From contig CP100319.1 in NCBI GenBank assembly GCA_029851125.1, positions 201,762 through 265,761 of the forward strand: a stretch of 64,000 bases of DNA, read 5' to 3'. How positions within the stretch are numbered: the stretch's first letter is position 1; each line of letters opens with the position of its first letter. Shown piece by piece: positions 1-64,000 of the stretch. The stretch comes from Candidatus Bostrichicola ureolyticus (GTDB lineage Bacteria; Bacteroidota; Bacteroidia; Flavobacteriales; Blattabacteriaceae). The position numbers were made by a program, and so were the translations under genes. The notes beneath the pieces were generated by a model that worked only from the letters and a program-made list of their open reading frames with translations, was not told the origin of the DNA and did no database searches.

Positions 1-1076
1 CTATTATTAAAAATAAAAAAAATTTTTTCTTTAGATTAGCTCAAGTTAATCGTATTGATACTAATCAAAACAAAATATATTCAAATATTGGTGATATTAA
101 TTATGATTATTTAATTATAGCTACAGGTTCTGTAACTAATTTTTTTGGTAAAAAAAATATTGAATCATTATCATTAACATCTATACATGACGCTTTAGAT
201 ATACGGAGTATAATATTACAAAAGTTTGAAACTGCTATATTAACAAATGATGTAAATAAACGGAAACTACTAATGACTTTTGTAATTGTTGGAGGTGGTC
301 CTACAGGTGTAGAATTAGCGGGATCTTTAGCTGAAATGAAAAAAGTAGTATTACCACGTGATTATCCAGATATTGATATTAATCATATGAATATACATTT
401 AATTCAAGCTTCTAATAAAATATTAGAGTATATGTCTGAAAAATCTTCTTCACAAGCTTTTAAAGATTTAAAAGAATTAGGTGTTAATATTTTGTTAAAT
501 TCAGTTGTAACTGATTATAATGGTAAAATTGTAAATATTATTAATAAAAATATTATTAATAATTCTATTTCAATAGAATCTTCCACTGTAATATGGGCAG
601 CAGGAGTAAAAGGTGCAATAATAGATGGATTGGATAAATTAGTTATAGAACATGGAAGATTTTTAGTAGATAATTTTAATAAGATTAAAAAATACGAAAA
701 TATTTTTGCTATAGGTGACGTAGCTATGATTAAAAATGAAAAATTCCCTAAAGGTCATCCTATGACAGTACAACCAGCTATACAACAAGGGATTAGATTA
801 GCAAAAAATTTAAATAATATGATGTTGGGAAAAAAAATGCAGCCTTTTAATTATGTAAATATGGGATATATGGCAATTATTGGAAGAAATAAAGCAGTAT
901 GTGATTTGAGGTTTATTAGGTTAAAAGGATTTATAGCTTGGTTTATATGGATTATAATACATATAATTAATTTGGTTGGATTTCGTAATAAAATAATTGC
1001 TTTAGCAAATTGTATTATACAATACAATAATTATAATAAAAGTATAATGTTAAAAATTAATAATAATAAAAAATAA
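1..1076 (+). CDS. Type II NADH dehydrogenase (NDH-2), 5' end outside window
   Basis: Partial gene: the frame is open from base 3 with no start in the window, giving 357 visible residues. NDH-2 is a single-chain FAD enzyme on the inner face of the membrane that passes electrons from NADH to quinone without pumping protons. Seen: an FAD-domain segment YLIIATGS near visible residue 37, the NAD-binding glycine motif VIVGGGPTG near residue 94, a second FAD motif AIGDVA, and a hydrophobic C-terminus (AWFIWIIIHIINLVG) matching the membrane-anchoring tail of the family. It converges with the thioesterase gene, 3 bases apart. The internal ATG at 273 is not the start, because coding similarity continues upstream of it. 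Confidence 0.9.
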   Translation, partial: IIKNKKNFFFRLAQVNRIDTNQNKIYSNIGDINYDYLIIATGSVTNFFGKKNIESLSLTSIHDALDIRSIILQKFETAILTNDVNKRKLLMTFVIVGGGPTGVELAGSLAEMKKVVLPRDYPDIDINHMNIHLIQASNKILEYMSEKSSSQAFKDLKELGVNILLNSVVTDYNGKIVNIINKNIINNSISIESSTVIWAAGVKGAIIDGLDKLVIEHGRFLVDNFNKIKKYENIFAIGDVAMIKNEKFPKGHPMTVQPAIQQGIRLAKNLNNMMLGKKMQPFNYVNMGYMAIIGRNKAVCDLRFIRLKGFIAWFIWIIIHIINLVGFRNKIIALANCIIQYNNYNKSIMLKINNNKK

Positions 1077-1079
1077 TAA

Positions 1080-1499
1080 TTATGTATTTTTAGATATTAT
1101 AATATTTGTCATTTTACATTGACTTATAATATTATTATATTCATCTAATACTTTTATTTGAATAAAATGAGTAGTTTTTCCTTTATGGATTAAATAAGCT
1201 TTTGCATATATTTCTCCATCTTTTTTGTTACGTATATAATTAGCAGATATTTCTAAAGTAAATACATAAAATTTATTATAATCTATTTGGCTAATAGAAA
1301 GCATACTACCAATACTTTCAGCTATGTAAACTATAACACCTCCATGTAAAAAACCCATAGGTTGACGTAAATTGTCCTGTATAGGCATTTTAGCAATTAA
1401 AAATTGACTTCCTAGTTCAATATAAGTAATATTTTTTATTAAAGTTTTATTACTTAAAGTATTAAACCACTTTAATAAATATTTTGATTTGTCATTCAT
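1080..1499 (-). CDS. Hotdog-fold PaaI/MenI-type thioesterase
   Basis: Predicted acyl-CoA thioesterase of 139 residues, the usual length for the single-domain hotdog family. The motif GFLHGGVIVYIAES matches the HGG active-site region of PaaI/YbgC/MenI proteins. With an NDH-2 next door and menG elsewhere in the window, hydrolysis of DHNA-CoA in menaquinone synthesis is the likeliest role, but this is inferred from context. The frame stays open up to 1559, but those extra 20 codons are tRNA-Leu sequence read through; the ATG at 1499 is the sensible start. It lies directly downstream of tRNA-Gly and tRNA-Leu on the same strand. Confidence 0.8.
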   Translation of the reverse strand: MNDKSKYLLKWFNTLSNKTLIKNITYIELGSQFLIAKMPIQDNLRQPMGFLHGGVIVYIAESIGSMLSISQIDYNKFYVFTLEISANYIRNKKDGEIYAKAYLIHKGKTTHFIQIKVLDEYNNIISQCKMTNIIISKNT

Positions 1500-1515
1500 T
1501 TTTGTTGTAGTAACG

Positions 1516-1602
1516 TACCCGAGGCGGGAATTGAACCCGCATGGCCCAATAAAGGCCACAAGATTTTGAGTCTTGCATGTCTACCAATTCCATCACTCGG
1601 GT
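1516..1602 (-). tRNA. tRNA-Leu(CAA)
   Basis: The 87-nt class II tRNA folds with acceptor ACCCGAG / CTCGGGT, anticodon loop CTCAAAA (anticodon CAA), a long variable arm and T-loop TTCAATT. No CCA is encoded. Its sequence is nearly the same as tRNA-Leu(TAA) at 39098-39184. Confidence 0.96.
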
Positions 1603-1612
1603 ATTTATTATG

Positions 1613-1686
1613 AGCGAGAAACGGGATTCGAACCCGCGACCCCGACTTTGGCAAAGTCGTGCTCTACCAATCTGAGCTATTCTCGC
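1613..1686 (-). tRNA. tRNA-Gly(GCC)
   Basis: Cloverleaf of 74 nt with acceptor GCGAGAA / TTCTCGC, anticodon loop TTGCCAA (anticodon GCC) and T-loop TTCGAAT. It lies between mutS and tRNA-Leu on the same strand, so it is probably cut from a mutS-tRNA-tRNA-thioesterase transcript. No CCA is encoded. Confidence 0.96.
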
Positions 1687-1714
1687 ATATTATTATAATA
1701 TAAAATAAATTATA

Positions 1715-4114
1715 TTATTTTTTTTTCTTTTCAATATTTTTTAATATTTCTATAGATCTTTTTATTACTTCAGATGGTATTCCAGCTATTTTAGCAACAT
1801 GAATACCAAAACTATGTGTGCTGCCACCAGGAATTAATTTTCTTAAAAAAAGAATATTACCATTTATTTCTTTAACAGAAACATTATAGTTTTTAATTCT
1901 ATTAAATAATAACATCATTTTATTTAGTTCATGATAATGAGTGGAAAATAATGTTCTAGGTCTATTTATATGTTGATGTAAATATTCAACAATAGCCCAA
2001 GCAATTGAAATACCATCATAAGTACTAGTGCCTCTACCTATTTCATCTAAAATTATTAAACTTCTGTTAGAAATATTATTCAAAATACCAGCAGTTTCAG
2101 TCATTTCTACCATAAAAGTTGATTCTCCAATAGAAATATTATCTGAAGCTCCTACTCTACTAAATATTCTATCTATTAACCCAATTTTTGCATATGTTGC
2201 TGGAACATAACTACCTATATGTGCCATTAATGCTATTATAGCAGTTTGACGTAAAATTGCTGATTTTCCTGACATATTGGGTCCAGTTATTATAATTATT
2301 TGTTGATCTTTTGTATTAAGAATAATATTATTGGGAATATATGTATCAATTTGTTTTTCTATAACAGGATGTCGACCTTCTTTTATACATATATCAAAAG
2401 ATTTATCTAAAATCGGTTTAATGTAATTATTTTGTTTTGCACAAATAGAAAAAGAGTGCAAAACATCTATAATTGCAATTAATTTGGCATTTAATTGTAA
2501 AGATTTTATATCATTTGAAATGAATTGTATTAATTCTTTAAATAATTGTATTTCTAATGTTATAATTTTTTTTTCTGAACCTAAAATTTTTAATTCATAA
2601 TTTTTTAATTCTTCAGTTACATAACGTTCAGAACCTACTAAAGTTTGTTTTCGTATCCAGTTTGAAGGAACTTTATTTTTATAAGTATTTCTTATTTCAA
2701 GAAAATATCCTAATATATTATTATAATATATTTTAATATTATTTATACCTGTACGTATTTGTTCTTTATTACATAATTTTATTAAATAGTCTTTATTAGA
2801 AGATACAATATTACGTAATTCATCTAATTCTTTTGATACTCCACTAGCAATAATATTGCCCTTATTTATTTGATAAGAAGGATCAGAATTTAATGTATTA
2901 ATTATATGATTTCGTAAATTATCACAATTTTTTAGTTTGTTACTAAATAATTTTAATAAATTAGATTTAGAATCTAAAAAATTTTTTATTTTGTTTATTA
3001 TTTCTAATGAATTTGATAATGTTATTACTTCACGGGGATTTATTTTTTCCGTAGCTACTTTAGAAATTAAACGTTCTATATCTGATATTTGTTTTAAATT
3101 TTTTGATAAAAAAATAGATATATCAGAATTATTTAATAATTCGGTTACAATATTTTGTCTATTAATAATTGATGATATTTCTTTTATAGGAAAATTTATC
3201 CAACGTTTTAATAATCTAGATCCCATTGGGGATATAGTTTTATCTAAAATAGATATTAAAGATACACCTTGATTTCTTATAGATTTATTTATTTCAAGAT
3301 TACGTATTGTAAAATCATCTATCCACATATATTTAGATTCATTAATCTTACGAATAGATGTAATATGTTTAATATTATTATGACAAGTATTATATAAATA
3401 ATGTAATATTACACCAGATGCAATAATTCCTAATTTTAAATTTTCTATTTTAAAACATTTAAGTGAATTTATTTGAAAATGATTAATTAATTTTTCATAT
3501 GAAGAATCGTATTCAAAATACCAATCATCTATAGCATATAGATAAAAATCTTTTTTAAAAAGTTTGTCAACTATTTTTTGTTGTTTTTTTGGATAAATTA
3601 TTTCACTAGGATTAATACGTTTAATAATATTAATAGTATTATCAATATTGCATTCTGTTATAAAAAATTCTCCAGTAGAAATATCTAAAAATGCTAAACC
3701 TATGTTTTTATTTTCTTCTATATGTATAGCAGTTAAAAAATTATTATATCTAACATGTAATACCTTATCATTAAGATTAACACCAGGAGTTATCAATTCA
3801 GTAACTCCTCTTTTTACTAAATTTTCAGTTTTATTATTAGAATCTTCTAGTTGATCACAAATAGCTACTCGCATACCTGCTTTAATCAATTTATATAAAT
3901 AATTGTCTAAAGCATGATATGGAAATCCTGCTAAATGAATATCATATCTTGATCCAGGATAACGTTTTGTTAAAGCAATATCAAGTAATTGTGAACATTT
4001 AATAGCATCTTCTCCAAAGGTTTCATAAAAATCACCTACTCTAAATAATAATATAGCATCTTTATATTTTTCTTTAATATTATAATATTGCTTCATTAAT
4101 GGTGTAAACTTCAT
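1715..4114 (-). CDS. mutS: DNA mismatch repair ATPase MutS
   Basis: MutS recognises mismatches and short loops and signals to MutL. At 799 residues it is slightly shorter than most bacterial MutS (about 850). The N-terminal mismatch-contact motif GDFYE (Phe-X-Glu) is intact near residue 27. The ABC ATPase Walker A GPNMSGKS lies near residue 610 and the signature GRGTSTYDG follows it. The C-terminus ends soon after the helix-turn-helix region with a Lys-rich tail, so the tetramerisation extension appears short or missing. It is divergent from sppA; downstream are tRNA-Gly and tRNA-Leu. Confidence 0.96.
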   Translation of the reverse strand: MKFTPLMKQYYNIKEKYKDAILLFRVGDFYETFGEDAIKCSQLLDIALTKRYPGSRYDIHLAGFPYHALDNYLYKLIKAGMRVAICDQLEDSNNKTENLVKRGVTELITPGVNLNDKVLHVRYNNFLTAIHIEENKNIGLAFLDISTGEFFITECNIDNTINIIKRINPSEIIYPKKQQKIVDKLFKKDFYLYAIDDWYFEYDSSYEKLINHFQINSLKCFKIENLKLGIIASGVILHYLYNTCHNNIKHITSIRKINESKYMWIDDFTIRNLEINKSIRNQGVSLISILDKTISPMGSRLLKRWINFPIKEISSIINRQNIVTELLNNSDISIFLSKNLKQISDIERLISKVATEKINPREVITLSNSLEIINKIKNFLDSKSNLLKLFSNKLKNCDNLRNHIINTLNSDPSYQINKGNIIASGVSKELDELRNIVSSNKDYLIKLCNKEQIRTGINNIKIYYNNILGYFLEIRNTYKNKVPSNWIRKQTLVGSERYVTEELKNYELKILGSEKKIITLEIQLFKELIQFISNDIKSLQLNAKLIAIIDVLHSFSICAKQNNYIKPILDKSFDICIKEGRHPVIEKQIDTYIPNNIILNTKDQQIIIITGPNMSGKSAILRQTAIIALMAHIGSYVPATYAKIGLIDRIFSRVGASDNISIGESTFMVEMTETAGILNNISNRSLIILDEIGRGTSTYDGISIAWAIVEYLHQHINRPRTLFSTHYHELNKMMLLFNRIKNYNVSVKEINGNILFLRKLIPGGSTHSFGIHVAKIAGIPSEVIKRSIEILKNIEKKKK

Positions 4115-4129
4115 TAATCAATTCAATAA

Positions 4130-4160
4130 ATTTTATTATATTATAAAATAATAATAAAAT
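4130..4160. repeat. Inverted repeat in the mutS / sppA divergent spacer
   Basis: Two 10-base arms, ATTTTATTAT and ATAATAAAAT, are separated by 11 bases in the 62-base spacer between the two starts. AT-rich DNA gives such repeats by chance, so alone this is weak. It is listed because most divergent spacers in the window carry one. Confidence 0.4.
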
Positions 4161-4176
4161 AATATAAATAATATAT

Positions 4177-5835
4177 ATGAAAAATATATTTAAATATGCA
4201 TTAGGAACAATATTAGGAATATTATGTTTAATGATTATATTAATAATTCCTTATTATTATACTAATTATACTGATAATACTTCTTATAAGAATAAAAAAA
4301 TAAAATTATTTAATAATAATGTATTATATATTAATAATTTTCATAATAATGATTATGATTATGTAAATGCTATAATAAATGCTAAAAACGATAAAAATAT
4401 TAAAGGAATTATTATTGAAGTAAATAACCATAACCTAAATGGCTTTTCTAAAGTAAAAAATATAAGAGATGCTCTAAAAGAATTTAAAAAATCAAAAAAA
4501 TTTATATATGCATATGGACAATATATTTCTCAATTAGCATATTATTTATGTTCAGTAGCTGATTTAATATATTTACATCCATCAGGAAAATTAGATATTA
4601 AAGGTATTAGTATATCACAAACGTTTTATAAAAAATTGGCAAAAAAAATAGGAATAAAATTTAACATATTTAGACATGGAAAATATAAATCGGCTGTAGA
4701 ACCATTTTTATATGATAAAATTAGTCATGAAAGTCGTGAACAATATAAAAATTTATTATCATCTATTTGGAATTATATAATTAATGATATTAGTAAATCA
4801 CGTAATTTAGATATTAAATTTATAAATCATTTTACTAATGAACTTTATGGAGAAAATTCAACTTTATCATATAAATATAATTTTATAGATAAAATTGCGT
4901 ATTATGATGAATTCATAAATGCTATTAAAAATAAAAATAAATATAAAATAAATTTTTTATCAATAAATGATTATATAGAATATTTATATTCAAAAAAAGA
5001 TAATTATAAAAATAAAATTGCTATTATTTACGCTGAGGGTTTAATAAAACAAGGTGAAGGTCTTAATGATATTCAAGATAAAAATTATGAATTGATTATA
5101 AATAAAATAATAAATGACCCATCAATAAAATCTGTGGTTTTACAAATAAATTCTAAAGGTGGAGATGCTATAGCTTCAGAAAATATTTATCATAAATTAG
5201 TTCTTTTAAAAAGAAAAAAACCATTAATTGTTTCAATGGGAGATTACGCAACATCAGGTGGATATTATATAGCTGTTGCAGGTAATAAAATTTTAGCTTC
5301 TCCTTTAAGTATAACAGGATCTATAGGAGTATTTGGAATTATTATGACAATTAAAGAATTGACTAATAAATTAGGTATTACCCAAGATTATGTATCGACT
5401 AATAAAAATAGTAGACCATTTTCTATAAATAATATTAAAAATAAATACAAAAATATCATGTTAAAAAACATGACATTTTTTTATAATAAGTTTATAACAA
5501 CTATATCTAAAGAAAGAAAAATATCAAAAGATAAAATTAATAGAATAGCACAAGGAAAAATATGGTCTGGAATTGATGCTTTAAAAATTGGATTAATTGA
5601 TTCTTTAGGTAATTTAAATGATGCAATAAAAATTGCTGCCAAACAAGTAAATCTAAAAAATTATTCAATTGTAAATTTTACTATAAAAAAAGAATCATTT
5701 ATTAAAAAATTATTATTTAATATATTTAAAAATAATAATTATTATCAAATATATAATGATAATAAAAATTTATTATTGCAATTAAAAAATAATAATATTT
5801 ATATATATACTTATACTAATATTAGTATTAATTAA
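4177..5835 (+). CDS. sppA: Signal peptide peptidase SppA (protease IV, long form)
   Basis: A membrane-anchored Ser/Lys protease that degrades cleaved signal peptides. The 552-residue protein has the two-repeat layout of the 67-kDa form. A hydrophobic N-terminal segment at about residues 8-28 is the anchor. The general-base Lys lies in GKYKSAVEPF near residue 170 and the nucleophile Ser in ATSGGYYIA near residue 360, as in the E. coli enzyme. The last four bases overlap the convergent clpX. Confidence 0.94.
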   Translation: MKNIFKYALGTILGILCLMIILIIPYYYTNYTDNTSYKNKKIKLFNNNVLYINNFHNNDYDYVNAIINAKNDKNIKGIIIEVNNHNLNGFSKVKNIRDALKEFKKSKKFIYAYGQYISQLAYYLCSVADLIYLHPSGKLDIKGISISQTFYKKLAKKIGIKFNIFRHGKYKSAVEPFLYDKISHESREQYKNLLSSIWNYIINDISKSRNLDIKFINHFTNELYGENSTLSYKYNFIDKIAYYDEFINAIKNKNKYKINFLSINDYIEYLYSKKDNYKNKIAIIYAEGLIKQGEGLNDIQDKNYELIINKIINDPSIKSVVLQINSKGGDAIASENIYHKLVLLKRKKPLIVSMGDYATSGGYYIAVAGNKILASPLSITGSIGVFGIIMTIKELTNKLGITQDYVSTNKNSRPFSINNIKNKYKNIMLKNMTFFYNKFITTISKERKISKDKINRIAQGKIWSGIDALKIGLIDSLGNLNDAIKIAAKQVNLKNYSIVNFTIKKESFIKKLLFNIFKNNNYYQIYNDNKNLLLQLKNNNIYIYTYTNISIN

Positions 5836-7004
5836 TATATTTTATTAATTTTATTAGATATTATATGTTTATCTAATTTTAAAACATTATTTAATGAGTC
5901 TATTTCAAACATAAAATCTTTAAATATATATTCACAAAGTGTACGTAAACCTCTTGCTCCTAAGCCAAGTATTAAAGCTTTATTTACAATTTCTTCAATA
6001 CCGTCATCTGTAATTTCTAAAGTAATACCATCCATTTTAAACAAATTTTGATATTGTTTAATCAAAGAATTTTTAGGTTCAATAAGAATTTTTTTAAGAG
6101 AAATCTTATTTAAAGGATATAAATAAGTAATTATTGGTAATCTTCCTATTAATTCAGGAATTAAACCGAAAGAACGAAGATCATGTGATATAACCATATT
6201 TAAAATATTTTCTTGTTTAATTTTTTTTAAAAAATTTTGTTTATACCCTATAGGTGACATATTTAATCTATTAGCAATAATTTGTTCCAAACCTTCAAAT
6301 GCTCCTGCAGCTATAAATAAAATATTTTTAGTATTTATTGGAATCATTTTTTGCTCTGGATGTTTTCTTCCTCCTTGGGGAGGAACATTAACAATAGATC
6401 CTTCTAATATTTTAAGTAAAGCTTGTTGAACACCTTCTCCTGAAACATCTCTAGTAATTGAAGGATTATCTCCTTTTCTGGCTATTTTATCGATTTCATC
6501 AATAAAAACAATTCCTTGTTCAGCTTTATATATATTATAATTAGCGGATTGCAATAAATGAGTTAATATACTTTCTACATCTTCTCCTACATAACCTGCT
6601 TCAGTTAGTCCTGTAGCATCTACGATAACAAATGGAATATCTAAAAATTTTGAAATACTACGAGCCAGTAAAGTTTTGCCAATACCTGTAGTTCCTATAA
6701 GAAGAATATTAGATTTTTCTAATTCTACATTATTTTTATCATATTTATTATAATTGATTCGTTTATAATGATTATATACAGCTACAGAAAGTGTTTTTTT
6801 AGCTTCTTCTTGATCTATTACATATTGATCTAAAAAACATTTTATATCTTTTGGTTTTTTTAAAATATTTTTTTGTGTGTTGTTTTTTTTTTCTATTATT
6901 GTTTTTTCTATTATTGATTTATCGGTAATACATATATCACATATATACATTCCTATTAATATTTCATTATTTTTTCTACCACAAAAGGAACACATTTTTT
7001 CCAT
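5832..7004 (-). CDS. clpX: ATP-dependent unfoldase ClpX
   Basis: AAA+ unfoldase that feeds substrates to ClpP. The N-terminal zinc-binding domain has four cysteines (C5, C8, C22, C25). The Walker A motif is GTTGIGKT near residue 108 (usually GPTGSGKT), followed by a Walker B IVFIDEIDKI and an ISRDVSGEGVQ-like segment (ITRDVSGEGVQQ) typical of ClpX. The IGY segment in the position of the ClpP-contact loop is present. The 390-residue length is normal. It starts 5 bases after clpP ends, forming a clpP-clpX operon. Confidence 0.96.
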   Translation of the reverse strand: MEKMCSFCGRKNNEILIGMYICDICITDKSIIEKTIIEKKNNTQKNILKKPKDIKCFLDQYVIDQEEAKKTLSVAVYNHYKRINYNKYDKNNVELEKSNILLIGTTGIGKTLLARSISKFLDIPFVIVDATGLTEAGYVGEDVESILTHLLQSANYNIYKAEQGIVFIDEIDKIARKGDNPSITRDVSGEGVQQALLKILEGSIVNVPPQGGRKHPEQKMIPINTKNILFIAAGAFEGLEQIIANRLNMSPIGYKQNFLKKIKQENILNMVISHDLRSFGLIPELIGRLPIITYLYPLNKISLKKILIEPKNSLIKQYQNLFKMDGITLEITDDGIEEIVNKALILGLGARGLRTLCEYIFKDFMFEIDSLNNVLKLDKHIISNKINKIY

Positions 7005-7009
7005 AAAAT

Positions 7010-7666
7010 TTATTTTTTTGGATTTAAAACTTCATCAATCATACCATATGATAAAGCTTCGTTTGAAGACATCCAACGATCTCTATCAGAATCTTTTTCA
7101 ATTTTTTTAACTGATTGTCCAGTATGATAGCTAATTATATTACATAATTCTTTTTTTATTTTTATAATTTCTCGTGCTGTTATTTCAATATCTGAAGCTT
7201 GTCCTTGTACTCCTCCTAAAGGTTGATGAATCATAACTCTTGAATGTTTTAATGCTGACCGTTTTCCTTTAGTACCAGAACATAATAAAACAGCAGCCAT
7301 AGAAGCAGCTACACCAGTACATATTGTAGCAACATTAGGTTTAATCATTTGCATTGTATCATATATACCTAAACCTCCATAAACACTACCTCCAGGAGAG
7401 TTAATATAAATATTAATATCTCTATTATCAACTGATTCTAAATATAATAATTGTGCTTGTACTATATTAGCTATATGATCATTTATAGCTGTACCTATAA
7501 AAATAATTCTATTCATCATTAATCGAGAAAAAACATCCATTTGAGCAACATTTAACTTTCGTTCTTCTATAATATATGGAGTCATAGAAGCAGCAATAGC
7601 AGTAATATATTTATCAAATATTAACTCATTTATACTTTTATTATATTTTTTTAATTCTTGATACAT
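7010..7666 (-). CDS. clpP: ATP-dependent Clp protease proteolytic subunit ClpP
   Basis: Serine peptidase that forms the chamber used by ClpX and ClpC. The catalytic Ser is S122 in GVAASMAAV, the His is H147 in RVMIHQPLGG, and the Asp lies in the KDSDRDRW segment near residue 195. The 218-residue length is typical, including a propeptide-like N-terminus. First gene of clpP-clpX; divergent from the flippase gene. Confidence 0.96.
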   Translation of the reverse strand: MYQELKKYNKSINELIFDKYITAIAASMTPYIIEERKLNVAQMDVFSRLMMNRIIFIGTAINDHIANIVQAQLLYLESVDNRDINIYINSPGGSVYGGLGIYDTMQMIKPNVATICTGVAASMAAVLLCSGTKGKRSALKHSRVMIHQPLGGVQGQASDIEITAREIIKIKKELCNIISYHTGQSVKKIEKDSDRDRWMSSNEALSYGMIDEVLNPKK

Positions 7667-7673
7667 TGTGTTT

Positions 7674-7690
7674 ATTATATAATATATAAT
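7674..7690. repeat. 17-bp palindrome in the clpP / flippase divergent spacer
   Basis: ATTATATA, a single central A, then TATATAAT: a perfect inverted repeat in the 53-base spacer between the two starts. It could mark a symmetric promoter; chance is also plausible at this base composition. Confidence 0.4.
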
Positions 7691-7719
7691 ATATTTAAAA
7701 AAATAAATAGAATGTTATT

Positions 7720-9183
7720 TTGTATAAACAATTATTGAATCAAATTATAATATTTGGATTAGGAACTGTATTCCCTAAAATAATAAATTATTTTTTGTTA
7801 AAATCTTTTACTAAAACTTTAAATTCACAGGAATTTTCAAGTTATACTGACATGTATGCTATGTCATGTATAATTATAGTATTTTTAACTTTGGGATTAG
7901 AAAGTGCTTATTTTCGTTTTTTATATAAACGACAAATTAATGATAAAAAAAAAATATTTTCAAGTGGAATAATTGTATTATTTACATTGTCATTATTATT
8001 TGTACTAATTGGAATAGTATCATTCAAAAAAATAATTAGTTTAATCAATTATAAAAATAATTACGACTATTTGATAATGTTTTTAATTATAATATTTTTG
8101 GATACTATTTGCATATTACCTATTGCTTGGTTACGAATACATAATATAGCTATCAAATATTTATTAATCCGCATATTAAATGTATTTGTACAATCTGGAA
8201 TTATAATGTATATCTTATATCCAACAAATAATTATATTATTAATTATGTATTTAACATTATTTTATTTCCGTTAAATTTTATAAAAAATAAAAATAATAC
8301 ATCTTATATATTTTATGCGAATGTAATATCATCATTATCAAATTTTATTTTTTTGATTCCAATTTTTTTGAAAGAAGTTAAAATCAAAAAATTTGATATA
8401 GTAATAGCATTAAAAATGATAAGATATGGATTCCCTATAATGTTAAGTACTTTAGCATTTGCTATTAATGAAAATTTTGATAAAATAATTATTAAAAGAT
8501 ATTTTTCTGATGAAATTAATAGTGCTTATGCAGCTTGTTATCGTATTGCCACTTTTATGCATCTTTATACTGCAATTTTTCGTTTAGGTCTAGAACCTTT
8601 TCTATTAAAAATAGCTGAATATAGTAATATTAAAAGTATTTATGCAAAAATAAATTATTTTTTTACTGTGTTTGGAATTATAATATATGTATTTATATGT
8701 AGTAACATTGATTTTATAGCTAAAAAAATGATAGATGTTAAATATCACCAAGCATTATTAATAGTTCCAATGGCAACTATGTCTAATTTATTTTTTGGTA
8801 TTTATAATAATTTATCTATTTACTATAAAGCATTTGATAAACCAATTATAGCAACATATATATCTATTTTAGGGATGTTAATAACATTATTATATAATTT
8901 AATAATATTGCCAGGATCAAATTTTATTAGTTGTGTGTGGGGTAATTTAATTTCATATGGAAGTATGTTATTATGTTCATATATTTGTATTAACAAAATG
9001 TATTTTAATATTCCTTTTAATAAAAAAAAAATAATAATTCATTTTATATTAGCAATATTTATTGTATATATATTATATAATAAAAAAAATTTAAGATTAA
9101 TTGGTCAAATTATATACTTTTTAAGTATATTATTAATTGAATATAAAAACATATTATTTTTTTTTAAAAAATTAAAATCATGA
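7720..9183 (+). CDS. Polysaccharide flippase-like membrane protein (MATE/Wzx superfamily)
   Basis: The 487-residue protein is almost wholly hydrophobic, with about 12-14 predicted membrane segments and the opening [20 protein letters not shown] characteristic of O-antigen/lipid-linked oligosaccharide flippases. In a peptidoglycan-bearing reduced genome it could flip an undecaprenyl-linked sugar, but the substrate cannot be told from sequence. The start is TTG at 7720; the next in-frame ATG would delete the first membrane helix. Its TGA overlaps the tatA ATG (ATGA), showing translational coupling. MurJ is a possible alternative role. Confidence 0.8.
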
Positions 9184-9467
9184 TATTAGGAACTTTTGGA
9201 ACTACAGAAATTATTGTTATTATTATTTTGGCTCTTTTACTTTTTGGAGGAAAAAAAATTCCTGAATTAATGAAAGGATTAGGTTTAGGATTAAAAGAAT
9301 TTAGAAAAGCTACTCAACAATCTTCTGATGATCAAGTAGAGCAAGTAGAGCAAGTAGAGTCTGAAACAGAATCTAAAAAAACAGAATCTAAAAAAACAGA
9401 ATCTAAAAAAACAGAATCTTCTGACAAAACAGAATCTAAAAAAATAGAATCTGAAAAAACAGAATAA
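9180..9467 (+). CDS. tatA: Sec-independent translocase subunit TatA/E
   Basis: Small pore-forming subunit of the twin-arginine export system. One membrane helix (about residues 8-22), the FGGKKIPEL hinge and an amphipathic helix ([12 protein letters not shown]) are all present. From about residue 50 the tail is low-complexity and charged, encoded by tandem repeats: three 9-bp units at 9333-9359 and three 15-bp units at 9366-9410, plus decayed copies. tatC lies at 46471-47256. The gene is coupled to the upstream flippase by a 4-base overlap and ends 2 bases from the convergent clpC. Confidence 0.93.
9333..9410 (+). repeat. Tandem repeats inside the tatA 3' end
   Basis: Three copies of the 9-mer CAAGTAGAG (9333-9359) are followed by three copies of the 15-mer ACAGAATCTAAAAAA (9366-9410). 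Both are in frame and encode VEQ and TESKK units. Imperfect copies continue to 9467. Confidence 0.9.
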
Positions 9468-9469
9468 AA

Positions 9470-11464
9470 TTATTTATTTATTATTAATTCTAATTTATCT
9501 TTATTAATTTTAAACGATAATTTATCTCCAGTTTTAATTTCGTCACAAATAATTTTTTCTGCTATAATATTTTCTATATAATTATATATAACCCTTTTCA
9601 ATTGACGTGCTCCATAATTTTTATTATAACCTTTTTTAAGGATATATTCTTTAATATTAGAAGATAAATTTAATTCGTATCCTAATTTATGCATACGATT
9701 AATTAATTTTTCTAATTCTATATTAATTATTTCATAAATGTGTTTTTCTTCTAAAGAATTAAATATGATTATATCATCTAAACGATTTAAAAATTCAGGT
9801 GAAAAAGTACGTTTTAATGTATTTTCTATTATAATAGAATTAATATTATTTTTTTTAAATCCTATTCCAAATTCTTTGTATTCTCTAATACCTATATTAG
9901 AAGTTAATATAAATATTGTATTATGAAAAAATACTTTATGACCAGAGCTATCAGTAATAAAACCATCATCAAATATTTGTAATAGTAAATTACAAATCTC
10001 TGGATGAGCTTTATCTATTTCATCTAATAATATAATAGCATAAGGTTTACGACGTATAATTTCAGTTAATTGTCCACCATCATCATAACCTATATAACCA
10101 GGGGGAGCTCCTAATAGTCTAGAAACAGAAAATTTTTCCATATATTCACTCATATCAATACGGACAAAAGCATCATATGTATTAAAAAATTCATTAGCAA
10201 TTATTTTAGCTAATTGAGTTTTTCCTACCCCAGTATCACCTATAAAAAGAAAAGAACCTATAGGACGATTAGGATCTCTTAATCCCACTATATTTCTTTT
10301 AAGAGCTTTAACTATTTTTTCAATAGCTTTATCTTGTCCAATAATTTGTTTTTTTATTTTTTTAGTTAAATTTAAAATTTTTTTATTTTCATTTATCCGT
10401 CCAATTGGAACACCACTTATTATTGATACTACTTCAGCTATATCTTGTTTTACAACAATTTCTTTAGTTTCTAAAGAAACTTTATACCATAAATCTTGAG
10501 CTTTGCATAATTCTTGTTCTATGCATTTTTCATTATCACGTAAACGTGCTGCATCTTCATAATTTTGGGTTTTTACTACTTTATATTTTTTATCACGGAT
10601 ATCATTAAGTTTTTTTTCTAAATCAATAATTTCTGATGAAACTTTAAAATTTTTAATATGTACACGTGAACCAGCTTCATCCATTGCATCAATAGCTTTA
10701 TCTGGTAAATAACGATCATTTATATATCGAGAACTAAGAGAGACACATGCTTTTATAGCTTCATCAGTATATATAACATTATGATGTTTTTGATATTTGT
10801 CTTTTATTTCATTAAGTATTTCAATAGTTTCTTCTTCAGTAGTAGGTTCTATTAATACTTTTTGAAATCTACGTGCTAATGCACCATCTTTTTCTATATA
10901 TTGTTTATATTCATTTAAAGTAGTTGCACCAATACATTTAATTTCTCCTCTAGCTAAAGCTGGTTTGAATATATTTGAAGCGTCTAAAGACCCTGTAGTA
11001 CCTCCTGCACCTACTAATGTATGAATTTCATCAATAAAAATAATAATATTGGTATTTTTTTGCAATTCATTTAATATAGCGAGAGCTCTTTCTTCAAATT
11101 GACCTCTATATTTAGTACCAGAAACTATATCAGATATATTTAGTGAAATAACCCTTTTATTATATAAAATTCTTGATACTTGACGTTTCACTATCCTAAT
11201 AGCTAATCCTTCTGCTATAGCAGATTTTCCTACACCTGGTTCTCCTATAAGTAATGGATTATTTTTTTTTCTCATACTTAAAATTTGAGATACACGTTCT
11301 ATTTCTTTGTGACGTCCTATCAACTCATCTAATTTACCTGCTAAAGCAAGACTAGTTAAATCTTGTGAAAAATTATCTAATATAGGTGTACCTTTTTTTT
11401 TAAAATCTTTAGTTTTATCTGATTCTCCTATATAATTAATATTTTCAAAATGTTCATCTAACAT
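9470..11464 (-). CDS. clpC: ClpC-type AAA+ unfoldase lacking the N-terminal domain
   Basis: Double-ring Clp/Hsp100 unfoldase. Two Walker A motifs are seen, GEPGVGKS near residue 79 and GDTGVGKT near 411. A short middle region with a UVR-like segment (YEDAARLRDNEKCIEQEL, near residue 305) marks it as ClpC rather than ClpB. The ClpP-docking IGF tripeptide is present near residue 533, so it can probably work with ClpP. The protein has 664 residues against about 840 in relatives: it begins in the linker just before TPILDNF, and the whole double Clp_N domain is absent. An in-frame stop lies two codons upstream of the ATG, so the start is secure. Confidence 0.93.
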   Translation of the reverse strand: MLDEHFENINYIGESDKTKDFKKKGTPILDNFSQDLTSLALAGKLDELIGRHKEIERVSQILSMRKKNNPLLIGEPGVGKSAIAEGLAIRIVKRQVSRILYNKRVISLNISDIVSGTKYRGQFEERALAILNELQKNTNIIIFIDEIHTLVGAGGTTGSLDASNIFKPALARGEIKCIGATTLNEYKQYIEKDGALARRFQKVLIEPTTEEETIEILNEIKDKYQKHHNVIYTDEAIKACVSLSSRYINDRYLPDKAIDAMDEAGSRVHIKNFKVSSEIIDLEKKLNDIRDKKYKVVKTQNYEDAARLRDNEKCIEQELCKAQDLWYKVSLETKEIVVKQDIAEVVSIISGVPIGRINENKKILNLTKKIKKQIIGQDKAIEKIVKALKRNIVGLRDPNRPIGSFLFIGDTGVGKTQLAKIIANEFFNTYDAFVRIDMSEYMEKFSVSRLLGAPPGYIGYDDGGQLTEIIRRKPYAIILLDEIDKAHPEICNLLLQIFDDGFITDSSGHKVFFHNTIFILTSNIGIREYKEFGIGFKKNNINSIIIENTLKRTFSPEFLNRLDDIIIFNSLEEKHIYEIINIELEKLINRMHKLGYELNLSSNIKEYILKKGYNKNYGARQLKRVIYNYIENIIAEKIICDEIKTGDKLSFKINKDKLELIINK

Positions 11465-11530
11465 ATTTTAAAAAAATAATTTTTAAGTAATTTGATAAAT
11501 AATTAAATATAAATAATAATAATTAATAAA

Positions 11531-13225
11531 TTAATAGAATTGTTTAGCAATATTTATTTTATTTAAAATAAAATAAATTTTTTTTCCCAAAGGAGTAAAA
11601 TTATGTTGTTTACAAACAAATAAACTATAAAATAGGTATTCCATTTCAATACGACTCAATTTAATACCACGTTTTATAGCAGCTAATTTAGCAATATTAT
11701 TAACGAATAATTCTTTATAATTAAAAGAAGAATTATTAATATAATTATCTATTACATTATGTATAAAATCTATAATACAATTTTGATTTATCATTACTGA
11801 TGATGCTTTTATCAAAATAAAATTTTTAAAAAATTCAATAGCAAAACCTAATTTGATTAAATCAACTTCTAATTCTTTAATTATAATTATTTCATTAGGT
11901 AAAAGATTAATTTTAATAGGAAATAAAAAATTTTGACTATTTATATCTAAATTATTATTAATAGTTTTAAAAAAATGATCATATAAAATGCGTTGATGGG
12001 CTCTATATTGGTCTATTATTATTAATTCATTTTCTAAAATTGCAATAATATATTTATAATCAAATTGAAAAAAATAAATTTCTTTATCTAGAGATGAATT
12101 TTTTTCTTTTAAAGAAACTAATGATTTTTTATTATGATCATATAAATTTTTAAAAATTTGAATTTGATTGTCATATTCTTTAAAATCTTTTTGCAAAAAA
12201 TTATCATATATAATATTATATTCTGTTATTTTATATTGTCCTAATGCTTTTTTTATATTTGATAAAAGCATATCACATATAATATTAGTATATTCGTAAT
12301 AAAATTGAATTTCAGTTTTAGCTGGATGAATATTAATATCTAAATATTTAGAATCTACATTTAAAAAAATAAAATATGAAGGATAATATATTTTTTTTAA
12401 AAGTCCATAAAAAGCGTTTAGAATAGTTTTATGTAAAAAGTTATTTTTAATATAACGATTATTAACAAATATAAATTGTTCAACCTTATTTTTTTTATGT
12501 GTAGGTTTAACTATGAAACCTTCTACAGCTACAGAATTAATTTTTTCATTAAAAAAAACTAGATTATTATCGTTAATATATTTTCCATATATTTCTATAA
12601 TTCGTTGTTTAATTGAAGATTTTTTTAAATCAAAAATAAGTTTATTATTATGATATAAACGAAAATTTATATCTGCATGTGCTAAAGCTAATTTATAAAA
12701 TTCGTAAACTATATAATGAAATTCAATACTGTCTGATTTAAGAAATCTTCGTCTAACAGGCATATTATAAAATATATTTTTTACACTTACTATAGTTCCT
12801 TCAATAGTTGTACAATATGATTTATTTATTAATAATCCATTTTCTATAATAAGATATGCTCCATAATCGTCCATTTTATTTTTAGTACGAATTTCCATTT
12901 TTGAGATAGCAGCTATAGCCGATAGAGCTTCTCCACGAAATCCTTTTGTATAAATATTAAATAAATCATTAATATTATAAATTTTTGAAGTAGCATATCG
13001 TTTAATACTCATTACTGCATCATCCATACTCATCCCTATACCATTATCAATAGATTTTATTAATGTTTTACCAGAATTATTTATAACAAGATCAATTACT
13101 GTAGCTTTTGCATCTATTGCATTTTCCAAAAGTTCTTTAACTATAGATGAAGGACGATGAATGACCTCTCCAGCAGCTATCTGATTTATAATATTTTTAG
13201 GCAAAATTTTAATTATATTTTTCAA
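11531..13225 (-). CDS. mutL: DNA mismatch repair protein MutL
   Basis: GHKL ATPase that couples MutS to strand incision. N-terminal motifs are intact: NQIAAGEV..ELLENAIDA, DNGIGM and TKGFRGEAL. The C-terminal dimerisation domain is present, but the region matching the endonuclease motif DQHAXXEXXXXE reads DQYRAHQRILYD (near residue 405), and the second metal-site region near residue 535 reads CKQHNFTPLGKK rather than a Cys-Pro-x-His/Gly-Arg-Pro pattern. Nicking activity is therefore doubtful. The 564-residue length is slightly short. It lies 27 bases downstream of rpmF. Confidence 0.94.
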   Translation of the reverse strand: MKNIIKILPKNIINQIAAGEVIHRPSSIVKELLENAIDAKATVIDLVINNSGKTLIKSIDNGIGMSMDDAVMSIKRYATSKIYNINDLFNIYTKGFRGEALSAIAAISKMEIRTKNKMDDYGAYLIIENGLLINKSYCTTIEGTIVSVKNIFYNMPVRRRFLKSDSIEFHYIVYEFYKLALAHADINFRLYHNNKLIFDLKKSSIKQRIIEIYGKYINDNNLVFFNEKINSVAVEGFIVKPTHKKNKVEQFIFVNNRYIKNNFLHKTILNAFYGLLKKIYYPSYFIFLNVDSKYLDINIHPAKTEIQFYYEYTNIICDMLLSNIKKALGQYKITEYNIIYDNFLQKDFKEYDNQIQIFKNLYDHNKKSLVSLKEKNSSLDKEIYFFQFDYKYIIAILENELIIIDQYRAHQRILYDHFFKTINNNLDINSQNFLFPIKINLLPNEIIIIKELEVDLIKLGFAIEFFKNFILIKASSVMINQNCIIDFIHNVIDNYINNSSFNYKELFVNNIAKLAAIKRGIKLSRIEMEYLFYSLFVCKQHNFTPLGKKIYFILNKINIAKQFY

Positions 13226-13252
13226 TATTTTTACTTTTTTATAATTCTACAA

Positions 13253-13450
13253 TCATTTTTTAATTTTTTTAATTTTAGTAAAAACTAAATGACCTTTATA
13301 ATATAAATTATTATTTTGCCAAAAAGCTCTATGATATTGATGTATTTGATTAGTATTAGTATCAATAGATAATTGTACTAAATTTAGTTTATAATGTGTC
13401 CTTCTTTTATTAGTTCTAGATTTAGACTGTTTTTTTTTTGGATTAGCCAT
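13253..13450 (-). CDS. rpmF: 50S ribosomal protein L32
   Basis: Small basic ribosomal protein of 65 residues. The start MANPKKKQSKSRTNKRRTHY and the YHRAFW..LYYKGHLV segment match Bacteroidota L32. It has no cysteines, so it is the zinc-free form, which is usual in this phylum. Divergent from glyA and followed by mutL. Confidence 0.95.
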   Translation of the reverse strand: MANPKKKQSKSRTNKRRTHYKLNLVQLSIDTNTNQIHQYHRAFWQNNNLYYKGHLVFTKIKKIKK

Positions 13451-13488
13451 ATAAAAAATATTTAAAAAATATTATTATAATATTTATA

Positions 13489-13524
13489 AATATTTATTAA
13501 TATATAAAAATATTAATAAATATT
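13489..13524. promoter_or_regulatory. Perfect 15-bp inverted repeat between rpmF and glyA
   Basis: The arms AATATTTATTAATAT and ATATTAATAAATATT are perfect complements around a 6-base loop (ATAAAA). The repeat sits near the middle of the 88-base spacer between the divergent starts, where both promoters must lie. A role as a symmetric promoter core or operator is an inference. Confidence 0.6.
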
Positions 13525-13538
13525 GTTTAAAATAAATA

Positions 13539-14807
13539 ATGTTTAATATGAAAGATTATATTTATTCTTTAATAGAAAAGGAAAAAGATCGTCAATTACG
13601 TGGTTTAGAACTTATTGCATCAGAAAATTTTGTTAGTGATGATATATTGAATGTTATAGGCTCAATATTAACAAATAAATATGCAGAAGGTTATCCTAAT
13701 AAACGTTATTATGGAGGATGTGAAATAATTGATGAAATCGAAGAAATCGCTATTAATAGAGCAAAAAAATTATTTAATTGCAATTATGCAAATGTTCAAT
13801 CACATTCTGGATCACAAGCCAATACAGCAGTTTATTTAGCTACTATTAAACCTGGAGATACTATAATGGGATTTGACCTAAGTCATGGAGGTCATTTAAC
13901 ACATGGTGCTAATGTTAATTTTTCTGGTAGTATATATCGTAGCATATTTTATGGATTAAATAAAGAAACAGGATTAATTGATTATGAACAAATGAGTAGG
14001 TTAGCTATAGAAAAAAAACCCAAATTAATAATTTGTGGAGCATCAGCATATTCTAGAGACATAGATTATAAAAAATTTCGTGAAGTAGCTGATTATATAG
14101 GATCTATTCTTGTTGCTGATATTGCTCATCCTGCAGGGTTAATAGTAAAAGGGCTTTTAAATCATCCTTTTCCACATTGTCATATAATAACTTCTACTAC
14201 ACATAAAACTTTACGTGGACCTCGTGGAGGATTAATTTTAATAGGAAATGATTTTGAAATTAAACGTGAAAAAAGTGTGTTAACACCTATAAAAATGTCT
14301 AAACTTATAGATAATGCAGTATTTCCTGGTTGCCAAGGTGGTCCTTTTGAAAATATAATAGCTGCAAAAGCTATTGCTTTTAAAGAAGCAATGACAAAAG
14401 AATTTTTATTTTATGCAAAACAAATTATACGTAATGCTAAAGCGTTATCTAAATCATTAATAGATAAAGGATATAATGTAATTTCAGGAGGTACTGATAA
14501 TCATTGTATACTTTTGGATCTTAGAAATAAAAATATTACTGGAAAAGAAGCAGAAAATATTCTTGTGAATGCAGATATTACTTGTAATAAAAATATGGTT
14601 CCATTTGATAATAAATCACCATTAATTACTTCAGGAATTCGTCTAGGTACTGCGGCAATAACTACACGTGGATTAAAAGAAAATGATATGGAAAATATTG
14701 CTAACTGGATAAATGAAGTAATAATTAATAAATCAAATATTTCAAAAATTAAAAATATAAAAAATATAATAAATAATTTTATGAAAGATTATCCATTATT
14801 TAAATAA
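13539..14807 (+). CDS. glyA: Serine hydroxymethyltransferase
   Basis: PLP enzyme that interconverts serine and glycine and charges tetrahydrofolate with a one-carbon unit. The 422-residue length is standard. The signature [12 protein letters not shown] lies near residue 22 and the PLP lysine in [14 protein letters not shown] near residue 223. A second ATG at codon 4 is an alternative start. First gene of a run in one direction that reaches alaS; folC and a 5-formyl-THF cyclo-ligase elsewhere in the window belong to the same folate pool. Confidence 0.96.
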
Positions 14808-14810
14808 TGG
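14793..14810 (+). terminator. 18-bp palindrome over the glyA stop codon
   Basis: CCATTATTT/AAATAATGG is perfectly self-complementary and includes the glyA TAA. It can form a 7-bp stem with a TTAA loop. No long U-tract follows, only TTATATATTT, so termination here would be weak; it may instead stabilise the glyA mRNA end. Confidence 0.4.
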
Positions 14811-14863
14811 TTATATATTTGGCATAACTATTGTGTTCTTGTTATAACATTATATTTTAAATT

Positions 14864-17260
14864 ATGGAAAATATCTTTATTGAAGAATCTGAATCAGATT
14901 TTATTCCTTTATTGAATCAAGATGAAGAGAGTAAAGATGAAGAAGACAATATTATTAATAATACTAATTCGAAAAATTTAAATATACTAAATGTACGTAA
15001 TATTGTATTATTTCCATGTGTAGTAACTACTATTACAGTAATTAAAAATTTTTCAATTGAATTATTACAATTAATACAGAATATTTATTCTTCAGATAAA
15101 ATTGTTGGTATACTTACACAAAAAAATAATATAGAAAATCCCACTGAAAAAGATCTATATTCTGTAGGTACAGTTTCTAAAATTTTAAAATTATTAAAAT
15201 TCCCAGATGGGAATATTACAGTAATAATAAAAGGAATTTATCGTTTTAAAATTAAAAATATTATTCATAATAAACCTTACTTTAATGCAGAAATTTTACC
15301 TTTAAATGAAGACAAATCTTTAGAGGACAAAGAATCTATTGCTTTAATAGAATCTCTTAAAGAACTGACAATTAAAATAATACAAGAAAATCCTAATATA
15401 CCTTCAGAAACTAATTTTGCTATACGTAATATTGAAAGCTATTATTTACTAGTTAATTTCATAGCTACTAATATGCATTTATCAATTAAAAATAAACAAA
15501 AATTACTTGAATATGATAAATTAAAAAAAAGAGCTATGGAAACTTTTCGTTTTTTAAATATTGAATATCAACATTTAAAATTAAAAAATGATATACAATC
15601 TCGTGTACGTAATGACCTTGATCAACAACAACGTGAATATTTTCTTCATCAACAAATAAAAGCTATACAAGAAGAATTAGGAGATATTTCTTACGAAAAG
15701 GAATTTGATGAAATACGTATTAAAGGTAAAAAAAAAAAATGGTCTAAAGAAGCTCAAAAACAATTTGAAAAAGAATTATTAAAACTACAACGTATAAATC
15801 CCAATATTACAGAATATACTGTAATACGTAATTATTTAGATCTAATGCTTGATTTACCATGGAATAAATATTCTAAAGATAATTTTGATTTAAAACGTGC
15901 TAAAAAAATTCTTGATGATAATCATTATGGTATCGAAAATGTAAAAAAACGTATAATAGAACATTTAGCAGTATTAAAACTTAGAAAAGATATGCGGGCA
16001 CCTATACTTTGTTTATATGGTCCTCCAGGTGTAGGTAAAACTTCTTTAGGAAAATCTATAGCTTTAGCGCTTAATAGAAAATATTTACGTATTTCTCTAG
16101 GTGGTGTACATGATGAAGCTGAAATAAGAGGTCATCGTAAAACATATATTGGAGCTATGCCAGGAAGAATGTTACAATCAATACAAAAATCTGGTACTTC
16201 TAATCCAGTTATTATATTAGATGAAATTGATAAATTAGGAAGTTCTTCTGCTTCTTCTGCAATGTTAGAAGTATTAGATCCTGAGCAAAATATGAATTTT
16301 TATGATAATTATCTTGAATTAAGTTATGATCTTTCTAAAGTAATGTTTATTGCAACAGCAAATTCACTTTATACTATTCCGAATCCACTATTAGACAGAA
16401 TGGAAATTATTGAAATGAATGATTATTCTGTTGAAGAAAAAATACAGATTTTTAAAAAACATATATTCCCTAAACAACTTAAAGAGCATTGTTTAAAACA
16501 TAATGATTTATTAATTGGAATAAAACAAATTGAAAAAATTATTGAAAGTTATACACGTGAATCTGGTGTAAGAAATTTAGAAAAATGTATTACCAAATTA
16601 ATACGTAACGCTGTTACAAATATTGCTATGGGAAAACAATATAAAAAACGTTTAACTATTGAATTAATAGAAGATATTTTAGGTACTCCCCAAGATATTA
16701 CTCGTTATGAAGGTAACGATTATCCTGGTGTAGTAACAGGTTTAGCGTGGACCAATATAGGTGGAGATATTTTATTTATTGAATCTAGTTTATCTAAAGG
16801 TAAAGGTGAATTGAGTATAACAGGAAATTTAGGAGAAATAATGAAAGAATCTGCTACTATAGCTTTACAATATATAAAAGCACATTATGAAGAATTTGGA
16901 GTTGATCCTAAAATGTTTGAAGAATATAATGTGCATATTCATGTACCAGAAGGTTCTGTTCCAAAGGATGGTCCATCTGCAGGAGTAACTATGCTAACTT
17001 CATTAGTTTCAAGTTATACTAATAAAAAATTAAGACCGCATATTGCAATGACTGGAGAAATTACTTTAAGAGGTAAAGTATTACCTGTAGGTGGTATTAA
17101 AGAAAAAATATTAGCAGCAAAACGTGCTAATATAAAAGAGATAATTCTTTCTAAAGGAAATAAAAAAGATATTAAAGAAATAAATAAAGATTATTTAAAA
17201 GGTATTACATTTAAATACGTTAATAATATGAATGAAGTAATTAATATTGCATTATTATGA
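14864..17260 (+). CDS. lon: ATP-dependent protease Lon (La)
   Basis: AAA+ serine protease for misfolded proteins. The 798 residues contain an N-terminal substrate domain, Walker [10 protein letters not shown] near residue 387, Walker [10 protein letters not shown], and the catalytic pair Ser (DGPSAGVTM, near residue 704) and Lys ([12 protein letters not shown], near residue 746). A 12-A tract at 15728-15739 encodes KKKK in frame. The stop overlaps the lysA start (ATGA), showing translational coupling. Confidence 0.96.
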
Positions 17261-18471
17261 AAAATTCTCAATTAATAAAATTAGCAAAAAAATATGGTAC
17301 TCCACTTTATATTTATAATGCAGATAAAATAGCGTTGCAATATAATACTATGCTAAAAGTATTTTCTAATATAGAAAAATTAAAAATTAATTATGCTTGC
17401 AAAGCAAATACTAATTTAAATATTTTAAAATTTTTGAAAAAAATGGGAAGTGGGTTAGATGCTGTTTCTATTCAAGAAGTAGAAATTGGATTAAAAGCTG
17501 GTTTTGATCCAAAGGATATTTTATATACTCCTAATGGAGTATCATTTTCAGAAATAAATAAATCAATAAATTTAGGAGTAAAAATAAATATAGATAACTG
17601 TTCTACTTTAGAACATATTGGATTTCATAATATAAATTATCCTATAGGAATTAGAATTAATCCGCATATTATGGCTGGAGGAAATGATAAAATATCAGTA
17701 GGACATATAGATTCAAAATTTGGTATATCATATTATCAAATTCCATATATTAAAAAAATTATTGATAATACAGGTATTAATGTTGAGGGTATTCATATGC
17801 ATACAGGTTCTGATATTTTAGATATCAATTTATTTTTACGTGGAGTAGATATTTTATTTGAATTAGCCAACAAATTTATGAATATTGATTATATCGATTT
17901 GGGGAGTGGCTTTAAAGTTCCTTATAAAAAAGAAGATAAAAAAACCAATATAAAAATATTGGGTTCTACTATAACTAAAAAATTTAATAGTTTTTGTAAA
18001 AAATATGGAAAAACACCTACTTTGATATTTGAACCTGGAAAATTTATAGTAAGTGAGTCTGGATATTTTTTAGTAAGCGTAAATGTTATTAAACATACAA
18101 TTTCTACAGTTTTTGCTGAAGTAGATTCAGGTTTTAATCATTTAATACGTCCAATGTATTACAATGCATATCATGATATTAAAAATATTTCTAATCCATT
18201 AGGTCGTTTTCGTTTATATACGGTAGTAGGTTATATATGTGAATCTGATACTTTTGGATTTAATCGTCAAATAAATGAAATACGTGAAGGAGATATATTA
18301 TGTATTAATAATGCTGGAGCATATTGTTTTTCAATGGCTTCAAATTATAATTCACGTTATCGTCCAGCTGAAGTATTGATATTTAAAGGCAATGATTTTC
18401 TTATTAGAAAAAGAGAATCTTTACAAGATATTATTAAAAATATTGTTGAAATAGATTTAGATAGAATTTAG
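17257..18471 (+). CDS. lysA: Diaminopimelate decarboxylase
   Basis: PLP enzyme that makes L-lysine from meso-diaminopimelate. The 404-residue fold-type III protein has the PLP lysine in NYACKANTN near residue 48, a glycine-rich phosphate-binding GSGFK segment and the C-terminal CESDTFG motif with the active-site Cys. It is coupled to lon by a 4-base overlap. The final base of its TAG stop is also the first base of tRNA-Ser. asd, which acts earlier in the pathway, is at 43428-44426. Confidence 0.96.
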
Positions 18472-18555
18472 GAGAGATGGCAGAGTGGTCAATTGCGACG
18501 GTCTTGAAAACCGTAGAGGTCAAAACCTCCGGGGGTTCGAATCCCTCTCTCTCCG
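18471..18555 (+). tRNA. tRNA-Ser(TGA)
   Basis: Class II tRNA of 85 nt: acceptor GGAGAGA / TCTCTCC with discriminator G, anticodon loop CTTGAAA (anticodon TGA), long variable arm and T-loop TTCGAAT. Position 1 is the last base of the lysA stop codon. CCA is not fully encoded. Confidence 0.96.
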
Positions 18556-18577
18556 CATTAATTTTATTATAAAATAA

Positions 18578-18859
18578 ATGAAAATTAATATATTAAATCA
18601 TGTAGAAAATGATAATATTTTAAACAATTTTATTAAAAATAAATTATCAAAATTAGAAAATTATTATAATAGAATCATTTCAGCTAACGTATACTTACAA
18701 TCTATTAAAGAACAAAAAATAATAGAGATCCGCTTATCTGTTCCAGGAGATGATATAATTGTAAAAAAATCAGGCCATACATTTGAAGAATCTGTAAATT
18801 TAGCTATTGATGCTTTAAAAAAAATGATAATTAAGAAAAAAGAAAAAAATAATTTTTAA
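18578..18859 (+). CDS. hpf: Ribosome hibernation-promoting factor (HPF/RaiA, short form)
   Basis: A 93-residue protein of the sigma-54 modulation/S30AE family, which binds the decoding centre of idle ribosomes. The beta-alpha fold is visible in sequence, with [33 protein letters not shown]-like segments (residues 49-82) matching the conserved ligand-facing half. The Lys-rich tail is short, so it lacks the long-HPF C-terminal dimerisation domain. It lies between tRNA-Ser and holB. Confidence 0.85.
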
Positions 18860-18879
18860 GATTGAATTCAAAAATATAA

Positions 18880-19941
18880 ATGGAATTCAAAAATATAATT
18901 GGACAAGAAAAAATAAAAAAATATCTATTAAATACTATTAAAACTAATATAATTCCCAATGCATTATTTTTTGTTGGTCCAGAGGGTTGTGGAACATTGT
19001 TAATGGCTTTAGTCTATATAAAACATCTATTTGAATATGAATATAAAATTAATAAATTTGATTTTATTAATCATCCTGATGTGTACTATCTTTTTCCAAT
19101 TCCACTACTATATAATAAAAATTTTTTATCAGAATGGAAAACATTTATAAAAAAAAAACCTTATGGTAGTTTATATAATTGGATAAATTATATAAAGGTA
19201 AATAAGCATGTACAAATAAGAGTAGAAGAAACTAAAGAAATAATCAAAAATATTTATTTAAAAACTTATACTCGTAAATTTGTATTAATTTGGATGCCTG
19301 AACTTTTACACATAGCATCATCCAATAAATTGTTAAAAATTATAGAAGAACCTCCATCCAAAACTATATTTTTACTTGTTGGAGAAAATGAAGAAAATGT
19401 ATTATCAACAATTCGTTCCAGAACACAAATTATTAGGTTTAACCCATTAACATTTGATCAAATAAAAAATGCTTTACAACAAGAAATTTTGCTTGATAAA
19501 AAAAAAGCAGAATATATAAGTAGTAAAGTTTACGGTAATTGGAATATGGCTTTAGAACTAGCTAAAGGAATTGAAAATAATAAGATTTTTGAAAATTATT
19601 TTAATTTTTTTATTAAAAATGTTTTTATAGCTAAATCAACACCTAAAGTTTTAAAAAACTTTCTAAAAATTAGTGAATTTATTTATAAATGGGAAAAAGA
19701 AAAACAAAAAAAATTTCTAATTTATTGTTTAGAAATATTCAGAAAAGCTTTATTAAGTTCTTATATAAAGATATCTAATATAGATAATAAAGATTTGATT
19801 AATATGATTAATATCAAAAATATACAAAATATAATTTCATTAATTAATGAAGCAATTTATCATATAGATAAAAATGCTAATAGCAAAATAGTTATATTTG
19901 ATTTATCAATAAAAATTACTAAATCTATTTATAGTAAATAA
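18880..19941 (+). CDS. holB: DNA polymerase III delta' clamp-loader subunit
   Basis: The 353-residue protein begins FKNIIGQEKIKKYL, as clamp-loader subunits do. The P-loop position reads GPEGCGTLL, without the GKT lysine, which marks the non-ATPase delta' rather than DnaX. The HPDVYYLFPIP segment near residue 66 is characteristic of the Bacteroidota form. The RSR sensor segment (TIRSRTQIIRF) is intact near residue 182. It is followed 5 bases later by leuS. A 10-A tract at 19149-19158 is in frame. Confidence 0.87.
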   Translation: MEFKNIIGQEKIKKYLLNTIKTNIIPNALFFVGPEGCGTLLMALVYIKHLFEYEYKINKFDFINHPDVYYLFPIPLLYNKNFLSEWKTFIKKKPYGSLYNWINYIKVNKHVQIRVEETKEIIKNIYLKTYTRKFVLIWMPELLHIASSNKLLKIIEEPPSKTIFLLVGENEENVLSTIRSRTQIIRFNPLTFDQIKNALQQEILLDKKKAEYISSKVYGNWNMALELAKGIENNKIFENYFNFFIKNVFIAKSTPKVLKNFLKISEFIYKWEKEKQKKFLIYCLEIFRKALLSSYIKISNIDNKDLINMINIKNIQNIISLINEAIYHIDKNANSKIVIFDLSIKITKSIYSK

Positions 19942-19946
19942 ATATT

Positions 19947-22742
19947 ATGGAATATAATTTTAGGTATATAGAAAAATATTGGCAACAATATTGGAAAAAA
20001 AATAAAATTTTTCAAACAAAGAATATTTCTAAAAAACCTAAATTTTATATATTAGATATGTTCCCTTATCCTTCAGGATCGGGACTTCATGTTGGTCATT
20101 TATTAGGATATATAGCTTCTGATATATTGGCTAGATACAAACGTTTACAAGGTTATAATGTTCTTCATCCAATGGGATTTGATTCTTTTGGTCTTCCCAC
20201 AGAACAATATTCTATTAAAACTGGAAATCATCCTAAGAAAACTACAAAAATTAATATAAAACGATATAAAAAACAATTAAATAATATTGGTTTTTCTTTT
20301 GATTGGGATAGAGAAATACGGACTAGTGATCCAAAATATTATCGTTGGACACAATATATTTTTGTACAACTTTTCAACCATTGGTATGATCAAAATACTG
20401 ATAGTGCTAAACCTATAAAAAAATTAATTAAAATTTTTGAAAAAAATGGTAATTTATCTATTAAAACGAATCATAAAAAATTTTCTTCTAAAGAATGGAA
20501 AGATTTTTCTTTAACTACTAAAGAAAATATATTACAAATGTATAGGTTAGCATTTTATTCAGAATCTATAGTAAACTGGTGCCCAGAACTTGGAACTGTG
20601 CTTGCAAATGATGAAATAAGTAATGGAAAAAGTAAACGTTGTGGTAATACTGTTTATAAAAAAAAAATGATACAATGGAATCTTAGAATAACTGCTTATG
20701 CTGAACGTCTTTTAAAAGGATTAGAATATTTAGATTGGCCTACTTCTATAAAAGAAGCACAAATTAATTGGATAGGAAAATCTTATGGAGTAAATATTAT
20801 ATTCAAAATAATAAATCATAATTATACTATACAAATATTTACTACACGTCCAGATACAATATTTGGAGTTTCATTTATTGTATTATCTATTAATCATACT
20901 ATAGTAAATAATATAACTACTATTGAACAATATGAAAAAATACAAGAATATATAAATGAATCAACAAATATAGCAAATATAGATAATATTTCTGGAGAGT
21001 TTACTGGAGCTTATGCTTTGCATCCATTTACCGAAACTAAAATTCCAATATATATTAGTAATTATATTTTGGATGTTTATGGAACTGGAGCTGTTATGGC
21101 TGTTCCTGCACATGATAAACGAGATCATAAATTGGCTAAAAAATTTGGATTAAATATATTAGAAGTAATTAAAAGCAAAAACAATATTAATGTACAAAAT
21201 CAAGCTTATGAAGCTAAAGAAGGAGTTTGCATAAATTCTTATTTTCTTAATGGGTTAAATGTAAAGGCTGCTATTGAAATCATTACAAAAAAGATAGAAG
21301 AAAAAGGTATAGGTTTTTCTATGATAAATTATCATTTACGTGATGCTGTATTTTCTAGACAACGTTATTGGGGGGAACCAATTCCTATATATTTTCAAGA
21401 AGGAATACCTAAAACAATAGATAAATTACCTTTAGTACTTCCAAATATTGATTATTATTTGCCGTTAAAAAATGGAAAATCTCCACTTAATAGAGCTAAA
21501 ATATGGGCTTGGGATGAAATAAAACAAAAAGTTGTTTCTAATGATCTTATAGATCAAAAACATGTATTTCCTATAGAAACTGATACTATGCCCAGTTGGG
21601 CAGGATCAAGTTGGTATTTTATACGTTATATGGATCCTTTAAATATAAAAAATATTGTAAACCCAGAAAATGAATCTTATTGGAAAAATGTAGATTTATA
21701 TATAGGTGGATCTGAACATACTACTGGACATTTAATATACGCTAGATTTTTTCATAAATTTTTAAAAGACATTGGTATTGTAAAAACAGAAGAACCTTTT
21801 AAAAAACTTATAAATCAAGGACTTATATTAGGATATTCTGCTTATATATTACGTGATATTAAGAATAATATATTAATATCTTATGATTTAGTTAAAAAAA
21901 AACATTTACCATATATACAATATATACCAATTGATATAAATTTGTTAAAAACAAATAATGAATTAGATGTAAAAAAATTGAGAGAATGGCACCCTGAATT
22001 TTTTAAAGCCAATTTATATATGAAAAACAGATTGTTTTTATGTAAACGTAAAATGGAAAAAATGTCAAAATCTAAATTTAATATTATTAATCCAGATATT
22101 ATTTGTAATAAATATGGTGCTGATACGTTAAGATTATATGAGATGTTTTTAGGTCCTTTAAGATATTCTAAACCATGGGATATACAAGGAATTACTGGTG
22201 TCCATAATTTTTTAAAAAAATTTTGGATGTTATTTTATAATAAAGGGACATTTTATGTGGATGATAAAAAATCGCCTTCTACTGAAGAATTAAAAATATT
22301 ACATAAGACAATTAAAAAAATTATAGAAAATATGCAATATTTATCTTTTAATACTTCAGTTAGTACTTTTATGATTTCCGTAAATAATTTGATAAAATTA
22401 AAGTGTAATAAACGTGTTATATTAGAACCATTAGTAATTTTGCTTTCTCCTTTTGCACCCCATATTACTGAAGAATTATGGTGTCAATTAGGTTATAAAT
22501 ATTCAGTTAGCTTTGCTAAACTTCCAAAGTTTTGTTCAGAATATTTATCAGAAAAAAATATTACATATCCTATAATGTTTAATGGAAAATTAAAATTCAA
22601 AATGGATTTTGAAATAAATGTTACAACTGATAATATTAAAAATATTATTTTAAATGATAAAAAAATAATAAATTTTTTAAATGGTAAAAAAATTAAAAAT
22701 TTTATTATTATTCCAAATAAAATAATAAATATAGTTATATAA
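19947..22742 (+). CDS. leuS: Leucyl-tRNA synthetase
   Basis: Class I synthetase of 931 residues. The HIGH motif is PSGSGLHVGH (residues 42-51) and KMSKS is intact in EKMSKSKFN near residue 704. The CP1 editing domain carries TTRPDTIFG near residue 299 and GTGAVMAVPAHDKRD near residue 388, so hydrolytic proofreading appears retained. The C-terminal extension is shortened and Lys/Ile-rich. A 10-A tract at 20658-20667 is in frame. Confidence 0.97.
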   Translation: MEYNFRYIEKYWQQYWKKNKIFQTKNISKKPKFYILDMFPYPSGSGLHVGHLLGYIASDILARYKRLQGYNVLHPMGFDSFGLPTEQYSIKTGNHPKKTTKINIKRYKKQLNNIGFSFDWDREIRTSDPKYYRWTQYIFVQLFNHWYDQNTDSAKPIKKLIKIFEKNGNLSIKTNHKKFSSKEWKDFSLTTKENILQMYRLAFYSESIVNWCPELGTVLANDEISNGKSKRCGNTVYKKKMIQWNLRITAYAERLLKGLEYLDWPTSIKEAQINWIGKSYGVNIIFKIINHNYTIQIFTTRPDTIFGVSFIVLSINHTIVNNITTIEQYEKIQEYINESTNIANIDNISGEFTGAYALHPFTETKIPIYISNYILDVYGTGAVMAVPAHDKRDHKLAKKFGLNILEVIKSKNNINVQNQAYEAKEGVCINSYFLNGLNVKAAIEIITKKIEEKGIGFSMINYHLRDAVFSRQRYWGEPIPIYFQEGIPKTIDKLPLVLPNIDYYLPLKNGKSPLNRAKIWAWDEIKQKVVSNDLIDQKHVFPIETDTMPSWAGSSWYFIRYMDPLNIKNIVNPENESYWKNVDLYIGGSEHTTGHLIYARFFHKFLKDIGIVKTEEPFKKLINQGLILGYSAYILRDIKNNILISYDLVKKKHLPYIQYIPIDINLLKTNNELDVKKLREWHPEFFKANLYMKNRLFLCKRKMEKMSKSKFNIINPDIICNKYGADTLRLYEMFLGPLRYSKPWDIQGITGVHNFLKKFWMLFYNKGTFYVDDKKSPSTEELKILHKTIKKIIENMQYLSFNTSVSTFMISVNNLIKLKCNKRVILEPLVILLSPFAPHITEELWCQLGYKYSVSFAKLPKFCSEYLSEKNITYPIMFNGKLKFKMDFEINVTTDNIKNIILNDKKIINFLNGKKIKNFIIIPNKIINIVI

Positions 22743-22806
22743 AAATTTTGGTTAACTAAAAAAAAATTTAAATTACAAAACAAATAATAAAATAAATAAT
22801 AAAATT

Positions 22807-24210
22807 ATGTCTAATAGTTTTTTTAAATCTGTAGAAAAAAATTTTGAAAAAGCTTCTCTATTTTATAAAGAATATGATAAAGGTTTATTAGAACAGATTA
22901 AAGTTTGTAATGCAGTATACCGAATATTTTTTCCTATAAAATTAGGTGATGAAATAAAAGTTATAGAGGCTTATAGAGTTCAACATTCTCAACATAAATT
23001 ACCCTGTAAAGGGGGAATACGTTTTAGTACAGATGTTAACCAAGATGAAGTTATAGCTTTAGCCGCACTTATGACTTATAAATGTGCAATAGTAAATGTA
23101 CCATTTGGAGGAGCTAAAGGTGGTATAAAAATAGATCCTAAAATACAATCTGAATTTAAAGAAAAATTAATTAGAAGATATACATATGAATTAATAAAAA
23201 AAAATTTTATAGGTTCCGGTATTGATGTTCCTGCCCCAGATTATGGTACTGGAGAACAAGAAATGAGTTGGATATTAGATACTTATATTTCATTAAATCC
23301 AGGTGATGTTAATGCTTTAGCTTGTGTAACTGGAAAACCAATTTCACAAGGAGGTGTGCGTGGACGTAAAGAAGCTACTGGTTTAGGTGTTTTTTATGGT
23401 ATAAAAGAACTTTGTAATCTTAAAGAAGAAATGAATAATCTAGGTTTAGATGTTGGATTAGAAGGAAAACGTGTAATAATACAAGGATTAGGTAATGTAG
23501 GTTATCATTCTGCTAAATTTTTATATGAATCTGGTGCTATCATAATAGCATTGGCAGAACGTGAAGGTGCAATATATAATCCTAAAGGATTTAACATAGA
23601 AGAAGTAATGATTTATTTAAAAGAAAATAAATCTATTTTAAATTTTCCTGGAGCTAAAAATATTAAAAATACTTTAGAAGCATTAGAAATTGAATGCGAT
23701 ATTTTAATTCCCGCTGCATTAGAAAATGTTATTAATAGTGAAAATGCACACCGTATAAAAGCCAAAATTATAGGAGAAGCTGCTAATGGACCAGTAACTA
23801 CAGAAGCAGATGAAATTCTTAATAAAAAAGGTATACTTATTATACCAGATATATATCTTAATGCAGGAGGAGTTACAGTTTCTTATTTTGAATGGTTAAA
23901 AAACATTAGTCATGTACGACATGGTCGTATTGAAAGACGTTTTAATGAAAATAAAAATTTAAAGATTTTACAATCAATAGAAAAAATTAGTGGAAAAAAA
24001 ATATCTGAATATGAAAGAAATATTATTTTACATAGTCCATATGAAATTGATTTAGTATATAGTGGATTAGAAGATACAATGATAAATTCTTTTCATGAAT
24101 TGCTAAACATAAAAAAACAGAAAAATATAGAAAATTTGCGTATAGCTGCTTTTACATTAGCTATTCAAAAAATATATAATTCATATCAAATATTAGGAAT
24201 ATTTCCATAA
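22807..24210 (+). CDS. gdhA: Glutamate dehydrogenase (Glu/Leu/Phe/Val dehydrogenase family)
   Basis: Interconverts 2-oxoglutarate plus ammonia and glutamate. The 467 residues include the substrate-binding KGGIRFSTDVN and the family signature VPFGGAKGGIKIDP, followed by a Rossmann dinucleotide site (VIIQGLGNVGYHSAKF). In cockroach endosymbionts this enzyme assimilates ammonia from recycled host waste; whether that applies here depends on urease and other genes outside the window. Cofactor specificity cannot be fixed by eye. Confidence 0.94.
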   Translation: MSNSFFKSVEKNFEKASLFYKEYDKGLLEQIKVCNAVYRIFFPIKLGDEIKVIEAYRVQHSQHKLPCKGGIRFSTDVNQDEVIALAALMTYKCAIVNVPFGGAKGGIKIDPKIQSEFKEKLIRRYTYELIKKNFIGSGIDVPAPDYGTGEQEMSWILDTYISLNPGDVNALACVTGKPISQGGVRGRKEATGLGVFYGIKELCNLKEEMNNLGLDVGLEGKRVIIQGLGNVGYHSAKFLYESGAIIIALAEREGAIYNPKGFNIEEVMIYLKENKSILNFPGAKNIKNTLEALEIECDILIPAALENVINSENAHRIKAKIIGEAANGPVTTEADEILNKKGILIIPDIYLNAGGVTVSYFEWLKNISHVRHGRIERRFNENKNLKILQSIEKISGKKISEYERNIILHSPYEIDLVYSGLEDTMINSFHELLNIKKQKNIENLRIAAFTLAIQKIYNSYQILGIFP

Positions 24211-24233
24211 AACTCATTTTTATAAAAAAACTT

Positions 24234-26848
24234 ATGAAATCTAAATATATACGGAAAGCATTTATAGATTTTTTTAAAAAAAAAATCATAAAATAGTTGA
24301 GTCATCATCTATTATAATTAAAGATGACCCTACATTGTTATTTACTAATGCAGGAATGAATCAATTCAAAGATTATTTTTTAGATAATAAAAAAATAGAA
24401 TATCCACGTATTGCAAATACTCAAAAATGTTTACGTATTACTGGAAAACACAATGACTTAAATAATGTTGGATATGATAATTATCACCATACTATGTTTG
24501 AAATGCTTGGTAATTGGTCTTTTGGTGATTATTTTAAAGAAGAAGCTATTTATTGGGCTTTTGAGCTATTGACAGAGATTTATAACATTTCAAAAGAAGA
24601 TATTTATGTAACAATTTTTAGTGGTGATGTGCAAGATAAATTACCTTTTGATAAAGATACATATAAATTTTGGAAAAACATTATTAATGATAATCGCATA
24701 CTTTTATTTGATAAAAAATATAATTTTTGGGAAATGGGTTTAACTGGACCATGTGGTCCTTGTTCAGAAATTCATATTGATTTGCGAAGTAATAAAGAAA
24801 AAGTTAAAGTTCCTGGTTATAAATTAATAAATCAAGGAAATCCTGAAGTTATTGAAATATGGAATATTGTTTTTATAGAATTTTGTCGTAAAAAAGATGG
24901 TAATTTAGAAAAATTACCAAAAAAGCATGTTGATACTGGTCTAGGATTTGAAAGATTATGTAGAATTATTCAAAGAAAATCATCTAATTATGATACTGAT
25001 ATATTTATGCCTTTAATTAAAGATATTGAAAGATATACTGGCCAAATATATGGACTAGAAACAAATGAAGATATTGCAATACGTATTATTGCTGATCATA
25101 TTCGTGCAATTGCTTTTGCTATATCAGATGGTAAACGTCCTTCTAATACTGGTGCAGGATATGTAATACGTCGTATTTTACGACGTGCTATGAGTTATGC
25201 TTATAATTTTCTTGAACAAAAAAATCCTTTCCTTTATAAATTAGTTGATACATTAGCTATTAATACAAATGAAGTATTCCCTGAAATTAACAATAATAAA
25301 TTATTGATTAAACAAGTAATTAAAGAAGAAGAAAATTCTTTTATTAAAATTATAGATAATGGTTTAATACGTATTAAACAAATTATAAAGGAATTTAAAA
25401 ATAAAAATACTATTGATGGAGCTAAAATATTTGAGCTTTACGATACTTATGGATTCCCATATGATTTTTCTTATACTATAGCAAAAAAAAATAATTTAAC
25501 TATTGATAAAAGTGGTTTTGAAAAAAAAATGTTTGAACAAAAACAACGTTCAAGAAAAAATAGGATAATACAATATCATGATTGGATCATTAATAAAAAT
25601 GATTATTCTTATTTTGTAGGTTACGATAAATTAGAAACATACGCTAATATTATTAAATATAGATTAGTAGAAACATATAAAGATAAATATTATCAAATTG
25701 TTTTAGATAATACTCCTTTTTATCCTGAAAGTGGTGGTCAAGTTGGAGACATTGGTTTTATTATAAATGATGATGAAAAAATTTCTATTTTAAATACAAA
25801 AAAAGAAAATGATCTTATATTACATATAGTATCAAAAATTCCTAATAATCCTAATAAGAATTTTAAAGCAATAGTAGACATTGATAGAAGAAAAAAAATT
25901 GAAAAAAATCATACTGCAACACATTTATTACATTATGTATTAAGAAAAATTTTAGGAAATCATGTTGAACAAAGAGGATCTTACGTAGGACCAGATAAGA
26001 TAAGATTTGATTTTTCTAATTCATATAAATTAAATGATAATATAATAGAGATTATTGAATCTAATGTAGATGAAATAATTAATAAAGGATTTTCTTTAGA
26101 AGAAAAGAGAAATATATCATTAAAACAAGCTTTAAAAGATGGAGCTATAGCACTTTTTGGAAATAAATATGGTAATATTGTACGTACAATTAGATTTGGT
26201 AATTCAATAGAATTATGTATTGGCACCCACGTACATAATACAAAAGATATTCAAATATTTAAAATAATTTCCGAATCATCTGTAGCTTTAGGTATACGGC
26301 GTATTGAAGCCATTACATCAATAAATGCTATAAAATATCTAAAAGACATTTATAAAAAATATAATATTATTATCAATAATTTAAAAAATCCAATTGATCC
26401 AATAAAAGCTATTAATAATATTAAAAATAATAATAAAATACTAAAATTTAAGCTTAAAAATATTGAAAAAAAACAACTTAATATTTTAAAAAACGAATGG
26501 ATATCTAGAGCAGAAAAAACTACATCACATACTATTATTTTGGAAAAAACTGATTTAGATTTTAATTTAATTAAAACTATTACATTAGAATTACGTAAAG
26601 ATATATTTAATTTATGCATTATTATTTTTAATATTTTTAAAAATGAAATAATACTTTGTACAGCACTTTCAGACAATATTATTAAAAATGGAATTGATGC
26701 TAGATTGATTATTAATTTATTTGATAATTATATTTTGGGAAAATGTGTAGGACATAACTTTTTTGCTATGATTAAAGGTCAACTTTTAAAATCAATAAAT
26801 ATTGATTTAATTCGTAATAAAATTCAGAAATATTTTAATCAGGCATAG
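24234..26848 (+). CDS. alaS: Alanyl-tRNA synthetase, frameshifted at a poly(A) tract
   Basis: Class II synthetase. The true start is the ATG at 24234, which gives MKSKYIRKAFIDFFKKK, the expected AlaS N-terminus. The frame then breaks at a run of ten A (24276-24285) and hits TAG at 24294. Adding one A restores NHKIVESSSIIIKDDP and then LLFTNAGMNQFKDYF without a break to 26848, giving 871 residues, the family's normal length. The uninterrupted downstream frame (from an ATG at 24356) lacks the first part of the catalytic core. The editing domain HTATHLL and the C-Ala region are present. Alanine charging is essential, so either transcriptional slippage restores the frame or the tract is miscalled. 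The end overlaps the convergent ftsK by 14 bases. Confidence 0.93.
24276..24285 (+). other. A10 slippage site in alaS
   Basis: Homopolymer of ten A, where eleven would keep alaS in frame. It is preceded by a T run (TTTTTT), which gives a soft TTTTTT-A10 context well suited to RNA polymerase or replication slippage. Confidence 0.85.
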
Positions 26849-28394
26849 GAAGTTGAAAATTATCGTTTTTCATAATTTTATTAGTTTTTTTATAATTATT
26901 TATAATAGTTTCAATATCATGTGTATCTATAAAAGGACATTGTAAACGTATTATTTCACTTCCATTATAAAATAACATATCACCTTTACCCATTAGTTTA
27001 TCAGCACCTATAGTATCTAATATAGTTATTGAATCAACTTTAGATGCTACTTTAAAAGCAATACGTGCTGGAAAATTAGCTTTTATAATACCTGTTATTA
27101 TATTAACTGATGGACGTTGCGTGGCTATTATTAGATGAATTCCTACAGCACGAGATAATCTAGATAAACGTAGAATATAAATTTCTATTTCTTTAATTAT
27201 TAAATCTGCAAATTCATCAATAATCAATACAATATAAGGCAAAATTTTATATTTTTTATTATATTCTTGAATATTTCTAACCATCTTTTTTTTAAGAATA
27301 TTATATCTTCTATCCATTTCTTTACACAAAGCATTTAACACATCTTTTGCTCGATTTGCATCAGTTATTATATATTCATCATCGTTAGGTATTTTAGCTA
27401 AAAAAAAATCAATTTTTTTATATTGATATAATTCTACTTTTTTAGGGTCTATCATAACAAATTTTAATTCATAATGTTTCTTTTTACATAATAATGATAT
27501 TATTATAGCATTTAATCCTACAGATTTTCCTTGTCCAGTAGCCCCTGCTATAAGTAAATGAGGCATCTTAGTAAGATCTACTATAAATGGTTTATTATAT
27601 ATATTTATACCTATAATTATAGGTAATTCCATTATTGCTTTTTTAAAAATTTGTGACAAAATAACATGTTTAATATAAACTGGAATAGGATTTTTATTAG
27701 GAATTTCTATCCCAATTGTTCCTTTTCCAGGGAGAGGAGCTATAATACGGACGTGTATTGCAGACAAATTAAGAGCAATTTCATTTTCAAGATTTTTTAT
27801 TTTTGCAATACGTACTCCTACTTCTGGAACTATTTCATATAATGTTATTTGATGTCCTATTGTAGCTTTTATATTTTTAATTTCTATTTTATAATTTTTA
27901 AAAATTTCAACAATTTTGTACTTATTATATTCTACTTTTTTATTAAATTCTTTTTTGTTAAATTCTTCTCTACAAGTTTTGTTTTTTAAATCATAAAGTT
28001 TTTTTAGAGTTCTTAACTTAAAAGGAGTAATTTTAAATAAAAAAATTATATATAAAAAAAATAATATACTTATAGTACCACTATATAAAATAACAATAGG
28101 AATCAAAAGTATTAAAATATATTTAATATAATTAATACAAAATAAAATTATTAATCCAATTAATAATAATGGCAATAAAAAAGAACCATTATAAATAAAT
28201 TTATCTACAATTAGAGCACCAATTTTTACTAAAAAATTTTTAGTTTTTTCTAATTCATAAAATGAATTATAATTTTGATATTTATTAAAATGAATCAAAA
28301 AAGAAAATAAACTTATGTATAATGCTATACATAAAGTTATTAAAACTAATCCTAATCCTATTACAGTATATAATATTTTTTTTAAAAAATTCAT
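26835..28394 (-). CDS. ftsK: DNA translocase FtsK, short form without gamma domain
   Basis: Septum-located hexameric DNA pump for chromosome segregation. At 519 residues it is well below the usual 750-850 of the phylum. Four membrane helices fill residues 1-130 with a short linker, then the motor: Walker A GATGQGKS near residue 285, Walker B VLIIDEFADL near 390 and the ATQRPSVN motif. The protein stops about 30 residues after the motor, with no winged-helix gamma domain (KOPS recognition, XerD activation). Convergent with alaS and divergent from aspS. Confidence 0.92.
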   Translation of the reverse strand: MNFLKKILYTVIGLGLVLITLCIALYISLFSFLIHFNKYQNYNSFYELEKTKNFLVKIGALIVDKFIYNGSFLLPLLLIGLIILFCINYIKYILILLIPIVILYSGTISILFFLYIIFLFKITPFKLRTLKKLYDLKNKTCREEFNKKEFNKKVEYNKYKIVEIFKNYKIEIKNIKATIGHQITLYEIVPEVGVRIAKIKNLENEIALNLSAIHVRIIAPLPGKGTIGIEIPNKNPIPVYIKHVILSQIFKKAIMELPIIIGINIYNKPFIVDLTKMPHLLIAGATGQGKSVGLNAIIISLLCKKKHYELKFVMIDPKKVELYQYKKIDFFLAKIPNDDEYIITDANRAKDVLNALCKEMDRRYNILKKKMVRNIQEYNKKYKILPYIVLIIDEFADLIIKEIEIYILRLSRLSRAVGIHLIIATQRPSVNIITGIIKANFPARIAFKVASKVDSITILDTIGADKLMGKGDMLFYNGSEIIRLQCPFIDTHDIETIINNYKKTNKIMKNDNFQLPMPD

Positions 28395-28396
28395 AT

Positions 28397-28423
28397 TTTT
28401 TTATCTTTATCAAAGATAAAAAA
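28397..28423. promoter_or_regulatory. Perfect 12-bp hairpin in the ftsK / aspS divergent spacer
   Basis: TTTTTTATCTTT, loop ATC, AAAGATAAAAAA. It starts 2 bases before the ftsK ATG and fills half of the 51-base spacer. It contains G-C pairs, which makes it less likely to be chance than the pure AT repeats. On the ftsK strand it would form in the leader right at the start codon. Confidence 0.55.
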
Positions 28424-28445
28424 CTTATTTTGTTATATTATTTAA

Positions 28446-30179
28446 ATGTATAAAAAACACTATTGCGGTACGTTACGCATAACAGATATTGGAAAATATG
28501 TTTTATTAGTAGGATGGATTCATAAAAATAGAAATTTAGGCTCTATTAGTTTTATTGATTTAAGAGATTATTCAGGTATAATTCAATTAACCTTTTATAA
28601 AGATAATCCATTAAAAAAAAGGATAATTAAATTAGGTAGAGAATTTATTATTCAAATAAAAGGAAAAGTTGTAGAAAGAAAATTCAAAAATTTAGATAAT
28701 CCTACTGGTGAAATAGAAGTATTAGTATCAGAAGTAAAAATACTTAATAAATCACGTGTACCTCCATTTCTTATAGAAGATAAAACTGATGGTAATGATG
28801 AGTTACGTATGAGGTATCGTTATCTTGATATACGTAGAAATATAATAAAAAATAAACTTATTTTGCGTCATGAAATTACATTAATAATACGAAAATTTTT
28901 TTCTAATAAAGGATTTATAGAAATTGAAACTCCAATGTTGATTAAATCAACTTCAGAAGGAGCACGTGATTTTGTTGTGCCATCACGTATAAATATAGGA
29001 AAATTTTATTCTTTACCTCAATCACCTCAAATTTTTAAGCAATTATTAATGATAGGTGGCATAGATAAATATTTTCAAATTGTTAAATGTTTTCGTGATG
29101 AAGATTTACGTTCCTACAGACAACCTGAATTTACACAAATAGATTGTGAAATGTCTTTTATTGAAGAAAATAATATTCAAAATATAATTGAAGAACTTAT
29201 TTGTTATATAATAAATAATAAATGTGGATTAAATATATCACAACCATTTTTAAAACTTTCTTATGTTAACGCAATTAAAATGTATGGTTCTGATAAACCT
29301 GATCTACGTTTTGATATTAGATATTGTGAATTAAATGATTTAAAAAAATCAGTAATTTCAAATTTTCTAAAACCAGGATATGAAATTGTTAGTATTATAA
29401 TTCCTAAATATGCTATATACCAAGAAATTGATAAACTGATTAAATATCTTGAAAAAGAAGATATTAATTTTGTTATATGGATAAAATATTTATATGATGG
29501 TACATTTCAATATCCATTAGACATATTTGATAATATCAATTTAAAAAATTGGGCTAAGCGTATTGATGCTAATCCAGGAGATTTGTTAATTATAATAGCA
29601 GTAAAATATAAAAAAATTATAATGGAAAAATTACGACTAAAAATAGCAAATTTTTTAAAATTGAAATTTAAAAAATTTGCTCCATTATGGATAGTAGATT
29701 TTCCATTATTTGAATGGGATGAAAAAAGAAAAAGATTTTATTTTTTACATCATCCTTTTACTAGTCCTAAAGATAAAGATATAAAATTTTTAAAAAATGC
29801 CCCTCAAAAAGTTTTTGCTAAATCATATGATTTAGTAATAAATGGAGTAGAAATAGGTGGAGGTTCTATACGCATTCATAAAAGAAAATTACAAGAAACT
29901 GTTTTAAAATGTATAGGACTTTCAAAAGATGAAATATATACACAATTTGGATTTTTATTAGAAGCTCTTGAATATGGAGCTCCACCACACGGTGGAATTG
30001 CTATAGGACTAGAGAGACTTATGTCTACTATTACTGGTAATGACAATATTAAAGATTTTATTGCTTTTCCTAAAAATAATGCAGGACGTGATACTATGAT
30101 AAATGCACCATCAGTATTAAGTTTAGAAAAATTAAAAGAACTTAATTTAAAAATTAACAAACAAATTGGAAAAATTTAA
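28446..30179 (+). CDS. aspS: Aspartyl-tRNA synthetase
   Basis: Class IIb synthetase of 577 residues. The N-terminal OB-fold anticodon domain starts at VLLVGWIHKNRNLGSISFID; motif 2 FRDEDLRSYRQPEFTQID lies near residue 218 and motif 3 GLERLMSTITG near residue 521. The bacterial GAD insertion is present. Its last 14 bases overlap the murA start. Confidence 0.97.
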   Translation: MYKKHYCGTLRITDIGKYVLLVGWIHKNRNLGSISFIDLRDYSGIIQLTFYKDNPLKKRIIKLGREFIIQIKGKVVERKFKNLDNPTGEIEVLVSEVKILNKSRVPPFLIEDKTDGNDELRMRYRYLDIRRNIIKNKLILRHEITLIIRKFFSNKGFIEIETPMLIKSTSEGARDFVVPSRINIGKFYSLPQSPQIFKQLLMIGGIDKYFQIVKCFRDEDLRSYRQPEFTQIDCEMSFIEENNIQNIIEELICYIINNKCGLNISQPFLKLSYVNAIKMYGSDKPDLRFDIRYCELNDLKKSVISNFLKPGYEIVSIIIPKYAIYQEIDKLIKYLEKEDINFVIWIKYLYDGTFQYPLDIFDNINLKNWAKRIDANPGDLLIIIAVKYKKIIMEKLRLKIANFLKLKFKKFAPLWIVDFPLFEWDEKRKRFYFLHHPFTSPKDKDIKFLKNAPQKVFAKSYDLVINGVEIGGGSIRIHKRKLQETVLKCIGLSKDEIYTQFGFLLEALEYGAPPHGGIAIGLERLMSTITGNDNIKDFIAFPKNNAGRDTMINAPSVLSLEKLKELNLKINKQIGKI

Positions 30180-31470
30180 AATAATAGGAGGTAGATCTTT
30201 AAAGGGAGAAGTTATTCCTCAAGGTTCTAAAAATGAAGCTTTACAAGTGCTATGTGCTGTACTTTTAACTTCAGATAAAATAAGTATTAAAAATATACCT
30301 AATATAAGAGATATTAAATGTTTAATTTCAATTTTAAAATATTTAGGAGTAGAGATTATATCTAATAATAAAAATCATTATACTTTTCAAGCAAAAAATA
30401 TAAATTTTGATTTTTTTAATACAAAAATTTTTTTAAAAAAAAGTTCTAAGATACGCGGATCTATTATGATTGCAGGACCTATATTGGGTAGATTTGGCAA
30501 AGCTATTATGCCTATTCCTGGAGGAGATAAAATTGGTATCAGACATATAGATACTCACATAAAGGGATTTATTGATTTAGGAGTTAATATAACTTATAAG
30601 AATAAAGTTTATGTTCTTAATACTAATAATTTAGTAGGTAAATATTTAATTTTGGAGGAACAATCTATTACTGCCACAGCTAATATACTTATGGCCTCTG
30701 TTTTAGCTAAGGGAAAAACCACTATTTTTAATGCTGCTTGTGAACCATATATTCAACAATTATGTAAAATGTTAATAAATATGGGAGCTATAATAAAAGG
30801 TGTTGGGTCAAATTTATTAAATATTATAGGTGTTAATCGTTTAAATGGATGTGAACATTCAATAATGCCAGATATAATTGAAATTGGTAGTTGGATAGGT
30901 TTAGCAGCTATAACTAATTCAGAAATTATAATTAAAAATATTTGTTATAAAAATTTAGGGATTATTACAAATACTTTTAAAAAATTAGGTATTAAATTAG
31001 AAGAACATAACAATTATATTTATATCCCTTCACAAGGTAATTATTCTATTAAAAAATTTATGGATGGTTCCATTTTGACGATTTATGATGCTCCATGGCC
31101 TGGACTAACACCAGATTTATTAAGCATAATATTAGTTGTCGCCACTCAAGCTAATGGCAGTATTTTAATTCATCAAAAAATGTTTGAAAGTAGATTATTT
31201 TTTGTAGATAAACTAATCGATATGGGGGCAAAAATAATTTTGTGTGATCCACATAGAGCAATAGTAATGGGTTTAGATAAAAAATATCCTTTACGTGGAT
31301 CATCTCTATTAAGTGCTACCGATATAAGATCAGGTCTATCATTGTTAATAGCTGCGTTATCTGCTAAAGGGTGTAGTATAATTTCTAATATAGAACAAAT
31401 TGAAAGAGGTTATGAAAATATTGATCAACGTTTACGTATATTAGGGGCGTATATTTCACGGATAAAATAA
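30166..31470 (+). CDS. murA: UDP-N-acetylglucosamine 1-carboxyvinyltransferase MurA
   Basis: First committed step of peptidoglycan synthesis, adding enolpyruvate to UDP-GlcNAc. The start is TTG at 30166, inside the end of aspS; it gives MEKFKIIGGRSLKGEVIPQG, which aligns with family N-termini including the conserved SKNEAL. The active-site loop reads PGGDKIGIRHIDTH, with Asp (D121) where E. coli has the fosfomycin-target Cys115. The 434-residue length is normal. Confidence 0.95.
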   Translation: MEKFKIIGGRSLKGEVIPQGSKNEALQVLCAVLLTSDKISIKNIPNIRDIKCLISILKYLGVEIISNNKNHYTFQAKNINFDFFNTKIFLKKSSKIRGSIMIAGPILGRFGKAIMPIPGGDKIGIRHIDTHIKGFIDLGVNITYKNKVYVLNTNNLVGKYLILEEQSITATANILMASVLAKGKTTIFNAACEPYIQQLCKMLINMGAIIKGVGSNLLNIIGVNRLNGCEHSIMPDIIEIGSWIGLAAITNSEIIIKNICYKNLGIITNTFKKLGIKLEEHNNYIYIPSQGNYSIKKFMDGSILTIYDAPWPGLTPDLLSIILVVATQANGSILIHQKMFESRLFFVDKLIDMGAKIILCDPHRAIVMGLDKKYPLRGSSLLSATDIRSGLSLLIAALSAKGCSIISNIEQIERGYENIDQRLRILGAYISRIK

Positions 31471-31472
31471 TT

Positions 31473-32666
31473 ATGAATTATATACAAATTGTTAAATGGA
31501 TTTTTGATAAATTGTATAAAAATAAAAAATATAACACTGGATTACATCGTATATATAGTTTATGCCAATATTTAAAACATCCTCAACAACAATTTAAAAG
31601 CATTCATATAGGAGGAACAAATGGTAAAGGTTCAACATCTCATATGTTATCATCTATTTTACAAGAATCAGGATATAAAGTAGGTTTATTGACTTCTCCA
31701 CATTTAAAAGATTTACGTGAACGTATTCGTTATAACGGCAATATGATTGAAAAAGAATTTATAATATCATTTATTAATAAATATAAAAATATTCTAGAAT
31801 ATTTTTCATTTTTTGAAATAATGACTGTATTAGGATTTTACTATTTCAAAGAAAAAAAAGTTGATATAGCTATTATTGAAGTAGGAATGGGAGGAAGATT
31901 AGATTCTACTAATATTATTTCACCAATTATTTCTATTGTTACTAATATTAGTTTTGATCATATAAAATCTTTAGGTTCTAATTTAGATAAAATAGCTTAT
32001 GAAAAAGCTGGTATTATAAAACCATATACACCCATTATAATTGGTGAATATTCAAAGAAAACTAAATTTATATTTCAAGAAATAGCAAAAAATAAAAATG
32101 CTCCTATTTCATTTGTAAATAGTAATAATTATGAAATTTATAATACTGATTTGAAAGGTAATTATCAAATTTTGAATCAAAAAACAGTTTTAAAAACAAT
32201 AGAAATTTTATCTACTTTAGGTATAAAAGTATCAAAAAATGATTTAAAAAATGGATTGAAAAACGTAATTAATAACACCCATATACAAGGTAGATGGCAA
32301 ATATTAGGAAATAGTCCTAAAATAATTTGTGATGTAGGACATAATGAAAGTGGAATAAAAATATTAGTTAGGCAGTTAAAACAAGAAAAATATAAAAATT
32401 TACATTTAGTTTTAGGATTTGTTAAAGAAAAAGATATACAAAAGATTTTATCATGTTTTCCTAAAAAAGCTTTATATTATTTTTGTCAACCTAATATATA
32501 TAGGAAGTTTCCTATCCAAGAAATAAAAGAATTAACAAAATCTTATAAAGATACACAATATTTTGATACTGTAATAGAAGCATTTGATATGGCCAAGATA
32601 AGATCTAAAAATGAAGATTTAATTTTTATAGGAGGAAGTACCTTTGTTGTATCAGAAATTTTCTGA
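31473..32666 (+). CDS. folC: Folylpolyglutamate / dihydrofolate synthase
   Basis: Mur-ligase-family enzyme that adds glutamate to folates. The 397-residue protein has the P-loop GGTNGKGSTSHML near residue 49, TSPHLKDLRERIR near 78 and the Mur-ligase ExGxGGRLDSTN motif near 140. It begins 2 bases after murA, so it is in the aspS-murA-folC operon. It works on the same cofactor as glyA and the nearby cyclo-ligase. Confidence 0.95.
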   Translation: MNYIQIVKWIFDKLYKNKKYNTGLHRIYSLCQYLKHPQQQFKSIHIGGTNGKGSTSHMLSSILQESGYKVGLLTSPHLKDLRERIRYNGNMIEKEFIISFINKYKNILEYFSFFEIMTVLGFYYFKEKKVDIAIIEVGMGGRLDSTNIISPIISIVTNISFDHIKSLGSNLDKIAYEKAGIIKPYTPIIIGEYSKKTKFIFQEIAKNKNAPISFVNSNNYEIYNTDLKGNYQILNQKTVLKTIEILSTLGIKVSKNDLKNGLKNVINNTHIQGRWQILGNSPKIICDVGHNESGIKILVRQLKQEKYKNLHLVLGFVKEKDIQKILSCFPKKALYYFCQPNIYRKFPIQEIKELTKSYKDTQYFDTVIEAFDMAKIRSKNEDLIFIGGSTFVVSEIF

Positions 32667-32700
32667 TAAATATCAAATATTTACATATATTTATTTATTT

Positions 32701-32775
32701 AGGCGATTAGCTCAGTTGGTTTAGAGCATCTGTTTTACAAGCAGAATGTCACTGGTTCGAATCCAGTATCGCCTA
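32701..32775 (+). tRNA. tRNA-Val(TAC)
   Basis: A 75-nt cloverleaf: acceptor AGGCGAT / ATCGCCT with discriminator A, anticodon loop TTTACAA (anticodon TAC) and T-loop TTCGAAT. No CCA is encoded. It lies between folC and the cyclo-ligase gene. Confidence 0.96.
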
Positions 32776-32800
32776 CTAACAACACATTCAACATTGTATA

Positions 32801-33367
32801 TTGTATTATAAAAAAGAAATTCGTAAAATTTATTTACAACGTAGAAAAGAAATATCTAAAAAAGAGTTATTACTACTTAGTAGTAAAATATATAATAATA
32901 TACAAAATATTAATATTTGGAATAAAAAATATTATCATATTTATTTACCCATAAAATATGAAATAAATACATATCCCATTATTTATAAATTATTATCAAT
33001 GGATAAACAAGTAGTAATTCCTAAAATTAATTTTTCAAACATGTTTATAGAAAATTATTTATTTAAAAAAAATACTTTTTTAAAAAAAAATAAATATGGT
33101 ATATTAGAACCTTTAAAATCAGAACAAATAAGTTATCTATTGATAGATATAGTCTTTATTCCTTTATTAATTTTTGATAAAGAATATAATCGTGTAGGAT
33201 ATGGTTATGGATTTTATGATAAGTTTTTAATTAATTGTAGAGTAGACGTAATAAAAATTGGATTAAGTTTATTAGAACCTATATCTAGAATAATAGATAT
33301 AAATATGGATGATATACCATTAGATATAGTAGTTACTCCTAATAAAATTTATAATAAAATTATTTAA
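32801..33367 (+). CDS. 5-formyltetrahydrofolate cyclo-ligase
   Basis: Converts 5-formyl-THF to 5,10-methenyl-THF with ATP, clearing the inhibitory product made by GlyA. The 188-residue protein has N-terminal IRKIYLQRRKE (substrate/ATP side) and the C-terminal signature RVGYGYGFYDKFL near residue 138. The start is TTG at 32801, 25 bases after tRNA-Val; there is no upstream ATG in frame. It overlaps the convergent rseP by 8 bases. Confidence 0.9.
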   Translation: MYYKKEIRKIYLQRRKEISKKELLLLSSKIYNNIQNINIWNKKYYHIYLPIKYEINTYPIIYKLLSMDKQVVIPKINFSNMFIENYLFKKNTFLKKNKYGILEPLKSEQISYLLIDIVFIPLLIFDKEYNRVGYGYGFYDKFLINCRVDVIKIGLSLLEPISRIIDINMDDIPLDIVVTPNKIYNKII

Positions 33368-34631
33368 TAAAATTTTTAAAAAAATCCCATATTAAAATAA
33401 TAAACATTAAAAATGTTAGAAACATAAATCCAATAGTGATAGTATTTTCTATGAACTTATCGTTAAGTTTTTTTCCAATTATCATTTCTAATAAAATAAA
33501 AAATACGTATCCACCATCAAGTGATGGAATAGGAAGTATATTTAAGAAAGCGAGCCATATTGATAATGTAGCTGTTAATAACCAAAATATTTCACCATTC
33601 CATTTTGGAGAAAAAACATTAGCAATAGAAAAAAAACTACCAACTTGTTTATAAGCTTGAGTTTTTAACTTAAACACTTGTTTGAAAAAGTTTATTTGAG
33701 TTTTTAATGAGTCCCAAGTCTTTATTATTCCAGCCGGAATACTTTCAATTAAATTATAATTGATTTTTTCCATTTGAAAATTTCCTGTAAATATAACATT
33801 TAGACTGTTTTGTGTAGTTATTAATTTTAATAAATTACCATTTCTATTAATAGATAATATTATATATTTTTTTTTAGGTAATTTAGATAATATTTCTTTT
33901 AATTGATCTAAAAAATTAACAGGTTTAGAATTAATAGCTATAATTTTATCACCTATTTTTAATCTTTTATCTGCATTAGATAAAATTTGTCCAATTATAG
34001 TAGGTATACGGGGTTTTATAAACAAATCTATTTTTTTTAAGTTTGAAAAAAAAATTCTTTTTTGATTATCTGTTATAGGTAAAGTAATAATATTACCCAT
34101 TCTATTTATAATAATTGAATTACCTAAAATAATAGATTTAGGTAAATCGGTAAATTTTTTAATTTTTTTTCCATCTACATATAATATATAATCTCCATTT
34201 TTTAAACCTAAATTTCGTCCTATACTATTTACAACAATACCATATTTCATATTTTTAACAGGTAGATATATTTCTTTATAATTGAATATCATTAATGAAA
34301 AAATTATTATAGATAATAATATATTGGCTATTACTCCTCCTAACATAATTAATAATTTTTTCCAAGATGATTTGGAATAAAAATCATTTTTTGTATTATT
34401 TGATTGAGTAATTAGTCCAGAAATCTTAATATATCCTCCTAAAGGTAACCAACCTATACCATATACTGTATCTTTAATTTTTTTTTTAAATAATGCAAAA
34501 CCAGGATCAAAAAATAAAAAAAATTTTTCTACGCGTGTTCCTAATAATTTAGCAGGAATAAAATGACCTAGTTCATGTATTATTATTATAATCGAAATAC
34601 TTAATATTAATTGTATTAATTTATAAATCAT
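33360..34631 (-). CDS. rseP: Intramembrane zinc protease RseP (site-2 protease family)
   Basis: Membrane metalloprotease that cuts anti-sigma factors and signal peptides. HExxH is intact as HELGH (H19, E20, H23) in the first helix. PDZ-like segments fill about residues 110-290. The third metal ligand lies in NILPIPSLDGGYV near residue 364, followed by two further membrane helices. The 423-residue length is standard. It is downstream of ddl on the same strand, 34 bases away. Confidence 0.95.
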   Translation of the reverse strand: MIYKLIQLILSISIIIIIHELGHFIPAKLLGTRVEKFFLFFDPGFALFKKKIKDTVYGIGWLPLGGYIKISGLITQSNNTKNDFYSKSSWKKLLIMLGGVIANILLSIIIFSLMIFNYKEIYLPVKNMKYGIVVNSIGRNLGLKNGDYILYVDGKKIKKFTDLPKSIILGNSIIINRMGNIITLPITDNQKRIFFSNLKKIDLFIKPRIPTIIGQILSNADKRLKIGDKIIAINSKPVNFLDQLKEILSKLPKKKYIILSINRNGNLLKLITTQNSLNVIFTGNFQMEKINYNLIESIPAGIIKTWDSLKTQINFFKQVFKLKTQAYKQVGSFFSIANVFSPKWNGEIFWLLTATLSIWLAFLNILPIPSLDGGYVFFILLEMIIGKKLNDKFIENTITIGFMFLTFLMFIILIWDFFKNFIK

Positions 34632-34665
34632 GTTTATTAAAATTTTATAAATATATTCATTTTTT

Positions 34666-35640
34666 TTACCTATGTAAAGATATATATATAGTATTACTAA
34701 TAATTTCTGAAATAGATAGACCTGCTATCTTAATTTGTTTAGGAACAATGCTATCTTTAGCCATACCAGGTATAGTATTTATTTCTATGAAATAAGGTTC
34801 TCCATTAACTATTATATAATCTGATCTAGATAATCCAGACATTCTTAATAAAGAATATACTTTTTTTGCAATTTTTTTTACTTTTTGTTCAGTAGAATAT
34901 GATATTCTGGAAGGAGTAATTTCTTTTGCTTTTCCTAAATATTTGGCTTCATAATCAAAAAACACATTTTCGCTTATAATTTCTGTTATAGGAAGTATTA
35001 TAACTTCATTTTTGAATGTTAAAACTCCTACAGAAATTTCGATTCCATCTAAAAATGATTCTATAATAATTTCATTATCTTCATTAAATGCTTTATTTAT
35101 TGCAAATAATAATTCATCTTTTTTATTTACTTTAGATATTCCTAAACTAGAACCAGATTTATTAGGTTTAATTATACATGGTAATCCAACTTTTTGTATT
35201 ATTTTTTCATTTGAAAATTTTATATTGTTATATAACAAAAATGATTTTGCTGTTTTAATTCCAAATGAATTCAAGAATTTTTTACATAAATTTTTATTTA
35301 TTGTTAATGCTGATTGATGAAAATTTTCACCAGTACATGGTATATTGACAATATTAAAATATGCTTGCAATTTACCATCTTCACCAGGTGTACCGTGTAT
35401 AGCATTATAGACAACATCAAATCGTAAAATTTTACCATTTATGTTAGTTGTAAAATTATGTTTATTTATTTTATATTCTTTATTATTATCTATCAATACC
35501 CATTTATTTTTAAATAAATAAATTTTAAAAGGATTAAATTCTTTACGATCAATATTATCAAAAACTGTTTGTCCACTTTGCAAAGAAATACTAAATTCAT
35601 TTGAATACCCTCCCATAATAATAGCAACGTTTTTTTTCAA
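34666..35640 (-). CDS. ddl: D-alanine--D-alanine ligase
   Basis: ATP-grasp ligase that makes the D-Ala-D-Ala end of the peptidoglycan stem. The 324 residues include HGTPGEDGKLQAYF near residue 88, the ATP-binding KPNKSGSSLGISKV near 157 and the magnesium/substrate motif EINTIPGMAKDSIVP near 293. It uses the D-alanine made by alr (59465-60925). Divergent from the PASTA protein, an arrangement common in Bacteroidota. Confidence 0.96.
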   Translation of the reverse strand: MKKNVAIIMGGYSNEFSISLQSGQTVFDNIDRKEFNPFKIYLFKNKWVLIDNNKEYKINKHNFTTNINGKILRFDVVYNAIHGTPGEDGKLQAYFNIVNIPCTGENFHQSALTINKNLCKKFLNSFGIKTAKSFLLYNNIKFSNEKIIQKVGLPCIIKPNKSGSSLGISKVNKKDELLFAINKAFNEDNEIIIESFLDGIEISVGVLTFKNEVIILPITEIISENVFFDYEAKYLGKAKEITPSRISYSTEQKVKKIAKKVYSLLRMSGLSRSDYIIVNGEPYFIEINTIPGMAKDSIVPKQIKIAGLSISEIISNTIYISLHR

Positions 35641-35650
35641 AACTTTTAAT

Positions 35651-35672
35651 AATTTATTTAATTAAATAAATT
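35651..35672. promoter_or_regulatory. 22-bp perfect palindrome in the ddl / PASTA divergent spacer
   Basis: AATTTATTTAA/TTAAATAAATT is exactly self-complementary and occupies more than half of the 41-base spacer. Both promoters must be in or beside it. Confidence 0.55.
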
Positions 35673-35681
35673 TAATTAATA

Positions 35682-36038
35682 ATGATAAAAAAAATCATAA
35701 AAAATATAAAAAATATAATTTTATTATTAGGTATTAATATTTTAATATTAGTATTTATCATTTATGTATTATCAATACTATTTTTTAAATCATTAGATAA
35801 TTATACTAATCATAATGTTTATATTAAGATTCCTAATTTATTAGAACTTACATTTGATGATGCTATAAAAAAATTAAAAAATATGGGCTTACGATATCAT
35901 ATATATGAAAATGATATATATAAGACTAATATTACTAATACTAATGATTATATAATTGTGGATTTTTTTCCTAAAAATGTAGAATATATAAAACCTGATA
36001 GAATTATCTATATTTACATTAAAAAAATTAAGAAGTAA
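35682..36038 (+). CDS. Small membrane protein with a single PASTA domain
   Basis: A 118-residue protein with one N-terminal membrane helix (about residues 10-36) and then a single PASTA-like repeat, recognised by IPNLLELTFDDAIKKLKNMGLRY-like spacing (residues 49-71) and a PDRIIYIYI final strand. Relatives in free-living Bacteroidota sit at the same place between ddl and rluD but usually carry about three PASTA repeats; this one is cut down. PASTA domains bind peptidoglycan or muropeptides; there is no kinase domain. The specific function is unknown. Confidence 0.75.
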   Translation: MIKKIIKNIKNIILLLGINILILVFIIYVLSILFFKSLDNYTNHNVYIKIPNLLELTFDDAIKKLKNMGLRYHIYENDIYKTNITNTNDYIIVDFFPKNVEYIKPDRIIYIYIKKIKK

Positions 36039-36047
36039 TAAGTAATA

Positions 36048-37010
36048 ATGTATTTTGTTATTAAAGTTGATCAACAACAAGAATCTATACGAATTGATAA
36101 ATTTTTATTAAAAAAATTATATAATATTACACGAAATAAGATTCAAAATTCAGCTAATAATGGAAATATTAAGGTTAATGGAATTACAGTAAAATCCAAT
36201 TATCGTATAAAACCTTTTGATATTATTCATATTTTAATTGATTATGAAAAAGATAATTACCATATAATTCCTAAAAATATTCCTATAAATATTATATATG
36301 AAGATGAATATTTAATATTAGTAAATAAACCATCAGGAATGGTAGTTCATCCTAGTTATGGTCATTATAACAATACTTTAATAAATGCTTTGAAATATTA
36401 TTTTCATAAAAAAAATTTCAACAAAATGATAGTAAGTAGAGATGGTTTAGTTCACCGTATAGATAAAGATACTTCAGGTTTAATAATAGTCTCTAAAAAT
36501 GAATATTGTTTACAACATTTATTACAACAATTTTTTTATCATACAATTATAAGACAATATATTGCTTTAGTATGGGGAAATATATCAAACAATACAGGTA
36601 CAATAACAGGACATATTGGAAGAAATTTATATAATAGGAAAAAAATGAATGTATTCCCTGATGGTAATTATGGAAAATATGCAGTTACGCATTATAAAGT
36701 TTTAAAAAGATTTAAATATGTTAATTTGGTATCTTGTTATTTAGAAACAGGAAGAACACATCAAATAAGAGTACATTTTAAATATATTGGACATCCTGTA
36801 TTTAATGACCATATTTATGGTGGAAATAAAATATTAAAAAATAAAAAAGATAAAGAATTTTTAAATTTTTGTTTTAAAATACTCCCTAGACAAGCTTTAC
36901 ACGCTTTTTCACTAGGTTTTATACATCCATTTAATAAAAAAAAATATTATTTTAAATGTCCATTACCAAATGATATTAAGAATATAATAAAAATATTATC
37001 ATATGAATAA
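36048..37010 (+). CDS. rluD: 23S rRNA pseudouridine synthase RluD-like
   Basis: RluA-family enzyme for pseudouridines in helix 69 of 23S rRNA. The 320 residues contain an N-terminal S4 RNA-binding domain (about 12-75) and the catalytic motif GLVHRIDKDTSGL, with the essential Asp near residue 138. The ETGRTHQIRVHF motif is also intact. RluD rather than RluC is chosen from context (ddl-PASTA-rluD). It overlaps the PBP gene by 8 bases. Confidence 0.9.
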   Translation: MYFVIKVDQQQESIRIDKFLLKKLYNITRNKIQNSANNGNIKVNGITVKSNYRIKPFDIIHILIDYEKDNYHIIPKNIPINIIYEDEYLILVNKPSGMVVHPSYGHYNNTLINALKYYFHKKNFNKMIVSRDGLVHRIDKDTSGLIIVSKNEYCLQHLLQQFFYHTIIRQYIALVWGNISNNTGTITGHIGRNLYNRKKMNVFPDGNYGKYAVTHYKVLKRFKYVNLVSCYLETGRTHQIRVHFKYIGHPVFNDHIYGGNKILKNKKDKEFLNFCFKILPRQALHAFSLGFIHPFNKKKYYFKCPLPNDIKNIIKILSYE

Positions 37011-39075
37011 AAAACAAATATATATATTTTGGATAGTTATAATATCATTCTTTATATATATATCAATAATAATACATCAAACGATTAAAACTATACCAAA
37101 AAATTATCTTTCTTTAGTAGAAAATTTAGTAATTGAAAAAAGTTCATCAGTTTATGATATAAATAACAAACTTTTAGGAAAGTTTACTACTAATAGTAAG
37201 AATATTAATTATAATAAATTACCTAATCATTTAATTAATGCACTTATAGCTAAAGAAGATATTCGTTTTAAAAATCATTCTGGTATTGATGGCAGATCTT
37301 TATTAAGAGTAATTTTTTTTTTAGGATTTAAAGGTGGTGGTAGTACTATATCTCAACAAGTAATAAAATTATTATATACTCGTAATCCCAATAAAAATAA
37401 ATTTAAAAGAATACGTCAAAAAATTATTGAATGTTTTTTGGCAGTACAATTAGAAAAAATTTTTACTAAAGAAGAAATAATTTCTATTTATTTGAACAGA
37501 TTTGATTTTCTGTTTAATTCTAAAGGAATTTATAATGCTGCTAAAACTTATTTTAATAAAAATTATTCTAATTTAAATTTAAATGAATCTGCTATATTAG
37601 TAGGTATGCTTTCAAATCCTAGAAATTTTAATCCTATTCTTAATCCTAAGAAATGTATAAAACAAAGAAATATTGTATTATTTAAAATGAAAAAATATGG
37701 ATTTATAAATAATGAAATTTATAAAAAAGCTATAAATAAATCTATTAAAATTAATTTTAATTTATCACCAAAAAAAAATGAGTTTGAAACATATTATGCT
37801 GATTTCATCAAATCAGAAGTTAATAATTTTCTTAAAGAATATAAAAAAAAAACTGGTAATATATTAGATATTAATTCAAGTGGGTTAAAGATTTATACAT
37901 CTATTGATTCTAATCTTCAAAAAAAATCTGAAAGTTCTGTTAAACAGAATTTAATGTATATACAAAAAAAATTTTTTTTATTAAAAAATATTAAAAAAAT
38001 ATACTCTTTGTTTAAAAAACATAAACAAATATTATTGAATATAATACGTAATACTAAAACTTATATTGATCTTAAAAATAATGGGCTTTCTGAAAAAGAA
38101 ATAATGATTGAATTTAACAAAAAACATTATGAAAAAATATTTACATGGGAAGGAGAAAAAAAAATATTTGCCTCTAAATTAGATATATTGTTATATTACA
38201 AATCTTTATTGCAAGTTGCAATGTTATCAATTGAACCTAATACAGGATATATTAAATCTTGGATAGGAGGCAGAGATTTTAATTATTTTAAATATGATAA
38301 CGTCCAAAACAGTAAACGTCAAATAGGTTCTGTTTTTAAACCTATAGTATATGCAACAGCTATTCTAAAATTAAATTATACTCCAAATACTATAATTTCA
38401 AATGATCCATTATATTTAAAATATTGGAATCCTAAAAATTATAATAATAAATATGGAGGATTTTTTACTCTAAAAGAATCTTTAGCATATTCGTTGAATA
38501 CTGTTGCTGTTAGACTAATATTAAAAACTACACCACAGGAAGTAATTAATCTTGCCCATAAAATTGGTATAAAATCTTATATACCTAATAATATAACAAT
38601 AGCTTTAGGATCAGCAAATTTAACACTTTACGAAATAACTTATTCTTTTAATGTATTTCAAAATCATGGTATATATATCAAACCTAGAATTTTATTAAAA
38701 ATAAAAAATAGATTAGGTCAAGTAATCGCTGATGAAAAAACATTTTCTATTTCTAAAAAAGAAGTTTTGAATAAAAAAGTATCAGATATGGTATTTAAAT
38801 TAATGGAAGGAGTAGCATCTTTTGGTACAGCTAAATCTTTACGTAAAAGATATGAAATAAAAAACAAAATAGCTTGTAAAACAGGAACAACTAATAAATA
38901 TACTGATTTTTGGTTTGTAGGTCTAACACCAAAATTAACTACTACTATATGGGTAGGTTGGGAATATCCTTTTCTTACTCCTTTAGGAAAGTATTATTAT
39001 AATATTTCTTTACGAATATGGGCTCATTTAAATTCTGAGAAAAAATTAGAGTTTAATATAAAAAATTTTAATTAA
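37003..39075 (+). CDS. mrcA: Class A penicillin-binding protein (PBP1A type)
   Basis: Bifunctional glycosyltransferase and transpeptidase that polymerises and cross-links peptidoglycan. One N-terminal membrane anchor (residues 5-25). The glycosyltransferase motif KEDIRFKNHSGID has its catalytic Glu near residue 85, and GGGSTISQQ follows. The transpeptidase motifs are SVFK (SxxK) near 443, SLN (SxN) near 501 and KTGT near 625. The 690-residue length is slightly reduced. The downstream tRNA-Leu is 22 bases away. Confidence 0.94.
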   Translation: MNKKQIYIFWIVIISFFIYISIIIHQTIKTIPKNYLSLVENLVIEKSSSVYDINNKLLGKFTTNSKNINYNKLPNHLINALIAKEDIRFKNHSGIDGRSLLRVIFFLGFKGGGSTISQQVIKLLYTRNPNKNKFKRIRQKIIECFLAVQLEKIFTKEEIISIYLNRFDFLFNSKGIYNAAKTYFNKNYSNLNLNESAILVGMLSNPRNFNPILNPKKCIKQRNIVLFKMKKYGFINNEIYKKAINKSIKINFNLSPKKNEFETYYADFIKSEVNNFLKEYKKKTGNILDINSSGLKIYTSIDSNLQKKSESSVKQNLMYIQKKFFLLKNIKKIYSLFKKHKQILLNIIRNTKTYIDLKNNGLSEKEIMIEFNKKHYEKIFTWEGEKKIFASKLDILLYYKSLLQVAMLSIEPNTGYIKSWIGGRDFNYFKYDNVQNSKRQIGSVFKPIVYATAILKLNYTPNTIISNDPLYLKYWNPKNYNNKYGGFFTLKESLAYSLNTVAVRLILKTTPQEVINLAHKIGIKSYIPNNITIALGSANLTLYEITYSFNVFQNHGIYIKPRILLKIKNRLGQVIADEKTFSISKKEVLNKKVSDMVFKLMEGVASFGTAKSLRKRYEIKNKIACKTGTTNKYTDFWFVGLTPKLTTTIWVGWEYPFLTPLGKYYYNISLRIWAHLNSEKKLEFNIKNFN

Positions 39076-39097
39076 ATTAATATAATTAAATCTGTTA

Positions 39098-39184
39098 GCC
39101 CGAGTGATGGAATAGGTAGACATGCAGGACTTAAAATCCTGTGGCCATTATTTGGCCATGCGGGTTCAATTCCCGCCTCGGGTA
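39098..39184 (+). tRNA. tRNA-Leu(TAA)
   Basis: An 87-nt class II tRNA: acceptor GCCCGAG / CTCGGGT (the 1-72 pair is G-U) with discriminator A, anticodon loop CTTAAAA (anticodon TAA) and T-loop TTCAATT. Close paralogue of tRNA-Leu(CAA) at 1516-1602. Confidence 0.96.
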
Positions 39185-39206
39185 CATAAATTCATATAAA
39201 TAAAAT

Positions 39207-40685
39207 ATGAAAAATGTAAGAGTTCGGTTTGCTCCTAGTCCAACAGGACCTTTGCATTTAGGAAGTGTTCGAACAGCTTTATATAATTATCTATTTGCCA
39301 AAAAGTATAATGGTAATTTTATTTTACGTATTGAAGATACAGATCAAAATCGTATTATACCTGGTGCTGAAAAATATATTTTAAAAACTTTAAAATGGGC
39401 AGGAATAGAACCCAATGAAGGTTTTAATTATGGTGGTAATTATGGACCTTATCGTCAATCTGAACGGATAAAAATATATAATAAATATGTTAAATACTTA
39501 ATAGAAAAAGGTTATGCTTATTATGCTTTTGATACATATGAAGATCTTGAAAAGATTAGAAAAAATAAACAAGGATTTTCTTATAATGCTAGCATAAGAA
39601 ATAAAATGAATAATTCGTTATGTTTGACTTCAAAAGAAGTTATTAACAATTTTAATAGGGGATTACCTTATGTAATTAGATTTAAAGTTCCCTATTCAGA
39701 AAGTATAAAAATATATGATGATATACATGGAAATATTTCTTTTGAAACTGATAATATTGATGATAAAATTTTAGTAAAATCAAATGGTATAGCAACATAT
39801 CATTTAGCTAATGTTATAGATGATCATCTTATGAAGATATCTAATGTTATTAGGGGAGAAGAATGGTTATCTTCATTACCTTTACATGTACTGTTATATC
39901 GTGCTTTTGACTGGGAACTTCCTAAGTTTGCTCATTTACCTTTAATATTAAATGCTAAAGGAAAAGGCAAACTTAGCAAACGTGATTTAGAAAAATCAAA
40001 TTTTCCAATTTTTCCATTAAAATGGAAAGATAACAAAGGATATAATGAAATAGGTTATTTTCCAGAAGCTTTTATAAATATGCTTGCTTTATTAGGATGG
40101 AATCCAGGTGATAAACAAGAACTTTTTTCATTAAAAGAATTGATTAACAAGTTTTCAATAGAAAAAATAAATAAATCTAGTGCACGTTTTAATATAGATA
40201 AAGCTATATGGTTTAATAAACAATATTTACAATTAAAATCTGTAGAAGAAATTTCATTTTTATTTAGTAAAGAATTAAATAAACGTAAAATATATGTAAG
40301 TGATAATTATATTAAAAAAGTAATAAGTTGTATAATAGAAAGAGTTTCATTTATTAATGAAATTTGGAACCAATCATTTTATTTTTTTCAACCCCCTAAA
40401 GATTATGATATAAAAGTAAATATTAATAACATTTATCATTTAAATAAAATAAAATGTTTAATACAAACAATAGAAAAATTTTACAAAGATTATATAAAAA
40501 CAATTATTATGGAATATATTAGCAATAATAATTTGATTACTAAAAATATAATTCAATTTATACGTTTAGCTTTAGTTGGAAAATTGCAAGGTATTGATAT
40601 TTATTTAATAATGGAAATTATTGGTAAAATAGAAAGTATTAAACGCATAGAATCTCTTATTTTAAAATATAACTTATGCGGATAG
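39207..40685 (+). CDS. gltX: Glutamyl-tRNA synthetase
   Basis: Class I synthetase of 492 residues. HIGH motif PSPTGPLHLGS at about residues 10-20; KMSKS variant KGKLSKRDL near residue 256. The alpha-helical anticodon cage of bacterial GluRS forms the C-terminal third. Whether it also charges tRNA-Gln depends on gatCAB or glnS outside the window. The last 10 bases overlap trmD. Confidence 0.96.
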   Translation: MKNVRVRFAPSPTGPLHLGSVRTALYNYLFAKKYNGNFILRIEDTDQNRIIPGAEKYILKTLKWAGIEPNEGFNYGGNYGPYRQSERIKIYNKYVKYLIEKGYAYYAFDTYEDLEKIRKNKQGFSYNASIRNKMNNSLCLTSKEVINNFNRGLPYVIRFKVPYSESIKIYDDIHGNISFETDNIDDKILVKSNGIATYHLANVIDDHLMKISNVIRGEEWLSSLPLHVLLYRAFDWELPKFAHLPLILNAKGKGKLSKRDLEKSNFPIFPLKWKDNKGYNEIGYFPEAFINMLALLGWNPGDKQELFSLKELINKFSIEKINKSSARFNIDKAIWFNKQYLQLKSVEEISFLFSKELNKRKIYVSDNYIKKVISCIIERVSFINEIWNQSFYFFQPPKDYDIKVNINNIYHLNKIKCLIQTIEKFYKDYIKTIIMEYISNNNLITKNIIQFIRLALVGKLQGIDIYLIMEIIGKIESIKRIESLILKYNLCG

Positions 40686-41335
40686 ATATTATTTCAGTAA
40701 TTCCTAAATTATTTGACGGTCCGTTATCTAATTCTATTATTAAAAGAGCTATAGATAAAGGATTAGTACAAATATATATTCATGATATTCATGAATATGG
40801 TATTGGCAAATATAAACAGATTGATGACTATCCTTATGGAAAAAAAGTAGGAATGGTTATGCGGATAGAACCTATATATAAGTGTATAGAAAAACTAAAG
40901 TCAAAAATAAATTATGATGAAGTAATATTTATGGCTCCTGATGGTAAGCAATTTATACAATCAGATGCTAATCTACTTTCTTTAAAAAAAAATTTAATTA
41001 TACTTTGTGGTCATTATAAAGGAGTTGATCAAAGAGTAAGAGATAATTTAATAACTAGAGAAATTTCTATAGGAAAATATGTTTTATCAGGTGGTGAATT
41101 AGCTGCAGCTGTTATAATTGATGCAATTATCCGACTAATACCAGGTGTATTAGGTAATAAATATTCTGCTTTAACAGATTCATTTCAAAATGAATCTGAC
41201 TCTTTGGAACCTCCTATTTATACTCGTCCATCAATATATAAAGGATGGAAAGTCCCTGAAGTTTTATTATCAGGAGATTTAAAAAAAATAGAATGTTGGA
41301 AAAATGAACAAATTATGAAACGTAATAAATTATAA
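40676..41335 (+). CDS. trmD: tRNA (guanine37-N1) methyltransferase TrmD
   Basis: SPOUT methyltransferase that makes m1G37 and prevents +1 frameshifting. The 219 residues start with MRIDIISVIPKLFDGPLSNSI and contain the trefoil-knot SAM site SIGKYVLSGGELAA near residue 132 and the LEPPIYTRP substrate segment. The start overlaps the gltX end by 10 bases, implying coupled translation. The usual rimM-trmD-rplS neighbourhood is absent. Confidence 0.95.
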   Translation: MRIDIISVIPKLFDGPLSNSIIKRAIDKGLVQIYIHDIHEYGIGKYKQIDDYPYGKKVGMVMRIEPIYKCIEKLKSKINYDEVIFMAPDGKQFIQSDANLLSLKKNLIILCGHYKGVDQRVRDNLITREISIGKYVLSGGELAAAVIIDAIIRLIPGVLGNKYSALTDSFQNESDSLEPPIYTRPSIYKGWKVPEVLLSGDLKKIECWKNEQIMKRNKL

Positions 41336-41351
41336 TTTTGAATTATTGGTG

Positions 41352-41424
41352 TGGTATCTCCCGGAATCGAACCGGGGACACATGGATTTTCAGTCCATTG
41401 CTCTACCAACTGAGCTAAGATACC
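41352..41424 (-). tRNA. tRNA-Phe(GAA)
   Basis: A 73-nt cloverleaf: acceptor GGTATCT / AGATACC with discriminator A, anticodon loop CTGAAAA (anticodon GAA) and T-loop TTCGATT. It lies antisense between trmD and the CorC-like gene. No CCA is encoded. Confidence 0.96.
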
Positions 41425-41507
41425 AAATATTTAAAAATATAAATATTAATTATAATAAAATTGTATAAATAATACTAATTTTAACTAACGTATAATATTT
41501 ATTGTAA

Positions 41508-42764
41508 ATGATATTTTATTATGTATTTATTATAATTTTTACAATATTGATTTCAGCTTTTTTTGCTGGTATTGAAATGGCTTATATTTCTTTTAATCAT
41601 TTAAAAATTGAAATTGAAAAAAATAAAAATAATATTAGATATAAATTATTAAAAAAAATAATACAAGAACCTAAAAGATTTATTGCTACTATGCTTGTAG
41701 GTAATAATATTTCTTTAGTTATATATGGGATATATATGGGCAAACTTATTTTGTTATTTATATCTACAAAATTATATAATGAATATTATTTAGTTGTTTT
41801 ATTTTTGCAAACTTTTTTATCGACAATAATTATTTTAATTACAGCAGAGTTTCTTCCTAAACTAATATTTAATATTTATTCTTATGAATTATTAAAAAAA
41901 TTAATAATACCTACTTATTTTTTTTATAAAATATTTTATCCTATAATAAATTTTATTATGTGGATATCTAATAATATTTTAAAAATATTAGGTTATGAAG
42001 AAAAAAATGAAATAAGAATATTTAATAAAGAAGATTTAAATTTTTTAATATTAGAAAATATTGAAAATGTAAAACAAGAAGAAATTGAATCTGAGGTAAA
42101 ATTTGTTCATAGAGCTTTATTTTTTTCAAAAAAAAAAGCGAGAGAATGTATGATTCCTAGAAAAGAAATGATTACTGCAGAACTAGATAGTTCTCTAGAA
42201 GAAATTAATAGAAAATTTATAGATACAGGTATATCAAAAGTGGTTATATACAAAGAAAATGTAGATAATATAATAGGATATATTCATTTTTTTGAATTAT
42301 TTAAAAAACCTAAAGATATATTATCTATTATTTTACAAGTTGAATTTGTACATATCACTATATCAGCACAAGATATAATGAATATTTTAATAAAAAAAAG
42401 AAAAAGTATAGCAATTGTATTAGATGAATATGGAGGGACAGCAGGACTTATTACAATTGAGGATCTTATTGAAGAAATAATTGGAAATATAGAAGATGAA
42501 CATGATAAAATTAAATTAATTGATAAAAAAATAGGTTTTAATAAATTTATATTTTCTGGTAGGTTAGAAATTGATTTTATTAATGATAAATATAAATTAA
42601 ATATTCCAAAATCTGAATATTATAAAACAATTGGAGGTTTGATAATGTTTTATTCTGGAAATATTCCTAAGGAAGGAGAAATATTAATTTTAAATGAATT
42701 TTCAATAGAAATTAAAAAAGTATCTATAAATAGAATTGAAGAAGTATATCTAAAAAAAATGTAG
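41508..42764 (+). CDS. Membrane protein with DUF21, CBS pair and CorC/HlyC domain
   Basis: A 418-residue protein of the CNNM/hemolysin-C family. DUF21 with about three to four membrane helices fills residues 1-170, a CBS pair follows (about 205-320, with DEYGGTAGLITIEDLIEEI at its end), and a CorC_HlyC domain closes the protein. In Bacteroidota such proteins are annotated as hemolysin-like, GldE or magnesium/cobalt transporters; which applies cannot be decided from this window. The old haemolysin label should not be read as toxicity. Its stop abuts the antisense tRNA-Arg with no gap. Confidence 0.85.
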   Translation: MIFYYVFIIIFTILISAFFAGIEMAYISFNHLKIEIEKNKNNIRYKLLKKIIQEPKRFIATMLVGNNISLVIYGIYMGKLILLFISTKLYNEYYLVVLFLQTFLSTIIILITAEFLPKLIFNIYSYELLKKLIIPTYFFYKIFYPIINFIMWISNNILKILGYEEKNEIRIFNKEDLNFLILENIENVKQEEIESEVKFVHRALFFSKKKARECMIPRKEMITAELDSSLEEINRKFIDTGISKVVIYKENVDNIIGYIHFFELFKKPKDILSIILQVEFVHITISAQDIMNILIKKRKSIAIVLDEYGGTAGLITIEDLIEEIIGNIEDEHDKIKLIDKKIGFNKFIFSGRLEIDFINDKYKLNIPKSEYYKTIGGLIMFYSGNIPKEGEILILNEFSIEIKKVSINRIEEVYLKKM

Positions 42765-42836
42765 TGACCCCGGAGGGATTTGAACCCACATCATAGGAAT
42801 CGGAATCCTATATTCTATCCATTGAAATACGAGGTC
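42765..42836 (-). tRNA. tRNA-Arg(CCG)
   Basis: A 72-nt cloverleaf: acceptor GACCTCG / CGGGGTC with discriminator A, anticodon loop TTCCGAT (anticodon CCG) and T-loop TTCAAAT. Its 5' 22 bases are also the last codons and stop of pth on the same strand. No CCA is encoded. Confidence 0.95.
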
Positions 42837-43402
42837 TTATTATTAAATAAATTCATTGTTTTTTGTAATCCAAATATTCCAAATGATAATGCAGCTTCTG
42901 CTGCTATATTAATTGGGTGTTTAATTTTATCTAATTCTTCTTTTGTCCATTTTCCTAATACATAATTATTTTTTTCACCTTTATAGAAATTATTTCCAAT
43001 ACCAAAACGTAATCGTGCATAATTAGAGGTTTTTAATTCATCTTCAATATTTTTTAAACCATTATGTCCACCATTACTTCCTTTGCTTCTTATACGTAAA
43101 ATTCCTAAAGATAAATTAATATCATCAGTAATAACAATAATATTATTTATTTGTATATTTTCTTTATTAATCCAATATTTTATTGATATACCACTACAAT
43201 TCATATACAAAGATGGTTTTAATAAAAAAAAATAATTTTGTTTGTAACAAGATTTAGCAATATATCCTAATTTTTCATTTTTTAAACTAAATGATGGGTA
43301 ATTTTTTATAATTTCATCTATTATTAAAAATCCTATATTATGACGAGTTTTTTGATATTGTTTTCCTATATTTCCTAATCCTATTATTAATATTTTTTTC
43401 AT
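42815..43402 (-). CDS. pth: Peptidyl-tRNA hydrolase
   Basis: Frees tRNA from prematurely released peptidyl-tRNA. The 195-residue length is typical. N-terminal IIGLGNIGKQY, catalytic His21 in KTRHNIGF, and the DDINLSLGILRIRSKGSNGGHNGL-type segment (residues 92-115) are intact. The final seven codons and the TAG stop lie inside the co-oriented tRNA-Arg(CCG), ending in the D-loop. Divergent from asd with a 25-base spacer. Confidence 0.95.
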   Translation of the reverse strand: MKKILIIGLGNIGKQYQKTRHNIGFLIIDEIIKNYPSFSLKNEKLGYIAKSCYKQNYFFLLKPSLYMNCSGISIKYWINKENIQINNIIVITDDINLSLGILRIRSKGSNGGHNGLKNIEDELKTSNYARLRFGIGNNFYKGEKNNYVLGKWTKEELDKIKHPINIAAEAALSFGIFGLQKTMNLFNNKTSYFNG

Positions 43403-43427
43403 ATAATTGATTATTTAACATAAAATT

Positions 43428-44426
43428 ATGAAATTAGCTATAATAGGTGTTACAGGAATGGTAGGTAGTGTAATGCTTAAAGTATTAGAAGAACGTAATT
43501 TTACTATTAGTAAATTAATTCCAGTAGCTTCACAAAATTCATTAGGAAAGGAAATTGATTTTAGAGGAAAAAAATATAAAATTATTGATATAAAACAAGC
43601 TATTAAGCTAAATCCTAATATTGCTTTATTTTCAGCTGGAGAAATTGTTTCTAAATTATGGGCACCTAAATTTGCTAAATTAGGAACTACTGTAATTGAT
43701 AATTCTTCAGCTTGGAGGATGGATCCTACAAAAAAACTTATTGTTCCTGAAATAAATGCTAATCTTTTATCTAAAGATGATAAAATTATTGCTAATCCAA
43801 ATTGTTCTACTATACAATTAGTTATGGTATTGGCTCCATTACACAATCATTATGGTATAAAACGTGTTATTATATCTACTTATCAATCAGTAACAGGAAC
43901 AGGAAAAAAAGCTGTAGATCAACTTAAAGGTGAATCACAAAAAATACAAGTTAAAAAAATTTATCCACATCCTATTTATAATAATGTTTTACCTCATTGT
44001 GATAGATTTGAAAAATCTGGATACACTAAAGAAGAAATAAAAATTATGCAAGAATCTAAAAAAATATTATTATCAAATAATATTGCTATAACTGCAACTG
44101 CAGTACGTGTGCCAGTTTTAGGGGGACATTCTGAAAGTGTAAATATTAGTTTTGTTAAAAAAATAAGTTTTAATAAAATATTGAAAATATTGAAAAATAC
44201 ATCAGGTGTAATTATTCAAGATTGTCCCGAAAATAATTTATATCCAATGCCTTTATATGTTAAAGGTAAAGATGAAGTATTTGTTGGACGTATTAGAAAA
44301 GATTTATCACATTACAATTCAATCAACCTATGGATTGTAGCTGATAATTTACGTAAAGGAGCTGCTACTAATGCTATACAAATAGCAGAATTTTTAATAA
44401 AAAATGGGTATTATGAGAATATCTAA
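43428..44426 (+). CDS. asd: Aspartate-semialdehyde dehydrogenase
   Basis: NADPH-dependent enzyme that makes the branch-point precursor of lysine, diaminopimelate, threonine and methionine. The 332 residues have the N-terminal Rossmann motif IIGVTGMVGSVML, catalytic Cys126 in ANPNCSTIQL and the substrate-binding region GGHSESVNI near residue 228. It pairs with lysA (17257-18471). It overlaps the following methyltransferase gene. Confidence 0.96.
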   Translation: MKLAIIGVTGMVGSVMLKVLEERNFTISKLIPVASQNSLGKEIDFRGKKYKIIDIKQAIKLNPNIALFSAGEIVSKLWAPKFAKLGTTVIDNSSAWRMDPTKKLIVPEINANLLSKDDKIIANPNCSTIQLVMVLAPLHNHYGIKRVIISTYQSVTGTGKKAVDQLKGESQKIQVKKIYPHPIYNNVLPHCDRFEKSGYTKEEIKIMQESKKILLSNNIAITATAVRVPVLGGHSESVNISFVKKISFNKILKILKNTSGVIIQDCPENNLYPMPLYVKGKDEVFVGRIRKDLSHYNSINLWIVADNLRKGAATNAIQIAEFLIKNGYYENI

Positions 44427-45189
44427 TTCTAAAATAAAAACATTATTAGCTATTCAAAAAAAATCTAAAATACGTAATGAAAAAAAAATTTTCCTTATAG
44501 AAGGTATAAAAGAAATAAAAATGGCTCTTAATGGAGGATATATACCTGAAGAAGCTTTTATATGTACAGAATTATATAATAATAATAATATTTTAAGTTT
44601 TTTTAAAAAAAAAACATTTATTAGTAGAAAAATATTTACTAAACTTGTATATCGTGATAATAGTGGGGGTATTATTGCTATTTTTAAACAAAAAAAATTT
44701 TGTTCTTTAGAACAAATACAATTATCTCAAAATCCACTTATTCTAGTTATAGAAAAAGTTGAAAAACCAGGTAATATAGGTGCAATTTTTCGTACAGCTG
44801 ATGCAGCCTCTGTTGATGCAGTAATTTTAGATAAAAAAATAGATTTATATAATCCTAATATAATACGATCAAGTTTAGGAAGTATATTTACTATAAATAT
44901 AATAAAAGAAACATTTAATAATAAAATATTTCGTTGGTTTAAAAATAAAAATATAAAAATAATAGCTACATGTTTAAAATCATATGCAAAAAATATATAT
45001 AAAACTGATTTATCTAGATCAATAGCTCTAATAATAGGGACTGAAACTATTGGACTATCAAAAATATGGTTAAAAAATGCTTATAAAATAGTTAAAATAC
45101 CCATGTATGGTAGTATTGATTCACTAAATGTAAGTAATGCAACAGCTATTATTACTTTTGAAGCTATTAGACAACGTTTATATAATTAA
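44413..45189 (+). CDS. TrmH/SpoU-family RNA 2'-O-methyltransferase
   Basis: SPOUT enzyme of 258 residues from ATG 44413 (an in-frame ATG at 44404 would add three). An N-terminal L30e-like substrate-binding domain includes KIFLIEGIKEIKMAL. The catalytic motifs are EKPGNIGAIFRTADA, IIGTETIGLSK and PMYGSIDSLNVSNATAI. The target (23S rRNA or tRNA) cannot be set from sequence alone. The start overlaps asd and the stop overlaps the frame-corrected convergent rnhA by 3 bases. Confidence 0.9.
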   Translation: MRISNSKIKTLLAIQKKSKIRNEKKIFLIEGIKEIKMALNGGYIPEEAFICTELYNNNNILSFFKKKTFISRKIFTKLVYRDNSGGIIAIFKQKKFCSLEQIQLSQNPLILVIEKVEKPGNIGAIFRTADAASVDAVILDKKIDLYNPNIIRSSLGSIFTINIIKETFNNKIFRWFKNKNIKIIATCLKSYAKNIYKTDLSRSIALIIGTETIGLSKIWLKNAYKIVKIPMYGSIDSLNVSNATAIITFEAIRQRLYN

Positions 45190-45667
45190 TTTATATATCC
45201 ATAATCAATTTTTAAATATTTGTTTTTAACAGAAAATTGTTTAGCTAATTTATCACAATATTTATTATATAATAAATAATGTCCTTTTATCCATTTAAAT
45301 AAAATAAATGTATGTTTACGATAAATAATTAATAAACGTTTCCATAAATCAGAATTTTTTTTTTTAAAAAATTATTTTTTTCCCAAGAAAAAACCCATTT
45401 TTTTTCTATAGCATCAACTATATATTTTGAATCTGTGAAAATAATAATTTTTTTGTTATTTGTTTTTTTTACTATTTCTAATGCTAGAATAACTGCTGTT
45501 AATTCCATTCTATTATTTGTAGTATAATTGAAACCTCCTGAAAATTCTTTTTTATAAAAAGTTCCAAAATTATTATATAATATAATTATGCCATACCCTC
45601 CAGGGCCAGGATTTATCTTAGCAGATCCATCTGTATATATATGTATTTCATTTTGATTTAAATTCAT
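45186..45667 (-). CDS. rnhA: Ribonuclease HI, frameshifted at a poly(A) tract
   Basis: Cuts RNA in RNA-DNA hybrids. The N-terminal frame carries YTDGSA, NRMELTAV and FTDSKYIVDAI (three of the four catalytic acids) but after WEKNNFLKKK it shifts and stops at 45329. The break is at eleven T on the plus strand (45355-45365). With one more A in the coding strand the frame continues as NSDLWKRLLIIYRKHT, then WIKGHYLLYN and KYCDKLA with the fourth catalytic Asp, to a TAA at 45186-45188. The corrected protein has 160 residues, normal for the family. The start overlaps plsC by 20 bases. Confidence 0.9.
45355..45365 (-). other. A11 slippage site in rnhA
   Basis: Coding-strand run of eleven A, preceded by TTTTTT. 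Twelve would keep rnhA in frame. The context is strikingly like the A10 tract in alaS, also T6 followed by A-run and also one A short. Confidence 0.85.
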
Positions 45668-46460
45668 AATTTTTTTTAAATTTTATTAATTGATAATAAA
45701 TCATATTAAAACATTTTTTTTTTAATTTATTTTTATATTTAATATTTAAATTTTTTGTAATGATAATTTTATGTTGTTTTACACGTATATTTCCAGGTTT
45801 ACCAATAGTAAAAAAATTATTAAAAAAATTTTTAAAAAAATTATAAGGAAATTTATGTTTAAGATCTGCTATAGTAAATGCTAATATAGGTTTTCCTGTT
45901 TTTATAGCAATAGAAAAAGCTCCATTTTTAAATGGCAATAATAAAATATTTTTATTATTGTTAATACAACCTTCAGGAAAAATGCAAATACTTTTACCAT
46001 CCATTATTTTATTTTTTATTTCTTCAAATACTTTTCTATTTTTAGTACGTTTTACTAAAATATTGCATTTTTTGTATATATATCCAAATATAGGAATTTT
46101 TACTAATTCATATTTACCTACAAATATTACAATATTTTTTTTAAAAATTGAATATATTAACATTATATCCAGAATAGAAACATGATTACTTATAACAATA
46201 TAAGATTCATTTTTTTTTATTAATTCTTTATATTTTTTTATTAAAGTATATCTAAATCCCATTAAGAAAAGATTGCATTGTCCCCAAAAACTATGAAACA
46301 AATAAGCAATATAATAATATTTTTTACTAAAAATAAATGGTATAGATATACATCCTAATAATGGAATTAATATTATATTAATAAATATAAACCATATTCT
46401 CCATAATATGGATAATATTATTATAAATATTTTATATATAAAGCTAAAAAAAAATTTCAT
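45648..46460 (-). CDS. plsC: 1-acyl-sn-glycerol-3-phosphate acyltransferase
   Basis: Adds the second acyl chain in phosphatidic acid synthesis. The 270-residue protein has N-terminal membrane helices, the HX4D motif in SNHVSILDIML near residue 93 and FPEGCINN near residue 160. Downstream rnhA starts inside its last codons. Confidence 0.92.
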   Translation of the reverse strand: MKFFFSFIYKIFIIILSILWRIWFIFINIILIPLLGCISIPFIFSKKYYYIAYLFHSFWGQCNLFLMGFRYTLIKKYKELIKKNESYIVISNHVSILDIMLIYSIFKKNIVIFVGKYELVKIPIFGYIYKKCNILVKRTKNRKVFEEIKNKIMDGKSICIFPEGCINNNKNILLLPFKNGAFSIAIKTGKPILAFTIADLKHKFPYNFFKNFFNNFFTIGKPGNIRVKQHKIIITKNLNIKYKNKLKKKCFNMIYYQLIKFKKNYEFKSK

Positions 46461-46470
46461 ATATTTTTTT

Positions 46471-47256
46471 TTATAATTTTTTGTTATAAACTAATGATAC
46501 TATAAAGACACTTATTTGATACAACAATATAATAGGAATTAAAGCAACAATTGTATTGATAATATCTCCTGGAGTTATTGCAGAAGCAATAATTAAAATT
46601 AATAAAATTGCATGTTTTCTATAATTATGTAATAAATTAGGTGTAATTAATCCTAATTTGGTTAACACAAATGCACAAATAGGAAATAAAAATACTATTC
46701 CCATATAAAATGTAGATATTATTATTGTAAATATATAATCAGATAAATCAAATACATTTTGTGGTATATTACTAATTTTAAAATTATCACCAAATTGTAA
46801 TATCATAGGAGATAATAAAAAATATCCAAAAAAAATACCTAAAATAAATAATATATAAGAAATAATAGTAATTATTCTATAAAATTTTTGTTCTTTTATT
46901 GTTAGTCCTGGTTTAATAAACATCCATAATTCATAACAAATATATGGAAATGATATTATAAAACCTCCAATTATACATACAGATATATATATATTAAATT
47001 GACCTAAAATTTTTCTATTTTGTATTTTAAAATTTGGTGAAAAATCTACGTTATCACAAAAAAAATTGCCTATTTTTTTAAAAAAACGATATGTAATAAA
47101 ATTATTTTTAATTGGTCCAAAAATAATTTTATCAAAAATTATTTCTTTATTAAACATTAAAATTATTCCTGATAAAATTATACTACATAAACTACGAATA
47201 ATATGTTTTCTTAATATTTTTATATGACCTATAAAAGGTAATTTTGAATCTGTCAT
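46471..47256 (-). CDS. tatC: Sec-independent translocase subunit TatC
   Basis: Receptor for twin-arginine signal peptides. The 261 residues hold six predicted membrane helices. The conserved N-terminal cytoplasmic motif appears as HIKILRKHIIRS, and the loop after helix 2 as FPYICYELWMFIKPGLTIKEQK with the conserved Glu. tatA is at 9180-9467; no tatB is seen, as usual in Bacteroidota. It is followed 10 bases later by plsC and is divergent from ychF. Confidence 0.94.
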   Translation of the reverse strand: MTDSKLPFIGHIKILRKHIIRSLCSIILSGIILMFNKEIIFDKIIFGPIKNNFITYRFFKKIGNFFCDNVDFSPNFKIQNRKILGQFNIYISVCIIGGFIISFPYICYELWMFIKPGLTIKEQKFYRIITIISYILFILGIFFGYFLLSPMILQFGDNFKISNIPQNVFDLSDYIFTIIISTFYMGIVFLFPICAFVLTKLGLITPNLLHNYRKHAILLILIIASAITPGDIINTIVALIPIILLYQISVFIVSLVYNKKL

Positions 47257-47265
47257 ATAATTAAA

Positions 47266-47294
47266 ATTAATATATTATTAATTATAATATTAAT
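47266..47294. repeat. Inverted repeat in the tatC / ychF divergent spacer
   Basis: ATTAATAT and ATATTAAT, 8-base arms 13 bases apart in a 42-base spacer. Weak on its own because the DNA is almost purely A and T here. Confidence 0.3.
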
Positions 47295-47298
47295 ATAG

Positions 47299-48300
47299 AT
47301 GAAATGTGGTATTATTGGATTGCCTAATGTAGGCAAATCAACTCTTTTTAATTGTATATCAAATTTTAAAGTACCCTCATATAATTTTCCATTTTGTACA
47401 ATTAAACCTAATATAAGTAGTGTTCAAGTACCTGATAAACGATTAAATCAATTAAAATTATTAATTAATCCTAAACAAGTAGTACCAGCTGTATTAGAAA
47501 TTTTAGATATTGCTGGGTTAGTTAAAGGTGCTCATAAAGGAGAAGGTTTAGGAAATCAATTTTTAGCTAATATTCGTGAAACACAAGCTATTATTCATGT
47601 TTTACGTTGTTTTAAAGATGAAAATATAATTCATATTGAAGGTAATGTTAATCCTATACGAGATAAAGAAATAATTGATTTGGAATTACAACTAAAAGAT
47701 ATAGAAACATTAGAAAAATTTTTAACAAAAAAAAATCAAATAAATCAAATAATAGAATTATTAAGAAGAATATTAAAAATTCTAAATTTAGGTAAAAATG
47801 TTAGAAATATTCCATTATCAAATAATGAAATTCAATTATTAATTAATAATAATATACAATTATTAACTGCTAAACCTATAATATATGTTTGTAATGCAGA
47901 TAAATCAATAAATATTGATTTAATTAAAAAATTAGAAGAAGAAAAAACACAAATTTTAATATTAAATGCTAAATCAAATGAAAAATCAAATGAAAAAGAA
48001 ACTATAATAACTAAATTAATTACTTCTATTTATTATTTATTAAATATTAAAACATTTTTTACTGTTGGTAAAAAAGAAATACGTGCTTGGACTATTGATA
48101 AATATTGTACAGCTTTAGAAGCTTCTTCAGTAATTCATACTGATTTTAAAAAATATTTTATTCGTGCTGAAATTATACATTATGATGATTTTATTAAATA
48201 TGGTTCTTATAATAAAGCAAAAGAAGTAGGTAAAGTATATTTAGAAGGAAAAAATTATCTTATTAAAGATGGTGATATTATTAATTTTAAACATACATAA
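47299..48300 (+). CDS. ychF: Ribosome-binding ATPase YchF/OLA1
   Basis: Obg-family P-loop protein that prefers ATP. Walker A GLPNVGKSTLFN is at residues 7-18; the TGS-like C-terminal domain (VGKKEIRAWTIDKY through EGKNYLIKDGDIINF) is intact. At 333 residues it is about 30 short of the usual 363. The shortfall lies between the NADK motif region and KLITSIYYLL, where relatives have a longer segment; here two 12-bp direct repeats (47971-47994) encode KSNEKSNE. Confidence 0.95.
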   Translation: MKCGIIGLPNVGKSTLFNCISNFKVPSYNFPFCTIKPNISSVQVPDKRLNQLKLLINPKQVVPAVLEILDIAGLVKGAHKGEGLGNQFLANIRETQAIIHVLRCFKDENIIHIEGNVNPIRDKEIIDLELQLKDIETLEKFLTKKNQINQIIELLRRILKILNLGKNVRNIPLSNNEIQLLINNNIQLLTAKPIIYVCNADKSINIDLIKKLEEEKTQILILNAKSNEKSNEKETIITKLITSIYYLLNIKTFFTVGKKEIRAWTIDKYCTALEASSVIHTDFKKYFIRAEIIHYDDFIKYGSYNKAKEVGKVYLEGKNYLIKDGDIINFKHT

Positions 48301-48303
48301 TGT

Positions 48304-48753
48304 ATGATACTTAATAAAAAAATTTCATATAAATATAATTTATATGAAGAATATATTGCTGGAATACAATTATTAGGAACTGAAATTAAGTCAATTAGAC
48401 AATATAAAGTAAGTATATCTGAAAGTTATTGTCAAATAAAAAATGAAGAATTATATATAATTAATATGCATATAGCTGAATATAAATTTGGAACGTATCT
48501 TAATCATGATCCTAAAAGAGAAAGAAAACTACTTTTGCAAAAAAAAGAATTATTAAGATTAAAACGAAAATTAAAAGATTCAGGAATTACTATTATTCCT
48601 TTTAAATTATTTTTTAATAAAAAAGGTTATGCAAAATTGCAAATATTTTTAGCAAAAGGAAAAAAAAATTATGATAAACGAAAATTTCTTAAAGAAAAAG
48701 AAATAAAAATTCTTAAAGAAAAAGAAATAAAAAATTATTTAAATAAATATTAA
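48304..48753 (+). CDS. smpB: tmRNA-binding protein SmpB
   Basis: Partner of tmRNA in rescue of ribosomes stalled on mRNAs without stop codons. The 149 residues keep the oligonucleotide-binding barrel, including GIQLLGTEIKSIRQYKVSI, the ELYIINMHIAEY strand and the HDPKRERKLLLQKKEL segment. The tail that enters the decoding site is extended by a 24-bp tandem duplication (48687-48734) encoding two near-identical LKEKEIK units. The tmRNA gene itself is not in the window. It starts 3 bases after ychF. Confidence 0.95.
   Translation: MILNKKISYKYNLYEEYIAGIQLLGTEIKSIRQYKVSISESYCQIKNEELYIINMHIAEYKFGTYLNHDPKRERKLLLQKKELLRLKRKLKDSGITIIPFKLFFNKKGYAKLQIFLAKGKKNYDKRKFLKEKEIKILKEKEIKNYLNKY
48687..48734 (+). 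repeat. 24-bp tandem duplication in the smpB tail
   Basis: Two copies of TCTTAAAGAAAAAGAAATAA followed by AAA and T or A, differing only at the last base. They are in frame and double the LKEKEIK unit. Confidence 0.9.
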
Positions 48754-48813
48754 TTTTTTTTTGATTAAAAATAATAATATATTATATATATATATAAATA
48801 AAATATATATATT

Positions 48814-49140
48814 ATGAAAAAAATAATATCATTCATATTAACTATATCATTATTAAATATAGGAATATTGCATTCAGAAACTAATGTTAATAATGTTCTA
48901 GGAAACAAAGATAAAGAAGTTGAAATAAATTTTGACAAAATAACAGGTATATCTATTTCAGAAATTCTTAATATAATCAAAGAAAAAATTCTTCAAGCTA
49001 AAACTAAAAAAGAAGCTAAAACTAAAAAAGAAGCTGAAGCTAAAGCTAAAAAAGAAGCTGAAGCTAAAGCTAAAAAAGAAGCTGAAGCTCTAGAAAGAGA
49101 AGAAGCTGAATCTGCTATATCTGGTAAAGCTTTAATTTAG
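48814..49140 (+). CDS. Orphan secreted Lys/Ala/Glu repeat protein
   Basis: Not recognised. The 108 residues begin with a convincing signal peptide: KK, then a hydrophobic stretch IISFILTISLLNIGIL, with possible cleavage near HSE (residues 20-22). A short unique part follows (about 23-61), then in-frame repeats: two 6-residue AKTKKE units (48997-49032) and two 8-residue AEAKAKKE units (49033-49080). The Lys/Glu/Ala pattern suggests a long charged helix, as in TolA-like linkers. The stop at 49138 falls within a degenerate repeat that continues in the same frame past the stop. It lies 60 bases after smpB. Confidence 0.6.
   Translation: MKKIISFILTISLLNIGILHSETNVNNVLGNKDKEVEINFDKITGISISEILNIIKEKILQAKTKKEAKTKKEAEAKAKKEAEAKAKKEAEALEREEAESAISGKALI
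48997..49080 (+). repeat. Tandem repeats in the orphan secreted gene
   Basis: Two 18-bp units (GCTAAAACTAAAAAAGAA) followed by two 24-bp units (GCTGAAGCTAAAGCTAAAAA plus AGAA), all in frame. The 24-bp unit looks like an expansion of the 18-bp one. Confidence 0.9.
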
Positions 49141-49215
49141 AGAAGAAGCTCTATAATAAGCTGCTAAATCTGGTAAAGCTTTATCTCAATTTTTAGAGAA
49201 GAAGCTGCTAAATAA
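49096..49215 (+). repeat. Degenerate direct repeats across the orphan gene's stop
   Basis: AGAGAAGAAGCT occurs at 49096, 49139 and 49195. Between copies, ATCTGGTAAAGCTTTA is shared by copies 1 and 2. Copy 2 carries TAATAA in the reading frame. This 3' region looks like a former, longer coding end broken by stops; apart from it I see no gene between 49141 and 49309. Confidence 0.75.
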
Positions 49216-49250
49216 AAAATATAAATTTTATATGTTTTTAAGAAAAAACT

Positions 49251-49304
49251 AAAAAAAATATAAATTTTATATGTTTTTTTTCATATAAAATTTATATTTT
49301 TTTT
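49251..49304 (+). terminator. Perfect 23-bp hairpin after the orphan gene
   Basis: The arms 49251-49273 (A8 then TATAAATTTTATATG) and 49282-49304 (its exact complement, ending in T8) flank a loop of eight T. It ends in a T-run and precedes tRNA-Val, so it can act as an intrinsic terminator in either direction. The core of the left arm is also present as a direct repeat at 49214-49234, before the hairpin. Confidence 0.7.
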
Positions 49305-49309
49305 TATAT

Positions 49310-49384
49310 GGACATTTAGCTCAGTTGGTTTAGAGCGTTACTTTGACAGAGTAAAGGTCGTCGGTTCGACTCCGATAATGTCCA
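49310..49384 (+). tRNA. tRNA-Val(GAC)
   Basis: A 75-nt cloverleaf: acceptor GGACATT / AATGTCC with discriminator A, anticodon loop TTGACAG (anticodon GAC) and T-loop TTCGACT. It is divergent in strand from the three tRNAs that follow. No full CCA is encoded. Confidence 0.95.
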
Positions 49385-49413
49385 CTGTTTGGTATGTTGT
49401 AATTTATGTGATG

Positions 49414-49487
49414 TGGTCACGGCAGGATTCGAACCTGCGACCGACTGCTTAGAAGGCAGTTGCTCTATCCTACTGAGCTACGTAACC
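49414..49487 (-). tRNA. tRNA-Arg(TCT)
   Basis: A 74-nt cloverleaf: acceptor GGTTACG / CGTGACC with discriminator A, anticodon loop CTTCTAA (anticodon TCT) and T-loop TTCGAAT. Third member of a minus-strand tRNA cluster Ser-Pro-Arg. Confidence 0.96.
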
Positions 49488-49504
49488 AAAAATAAATTGG
49501 TATG

Positions 49505-49579
49505 TCGGGGTGGTAGGATTTGAACCTACGATTTCCTGGTCCCAAACCAGGCGCGATAACCGGACTACGCTACACCCCG
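49505..49579 (-). tRNA. tRNA-Pro(TGG)
   Basis: A 75-nt cloverleaf: acceptor CGGGGTG / CACCCCG with discriminator A, anticodon loop TTTGGGA (anticodon TGG) and T-loop TTCAAAT. The C1-G72 pair fits bacterial tRNA-Pro. Confidence 0.96.
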
Positions 49580-49586
49580 AAGAAAG

Positions 49587-49673
49587 CGGAGAGTGTGGGA
49601 TTCGAACCCACGCAGTATATATTATTACTGACAGTTTAGCAAACTGTTCCGTTAACCACTCCGGCAACTCTCC
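49587..49673 (-). tRNA. tRNA-Ser(GCT)
   Basis: An 87-nt class II tRNA: acceptor GGAGAGT / ACTCTCC with discriminator G, anticodon loop TTGCTAA (anticodon GCT), an AT-rich long variable arm and T-loop TTCGAAT. First gene of the minus-strand tRNA cluster. Confidence 0.96.
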
Positions 49674-49702
49674 TTAATAAATATAATAATATAATAATAT
49701 AT

Positions 49703-50728
49703 ATGAAACATCAAATTATATTGGGAATTGAATCATCATGTGATGAGACATCTGCGGCTTTAATTAAAAATAATAAAATATTATCTCATATTATATATTC
49801 CCAAGATGTTCATAAAATATACGGTGGAGTAGTTCCTGAATTAGCTTCTAGATCACATCAAATAAATATTATTCCAATAATAAATAAAACAATATTATTA
49901 GCAAATATTAATAAAAATGAAATAAATGCTGTAGCTTTTACTAGGGGTCCTGGTCTTATGGGATCTTTATTAGTTGGAGCATCTTTGGCAAAATCGTTTG
50001 CTATATCATTAGGAATTCCTATTATAGGAATTCATCATGAACAAGCACATATTTTAGCACATTTTATAAACGGTATTCATAAATATCCACCTAAATTTCC
50101 ATTTTTATGTTTAACAGTAAGTGGTGGACATACAAAAATTGTTAAAGTTAATGATTTTTTTGAAATGACTGTTTTGGGTAATACTATTGATGATACAGCT
50201 GGAGAAGCTTTTGATAAAATTGCTAGAATATGTGGATTAGGTTATCCTGGTGGACAATTAATTAATTTTTATGCAAAAAAAGGGAATCCTACAAAATTTT
50301 GTTTTTCAAAACCGAAAGTTTCTGGACTAAATTTTAGTTTTAGTGGATTAAAAACACATATATTATATTTTTTGGAAAAAAAATTAAAAAAAGATTCTAA
50401 TTTTATTAAAAATAATATACATGATATATGTGCATCTTTACAACAAACTATTATAGATATTTTATTAGAAAAAATAAAATTAGCTTCACTAAATTTTAAT
50501 ATTGATAGAATAGTATTATCTGGAGGAGTTTCAGCTAATACTGAGTTCCGAAAACAATTTATTCAAACTGCTTTAAAACAAAATATGAAACCATATATTC
50601 TTCCATTTGAATATACTAAAGATAATGCAGCAATGATTGCTATGGTAGGTCAATTAAAATGTGACCGTAAATTATTTGATTCTTTAAATATTACACCTTG
50701 TGCTAGATATGATTTAAAATCAATATGA
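49703..50728 (+). CDS. tsaD: tRNA N6-threonylcarbamoyladenosine synthase subunit TsaD
   Basis: Transfers threonylcarbamoyl to A37 of ANN-decoding tRNAs. The 341-residue ASKHA-fold protein has GIESSCDETSAAL at its start, metal-binding histidines in HHEQAH near residue 111, the nucleotide-binding SGGHTKIV near 138 and SGGVSANTEFR near 273. Its stop overlaps the rsmE start (ATGA). Confidence 0.96.
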   Translation: MKHQIILGIESSCDETSAALIKNNKILSHIIYSQDVHKIYGGVVPELASRSHQINIIPIINKTILLANINKNEINAVAFTRGPGLMGSLLVGASLAKSFAISLGIPIIGIHHEQAHILAHFINGIHKYPPKFPFLCLTVSGGHTKIVKVNDFFEMTVLGNTIDDTAGEAFDKIARICGLGYPGGQLINFYAKKGNPTKFCFSKPKVSGLNFSFSGLKTHILYFLEKKLKKDSNFIKNNIHDICASLQQTIIDILLEKIKLASLNFNIDRIVLSGGVSANTEFRKQFIQTALKQNMKPYILPFEYTKDNAAMIAMVGQLKCDRKLFDSLNITPCARYDLKSI

Positions 50729-51435
50729 AATTATTTTTTTTAGAAAAAAAAAATGATTCTATGATAGAATTAAATAAACAAGATAGCTATCATATAAATA
50801 CAGTATTACGTATGCATCCAGGTAAAGAAATTTTTGTTACAAATGGATATGGTGATTTGTGGAAAGCAATTATTCATTCAATTATTAATGGAATCGTAAA
50901 AGCAAAACCTATAATGCATTATCCAGAATATAATAAAAAAAAATATTGGGTACATATAGGAATATCTTTAATTAAATCTATTGATCGATTTGAATGGTTT
51001 TTAGAAAAAGCTACTGAATTAGGTGTTGATGAAGTAACACCTTTAATATGTAAAAATTCTGAAAGAAAAAAAATTAATATAATTAGAGGAATTAAAATTA
51101 TTCGTTCAGCAGCCAAACAATCATTTAGAACATATATTCCTATTATAAATAATGTTAGTATGTTTAATACATTTATTTCATCTATGAATAATTATAATTC
51201 TAAATTTATTGCACATTGTAATACTAATTTTAACAGAAAAGTTTTTAACGAAGTCATTCAAAATACAAAAAAATATATAATTTTAATTGGTCCAGAAGGT
51301 GATTTTTCTAGTGAAGAAATTAATCAAGCATTGAATTTTAATTGGAATAGCATAAGTTTAGGAAATATTAGATTAAGAGTAGAAACAGCTGGATTAGTTG
51401 CTTTACATACTTTATTATTAAAGTATAATAGTTAA
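50725..51435 (+). CDS. rsmE: 16S rRNA (uracil1498-N3) methyltransferase RsmE
   Basis: SPOUT methyltransferase of 236 residues. An N-terminal PUA-like part (HINTVLRMHPG) is followed by the family's KATELGVDEVTPLICKNSER segment near residue 96 and the SAM site LIGPEGDFSSEEI near 190 with LRVETAGLVAL. It is coupled to tsaD by a 4-base overlap and overlaps the convergent rpmE2 by 4 bases. Confidence 0.94.
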   Translation: MKLFFLEKKNDSMIELNKQDSYHINTVLRMHPGKEIFVTNGYGDLWKAIIHSIINGIVKAKPIMHYPEYNKKKYWVHIGISLIKSIDRFEWFLEKATELGVDEVTPLICKNSERKKINIIRGIKIIRSAAKQSFRTYIPIINNVSMFNTFISSMNNYNSKFIAHCNTNFNRKVFNEVIQNTKKYIILIGPEGDFSSEEINQALNFNWNSISLGNIRLRVETAGLVALHTLLLKYNS

Positions 51436-51677
51436 TGTTTTTTATATTTTTTAATAAATTTTTCAATTCTACCAGCTGTATCTACATATTTCATTTTTCC
51501 AGTAAAAAAAGGATGAGAATAACTAGAAATATCAAGTTTATACAAAGGATATTCTATATTATTAATTTTTAGAGTAGATTTTGTTTGAATTGTAGATCTG
51601 CATATAAAAGTATTATTAGTACTAGTATCTTTAAATACTACAAGTCTGTAATTTTTAGGATGTATATTTTTTTTCAT
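51432..51677 (-). CDS. rpmE2: 50S ribosomal protein L31 type B
   Basis: An 81-residue ribosomal protein beginning MKKNIHPKNYRLVVFKD, with FICRSTIQTK and SHPFFTGKMKYVDTAGRIEKF. It lacks the CxxC zinc motif of the type A protein, which identifies type B. It is single-gene and minus-strand between rsmE and menG. Confidence 0.95.
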   Translation of the reverse strand: MKKNIHPKNYRLVVFKDTSTNNTFICRSTIQTKSTLKINNIEYPLYKLDISSYSHPFFTGKMKYVDTAGRIEKFIKKYKKH

Positions 51678-51694
51678 TGAAAAAATTTTTAATA

Positions 51695-52429
51695 ATGTAT
51701 AATATAATGAAACCGTATGAAAATCAAAATACGACTAAACAAGAACAAATAGAACATATGTTTAATTGTATTTCACATAAATATGATATAATTAATCGTA
51801 TTATATCATTTAGAATGGATATTTTATGGCGTAAACAAGTTGTAAATATAGCACAAAAATTTTATCACAAAAAAATATTAGATGTAGCTACAGGTACTGG
51901 TGATTTGGCAATAATGTTAGCAAAATATTTACCATCTGCTAATATTGTAGGTATAGATATTTCTGATGAAATGTTAAAAATATGCATTAAAAAAATTTTT
52001 AATAAAGGATTTCAAAATCGCATTAAAGTATTTAAAGGTAATTCTAATAATATTGTTTTTAATAATGAGTCATTTGACATAATAACTATAGCTTTTGGTA
52101 TACGAAATTTATATTATCCTGATCAAAGTTTAAAAGAAATGTTTAGAGTGTTAAAACATGGAGGAAAATTGATTATTTTAGAATTTTCTAGACCAAAAAA
52201 TAGTATTATAAGATTTTTATATGAATTATATTTTTATTACATAAAATGTATTGGAAATATTATTTCTAATAATAAATTAGCTTATAAATATTTATATAAA
52301 TCTATAAAATATTTTGCATATAATGGTGGTTATATGGAAAAATTACTTAGTAATTGTGGATTTATAAATTTATATACGTTACCATTAACTTTTGGTATTG
52401 TTTCTATATATTTTGCTGAAAAAGGTTAA
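51695..52429 (+). CDS. menG: Demethylmenaquinone methyltransferase
   Basis: UbiE/MenG family, last step of menaquinone synthesis. From ATG 51695 it has 244 residues; another ATG at 51707 also fits, and the TTG at 51677 that overlaps rpmE2 is less likely. The family N-terminus KQEQIEHMFNCISHKYD, SAM motif LDVATGTGDLAIML and AFGIRNLYYPDQSLKEMFRV segments (about 120-139) are intact. With no ubiquinone expected in this phylum, menaquinone is the likely product; this fits NDH-2 at 1-1076. Confidence 0.92.
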   Translation: MYNIMKPYENQNTTKQEQIEHMFNCISHKYDIINRIISFRMDILWRKQVVNIAQKFYHKKILDVATGTGDLAIMLAKYLPSANIVGIDISDEMLKICIKKIFNKGFQNRIKVFKGNSNNIVFNNESFDIITIAFGIRNLYYPDQSLKEMFRVLKHGGKLIILEFSRPKNSIIRFLYELYFYYIKCIGNIISNNKLAYKYLYKSIKYFAYNGGYMEKLLSNCGFINLYTLPLTFGIVSIYFAEKG

Positions 52430-52472
52430 AATAGTTTAAATAAAAAATACTTATTTTAAATAAAAAAAATTA

Positions 52473-52742
52473 ATGAATTTAACAAAAGAAAAAAAAGAAG
52501 AAATATTTGAAAAATATGGTAAATCTAAATCAGATACAGGTTCAATAAAAGGACAAATTGCAGTATTAACTTATCGTATAGCTTATTTAAGTGAACATCT
52601 TAAAAAGAATAAAAAAGATTTTAATAGTGAAAGAGCGTTAGTTAAATTAGTTTGTAAGAGAAAACGATTACTTAAATATATTGAAAATATAAGTTTATAT
52701 CTTTATAAAGAAACTATAAATGAACTAGGAATTAGAAAATAA
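52473..52742 (+). CDS. rpsO: 30S ribosomal protein S15
   Basis: An 89-residue protein with KYGKSKSDTGSIKGQIAVLT and the helix LSEHLKKNKKDFNSERALVK-type segment (residues 39-58) of S15. It is followed 5 bases later by pnp, the widely conserved rpsO-pnp pairing. Confidence 0.96.
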   Translation: MNLTKEKKEEIFEKYGKSKSDTGSIKGQIAVLTYRIAYLSEHLKKNKKDFNSERALVKLVCKRKRLLKYIENISLYLYKETINELGIRK

Positions 52743-52747
52743 ATAAT

Positions 52748-54856
52748 ATGAAAGTTATACAAGAAAAGATTTTATTAAAAGATGGTAGGACTATTATATT
52801 AGAAACTGGAAAAATAGCTAGACAAGCCAATGGTTCAGTTATAGTACGTATGGGTAATACTATGTTACTAGCTACTGTAGTTATAGGTCAAGAATCTAAA
52901 AAAGAAGTAGATTTTTTACCGTTAATAGTAGATTATAGAGAAAAATATTCTGCTGGAGGAAAAATTCCAGGAGGATTTTTTAAACGTGAAGGTAGACATT
53001 CTGATGAGGAAATTTTAACAATGCGTTTAGTAGATCGTGTATTACGTCCTCTTTTTCCTAAAAATTTTTATAAAGAAATACAAATTATGATTTCATTGTT
53101 ATCATATGATAAAGATGTATTACCAGATAATTTAGCAGGATTAGCTGCTTCAGCAGCATTAACAATATCAAGAATACCATTTTTTGGACCAATATCAGAA
53201 GTTCGTATTATACGTATAGAAAATAAATTCATTATAAATCCTGGAATAGAACAATTAAAAAAAGCCAATATAGATTTAGTAGTTGGTGCTTCTAAAGATT
53301 CTATTATTATGGTTGAAGGGGAAATGAAAGAAATTTCAGAAATTGATTTAATTAATGCTATTAAAGAAGCACACAAAGATATAAAATTACAAATAGATGC
53401 TCAAAATCGTTTACTTGAAAAAGTAAATCCCAAATCTAATACAGAAGTAATTACTGATAATAATGATAATAATACAATTAAAGAAAAACTTTTATTTTTT
53501 TCTAAAAAAAAACTTTATGAAGTTTATAAAAAAAAATTAAATAAACAGGATCGTTCAGAAAATTATTATAATATTTTAAAAGAATTTAAAAATAGTATTT
53601 CAGAAACAGAATTACAAGAACAAGAATTACTTATTGATCAATATTATGAAGAAATTAAAAAAGAATTATTTCGTACAATTATATTAAAAGAAGGTATTCG
53701 TTTAGATGGTCGTACTTATAAAGAAATTCGTAAAATATGGTGTGAAGTAAATTGTCTTCCAGGAGTTCATGGTTCAGCTTTATTTACTCGTGGAGAAACT
53801 CAATCATTAACTACCATAACTTTAGGTTCCTCTTTAGATGTTAATAGGATAGATAATGCTATTATGGAAGATAAAGAAAAATTTTACTTACATTATAATT
53901 TTCTTCCTTTTTCTACTAGGGAAATTCGTCCTATTAGAGGAGTATCACGACGTGAAATTGGACATGGTAATTTAGCTAAACGTGCATTAAAAAATGTTAT
54001 TCCTACTAATATACCTTATACTATTCGTGTAGTATCAGATATTTTAGAATCTAATGGATCATCTTCTATGGCTACTGTTTGTGCTAGTTCATTAGCTTTA
54101 ATGGATGCAGGGATATCTATAAAAAATCCAGTTTCAGGAATTGCTATGGGATTAATAATTGATAATATTACAGGAAAATATATAATATTATCAGATATTT
54201 TAGGTGATGAAGATTATATAGGTGATATGGATTTAAAAATTACAGGTACTAATAATGGACTGACATCTTGTCAAATGGATATTAAAATTAATGGTTTATC
54301 ATATAATATTTTAGAGACAGCTCTTTTTCAAGCAAAAGAAGGTTATTTATATATTTTGAACAAAATGCTTAATACTATTCCTGAACCTAGAAAATATTTA
54401 AAGCCTAATGCTCCTAAAATTTATACTTTTAATATTCCTAAAAAATTTATAGGTTCTGTTATTGGACCTAATGGTAGAATTATTCAACAAATACAATTGG
54501 ATACAAATACTAGTATATCAATTGAAGAAAAAGATAATTTAGGTATTGTTGAAATTTTAGGAAAAGAATATTCTAAAATAGAAGAAGCAGTTAATAAAAT
54601 TAAAAAAATAGTATTTATTCCTGAAGTTGGAAAAATATATAAAGCAAAAGTTAAATCTATTAAAGAATTTGGAGCATTTCTTGAATTATCTAAAGGAATT
54701 GAAGGATTACTTCATATTTCTGAAATAGAACATAAAAGATTAAAAAAAGTAGAAGATGTATTGCAAATAGGTGATGAAATCAAAGTAAAATTATTAGATA
54801 TAGATAATGGCAAGATTAGATTATCACGCAAAATATTAATACCTAAAAATAAATAA
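52748..54856 (+). CDS. pnp: Polyribonucleotide nucleotidyltransferase (PNPase)
   Basis: Phosphorolytic 3'-5' exoribonuclease of 702 residues. Two RNase PH domains (roughly 1-220 and 310-540) flank an all-alpha linker; the catalytic GDEDYIGDMDLKITGT lies near residue 485. A KH domain (IGSVIGPNGRIIQQIQ, near 573) and an S1 domain (KVKSIKEFGAFLELSKGIEGLL, from about 634) finish the protein. It sits in rpsO-pnp-rpoD. Confidence 0.97.
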   Translation: MKVIQEKILLKDGRTIILETGKIARQANGSVIVRMGNTMLLATVVIGQESKKEVDFLPLIVDYREKYSAGGKIPGGFFKREGRHSDEEILTMRLVDRVLRPLFPKNFYKEIQIMISLLSYDKDVLPDNLAGLAASAALTISRIPFFGPISEVRIIRIENKFIINPGIEQLKKANIDLVVGASKDSIIMVEGEMKEISEIDLINAIKEAHKDIKLQIDAQNRLLEKVNPKSNTEVITDNNDNNTIKEKLLFFSKKKLYEVYKKKLNKQDRSENYYNILKEFKNSISETELQEQELLIDQYYEEIKKELFRTIILKEGIRLDGRTYKEIRKIWCEVNCLPGVHGSALFTRGETQSLTTITLGSSLDVNRIDNAIMEDKEKFYLHYNFLPFSTREIRPIRGVSRREIGHGNLAKRALKNVIPTNIPYTIRVVSDILESNGSSSMATVCASSLALMDAGISIKNPVSGIAMGLIIDNITGKYIILSDILGDEDYIGDMDLKITGTNNGLTSCQMDIKINGLSYNILETALFQAKEGYLYILNKMLNTIPEPRKYLKPNAPKIYTFNIPKKFIGSVIGPNGRIIQQIQLDTNTSISIEEKDNLGIVEILGKEYSKIEEAVNKIKKIVFIPEVGKIYKAKVKSIKEFGAFLELSKGIEGLLHISEIEHKRLKKVEDVLQIGDEIKVKLLDIDNGKIRLSRKILIPKNK

Positions 54857-54857
54857 T

Positions 54858-55757
54858 ATGAGACAGCTTAAAATAACTAAACAAGTCACTAATAGAGAGG
54901 CTGAATCATTAGATAAATATCTTCATGAAATTGGAAAAATTAATTTATTAACTCCTGAAGAAGAAATAAAATATGCACGTAAAATAAGATTAGGAATTCA
55001 AACCAATGCTACAAAATCAGAGAAAATAGCAGAAAAAATAGCATTAAAAAAACTTGTTGAAAGTAATTTACGTTTTGTTGTATCTGTTGCAAAACAATAT
55101 CAAAATCAAGGTTTAAGTCTATGTGATTTAATAAATGAAGGAAATGTAGGTCTTATTAAAGCAGCATTTCGTTTTGATGAGACTAAAGGATTTAAATTTA
55201 TATCTTATGCAGTATGGTGGATAAGACAATGTATTTTACAAGCTATAGCTGAACAATCTCGTCCTGTCCGTCAACCTACTAATAAACAAGGATTGAATAG
55301 TAGGGTTCATAAAGCTATTGCTAAATTAGAACAAGAATTACATAGATCACCATATATAGTAGAAATAGCTGAATTTTTAGATATGTTTGAAAAAGATGTA
55401 GAAGAATCTTTAAAAAATTCTGTACGACATGTTTCTATGGATGCTCCATTAATAGAAGGCGAAGATTCTAATTTATATGATGTAATAAAATATGATGAAT
55501 CGCCCAGTCCTGATATAAATTTAGAAAAAGAATCACTATGTCAAGAAATTGAAAGAGCACTTAATACACTTAATGAACGTGAACGTCTTGTAATTAAATT
55601 ATATTTTGGATTATGTGGTTGTACTCCAATGACATTAGAAGAAATAGGAATAGTTGCTAATTTAACTAGAGAACGTGTTAGACAAATACAAAATAATGCA
55701 TTAAAAAGATTAAAAAATCAATCTCGTAGTAAAAACTTATTAAATTATTTAAGATAA
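54858..55757 (+). CDS. rpoD: Primary sigma factor RpoD/SigA (short Bacteroidota form)
   Basis: The 299 residues match the short primary sigma factor of Bacteroidota, which lacks region 1.1 and the non-conserved insert. Region 1.2 appears as SLDKYLHEIGKINLLTPEEE, region 2 with NEGNVGLIKAAFRFD and the -10-melting FKFISYAVWWIRQ, and region 4.2 as TLEEIGIVANLTRERVRQIQ. It begins 1 base after pnp ends and stops 1 base from the convergent DUF3276 gene. Promoters here should follow the unusual -33/-7 pattern of the phylum. Confidence 0.95.
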   Translation: MRQLKITKQVTNREAESLDKYLHEIGKINLLTPEEEIKYARKIRLGIQTNATKSEKIAEKIALKKLVESNLRFVVSVAKQYQNQGLSLCDLINEGNVGLIKAAFRFDETKGFKFISYAVWWIRQCILQAIAEQSRPVRQPTNKQGLNSRVHKAIAKLEQELHRSPYIVEIAEFLDMFEKDVEESLKNSVRHVSMDAPLIEGEDSNLYDVIKYDESPSPDINLEKESLCQEIERALNTLNERERLVIKLYFGLCGCTPMTLEEIGIVANLTRERVRQIQNNALKRLKNQSRSKNLLNYLR

Positions 55758-55758
55758 A

Positions 55759-56085
55759 TTATTTGTTGGTTTGATCTTTATCTTTTTGTGAAACAAAATT
55801 TTTATTATGACGTTCTGAAATAACTTCTTTTCCTTTTTTTTCTAAAATGAATTCAATAACATTATTTAATATTTCTTTAAATTCTTGGAAATCTTCTTTG
55901 TATAAATAAATTTTATTTTTTTTAAATATTATTTCTCCATTTTCAGAAAAAAATCTTTTGCTTTCATTAATAGTTAAATAATAATCTCCAGCACGTGTTT
56001 CTTTAACATCAAAAAAATACGTACGATTACCAGATTTTAAAACGTTTGAATAAACCATATGTTTTATCTTACTTTTTTCGTCCAT
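55759..56085 (-). CDS. PUR-alpha-like DUF3276 protein
   Basis: A 108-residue protein with the core SNVLKSGNRTYFFDVKETRAGDYYLTINESKRF-type beta-sheet segment (residues 14-47) and a second EIIFKKNKIYLYKEDFQEF element. This small family is typical of Bacteroidota and resembles eukaryotic PUR-alpha nucleic-acid-binding repeats. A single-stranded DNA or RNA binding role is inferred from the family. The Lys/Glu-rich tail is likely disordered. Divergent from nusB across a spacer with a 48-bp palindrome. Confidence 0.85.
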   Translation of the reverse strand: MDEKSKIKHMVYSNVLKSGNRTYFFDVKETRAGDYYLTINESKRFFSENGEIIFKKNKIYLYKEDFQEFKEILNNVIEFILEKKGKEVISERHNKNFVSQKDKDQTNK

Positions 56086-56109
56086 TATACTTTTAGTTTA
56101 AGAATAATA

Positions 56110-56157
56110 TAAAAAATTTTATATATTTTTATATATAAAAATATATAAAATTTTTTA
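56110..56157. promoter_or_regulatory. 48-bp perfect palindrome in the DUF3276 / nusB divergent spacer
   Basis: Exact self-complement with no loop: left half TAAAAAATTTTATATATTTT plus TATA, right half its complement. It covers more than half of the 82-base spacer and contains both promoter regions. It could extrude a cruciform or form a 22-bp RNA stem in either leader. Confidence 0.65.
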
Positions 56158-56167
56158 AATATTAAAA

Positions 56168-57028
56168 ATGTTATTTAGACGTTTGTTGAGAATAAAAAGT
56201 ATGCAATTTTTATATGCTCAATATATTTCTAATATTGATCACAATGTAGTAGAAATAACTAATAGTATTGATAGATTACGATATTTATATATTTCTTTAA
56301 TTAAATTAATATTAACTATTAGAAATAAAGCTATTAAAGAGTTATCTATAAGTGATTTTTTTAAAAAAAATAATGTATTAAAATTATTAATAAATAATAT
56401 AAATAATAATATTTATAAGTTTAATAACATAAATGATAACTTATTTAGAATAAGTGAATACGATATATTATTATTATTAAGTGAATTCCGTAATACATCT
56501 TTGTATAAAGAGTATATCAATACTACTAAATCATCTTTTATAAAAGATAAAAATTTTATAATAAAATATTATGAATGTTATATTATGCATAATAATAAAC
56601 TTTATTCTTATGAAGATAATATTAATGATTTAAATTATGCACATTTAATGGTTTATAATACATTAAAAAATGTAAATCCAAAATATGTATTATTATATAA
56701 TATAAATTCAAATAATATAAATTTTATTATTAATCTATATCGTAAAACATTATCTAATAAATTATTATTTAATACATTAATATCTGATGTGCTTACTAAT
56801 TGGGATTTAAAACGTATAGCTAAATTAGATTTAATTGTTATGCATATGGCAATATGTGAATTTTTATACTTTCCTAATATACCTATTAAAGTGACTATGA
56901 ATGAATATATAGAAATAATAAAAATTTATTCTACTACTAAAAGCCCAATATTTATTAATGGTATTTTAGATAAAATATTAAAAATATTACAAAAACAAAT
57001 TATAAAAATAGGAAAAGGATTGTTGTAA
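56168..57028 (+). CDS. nusB: Transcription antitermination factor NusB
   Basis: The 286 residues match the long Bacteroidota NusB. The N-terminus LFRRLLRIKSMQFLYAQY and the C-terminal helical NusB domain (DWDLKRIAKLDLIVMHMAICEF-like, from about residue 214, then IPIKVTMNEYIEIIKIY) are recognisable. It helps assemble the rRNA antitermination complex with NusE and NusA. The middle is Asn/Ile-rich and poorly conserved. Confidence 0.88.
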   Translation: MLFRRLLRIKSMQFLYAQYISNIDHNVVEITNSIDRLRYLYISLIKLILTIRNKAIKELSISDFFKKNNVLKLLINNINNNIYKFNNINDNLFRISEYDILLLLSEFRNTSLYKEYINTTKSSFIKDKNFIIKYYECYIMHNNKLYSYEDNINDLNYAHLMVYNTLKNVNPKYVLLYNINSNNINFIINLYRKTLSNKLLFNTLISDVLTNWDLKRIAKLDLIVMHMAICEFLYFPNIPIKVTMNEYIEIIKIYSTTKSPIFINGILDKILKILQKQIIKIGKGLL

Positions 57029-57034
57029 AAAAAG

Positions 57035-57109
57035 GGTGGACGACCGGATTCGAACCGGCGACTATCAGAACCACAATCTGATGCTCTAACCAACTGAGCT
57101 ACGCCCACC
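57035..57109 (-). tRNA. tRNA-His(GTG)
   Basis: A 75-nt cloverleaf including the extra G-1 opposite C73: acceptor GTGGGCG / CGTCCAC, anticodon loop TTGTGGT (anticodon GTG), T-loop TTCGAAT. It is downstream of mnmG on the same strand, 25 bases away. Confidence 0.96.
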
Positions 57110-57134
57110 ATACAAAAAATATTTAAATATAATA

Positions 57135-59021
57135 TTATTTATTTATTTTTTTATTTTTTTTATGTATGTAAAGTAATAATATATTAATATCAGATGGTGA
57201 AACTCCACTAATTCTAGAAGCTTGTCCAAGAGAAAATGGTTTATATAAATTTAATTTTTCTATAGCTTCATAAGATAAAGATTTTATGATTGAATAATTA
57301 AAATTATAAGGTATCCGAATATTTTCTAATTGTAATAATTTATTTGCATTATTGATTTCTTTTTCTATATATGTTTTATATTTTATTTTAATTGAAACTT
57401 CTTCTAATATTTCTTCATTTAAATTTTGCTCTTTTATATAGTTATATATTGTAGGTATTGATACTATATCTTTAATAGATATTTCTGGCCGTAATAACAA
57501 AACATTAATTTTATTTGATTTGTTAATTAACGATGATTTTTTTTCTTTTAAAATAGTGTTTATTTCTTCAGGAAGAATATCTTTTTTTGAAAAAAAAAAT
57601 AAACAAGATTTTATTTTTTTTAGTTTATTTTCAAGTTTTTGTATCCTGTTAATACTTGCTAAGTTAAGTTTATAACTTATAGGAGTAAGTCTTTCATCAG
57701 CATTATCTTGTCTAAGAAGCATACGATGTTCTGCTCTTGATGTGAACATTCTATAAGGTTCTTGAGTACCCTTATTAATTAAATCATCAATTAATACACC
57801 AATATAAGCTTCGTTACGTTTTAAAATAAATGGATTCTTTTCATTAATTTTTAAATGTGCATTTATACCAGCAATAATACCTTGTGCTGCTGCTTCTTCA
57901 TATCCTGTAGTTCCATTAATTTGTCCAGCAAAAAATAAATTTTTTATAATTTTTGTTTCTAAATTATAATTAAGTTGAGTAGGAGGAAAATAATCATATT
58001 CTATAGCGTAACCTATTTTTAATATTTTAACCATTTCAAAACCTGATATTTTTTTAAGTGCTTTATATTGAATATCTTGAGGTAAAGAAGTAGAAAAACC
58101 ATTAATATAAACTTCTTTTGTATGCCAACCTTCTGGTTCTATAAATATTTGATGTTTATCTTTATCTGGAAAACGATAAATTTTATCTTCAATAGAAGGA
58201 CAATATCTAGGTCCTTTGCTTTTAATAGATCCATTAAAAATAGGAGAAGAATCAAAATTATTACGTATAATATCGTGGACTTCTTTGTTAGTATATGTAA
58301 TATAACAATTACGTTGATGAGTTAAAATTGTAGTATTTAAATATGAAAATTGTTTAGAGGGATTATCTCCTTGTTGTTTTAACATTTTGGAATAATTTAA
58401 AGATCTTCCATCTACTCTTGGTGAAGTACCTGTTTTCATTCTTCCATAATTAAAACCTAATTTTTTTAATTGTTCAGTAATACCAAAAGATGATTGTTCT
58501 GATATTCTTCCTCCACTAATTTTTTTATTTCCTATATGTATTAGACCATTTAAAAATGTACCGTTAGTTAATATAACAGATTTACTTTTAATTTTTATTC
58601 CCATAAGAGTATATACTCCTATTACTATATCACCTTTTATTAATAAAGATGTTACAGTATCTTGAAAAAGATCTAATCTAGGAATAGATTCTAAAGTTAA
58701 TCTCCATTCTTCTGTATAACGTAATCTATCTGATTGTGCTCTAGGACTCCACATTGCTGGTCCTTTAGATTTATTTAACATCCTAAATTGTATCATCGTT
58801 TTATCCGTTATAATGCCTGAATAACCTCCTAAAGCATCTATTTCTCTAACAATTTGTCCCTTAGCTATTCCACCTATAGCTGGATTACATGACATATTAC
58901 CAATTAATTGTATATTCATTGTTATTAATAAGGTATTGGATCCCATATTAGCAGCAGCTGCTGCCGCTTCAGCCCCTGCATGTCCTCCACCAACTACAAT
59001 TACATCATAATTTATAAACAT
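57135..59021 (-). CDS. mnmG: tRNA uridine-5-carboxymethylaminomethyl modification enzyme MnmG (GidA)
   Basis: FAD protein that works with MnmE to modify wobble U34. The 628 residues begin with the FAD motif VIVVGGGHAGAEAA, then SCNPAIGGIAKGQIVREIDA near residue 44, GTFLNGLIHIG near 153 and FFAGQINGTTGYEEAAAQG near 370. The C-terminal GIDA-associated domain ends with SLGQASRISGVSPSDINILL. Its length is normal. ybeY precedes it by 12 bases. Confidence 0.97.
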   Translation of the reverse strand: MFINYDVIVVGGGHAGAEAAAAAANMGSNTLLITMNIQLIGNMSCNPAIGGIAKGQIVREIDALGGYSGIITDKTMIQFRMLNKSKGPAMWSPRAQSDRLRYTEEWRLTLESIPRLDLFQDTVTSLLIKGDIVIGVYTLMGIKIKSKSVILTNGTFLNGLIHIGNKKISGGRISEQSSFGITEQLKKLGFNYGRMKTGTSPRVDGRSLNYSKMLKQQGDNPSKQFSYLNTTILTHQRNCYITYTNKEVHDIIRNNFDSSPIFNGSIKSKGPRYCPSIEDKIYRFPDKDKHQIFIEPEGWHTKEVYINGFSTSLPQDIQYKALKKISGFEMVKILKIGYAIEYDYFPPTQLNYNLETKIIKNLFFAGQINGTTGYEEAAAQGIIAGINAHLKINEKNPFILKRNEAYIGVLIDDLINKGTQEPYRMFTSRAEHRMLLRQDNADERLTPISYKLNLASINRIQKLENKLKKIKSCLFFFSKKDILPEEINTILKEKKSSLINKSNKINVLLLRPEISIKDIVSIPTIYNYIKEQNLNEEILEEVSIKIKYKTYIEKEINNANKLLQLENIRIPYNFNYSIIKSLSYEAIEKLNLYKPFSLGQASRISGVSPSDINILLLYIHKKNKKINK

Positions 59022-59033
59022 AATTTTATATAA

Positions 59034-59462
59034 TTATTTATATAATTTGTGAAATAATTTAATATAAAAGTTTTCTTTATTATGCATTATTTTTTTATCA
59101 ATTTGTGATTTATCATTATATCCCGATAAATGTAATATAGCGTGTATCATTACTATTTTCAATTCATAATTAAAATTATTAGATAATATATAAGCGTTTT
59201 CAATAACACGATCTATACTAATAAATATATCTCCATATATATTATTATTATTATTATAATTAAAAGTTATAACATCAGTATAATTATTATGATTTAAATA
59301 TTTTTTATTTATATTATATATATATTCATCAGTACAAAAAATATAATTAATATTTTTTAGATTTTTTCCTTCATTTTTAATTGCAAAGGATATCCATTTA
59401 ATAAATAAATGTCTATCTCTTTTTGTTATATAAAAGTTAGTTTCATAAAAAAAATAAATCAT
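59034..59462 (-). CDS. ybeY: Endoribonuclease YbeY (rRNA maturation factor)
   Basis: Zinc-dependent RNase for 16S rRNA 3' maturation and ribosome quality control. The 142-residue protein has YTDVITFNYN and the metal-site motif HAILHLSGYNDK near residue 115 with the first two histidines. The third ligand position reads as Asn-Asp-Lys, which I believe is usual in this phylum. It sits in the alr-ybeY-mnmG minus-strand group, 2 bases after alr. Confidence 0.92.
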   Translation of the reverse strand: MIYFFYETNFYITKRDRHLFIKWISFAIKNEGKNLKNINYIFCTDEYIYNINKKYLNHNNYTDVITFNYNNNNNIYGDIFISIDRVIENAYILSNNFNYELKIVMIHAILHLSGYNDKSQIDKKIMHNKENFYIKLFHKLYK

Positions 59463-59464
59463 TT

Positions 59465-60925
59465 TTAATATAAATAAATACGTTTAACTCTAAAAGAAAT
59501 AGAAGTGAATATTTGATATGGTATTGTGTTGTACATTTTAGCTAATTCCATTACATTAGGTTTTTTACCAAAAATAATAACTTCATCACCTTCCTTACAA
59601 TTAATATAAGTAATATCTACAATAAGCATATCCATACAAATAGTTATAATAAATGCTTTATGATTATCTATCATAATATATCCATATAATCCTAATTTAA
59701 TATCTGCATATCCTATAGGTATAATAGCTATTATTATATTTTTTTTAACCTTATATTTTAGTCCATATCCTATTGTTGATCCTACAGAAACTTTTTTTAT
59801 TTGAGAAATAATAGTTTTTAGCACACATACAACCCTTAATTTTTTTGATAAAAAACTATTTTCAGATATTATTCCATAAATACCTAAACCTAATCTAACC
59901 ATATCAAATTGAGCTTTAGGAAAATTTACAATACCAGAAGTATTTAAAATATGTTTAATAGAATTATATTTTATGATATTTGTTAATAGTATATATATAC
60001 GATTGAATTTATTAATTTGTTGTAAAGTAAATTTACTTTCTTTTTTATTATCACTAACTGCTAAATGAGAAAAAATAGATTGAACAAATATTTTTTTTTC
60101 ATTTAATAAAATGTTACCTAACATAATAATATCATCTTCTAAAAAACCCAATCTATGCATACCAGTATCTATTTTTATATGTATTGGATATGGAGTATGT
60201 AAAGTATGTTTTTTTAACTCAATTAAAAATTTTTTTAAAACATAAAAATTATAAATTGATGGTTCAAGATTATATTTAATAATAGCTATAAAATTACTGC
60301 AATCAGGATTCATAACCATAATTGGTATAGTAATACCACAATTACGCAAATTTATTCCTTCATTAACAGATGCTACACCTAAATAATCAACATGATTTTG
60401 TAAAAAAATTGGAATTTCACCATTACTACTACTACCATAAGAAAAAGATTTTACCATTACCATTATCTTAGTTGTGGTTTTTAGATAATATTTTTTGAAG
60501 TAGTTTAAATTAAAAATCAATGATTTTAAATTAATTTCATATACTGTTATATTATAATTTTCTTCTAAAGATTCTACTATTTGTTCAACTCCAAAATTAT
60601 TACCCTTTATAAGTATTATTTCATTTTTAAAATGAAATTTTTTGATAAAATCTTTTGTATTTAAATAATAATAACAAAAGTTTTTATTAATATTAATAAT
60701 TGGAATTTTTGTTCCTATTATAATTAATCTATTGATTTTAAATTTTAAATTTTCAATAATAGTAGTATTTATTATAAAATCGTAAATAATAAGTGTTTTT
60801 TTATAATTTTTGTATATTTGTATAAAATCTACAGCAATTTTTATTGATTTTAAATTTAAATTATAAGTATCCTTAATAATTAAACAATTATTAATTCCTT
60901 TAGAAATCCATAATTTATTATCCAT
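59465..60925 (-). CDS. alr: Alanine racemase with a MurF C-terminal remnant
   Basis: PLP racemase that supplies D-alanine to Ddl. The racemase part runs from about residue 130 to 486: PLP lysine in VMVKSFSYGSS near residue 157, the GVASVNEG and DTGMHRLGF segments, GSTIGYG, and ICMDMLIVD. In Bacteroidota this gene is normally a MurF-Alr fusion of about 820 residues. Here the first ~130 residues resemble only the C-terminal MurF domain (LIIKDTYNLNLKSIKIAVDF, residues 15-34), so the UDP-MurNAc-tripeptide binding and ATPase domains are gone. rsmI is divergent only 34 bases upstream, so nothing more of MurF can be here. Confidence 0.9.
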   Translation of the reverse strand: MDNKLWISKGINNCLIIKDTYNLNLKSIKIAVDFIQIYKNYKKTLIIYDFIINTTIIENLKFKINRLIIIGTKIPIININKNFCYYYLNTKDFIKKFHFKNEIILIKGNNFGVEQIVESLEENYNITVYEINLKSLIFNLNYFKKYYLKTTTKIMVMVKSFSYGSSSNGEIPIFLQNHVDYLGVASVNEGINLRNCGITIPIMVMNPDCSNFIAIIKYNLEPSIYNFYVLKKFLIELKKHTLHTPYPIHIKIDTGMHRLGFLEDDIIMLGNILLNEKKIFVQSIFSHLAVSDNKKESKFTLQQINKFNRIYILLTNIIKYNSIKHILNTSGIVNFPKAQFDMVRLGLGIYGIISENSFLSKKLRVVCVLKTIISQIKKVSVGSTIGYGLKYKVKKNIIIAIIPIGYADIKLGLYGYIMIDNHKAFIITICMDMLIVDITYINCKEGDEVIIFGKKPNVMELAKMYNTIPYQIFTSISFRVKRIYLY

Positions 60926-60927
60926 AA

Positions 60928-60946
60928 TATTATTATATTAATAATA
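60928..60946. repeat. Inverted repeat in the alr / rsmI divergent spacer
   Basis: TATTATTA, loop TAT, TAATAATA: 8-bp arms in a 34-base spacer. Weak on its own. Confidence 0.3.
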
Positions 60947-60959
60947 CAATTATTTATAA

Positions 60960-61640
60960 ATGTTATATATTGTGCCAACTCCTATAGGAAATTTTGAAGA
61001 TTTTAGCTTTAGAAGTATTCGTATACTTAAAGAATCAGATTTGATATTGGCTGAAAATATTTTTTTTTCTAAAAAATTATTAAATCATTATAATATTGAT
61101 AAACCTATTAAAACTTATCATATATTTAATGAACATAAAATTATTCCAGATATTTTAAAAAAACTTAAAGATGGAAAAATATTATCATTAATTTCTAATG
61201 CTGGTACGCCTAGTATATCTGATCCAGGTTATTTACTAATAAAAGCTTGTATTAAAGATAAAATAGAAATAGATTGTTTACCAGGAGCAACAGCATTTGT
61301 TCCTGCTATAGTAAATTCAGGTTTTCCTATAAATGAATTTGTATTTATGGGTTTTTTACCATCTAAAAAGAGAAGAAAAAAAAAACTGAAATATATTTCA
61401 AAAGAAAATAAAACTATTGTTTTATATGAGTCCCCTCATAGACTGGTAAAAACTTTATGTGATCTACAAATATTTTTAGGTGGAGAACAAGTAATAACTA
61501 TTTGTAGAGAATTATCAAAAAAATTTCAAGAAATTATTAGAGGAACTATTAAAGAAATGACTATTTATTTTAATAATAAAATTCCAAAAGGAGAATTTGT
61601 TATTGTGTTAAAAAACAAAAAAAATGCAATGGATATATAA
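60960..61640 (+). CDS. rsmI: 16S rRNA 2'-O-ribose C1402 methyltransferase RsmI
   Basis: Tetrapyrrole-methylase-fold enzyme acting near the decoding centre. The 226 residues have LYIVPTPIGNFEDFSFRSI at the N-terminus, SNAGTPSISDPGYLLI near residue 79 and LPGATAFVPAIVNSGFP near 106. The C-terminal extension of E. coli RsmI is missing. Its last 17 bases overlap recJ. Confidence 0.95.
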   Translation: MLYIVPTPIGNFEDFSFRSIRILKESDLILAENIFFSKKLLNHYNIDKPIKTYHIFNEHKIIPDILKKLKDGKILSLISNAGTPSISDPGYLLIKACIKDKIEIDCLPGATAFVPAIVNSGFPINEFVFMGFLPSKKRRKKKLKYISKENKTIVLYESPHRLVKTLCDLQIFLGGEQVITICRELSKKFQEIIRGTIKEMTIYFNNKIPKGEFVIVLKNKKNAMDI

Positions 61641-63342
61641 AGATACTCCTAAGGAGGAAATTATAAGTAAATTAAAATTAGATCTGGGTGTAAATCATAT
61701 TATTGCAATTTTATTAGCACAAAGAAATATAAAATCTTTTGAAGAAGCAAAAAATTTTTTTCGTCCTAAACTAGAATATCTTTATAATCCTTTTCTAATG
61801 AAAGATATGAATAAAGCTGTTAATAGAATATTAAAGGCTATAAAAAACAATGAAAATATTTTAATATATGGTGATTATGATGTAGATGGTATTACTTCAG
61901 TTGTAATGATTTATGATTTTTTAAAAAAATTATCAAATTCATTTATATATTATTATATACCTGATAGATATAAAGAAGGATATGGTATTTCTTATGAAGG
62001 TATAAATTTTGCATTATCAAAACAAATTACTTTAATCATTGCATTAGATTGCGGAATTAATAATTTATCAGAAATAAATTATGCTAAAAAACATGGAATT
62101 GATTTTATTATATGTGATCATCATTTACCTGAAATAAAAAATATAAATGCTTATGCAGTGCTTAATCCAAAATATAATGATTGTCAATATCCATTTAAAG
62201 AATTAAGTGGATGTGGTATTGGTTTTAAATTAATTCATGGATTAGCTAATATATTAAATATAAATAAAGAAAATGTTTATCTATATTTAGATCTTGTCAC
62301 TTTGAGTATTGCTGCAGACGTTGTACCTGTTATTAATGAAAATCGTATAATATCATTTTATGGTCTTAAAAAACTAAATACAAATCCTTTTATAGGTATT
62401 AGGATAATTGTTAAAAAAATAAAAAATACTATTGATATGTCTGATATTGTCTATAAAATAGCTCCTAAAATTAATGCTGCTGGTCGTATTAAACATGCTA
62501 ATATTGCTGTTGAATTATTGCTTTCAAAAAAAACAGAAGAAATAAAAAAACTATATAAAGAAATTATTGAATTGAATAATTCAAGAAAAAATATTGATAG
62601 TATGGTCACTCAAGAAGCTTTAGAACTTATTAAGTTACATAAAGAAGAAAACAAATATACTACAATAGTTTATAAACCTAATTGGCATAAAGGAGTTTTA
62701 GGTATTGTAGCATCTCGTCTTATTGAAAAATATTATCGTCCTACATTAATATTTACAGCAACAAATAATGGCAAAAAATTAGTAGCTTCAGCGCGTTCTG
62801 TTATTGGATTTGATATTTATAATGCTATTAAAAAATGTTCAAAATATATAGACTATTTCGGAGGACATAAATATGCTGCAGGTATTACTATAGATTATTC
62901 AGTTTTTCCTATTTTTAAGTCTATATTTGAAAATATAGTAAAAAATAGTATTAATGAAAAACAACGTTATCCTAGTCTAACAATTGATTATTGCATATCC
63001 CTAAATGATATAACCCCAAAATTATTACGTATTTTAAAACAATTTTCTCCTTTTGGTCAAGACAACGGAAAACCAGTCTTTTTATCAAAAGAAGTTTTAG
63101 ATAAAGGAGGTGCTAAAGTAATAGGTAATAATCATTTAAAATTAAATGTATATCATATAGGACAAAAAAAAAGTTTAATTGCAATTGGCTTTGGATTAGG
63201 TAAATATATTGATATTGTTTTAAATAATAGATCATTTGATATTGTCTATACAATAGAAGAAATTTCTTATAAAGGTAAAAATTATACACAATTGTATATA
63301 AAGGATATAAGAGGCACCGAACGGATTCGAACCGTTGTATAA
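61624..63342 (+). CDS. recJ: Single-stranded-DNA-specific exonuclease RecJ
   Basis: 5'-3' ssDNA exonuclease for recombination and repair. DHH phosphoesterase motifs: LIYGDYDVDGITSVVM near residue 79, ALDCGINN near 140 and the name-giving CDHHLPE near 158; the DHHA1 domain includes VLGIVASRLIEKYYRP and AGITI. The 572-residue length is normal. After the OB-domain end LYIKDIR the frame carries on through nine odd codons (GTERIRTVV) that are antisense tRNA-Cys, and stops inside that tRNA gene. Confidence 0.95.
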   Translation: MQWIYKDTPKEEIISKLKLDLGVNHIIAILLAQRNIKSFEEAKNFFRPKLEYLYNPFLMKDMNKAVNRILKAIKNNENILIYGDYDVDGITSVVMIYDFLKKLSNSFIYYYIPDRYKEGYGISYEGINFALSKQITLIIALDCGINNLSEINYAKKHGIDFIICDHHLPEIKNINAYAVLNPKYNDCQYPFKELSGCGIGFKLIHGLANILNINKENVYLYLDLVTLSIAADVVPVINENRIISFYGLKKLNTNPFIGIRIIVKKIKNTIDMSDIVYKIAPKINAAGRIKHANIAVELLLSKKTEEIKKLYKEIIELNNSRKNIDSMVTQEALELIKLHKEENKYTTIVYKPNWHKGVLGIVASRLIEKYYRPTLIFTATNNGKKLVASARSVIGFDIYNAIKKCSKYIDYFGGHKYAAGITIDYSVFPIFKSIFENIVKNSINEKQRYPSLTIDYCISLNDITPKLLRILKQFSPFGQDNGKPVFLSKEVLDKGGAKVIGNNHLKLNVYHIGQKKSLIAIGFGLGKYIDIVLNNRSFDIVYTIEEISYKGKNYTQLYIKDIRGTERIRTVV

Positions 63343-63382
63343 GGTTTTGCAGACCTATGCCTAACCTCTCGGCCACGGTGCC
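63312..63382 (-). tRNA. tRNA-Cys(GCA)
   Basis: A 71-nt cloverleaf: acceptor GGCACCG / CGGTGCC with discriminator T, anticodon loop CTGCAAA (anticodon GCA) and T-loop TTCGAAT. It is 5 bases downstream of sodA on the same strand and its 3' 31 bases are antisense to the end of recJ. Confidence 0.96.
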
Positions 63383-63387
63383 TTAAT

Positions 63388-63990
63388 TTAATTTTTATTA
63401 TTTTCAAAATTTTTTGATACCTCATCCCAATTAATAACATTCCAAAATGCTTCTATATATTCATTGCGACGATTTTGATAACGAAGATAATAAGCATGTT
63501 CCCATACATCTAATGCCATTATAGGTATTCCTTCACCATACATTAATGGATTATCTTGATTAATTGTAGAATTAATTGTTAATTCATTATTAATATTTAA
63601 ATATAACCAAGCCCATCCTGACCCAAAATGTTTTATAGCAACATTAGAAAATATTTCTTTGAAATTTTCAAAAGAACCGAATTTATTATTAATATCTACA
63701 ATTAAAGAATCTGAAGGTTTGTTGTCTTTTTTATTATTGGGAGAAATAATCTTCCAGAAGAAATTATGATTATAATACCCTCCTCCATTATTGCGAATAA
63801 CAGTATTATCTATATTATTTTTTAAAATTTGTTCTATTGATTGGTCACATAAATTTAATTCTTTGATAGCATTATTCAAATTTAAAGTGTATGATGCATG
63901 ATGTTTAGTATGATGTATTTCCATAGTACTAGAATCTATATAAGGTTCTAAAGCATCATATTTATATGATAAAATAGGAAGTTTGAACAT
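63388..63990 (-). CDS. sodA: Superoxide dismutase (Mn/Fe family)
   Basis: Dismutates superoxide. The 200 residues carry all four metal ligands: His26 in EIHHTKHH, His in YYNHNFFW near residue 74, and Asp and His in DVWEHAYY near 158. Gly rather than Gln two residues before the YYNH segment and Gln in INQDNPLM favour the Mn or cambialistic type. It has no signal peptide, so it is cytoplasmic. It ends 5 bases before tRNA-Cys; the window ends 10 bases upstream of its ATG. Confidence 0.96.
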   Translation of the reverse strand: MFKLPILSYKYDALEPYIDSSTMEIHHTKHHASYTLNLNNAIKELNLCDQSIEQILKNNIDNTVIRNNGGGYYNHNFFWKIISPNNKKDNKPSDSLIVDINNKFGSFENFKEIFSNVAIKHFGSGWAWLYLNINNELTINSTINQDNPLMYGEGIPIMALDVWEHAYYLRYQNRRNEYIEAFWNVINWDEVSKNFENNKN

Positions 63991-64000
63991 AATTTTATTG

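Follow-up and report, generated by a model that had tools for sequence, protein, structure and literature searches.

A predicted exported repeat protein in the smpB-linked ompA slot of Candidatus Bostrichicola ureolyticus, probably left over from an envelope gene whose membrane machinery has been lost

Introduction

The closest described counterpart of the locus analyzed here is the smpB-linked OmpA of flavobacteria, which combines an N-terminal β-barrel (PF13505) with a peptidoglycan-binding OmpA domain (PF00691) and occurs in Weeksellaceae and in a genus of relatives, including genome G009, that we take to be Blattabacterium. The gene that immediately follows smpB, on the same strand, is ompA-like at 27 of the 27 Blattabacterium loci checked, in a relative with a larger genome (G003, 415 aa), and in Apibacter and Faecalibacter (Weeksellaceae). 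Both domains were found in the tested Blattabacterium and G003 proteins, with the Blattabacterium barrel match lying under the Pfam cut-off. Blattabacterium ompA products are mostly 394–466 aa long, and their interdomain linker is rich in K, E, N and D, variable in length, and in several strains carries lineage-specific tandem repeats, for example VVKEEEEKEKGVSSSDST (four copies), NEKEEVV (three copies) and DSVSDSEKEK (four copies). Strain-specific, in-frame tandem repeats are seen between barrel and OmpA domain at L100:2650-2900 and in L095, L104 and L107; the linker is a hypervariable spot in a cockroach-symbiont surface protein.

The slot has other fates among the relatives. In G002, G007 and G010, smpB adjoins tatC directly, and the ompA slot has thus been deleted. 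In G005, the slot past smpB (L161:1600-2960) spans 1.3 kb, contains a long tandem duplication and has little coding capacity, the only ORF encoding a 43-aa hydrophobic-lysine product; this is perhaps another decayed ompA.

Here we analyze the same slot in a 64,000-nt stretch of DNA (the window). The window genome is a single contig of 344,793 bp, with a GC content of 18–26% along the window, and contains urease, gdhA, lysA and peptidoglycan genes. These features are consistent with Bostrichicola ureolyticus, for which means of 337.5 kb and 22.4% GC are reported (PMC10284843). The genus-mate used for comparison (G001) has a genome of 337,336 bp, with three Mur-ligase-domain genes versus five in the window genome, and all statements at genus level refer to these two genomes (n = 2).

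Results

A predicted secreted repeat gene in the slot downstream of smpB

The gene order smpB – slot gene – tRNA Val/Arg/Pro/Ser – tsaD is common to the window genome and its genus-mate (Table 1). On the plus strand, codon log-odds at the slot gene are positive in the annotated frame only, and since the genus-mate encodes a homologous signal peptide at the equivalent position, the ORF is confirmed as real, beyond chance. The sequence elements named in the original prediction are present, in a 108-aa ORF with a signal peptide, a unique part, and in-frame repeats with units of 18 bp (AKTKKE) and 24 bp (AEAKAKKE). The array at 49012–49110 has a Tandem Repeats Finder score of 149 and is tied with the tail of tatA as the highest-scoring in the window.

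Table 1. Features of the smpB–tsaD interval in the window.
Feature	Position	Strand	Description and evidence
smpB, upstream anchor	48304..48753	+	PF01668, E 1.3e-50; 90% identical in genus-mate
ompA-slot gene	48814..49140	+	108 aa, predicted exported low-complexity protein; ATG start, TAG stop; syntenic genus-mate gene 416 aa; in-frame codon log-odds
Signal peptide MKKIISFILTISLLNIGILHS, 21 aa	48814..48876	+	homologous to MNKIILSIILSISLLNIGVLHS of genus-mate; shuffle test; pS/pN
Unique part of mature protein, residues 22-61 (40 residues)	48877..48996	+	homologue not found in searches
K/A/E repeats: AKTKKE x2, AEAKAKKE x2, AEALEREE, AESAISGK, ALI	48997..49137	+	repeat finding; AlphaFold helix
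Post-stop relic, duplicated 3' end	49136..49215	+	copy 2 in +1 frame with two stops; partial copy 3 back in frame 0
Terminator-like hairpin and T run ahead of tRNA-Val	49251..49304	+	23-nt arms, 100% complementary
tRNA-Val(gac) +, tRNA-Arg(tct) -, tRNA-Pro(tgg) -, tRNA-Ser(gct) -	49310..49673	.	downstream synteny block, also in genus-mate
tsaD, downstream anchor	49703..50728	+	89% identical, same place in genus-mate

Matches of the window protein to families in Pfam, NCBIfam and PDB sequences are compositional only. The protein resembles the K/A/E helices of TolA domain II in composition and in its predicted long helix, but the match to NCBIfam TIGR02794 (positions 184-231, E 0.013) scores 14.8 bits where the cut-off is 59.45, is compositional, and comes without a TolA C-terminal domain. 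A search of 40 relatives with the window protein returned the signal peptide of the genus-mate and chance matches to K/E/A-rich segments, and nothing else. One weak genus-mate match, at C1:80350, falls within ordinary genes and was rejected as chance. The slot protein of the genus-mate had no match in the other genomes of a 25-genome set. The gene is therefore an orphan, as originally described, with respect to family databases, but not by position, where the gene of the genus-mate is homologous in its start and signal peptide; the homologue at the same place on which the original prediction was staked is thus present.

An AlphaFold model computed from the single sequence, without alignment, predicts one long helix (residues 48-103, pLDDT ~80) behind a low-confidence linker; on this model, the protein may be helix-forming, as originally suggested. 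Promoter matches at the locus were no more numerous than in shuffled sequence, and Rfam identified only the tRNAs.

The mature part has been replaced between two close genomes

The conservation of the slot gene is confined to its leader. The alignment of the two leaders scores 72, a value reached by none of 1000 shuffles, whereas the alignment of the two mature parts is equalled by 472 of 1000. Over the leader, pS is 0.36 and pN 0.115, which points to purifying selection on the signal peptide, although the sample is small (22 codons only). Behind the homologous signal peptide, the 416-aa ORF of the genus-mate encodes an unrelated, repetitive mature part that is rich in N, K, D and E and has a net charge of -11, as compared to a K/E/A composition and a net charge of +1 in the window. 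The mature lengths, 394 and 87 residues, respectively, strongly support the rapid length change proposed for this gene.

For the other alignable genes of the window, identity between the two genomes is 61–97%, with a median of 86%. At fourfold-degenerate sites the mismatch is 16% (0.16), as opposed to 54% (0.54) at saturation, corresponding to a distance of 0.19, and unconstrained DNA is therefore expected to be still alignable, at ~84%. Since neutral divergence is this low and the mature parts nevertheless cannot be aligned, the mature part was replaced rather than point-mutated away; the exchange proceeded through indels and repeat turnover, and not through erosion by point mutations. Four other genes in the window, ftsK-like (26835-28394), a 188-aa ligase-like gene (32801-33367), plsC-like (45648-46460) and rsmE-like (50725-51435), have no match across 70 kb of syntenic sequence in the genus-mate and represent differential loss between two close genomes.

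Selection holds the frame open in the genus-mate. The mature part of its slot gene has a codon log-odds of +105 bits in the annotated frame, while the other two frames contain 42 and 108 stops. Its 394 mature codons are free of stops, whereas neutral simulation over the divergence of one branch yields a mean of ~12 stops, and none of 4000 runs stayed open. The same simulation gives P 0.06 for the short window copy, which may be decaying.

Repeat turnover is not restricted to the slot gene

Hydrophilic repeat segments that differ between the two genomes are also found in well-known proteins. In tatA (9180-9467, plus strand), the first 45 residues are conserved, and the tail consists of QVE and ESKKT repeats in the window genome and of SDNKQDNI repeats in the genus-mate. 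In grpE, which adjoins dnaJ (L187:1664-2287 and L186:1663-2340, both on the minus strand), the disordered N-terminal segment is built from SEKDEKDLK repeats in the window genome and from NKDL in the genus-mate, and the domain behind it is well conserved. The C-terminal tail of smpB itself has a 24-bp duplication of its own (repeat 48681-48733) that is missing from the genus-mate. Repeat growth in disordered segments is thus a general habit of both genomes, and the number of repeats by itself provides no evidence of a host-driven arms race. TatA and GrpE share with the slot gene a conserved functional end and a hydrophilic repeat segment that is wholly different in the two genomes; they differ from it in being known proteins in which a folded or membrane part is conserved, whereas the slot gene conserves only its signal peptide.

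The 3' end and the terminator-like hairpin

The original prediction held that the frame after the TAG continues to match the region before it. The duplication is real, with 92% identity over 26 nt between 49109-49134 and 49158-49183, and 83% over 24 nt between 49136-49159 and 49192-49215. The second tail copy, which overlaps the TAG and reads REEAL, two stops, and AAKSGKAL, lies in the +1 frame, however, and does not continue the gene in frame. The third, partial copy (49195-49215) is back in frame 0 and reads REEAAK followed by a stop. Farther downstream, a hairpin is present at the equivalent place in both genomes, with different sequences and z-scores of -4.81 in the window and -7.72 in the genus-mate. 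A consensus terminator scanner reported none at the locus, probably because the stem is almost devoid of G-C pairs.

A 3' repeat copy broken by stops is what would be expected if the gene were a useless pseudogene in both species, i.e. a decaying ompA reduced to a leftover signal peptide and the products of repeat slippage. The loss of Omp85 and OmpA (see below) and the G005 slot, 1.3 kb with little coding capacity, also agree with such a fate. Against it, the 416-codon open frame of the genus-mate cannot be neutral, a terminator-like hairpin has been retained in both genomes, and the signal peptide, within its small sample, seems to be under purifying selection. We consider pseudogenes in both species distinctly improbable.

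Relationship to OmpA

By its defining domains, the slot gene is outside the OmpA family. Pfam gave no match to the PF00691 domain in either slot protein or anywhere else in the two genomes, although G003 and G009 have it. The N-terminal β-barrel (PF13505) was not found in the slot proteins, and the AlphaFold model is helical. Omp85 (PF01103), the BAM machinery that accompanies OmpA-family proteins, had no match in the window genome or its genus-mate and is present in G003, G004 and G009. Against an HMM of ompA genes, the window protein scores no better than its shuffled copies and the genus-mate protein scores -41 bits, and hhalign comparisons of OmpA with the slot products give probabilities of 0.1-0.3%.

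Two features of OmpA-type genes are shared by the slot gene: (i) a Sec-type signal peptide, with a hydrophobic leader that is homologous in the two species and may be cleaved, and (ii) a same-strand position directly 3' of smpB, at a similar spacing. The Blattabacterium signal peptide is not specifically similar to the slot leaders, and signal peptides are generic. The genus-mate gene, with 416 aa, is of ompA length, within the range of most Blattabacterium genes, and the K/E-rich, repeat-prone mature segment resembles the linker of Blattabacterium OmpA, the composition of which is close to that of both mature parts. Unlike flavobacterial OmpA, the slot gene shows no barrel, OmpA domain or detectable similarity past the signal peptide, and it resides in a genome without Omp85.

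As no OmpA sequence was detected in either product, our case for ompA descent is built on position, export signal, length in the genus-mate, and mode of evolution. On these grounds we somewhat favor the view that the slot gene is a positional descendant of the flavobacterial smpB-linked ompA, cut down to an export signal and linker-like filler.

The lack of an OmpA signal in the HMM and hhalign comparisons would also suit an unrelated gene that arose or was inserted after the deletion of ompA, with a mature part perhaps assembled as a patchwork of fragments from other genes. Over 37 nt (48937-48973), the unique part resembles the 3' end of ddl (34695-34731) in frame, with 95% identity to ddl of the genus-mate and 86% to that of the window. 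The match is borderline: 22 of 150 random window segments match equally well or better within the window, and 5 (2 of them non-tRNA) do so in the genus-mate region, a calibration that places it, in an A+T-rich genome, at the edge of chance. The patchwork origin, for which matches to ddl and to the J-domain of dnaJ looked strong by raw E-value (1.8e-10, 5e-8), was not sustained after this calibration, and the dnaJ match looks like convergence of K/A/E codons. An unrelated gene would, in addition, require that ompA was lost and that another exported gene, again of ompA length, then appeared in its place, and we regard it as highly improbable.

Discussion

Ranking the slot gene as a positional descendant of ompA, we propose that it became what it is by the following route. 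Once the lineage lost Omp85/BAM assembly, the barrel and the peptidoglycan-binding OmpA domain would no longer have been kept, leaving the gene start with its export signal and, behind it, a mature segment of hydrophilic, linker-like character. The gene probably continues to be expressed and its product to be exported by Sec, and either cut by signal peptidase I, which is present in both genomes, or anchored through an uncleaved signal. The product would then remain on the outer side of the cytoplasmic membrane, a charged polypeptide, flexible or helical, for which the precise sequence is nearly irrelevant, perhaps with a residual structural or filler role. The mature segment would evolve as short tandem repeats are gained or lost in frame and as indels occur, like the Blattabacterium ompA linker and the tails of tatA and grpE. 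In the genus-mate, the product would have remained long (416 aa), with its frame under selection; in the window genome, it would have shrunk to 108 aa, with a damaged 3' end, and is maybe on its way out. Of the two alternatives offered by the original prediction, the better supported one is an envelope protein "on its way out", given the conserved smpB–ompA slot and the loss of the OmpA and Omp85 domains.

The other alternative, a host-facing or periplasmic protein, corresponds to a newly functional, fast-evolving exported protein selected for export, length and charge rather than for sequence, for which descent from ompA is optional and whose current role could be, for example, to fill the surface or to serve as a sink for host peptides. 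The maintained frame of the genus-mate, the signal peptide conserved in both genomes, and the retention of the gene in both species, while other lineages without Omp85 dropped the slot, are in line with this proposal, and in genomes without Omp85 an exported protein could be near the host side. On the other hand, the mature parts of the two species have neither their sequence nor the details of their composition in common, and the window copy is short, has a ragged 3' end, and is not significant by its open frame alone (P 0.06). The tails of tatA and grpE, moreover, turn over alike without a host-facing role. Such a new function strikes us as rather doubtful. Still somewhat less likely, in our judgment, is that the exported protein is functional but that selection acts on its export signal, open frame and hydrophilic character only, with an outer-membrane protein gene turned into a sequence-indifferent filler of the envelope or host side.

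The slot gene probably survives from an envelope gene that no longer has its membrane machinery, and it provides a concrete, testable case of the fate of a major outer-membrane protein gene once its folding machinery is lost. Where relatives delete ompA, the export tag and the open frame are retained here, and the cargo has been replaced. Because the tatA and grpE tails of this genome show turnover of the same kind, host-driven selection need not be invoked when a mature protein has diverged completely between close relatives.
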